Source: Oscillospiraceae bacterium (GTDB lineage Bacteria; Bacillota_A; Clostridia; Oscillospirales; Oscillospiraceae). Taken from it: 5,188 bases of DNA. This document shows positions 1-5,188 of the stretch, piece by piece. The notes beneath the pieces are model-generated. The model had not been told where the DNA came from. It did no database searches and worked only from the letters and a program-made list of their open reading frames with translations. Each line of letters starts with the position of its first letter. Positions within the stretch are counted from its first letter, which is position 1. A program made the translations under genes and the position numbers. Location: NCBI GenBank assembly GCA_017415945.1, contig JAFQDR010000164.1:1-5188 (forward strand), written 5' to 3'.

Positions 1-2316
1 GATGCCTATTGGCATTCGGATGAATTTGAATTCTATAACGAAGCACAACGTGAACGGCTGAGCCAAGCCCTGAAAGCAGAACGCTATCAGGGTGAGCGGC
101 CCCAGTTTCTTTTTGACATTCGCCCCTACCCCTATCAGCAGGAAATTTTGGACAAGTTGCTGGCAGAACGTGAAGTGCGTGGGCTGTTCAAAAACCTGGT
201 AGTTGCTGCCACCGGCACAGGCAAAACGGTCATTGCTGCACTGGACTACAAGCGTTTCTGCAAGCAAAATATTGGAAAAGCCAACAAACTTCTGTTCATC
301 GCTCACCGGGAAGAAATCCTGAAACAGAGCCGGGACACCTTCGCCGGCGTATTAAAGGACACCAATTTCGGCGAACTGTTTGTGGGCAATTACAAGCCGA
401 ACTCCTTAGATCATCTGTTTATTTCCGTGCAGACCCTCAATTCTCAGGCACTGCACACTAAACTGCCTCCGGATTATTACGACTATATTGTCATCGACGA
501 AACCCACCATGCCGCTGCCCACAGCTACGGAAAAGCATTGGAATACTTTAAACCAAAAGTGCTGCTGGGGCTGACAGCCACGCCGGAGCGCATGGATGGC
601 AAATCCATCCTGGATTATTTTGGCGGCCGCATTGCTGCTGAAATCCGCCTGCCGGAAGCCATTGACCGGAAGCTGCTTTGCCCCTTCCAATACTTCGGCG
701 TATCCGACACGGTGGACCTAAATGATCTGCACTGGGTCCGGGGCGGCTATGACAAGAGCGAATTGAGCAACCTGTACGTTTTCAGCCATTCCATTGCCCA
801 GAAACGTGCCGATCATATTCTCCGCAGTCTGGATCGTTACGTCACAGACATGAGTGATGTGCGGGCACTTGGCTTCTGTGTCTCCATCGAGCACGCCCAT
901 TTCATGGCCGATTATTTCAACACCTGCGGCGTACCTGCCATGGCCTTGGTGGGACAATCCTCCGATGAAGACCGCCGCACCGCCCGGGAACGGTTGGTCA
1001 AAGGCGAACTGCGCATCATTTTCGTGGTAGATATCTATAACGAAGGTGTGGATATTCCAGAAGTGAACACCGTCCTTTTCCTACGCCCCACCGAATCGCT
1101 CACCATTTTCCTGCAGCAGCTGGGCCGTGGTCTTCGCCTGTCGGAAGGCAAAGAATGCCTGACTGTGCTGGACTTTATCGGTGCCGCCAACCGCAAATAC
1201 AATTTCGAAGAAAAGTTCGCCGCCTTGCTTTCCAACACCCACCGCAGCGTGGAACAGGAACTGCGTCACGGCTTTATCAACGTGCCCAAAGGATGCTATA
1301 TCCAGCTGGAAAAGAAAGCATCCCAGACCATCCTGCAGAACATCCGCCAAAGCTATGGCATGCGTGCAGCATTGGTCAGCAAAATTGCTTCTTTCGAAGA
1401 AGATACCGGTTTTCCTCTGAATCTGAAAAACTTCCTCACCTATCATCACATGGATGCCCGTGTGCTGTATAGCCGTGGCTCCTTCAGCCGTCTTTGCGTG
1501 GAAGCCGGTGTAAGGGAACCCTTCACTGAACCCGCAGAGGAAGCTCTCACCAAAGCCTTCCTGCGGCTTGCCACCATCGATTCCCGTCGGTGGATCGATT
1601 TCCTGCTGGACATCCTGCCACGGCTGAACGATGTGGATTTCAGCACCCTGACCCCCATTCATCAGCAAATGCTGAATATGTTCTATGTCACCATCTGGCA
1701 AGAAGCCATTACTGATTTTTCTGCCGATACTGTGCGGGATCGTCTCTATGCCCTGGCTGACAGTCCGGTCATACTAAGCGAACTGACGGAAATGCTGCAA
1801 TACTGTAAAGACCAGATCGATTTCATTGATACCCCTTCGCCCCTGCCCTATGATTGCCCCCTGGATGTGCATTGCACCTATTCCCAGCGGCAGCTGCTGG
1901 TGGCACTGGATTATCTGAATTTCGGTGCCATGCGGCAAGGCATATTGTATCTGCCGGACAAGAAGACGGATCTGTTCCTCATCACCCTCAACAAATCCGA
2001 CAAAGACTATTCCCCTACCACCATGTACAACGATTATGCCGTCAGCCCCAGCCTTTTCCACTGGCAAAGCCAGTCCACCACCAGTGCTGATTCCCCCACT
2101 GGTCAACGGTATATCCATCACAAAGAGCGTAACGGTCATGTCCTGCTCTTTGTCCGTGAACACAAACACGATGCCTTTGGTTCTTCCTCTTACACCTTCC
2201 TGGGGACCGCCGATTACGTCAGCCACACCGGCAGCAAGCCTATGAACATCCTCTGGCACCTGCACAAGGACATCCCCGCCAAATACCTGCGCAAAACCAT
2301 GCAGGTGATGGGGTAG
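1..2316 (+). CDS. SauUSI-like type IV restriction enzyme: SF2 helicase plus DUF3427 (5' end missing)
   Basis: ATP-dependent, modification-dependent DNA restriction enzyme. The frame is open from base 1, so 771 codons are visible and the true start lies to the left. Counting from base 1, helicase motifs are: Q-motif-like RPYPYQQ (41-47), Walker A ATGTGKT (70-76), AHREE (101-105), DEAH-type DETHH (166-170), LTATPER (191-197), EGVDIP (348-353) and QQLGRGLR (372-379). All look intact. The C-terminal part, clearest from about 625 to 765, matches DUF3427 (YNDYAVSP, FHWQSQS, TGQRYIHH, LLFVRE, TFLGTADYVSHTGSKPM). In SauUSI of Staphylococcus aureus this order follows an N-terminal PLD-type nuclease, and the C-terminal region is described as SRA-like, reading 5-methyl- or 5-hydroxymethylcytosine. 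Family members are near 950-1050 residues, so roughly 200-250 residues, including the nuclease, should be off-window. Residues 1-40 resemble the usual nuclease-helicase linker. The family call is firm; the modified-cytosine specificity is inferred. Confidence 0.9.
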   Translation, partial: DAYWHSDEFEFYNEAQRERLSQALKAERYQGERPQFLFDIRPYPYQQEILDKLLAEREVRGLFKNLVVAATGTGKTVIAALDYKRFCKQNIGKANKLLFIAHREEILKQSRDTFAGVLKDTNFGELFVGNYKPNSLDHLFISVQTLNSQALHTKLPPDYYDYIVIDETHHAAAHSYGKALEYFKPKVLLGLTATPERMDGKSILDYFGGRIAAEIRLPEAIDRKLLCPFQYFGVSDTVDLNDLHWVRGGYDKSELSNLYVFSHSIAQKRADHILRSLDRYVTDMSDVRALGFCVSIEHAHFMADYFNTCGVPAMALVGQSSDEDRRTARERLVKGELRIIFVVDIYNEGVDIPEVNTVLFLRPTESLTIFLQQLGRGLRLSEGKECLTVLDFIGAANRKYNFEEKFAALLSNTHRSVEQELRHGFINVPKGCYIQLEKKASQTILQNIRQSYGMRAALVSKIASFEEDTGFPLNLKNFLTYHHMDARVLYSRGSFSRLCVEAGVREPFTEPAEEALTKAFLRLATIDSRRWIDFLLDILPRLNDVDFSTLTPIHQQMLNMFYVTIWQEAITDFSADTVRDRLYALADSPVILSELTEMLQYCKDQIDFIDTPSPLPYDCPLDVHCTYSQRQLLVALDYLNFGAMRQGILYLPDKKTDLFLITLNKSDKDYSPTTMYNDYAVSPSLFHWQSQSTTSADSPTGQRYIHHKERNGHVLLFVREHKHDAFGSSSYTFLGTADYVSHTGSKPMNILWHLHKDIPAKYLRKTMQVMG

Positions 2317-2390
2317 CAAAATAAAAGTGTGACCTCAGTGGGGGGCTGAAAAGAAAGGAGTTCTCCTTCCCCTTCCATCATGCAAATAAC

Positions 2391-2422
2391 GGACGCACGA
2401 GCCTTAGCTGGCTTGCGCTTTC
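2391..2422 (+). other. Imperfect hairpin upstream of the TIR gene
   Basis: The arms 2391-2403 and 2410-2422 pair around a six-base loop, TTAGCT. The inner six pairs (CGAGCC with GGCTTG, one G-U) are continuous. The outer part has two mismatches. No T-run follows, so it is not a normal intrinsic terminator. It overlaps the proposed -35 region and could be an operator, a weak attenuator or an mRNA 5' structure of a transcript starting further upstream. The pairing is seen directly; any function is a guess. Confidence 0.3.
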
Positions 2423-2442
2423 GTATACTGCTGTGATAGAAT
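2413..2442 (+). promoter_or_regulatory. Candidate sigma-A-type promoter for the TIR gene
   Basis: An extended -10 element, TGATAGAAT (TG at 2434-2435, hexamer TAGAAT at 2437-2442), lies 36 bases before the start codon. The best -35 is a poor TTGCGC at 2413-2418, with an 18-base spacer. A second -10-like hexamer, TATACT, sits at 2424-2429 but has no convincing -35. If real, the TIR gene has its own promoter and does not depend only on read-through from the restriction gene. Confidence 0.35.
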
Positions 2443-2467
2443 GGAAGTAACAAAACTAAATGCTTAC

Positions 2468-2472
2468 AGGAG
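2468..2472 (+). promoter_or_regulatory. Ribosome binding site of the TIR gene
   Basis: AGGAG lies six bases before the ATG at 2479, an optimal spacing. An in-frame TAG at 2437-2439 with no other ATG in between makes 2479 the first available ATG start, so this site fixes the N-terminus. Confidence 0.85.
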
Positions 2473-2478
2473 CAACGT

Positions 2479-4263
2479 ATGGAAACCGCATTTGACCGAA
2501 ATCACAGCTGGCAGCAGAACAGAATCTGGGAAAGCATTCCTGTGCAGGTGGGAGAGGAATGCTTTAATCTGCACGAGAGGTATGGTTGCCCGCACCTTCT
2601 CTTTGCCCATGATGATCAGAAGATGCTGACCGATTTCATGCTGGCCTTCCTATCTGATGCCGCAGACCGATACAGCCCCGATGACATCCGCTTTTTCGTC
2701 ATTGACATGGGCGACGGACGCTTGTACCGGCAGGCGCAGAACCTTCCCCACTTTACCGGCGGCATTCAAAGCGATACGGAATGGAATGGAGCCATGTACC
2801 TGCTGGGGGAAGAAACCAGAAGGCGCAGTGCTTTGGTCCGAAATCAGGGGAGAGACGGGTACGCCTGTGCAAAGGCATATCATAAGGCATATCATGAGGG
2901 TACCGTCTCTGAACCGCTGCCCCAGCTGCTGGTGTTGGTAAACGGCTGCGACCATTATGGTCCCTCAACGGTGCAGCAGTATGCTGAATTGACTTCCATC
3001 ATCCGTCAGTGTCGATCTCTCAACGTCAATCAGGTCATGGCGGTGAACACCACGGAATGGGATTCAATGCTCGCAACCAATACACGCCAGTTCCTGCTGA
3101 AGAATATCGGTTCTCAACAGGAAAGCTGGCGCGCAGATGCAGCCCGTACCCTCTCTGCCTACCGCACTGACCCCGCCTTGCAGCGGTTGAAGCAACGGCT
3201 GCTGCTGGATGACCGCCGCTGGCATTGGGACATTCGCACGGAGGATGGAGAAGCAAAAACACTGGAGCTGATTTGCGGCAACCTATGCGACCTTCAGTCA
3301 GAGAGTGATGTGGTGGTGTGCTCCGCCTTCAAGGGCGATTATATCCCCAGCCGCACCAGCCTGATCGGCGCGCTGAGCAGCAAGCGAGGCATCGACGTGG
3401 AGCAGCTAGCTCAGCAACCAGAATTGGATTTCCGCAGCAACGGCTGCTGGCTGTCCAGGGATACAGGCACAGCTTATCGCCGTATCGCTTGTGTTGAGCT
3501 GATCAGCTTCCGGGATTCCTGGCGGAATGAAGAACAGGCCTACAATACTATTATTCAGAAATCCTTCTCCACACTACGTTACCTGCTGGAGCAGGCGTAT
3601 TTTTCCAGCATCCAGGTGAATACCATCGCCCTGCCGCTGCTGGGCACAGGCAATCAGGGTATTGACCTGACCTTTGTCTCCACACCTTTGCTGACCCAGT
3701 GTAAGTCCATCCTGCAGACGAATCCTGGAGTGCAGTGCATACGCATCTATGAGCAGGATGCAGACAAGGCAAGCGCCATGGCCGAGCTGATGACCAAAAT
3801 GCTCGCCCCCGCAAGTAGAACCTGTCAGGTATTCATCAGCTACAGTTCCAAGCAGGAGGATATCGCCACGGATATCCGCAACACACTGGAAAGCAACTCC
3901 ATCTCCTGTTGGATGGCACCCGACTCGATCCCCACGGGGGATAACTATCTGTCGGTTATCCCCCTCGCCTTGGAGCAGGTGGATGTATTGCTGCTCATTC
4001 TGACGCCCGATTCGGAAAGCTCCCGTTGGGTGCAAAAAGAGGTGGGGTCCGCTGTCGGTGCGGATAAGAAGTTGCTGCCCTATCAGCTGGAAAGATTTGA
4101 GCTGACTAAAGAATTCCGCTTCTTACTGAATGGAGAGCAGATCATGTACCGGCAGGAACCACTGATGTCGATCATCCCCAGCGATGCCACAGCCAATCGG
4201 TACCCGCTGCTGGTGGCTGAGGTGCAACGATTGCTTGCGGAAAAACGGCCAAACACGCTATAA
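2479..4263 (+). CDS. TIR-domain defence protein with degenerate FtsK/EssC-like and macro-like domains
   Basis: A 594-residue, probably cytosolic protein with no signal peptide or membrane segment. Three parts are visible. (1) Residues 14-211 follow the FtsK/SpoIIIE pattern as found in EssC of type VII secretion: IPVQVG (20-25), PHLLFA (38-43), RYSPDDIRFFVID (64-76), NLPHFTGGI (88-96), a helix with RRR, EPLPQLLVLV (145-154). The Walker A position reads HDDQKMLT and the Walker B end reads VNGCD, so ATP hydrolysis is unlikely. (2) Residues 262-442 look like a divergent macro-type fold: LICGNLCDL near the start, TSLIGAL (293-299), CWLS (323-326), LPLLGTGNQG (385-394). (3) Residues 449-556 are a TIR domain: VFISYSSK (451-458), ISCWMAPDSIPTG (475-487), SRWVQKE (515-521). 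E521 sits at the catalytic glutamate position of NAD+-cleaving TIR domains. Inferred role: infection-triggered NAD+ cleavage or ADP-ribose-type signalling. TIR is certain, the FtsK/EssC relation likely, the macro relation moderate. Confidence 0.88.
   Translation: METAFDRNHSWQQNRIWESIPVQVGEECFNLHERYGCPHLLFAHDDQKMLTDFMLAFLSDAADRYSPDDIRFFVIDMGDGRLYRQAQNLPHFTGGIQSDTEWNGAMYLLGEETRRRSALVRNQGRDGYACAKAYHKAYHEGTVSEPLPQLLVLVNGCDHYGPSTVQQYAELTSIIRQCRSLNVNQVMAVNTTEWDSMLATNTRQFLLKNIGSQQESWRADAARTLSAYRTDPALQRLKQRLLLDDRRWHWDIRTEDGEAKTLELICGNLCDLQSESDVVVCSAFKGDYIPSRTSLIGALSSKRGIDVEQLAQQPELDFRSNGCWLSRDTGTAYRRIACVELISFRDSWRNEEQAYNTIIQKSFSTLRYLLEQAYFSSIQVNTIALPLLGTGNQGIDLTFVSTPLLTQCKSILQTNPGVQCIRIYEQDADKASAMAELMTKMLAPASRTCQVFISYSSKQEDIATDIRNTLESNSISCWMAPDSIPTGDNYLSVIPLALEQVDVLLLILTPDSESSRWVQKEVGSAVGADKKLLPYQLERFELTKEFRFLLNGEQIMYRQEPLMSIIPSDATANRYPLLVAEVQRLLAEKRPNTL
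2872..2895 (+). repeat. Perfect 12-base in-frame tandem duplication
   Basis: The unit AAGGCATATCAT occurs twice back to back (2872-2883 and 2884-2895). It encodes KAYH-KAYH at residues 132-139 of the TIR protein, in the loop or helix just before the degenerate Walker B strand. Both copies are identical at DNA level, which suggests a recent slippage duplication. A change in copy number would keep the frame. Confidence 0.9.
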
Positions 4264-4413
4264 ACCGAAATGATGTCAGAGAGACCCCTCCTCCAATACT
4301 TGTTTTGAAATCAGCAATGTGTATGGCGGTTTTAGATATGTGTTGCAATGGGAGAGGGCGCAATTATACGCACCGTTCTGTTGCATTGCGTTTGTTGGGC
4401 CACATAAGCAAAT

Positions 4414-4448
4414 GAGCATCCGGTATTAGTACCGGATGCTCGTCTTTT
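4414..4448 (+). terminator. Strong hairpin terminator between convergent genes
   Basis: A perfect 12-base stem (GAGCATCCGGTA at 4414-4425 and TACCGGATGCTC at 4430-4441) encloses the tetraloop TTAG and is followed by GTCTTTT. It lies 150 bases after the TIR gene stop and about 70 bases after the hsdR stop on the other strand. The plus-strand T-tract is modest, and on the minus strand only a weak ATTTGCTTAT tail follows. It may serve both convergent genes but fits the plus strand better. Confidence 0.75.
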
Positions 4449-4512
4449 CTCGTTGTGGGATAAATTGTTCCTTAAGAAGCATCCCTCCACGGCCACGCTT
4501 TTATTTTTCACA

Positions 4513-5188
4513 TTATCCCGCCACAGCGTTCTCGTTAATCTGCTTGATCACCGAGCGGATCCCCTGCCAGACAGTCAGATCGGTGAAAATTTCCACCACA
4601 CTGCCCTGATCGGTAAAAGGCGTTTCCTGCAAGACGGACATATCTTTCAGCAATCCGTTATGGACAATATATTCCACAATCTGATTGACAAAATAGATCT
4701 GCCTGCTGTCCAGCGTAGAATCGTTGAGGAATTCGGCAAAGGCTTCTTTCGCCGCATTCATATCCAGGCCAACAATTTCACGCACAAATTCGCCCAACGG
4801 TTTCTTGCCATACTCTGCTTCGTATTCGGCCTGGGTACCCACTTCGCTCCAAAGAATCTGCTCCAATGCTTTTACGTCGGTTTCTGTCAGCGGTACATTC
4901 TTCTTTAGCTTGGCAATCACCAAATGATCTGCATGCTGGCGAACATAGAATTCAGCTTTTGCTTTGTAATTTTTCAGATCATCATTTTCCAGTTCTGATT
5001 CGTGCCAGTCAAGTGTCAGAATTTCGTCAGTAAAATGCGTAAGGTACGAATCACCGGTATGCGGAATATACTTCATCAGATTCCGCAAATTTTCACGGAT
5101 GTGCTCAAACTCATTGATCCCTGCTTGTTCCAAATAATCGGTATGCAGTATTTTGTTCATCAACTCCGTCTGCACCATGATCTCCGGA
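4513..5188 (-). CDS. hsdR: Type I restriction enzyme R subunit, C-terminal end (5' end missing)
   Basis: This is the distal part of the ATP-dependent DNA-translocating and cleaving subunit of a type I restriction-modification complex, which works with HsdM and HsdS. The frame runs from the right edge to TAA at 4513-4515. An internal ATG at 5176-5178 is preceded by open codons (P-E-I), so it is probably not the true start; at least 224 codons are visible. The sequence matches the EcoEI-type R-subunit C-terminal domain. Counting from that ATG, the typical segments are VPLTETDVKALEQILW (95-110), KKPLGEFVREIVGLD (125-139), AKEAFAEFLND (143-153), QIYFVNQIVEYIVHNG (160-175) and PFTDQGSVVEIF (187-198). 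In the complete enzyme the PD-(D/E)xK nuclease and SF2 motor lie N-terminal to this, here off-window. This domain helps assemble R onto the methylase core. hsdM and hsdS are expected upstream, to the right, but are not visible. A stand-alone 221-residue fragment cannot be excluded. Confidence 0.85.
   Translation of the reverse strand, partial: PEIMVQTELMNKILHTDYLEQAGINEFEHIRENLRNLMKYIPHTGDSYLTHFTDEILTLDWHESELENDDLKNYKAKAEFYVRQHADHLVIAKLKKNVPLTETDVKALEQILWSEVGTQAEYEAEYGKKPLGEFVREIVGLDMNAAKEAFAEFLNDSTLDSRQIYFVNQIVEYIVHNGLLKDMSVLQETPFTDQGSVVEIFTDLTVWQGIRSVIKQINENAVAG

Follow-up and report, generated by a model that had tools for sequence, protein, structure and literature searches.

A predicted EssC-type pseudo-ATPase domain, macro fold and TIR domain in one chain: a putative TIR NADase family with exchangeable fronts

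TIR enzymes are familiar either as sensors of phage or as effectors. In type VII secretion, EssC is the motor and WXG100 proteins are the substrate, and EssC-type ATPases bind WXG100 substrates; the title of PDB entry 4n1a, EccC with a signal sequence peptide, agrees with such binding. The protein described here, encoded in a stretch of 5,188 nt (the window, that is, the whole of the DNA analysed), joins a TIR domain to a domain akin to EssC. It shares with type II Thoeris a TIR enzyme and a macro domain acting, in our case putatively, on ADP-ribose-type nucleotides. In Thoeris, ThsA is a protein of its own that carries transmembrane helices, and binding of ADPR-type nucleotides makes TM-macro ThsA oligomerise (PMC11204291), whereas here everything lies in one chain with an EssC front. 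Single-gene TIR NADases of the SpbK type resemble it in that one gene encodes both an N-terminal recognition domain and a C-terminal TIR; TIR NADases become active on being brought together, and the N-terminal domain of SpbK clusters on the phage portal (excerpts of PMC12847820). Compared with these, the window protein has a macro domain in addition and, at the front, a dead EssC ATPase. Inactive FtsK-family ATPases, TIR and macro domains have been described as parts of multi-gene conflict systems (sections of PMC7159879 and PMC8195603); in the vWA ternary and related systems they appear, in those sections, as alternative parts of multi-gene systems, as opposed to the one-chain fusion found here. 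Finally, LXG/WXG100 toxins such as Tac1, an NAD+-cleaving LXG toxin (excerpts of PMC12356396), combine a type VII-type front with an NAD+-consuming C-terminus, a likeness that extends to the WXG-fronted relatives only; the window protein is EssC-fronted, and a WXG100 front is found in its relative P0022.

The window contains three genes: a helicase truncated at position 1, the EssC-macro-TIR gene and part of a convergent restriction subunit. The helicase (ResIII/Helicase_C/DUF3427 by Pfam; PADLOC mREase_IV, E 3.5e-189) occupies positions 1..2316 of the + strand, and 162 bp further on the same strand the EssC-macro-TIR gene begins (2479..4263, +), a single 594-aa frame with an ATG start and without internal stop. 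A Shine-Dalgarno-like AGGAG, read in the sequence, lies at 2468..2472 (+), 6 nt 5' of the ATG. On the − strand, 4513..5187 encodes the C-terminal portion of a type I restriction subunit (EcoEI_R_C, Pfam E 5.9e-21; PADLOC REase_I, E 3.7e-11). The restriction genes that the sequence-only reading had seen beside the gene are indeed there, on either side. Between the convergent genes lies a terminator-like 14-bp stem (4412..4443, undirected as to strand); terminator-like sites numbered 6 in the scanned stretch and 2.1 (sd 1.6) in shuffles. No sigma-70-like promoter was seen in 2250-4560.

Fold and profile evidence upheld the proposal that three domains are joined in a single chain: an EssC ATPase-1-type pseudo-ATPase domain (residues 1-245; 2479..3213, +), a macro-fold domain (residues about 246-445; 3214..3813, +) with the LGTGNQ loop (388-393), D277, S282 and W324, and a TIR domain (residues 448-588; 3820..4242, +) with the catalytic glutamate E521 (codon 4039-4041). 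By analogy, the presence of a TIR fold with its catalytic glutamate suggests a putative TIR NADase of the immune type. The most hydrophobic 19 residues of the protein, by hydropathy only, are 491-509 (mean 1.92), a segment that the structure prediction assigns to the TIR fold (helix 490-500, strand 503-508). The macro fold was detected by structure prediction and fold search. It is divergent, and the absence of a match to Pfam Macro (PF01661) in the window protein up to E 10 thus lowers the sequence-family claim only; a profile comparison of the macro-TIR core with two canonical macro proteins was likewise weak. The domain is best read as a putative nucleotide binder, of which the conserved loop is the sign.

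The constancy of the core was assessed in an alignment of relatives. Protein searches gave 101 matches at first and 30 with a broader alignment; with ten proteins from loci, these yielded 106 aligned macro-TIR proteins, a count that includes the window protein and leaves out P0082-P0101 and P0117-P0120, which were TIR-only by listed coverage. Loci L003-L005 enter the alignment through their genome copies (L092, L093 and L091, respectively); the alignment omits L001, L002, L003 in its first form, L006 and L089 (masked stretch). The relatives came mostly from gut Clostridia, and one metagenome-assembled genome was labelled Bacteroides; the window too probably derives from a bacterium of the gut. 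E521, which had been picked out beforehand as the TIR glutamate, proved invariant (106/106), as did S282, W324, G391 and S454; D277 was kept in 104/106 and Q393 in 101/106. The core is thus under strong constraint both in the TIR active site and in the macro loop. Residue 268, placed by eye at the position of the adenine-binding aspartate (D83 of the EcThsA macro domain in the excerpted PMC11204291), is D in 78 proteins, N in 16 (the window protein among them), S in 11 and E in 1.

Profiles of the known systems were matched to the protein and its surroundings. PADLOC ThsB models match within residues 424-551 with E 2.4e-8 or weaker. Pfam ThsA_Macro (PF20016) gave no match in the window protein up to E 10 (filters may drop very weak ones) and none in 12 genomes, the latter result being uninformative, as the control genomes were likewise without match. 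The two window neighbours are the helicase and the restriction subunit; the gene pair of type II Thoeris, TM-macro ThsA next to the TIR protein ThsB, is absent, and so is, from these two neighbours, the SIR2-SLOG ThsA of type I Thoeris beside ThsB. Model matches cover the EssC-like or the TIR part, apart from weak HEAT and DarG matches, and the earliest PADLOC match starts at residue 424. The supposition that no existing model describes the architecture was therefore correct for PADLOC, NCBIfam and Pfam, and in open-licence papers no description was found of a macro-TIR protein fronted by EssC, WXG100 or FtsK. Since inactive FtsK, TIR and macro domains are already parts of multi-gene systems in the sections cited above, the kind is known and the EssC-macro-TIR variant is new.

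The origin of the front was determined by profile searches in both directions. A profile built on the fronts of the 17 long forms was run against P0082, three EssC proteins and three proteins of the FtsK type. It lay nearest to EssC ATPase domain 1 (iE 8.3e-39 to 6.8e-35 in the three EssC proteins); the EssC-like motor of P0082 gave 1.4e-32, ordinary FtsK 6.7e-21, the TIR-FtsK-TIR proteins 4.8e-16 and 2.1e-14, and EssC domain 2 6.7e-13 to 1.4e-9. The first domain had been called FtsK/EssC-like; the EssC half of that description stood, and an FtsK origin of residues 1-245 was rejected, as EssC domain 1 scores far better. In the reverse search, with a profile from six EssC domain-1 sequences (three of them phage-collection records), all 17 fronts scored above all 340 shuffled copies, the best of which reached E 1.3. 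Thirteen fronts, the window's among them at 4.3e-23, had E values no higher than 1.1e-14; the weaker ones were P0025 (7.6e-8), P0019 (2.6e-7), P0015 (6.5e-5) and P0020 (0.0097). With residues 1-245 alone as the query, the matches were the window protein and the two relatives closest to it, and no other protein type bearing the dead domain was found at that sensitivity. Residues 1-245 are thus closest to ATPase domain 1 of the EssC/EccC/YukB type VII ATPases, but the window protein has a single ATPase domain, lacks the membrane part and has lost the motor motifs. The Walker A region reads HDDQKMLT against GTTGSGKS in EssC, and the Walker B region VLVNGCDH against IVDEFAE. When aligned to EssC domain 1, GxxxxGK[ST] was kept in 0/17 fronts and the DE of Walker B in 0/17, so that the pseudo-ATPase assignment holds for all long forms.

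The resemblance to a motor had suggested that the EssC-like part acts as a decoy aimed at the packaging or translocation motor of a phage, a use in keeping with the restriction genes on both sides and with the ability of TIR proteins to sense phage structural parts, as in the SpbK/portal case (excerpts of PMC12847820). The searches did not bear this out for a packaging motor. No relative of the architecture was found in two scans of viral contigs, among plasmids or among phages; the phage collection gave three matches to the first domain, all in full-length EssC-type proteins and not in packaging motors. The front is nearest to EssC domain 1, and the WXG100 fronts described below fit poorly with a packaging decoy. 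Among the fold-search matches listed there was no terminase or portal, which is no proof. A decoy of this kind is therefore considered highly improbable. As to type VII loci on mobile elements, one was recorded as Streptococcus phage.

Comparison of the 106 proteins showed that the macro-TIR part is a constant core and that the front is exchangeable, which is new here. The fronts are EssC in 17 proteins (the EssC-macro-TIR long forms, the window's included), helical in 14, a second TIR in 4 (P0062, P0104, P0107 and P0109), a zinc ribbon in 3, a canonical macro domain in 1 (P0112, PF01661 E 2e-27) and short or absent in 67, the last meaning a front of at most 64 residues by alignment. The groups were sorted by eye with the help of Pfam, and the helical group was drawn by eye and tested afterwards; the zinc-ribbon matches all lie under the Pfam cut-offs, and the zinc ribbon of P0115 was assigned by eye. 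Some of the short forms could be mis-called starts, but this is unlikely as a general cause because P0006 has 24 member sequences.

The helical fronts were compared with WXG100 proteins by several methods. The front of P0022 is WXG100 over the Pfam cut-off (E 3.4e-10), the one such case among the 14; matches below the cut-off (E 1.8e-4 to 1.2e-3) were obtained for the protein of locus L091 and for P0102, P0103 and P0108, of which the L091 protein and P0102 are near-copies. P0111 has a WXG100 match elsewhere only (E 0.22), and no Pfam WXG100 match was found in P0054, P0056, P0073, P0074, P0076, P0105, P0106 and P0113. Against a profile of 7 WXG100 proteins taken from the type VII loci L087, L122 and L123, 9 of the 13 other helical fronts scored above the best of 260 shuffles and all 60 core controls; the remaining four (P0113, P0106, P0056 and P0074) were not separated from the controls. 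Profile-profile comparison of WXG100 with the helical fronts gave a probability of 79.7%. The pattern W-x-G-x-[AS], chosen post hoc, occurs in 10/14 helical fronts (shuffled mean 0.23; 0/2000 as high). In the model of P0076, helices span 2-26, 37-61, 66-87 and 93-116, and W-S-G (90-92) sits in the turn leading into the fourth; this modelled front resembles a WXG100 hairpin. Macro and TIR rows filled the matches listed for fold searches with the P0076 model, which gave no readout for the helical front. A profile of six helical fronts against the PDB gave, first, a designed repeat protein (E 0.038) and, second, EsxA (E 0.32), neither significant. Taken as sequence assignments, which draw on many proteins, EssC and WXG100-like fronts are both carried on one core.

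The history of the fronts was examined in a careful tree of 42 rows; for all 106 rows a quick tree is quoted. In the 42-row tree the 17 EssC-fronted proteins and 16 others form one clade (support 100/99), so that 16 of the 33 members of the clade holding the EssC-fronted proteins lack an EssC front. Within this one clade, well-supported branches force at least 5 changes of the front label. A single clade for the EssC fronts was rejected (AU p 8e-49); the group was fixed by domain content, and the quick tree had been seen before the AU test. From the repeated label changes and the AU rejection it follows that the same core gained, lost or exchanged its front repeatedly. The EssC-fronted P0020 and the WXG100-fronted P0022 are sisters (100/99), and from this single pair one probable exchange is read in which a part of a secretion system was swapped for another part of that system; P0022 is known from one sequence, on a contig of 2766 bases, and P0020 has the weakest EssC front. 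Such turnover, together with the loss of the motor motifs, would also be expected if the first domain were a functionless fossil and the macro-TIR core alone mattered. Yet the fold of the front is predicted with high confidence (mean pLDDT 87-95 per ten-residue block across 21-120), and the long forms retain it at 33-84% overall identity, which makes a fossil very unlikely.

Our preferred explanation, put forward tentatively, is that the protein is a stand-alone immune-type TIR NADase with a macro-TIR core, in which the dead EssC front serves as a binding or clustering surface. An NADase with a partner-binding or assembling front and a product-responsive macro domain is proposed by analogy with SpbK and TM-macro ThsA, as these are described in the excerpts cited above. 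At rest the TIRs would be apart. The front would then engage a partner, or assemble on it, and crowd several chains together; the TIRs would associate, and E521 would cleave NAD+. The macro domain may bind the ADP-ribose-type product, which would reinforce the assembly, as in TM-macro ThsA, or tune it; binding of the TIR product is an analogy to type II Thoeris. Loss of NAD+ would finally stop the cell. The catalytic steps, the trigger, the nucleotide and the role in defence are all what we infer for this protein. The partner would most likely be type VII-secretion-type proteins or other EssC/FtsK-family machinery, whether native to the cell, delivered by a competitor or carried on a mobile element. 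Type VII proteins are suggested because the front is drawn from either side, EssC or WXG100, and homology is what the type VII link may be read from. With fronts exchanged between two parts of one machine that normally touch, the proposal for the partner is a concrete one.

The occurrence of the family was assessed in genome collections. A scan of the whole collection gave 66 loci, of which six (L001-L006) clearly reach the macro region, with an EssC front in 0/6. In genome samples, macro-TIR was found in 3/397, 2/391, 0/394 (at a stricter limit of 1e-60), 3/200 and 1/146, figures that include the seed genomes G001, G005 (twice) and G002; in the 391-genome sample (limit 1e-30) 5 further matches cover the TIR only. 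Of seven genomes reached via TIR loci, two also have macro-TIR. The long form was found in none of the sampled genomes, and its neighbourhood is therefore known from this window alone.

EssC over the cut-off was present in 3/13 macro-TIR genomes and in 9/196 class genomes around G005 (one-sided Fisher p 0.03), a comparison of small numbers in sets unmatched for kinship, with G005 in both and completeness unassessed. The three genomes with EssC carry short or zinc-ribbon forms, and no macro-TIR match was found on three EssC contigs (G001:C15, G232:C12 and G786:C93). EssC over the cut-off was absent in the other 10 of the 13, including G005, the only one with a WXG-like front, which makes reliance on the carrier's own type VII system doubtful. 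The same figure would suit an EssC domain that is an assembly scaffold only, forming rings (or helical bundles in the case of WXG100) that set the number of TIRs while the macro domain senses a nucleotide signal. Fronts that are exchangeable, and short or absent in 67/106, over a near-invariant macro loop would place sensing in the core. Generic scaffolds would not, however, be expected to come from two interacting parts of one secretion system, and we regard the scaffold as possible, if somewhat unlikely. Even if the fronts are only scaffolds, a dead motor would still have been put to new use by evolution, as a means of clustering.

Sensing of foreign type VII systems (competitor toxins, loci on mobile elements) would fit both fronts as well as the EssC-poor carriers. 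A further reading, in which the proteins are an immune family of gut Clostridia and relatives whose macro-TIR core is attached to type VII parts, and in which type VII contact or incoming toxins, not phage, trigger NAD+ loss or a TIR nucleotide signal, is unlikely but would be of consequence. If true, it would amount to innate sensing of interbacterial attack or of type VII systems borne by mobile elements, and TIR immunity would be extended from phage to secretion-system contact.

The neighbourhoods of relatives bear on a further possibility, namely that the proteins are type VII effectors or accessories, the WXG-fronted ones being exported NADase toxins and the EssC-fronted ones a loader or guard at the cytoplasmic face. 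A C-terminal enzyme behind a WXG-type front does resemble the LXG toxins, of which Tac1 cleaves NAD+ (PMC12356396, in the excerpts cited). But an EssC ATPase domain is no secretion signal, and LXG toxins adjoin Lap and immunity genes in those excerpts, neither of which was seen among the neighbours of the window gene. The WXG-fronted gene of L091 sits between a mannosyltransferase-like and a ComM-type gene, and its genome, G005, is among those without EssC over the cut-off. Effectors or accessories of this kind are therefore quite improbable. By Pfam, seven immediate neighbours of relatives (L086, L088, L091, L092 and L093) are ordinary: an amidohydrolase, a ComM-type Mg chelatase, a B12-binding protein, a phosphofructokinase, an acetyltransferase, MatE and a permease. 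The eighth is the mannosyltransferase-like protein of L091. For these eight, PADLOC gave no defence match apart from weak ones, BrxL and RtcR, to the ComM-type ATPase. Such ordinary surroundings count against the preferred reading. Restriction genes flank the window gene, and at L090 one zinc-ribbon form has a MobA relaxase, a serine recombinase and a TIR-LRR gene upstream of it and a canonical macro gene beginning 25 bp after it.

TIR domains were also found joined to FtsK- or EssC-like motors in other arrangements. Two double-ended TIR-FtsK-TIR proteins are encoded on the forward strand, one of 892 residues (locus L112, 408-3086; genome G004) and one of 832 residues (locus L113, 1490-3988; genome G002); in both, the FtsK part consists of alpha, motor and gamma regions, and the Walker A motif of the motor is intact. 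Each of these genomes also carries short macro-TIR genes. In protein P0082 a TIR domain precedes an EssC-like motor domain whose Walker A is intact (GPTRSGKT); here the domain order is reversed, and the motor is apparently live.

EssC-type genes were present in three records filed under phages (L125, L126 and L127); the last of these, Streptococcus phage phi-SsuFJNP8_rum, additionally has an EssB/YukC component annotated. Loci L087 and L124 (genome G001, contig C15) make up a type VII locus with several WXG100 genes, zinc-ribbon kinase-like genes, a LytTR-like regulator and a vWA-like gene in its vicinity (kinase, LytTR and vWA names assigned by eye).

P0015 and P0019, two EssC-macro-TIR forms, have a hydrophobic C-terminal segment that may be transmembrane, and the C-terminus of P0016 is extended by about 240 residues without a Pfam match. 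One macro region is flanked by two TIR domains in the relatives P0062, P0104 and P0109, as called by Pfam, and in P0107, as called by eye and from the tree. TIR was further combined with BspA-type leucine-rich repeats (L113, 1-1324, reverse strand) and, in a single frame, with such repeats and a CutA1 domain (L090, 8427-10016, forward strand).

Two canonical macro-domain genes each share the strand of a nearby macro-TIR gene, at distances of 25 bp (L090, 14491-15003, forward strand) and 18 bp (L121, 1845-2906, reverse strand). In P0112 a canonical macro domain is fused ahead of macro-TIR. These adjacent or fused macro domains could possibly act as an off-switch or a partner enzyme.
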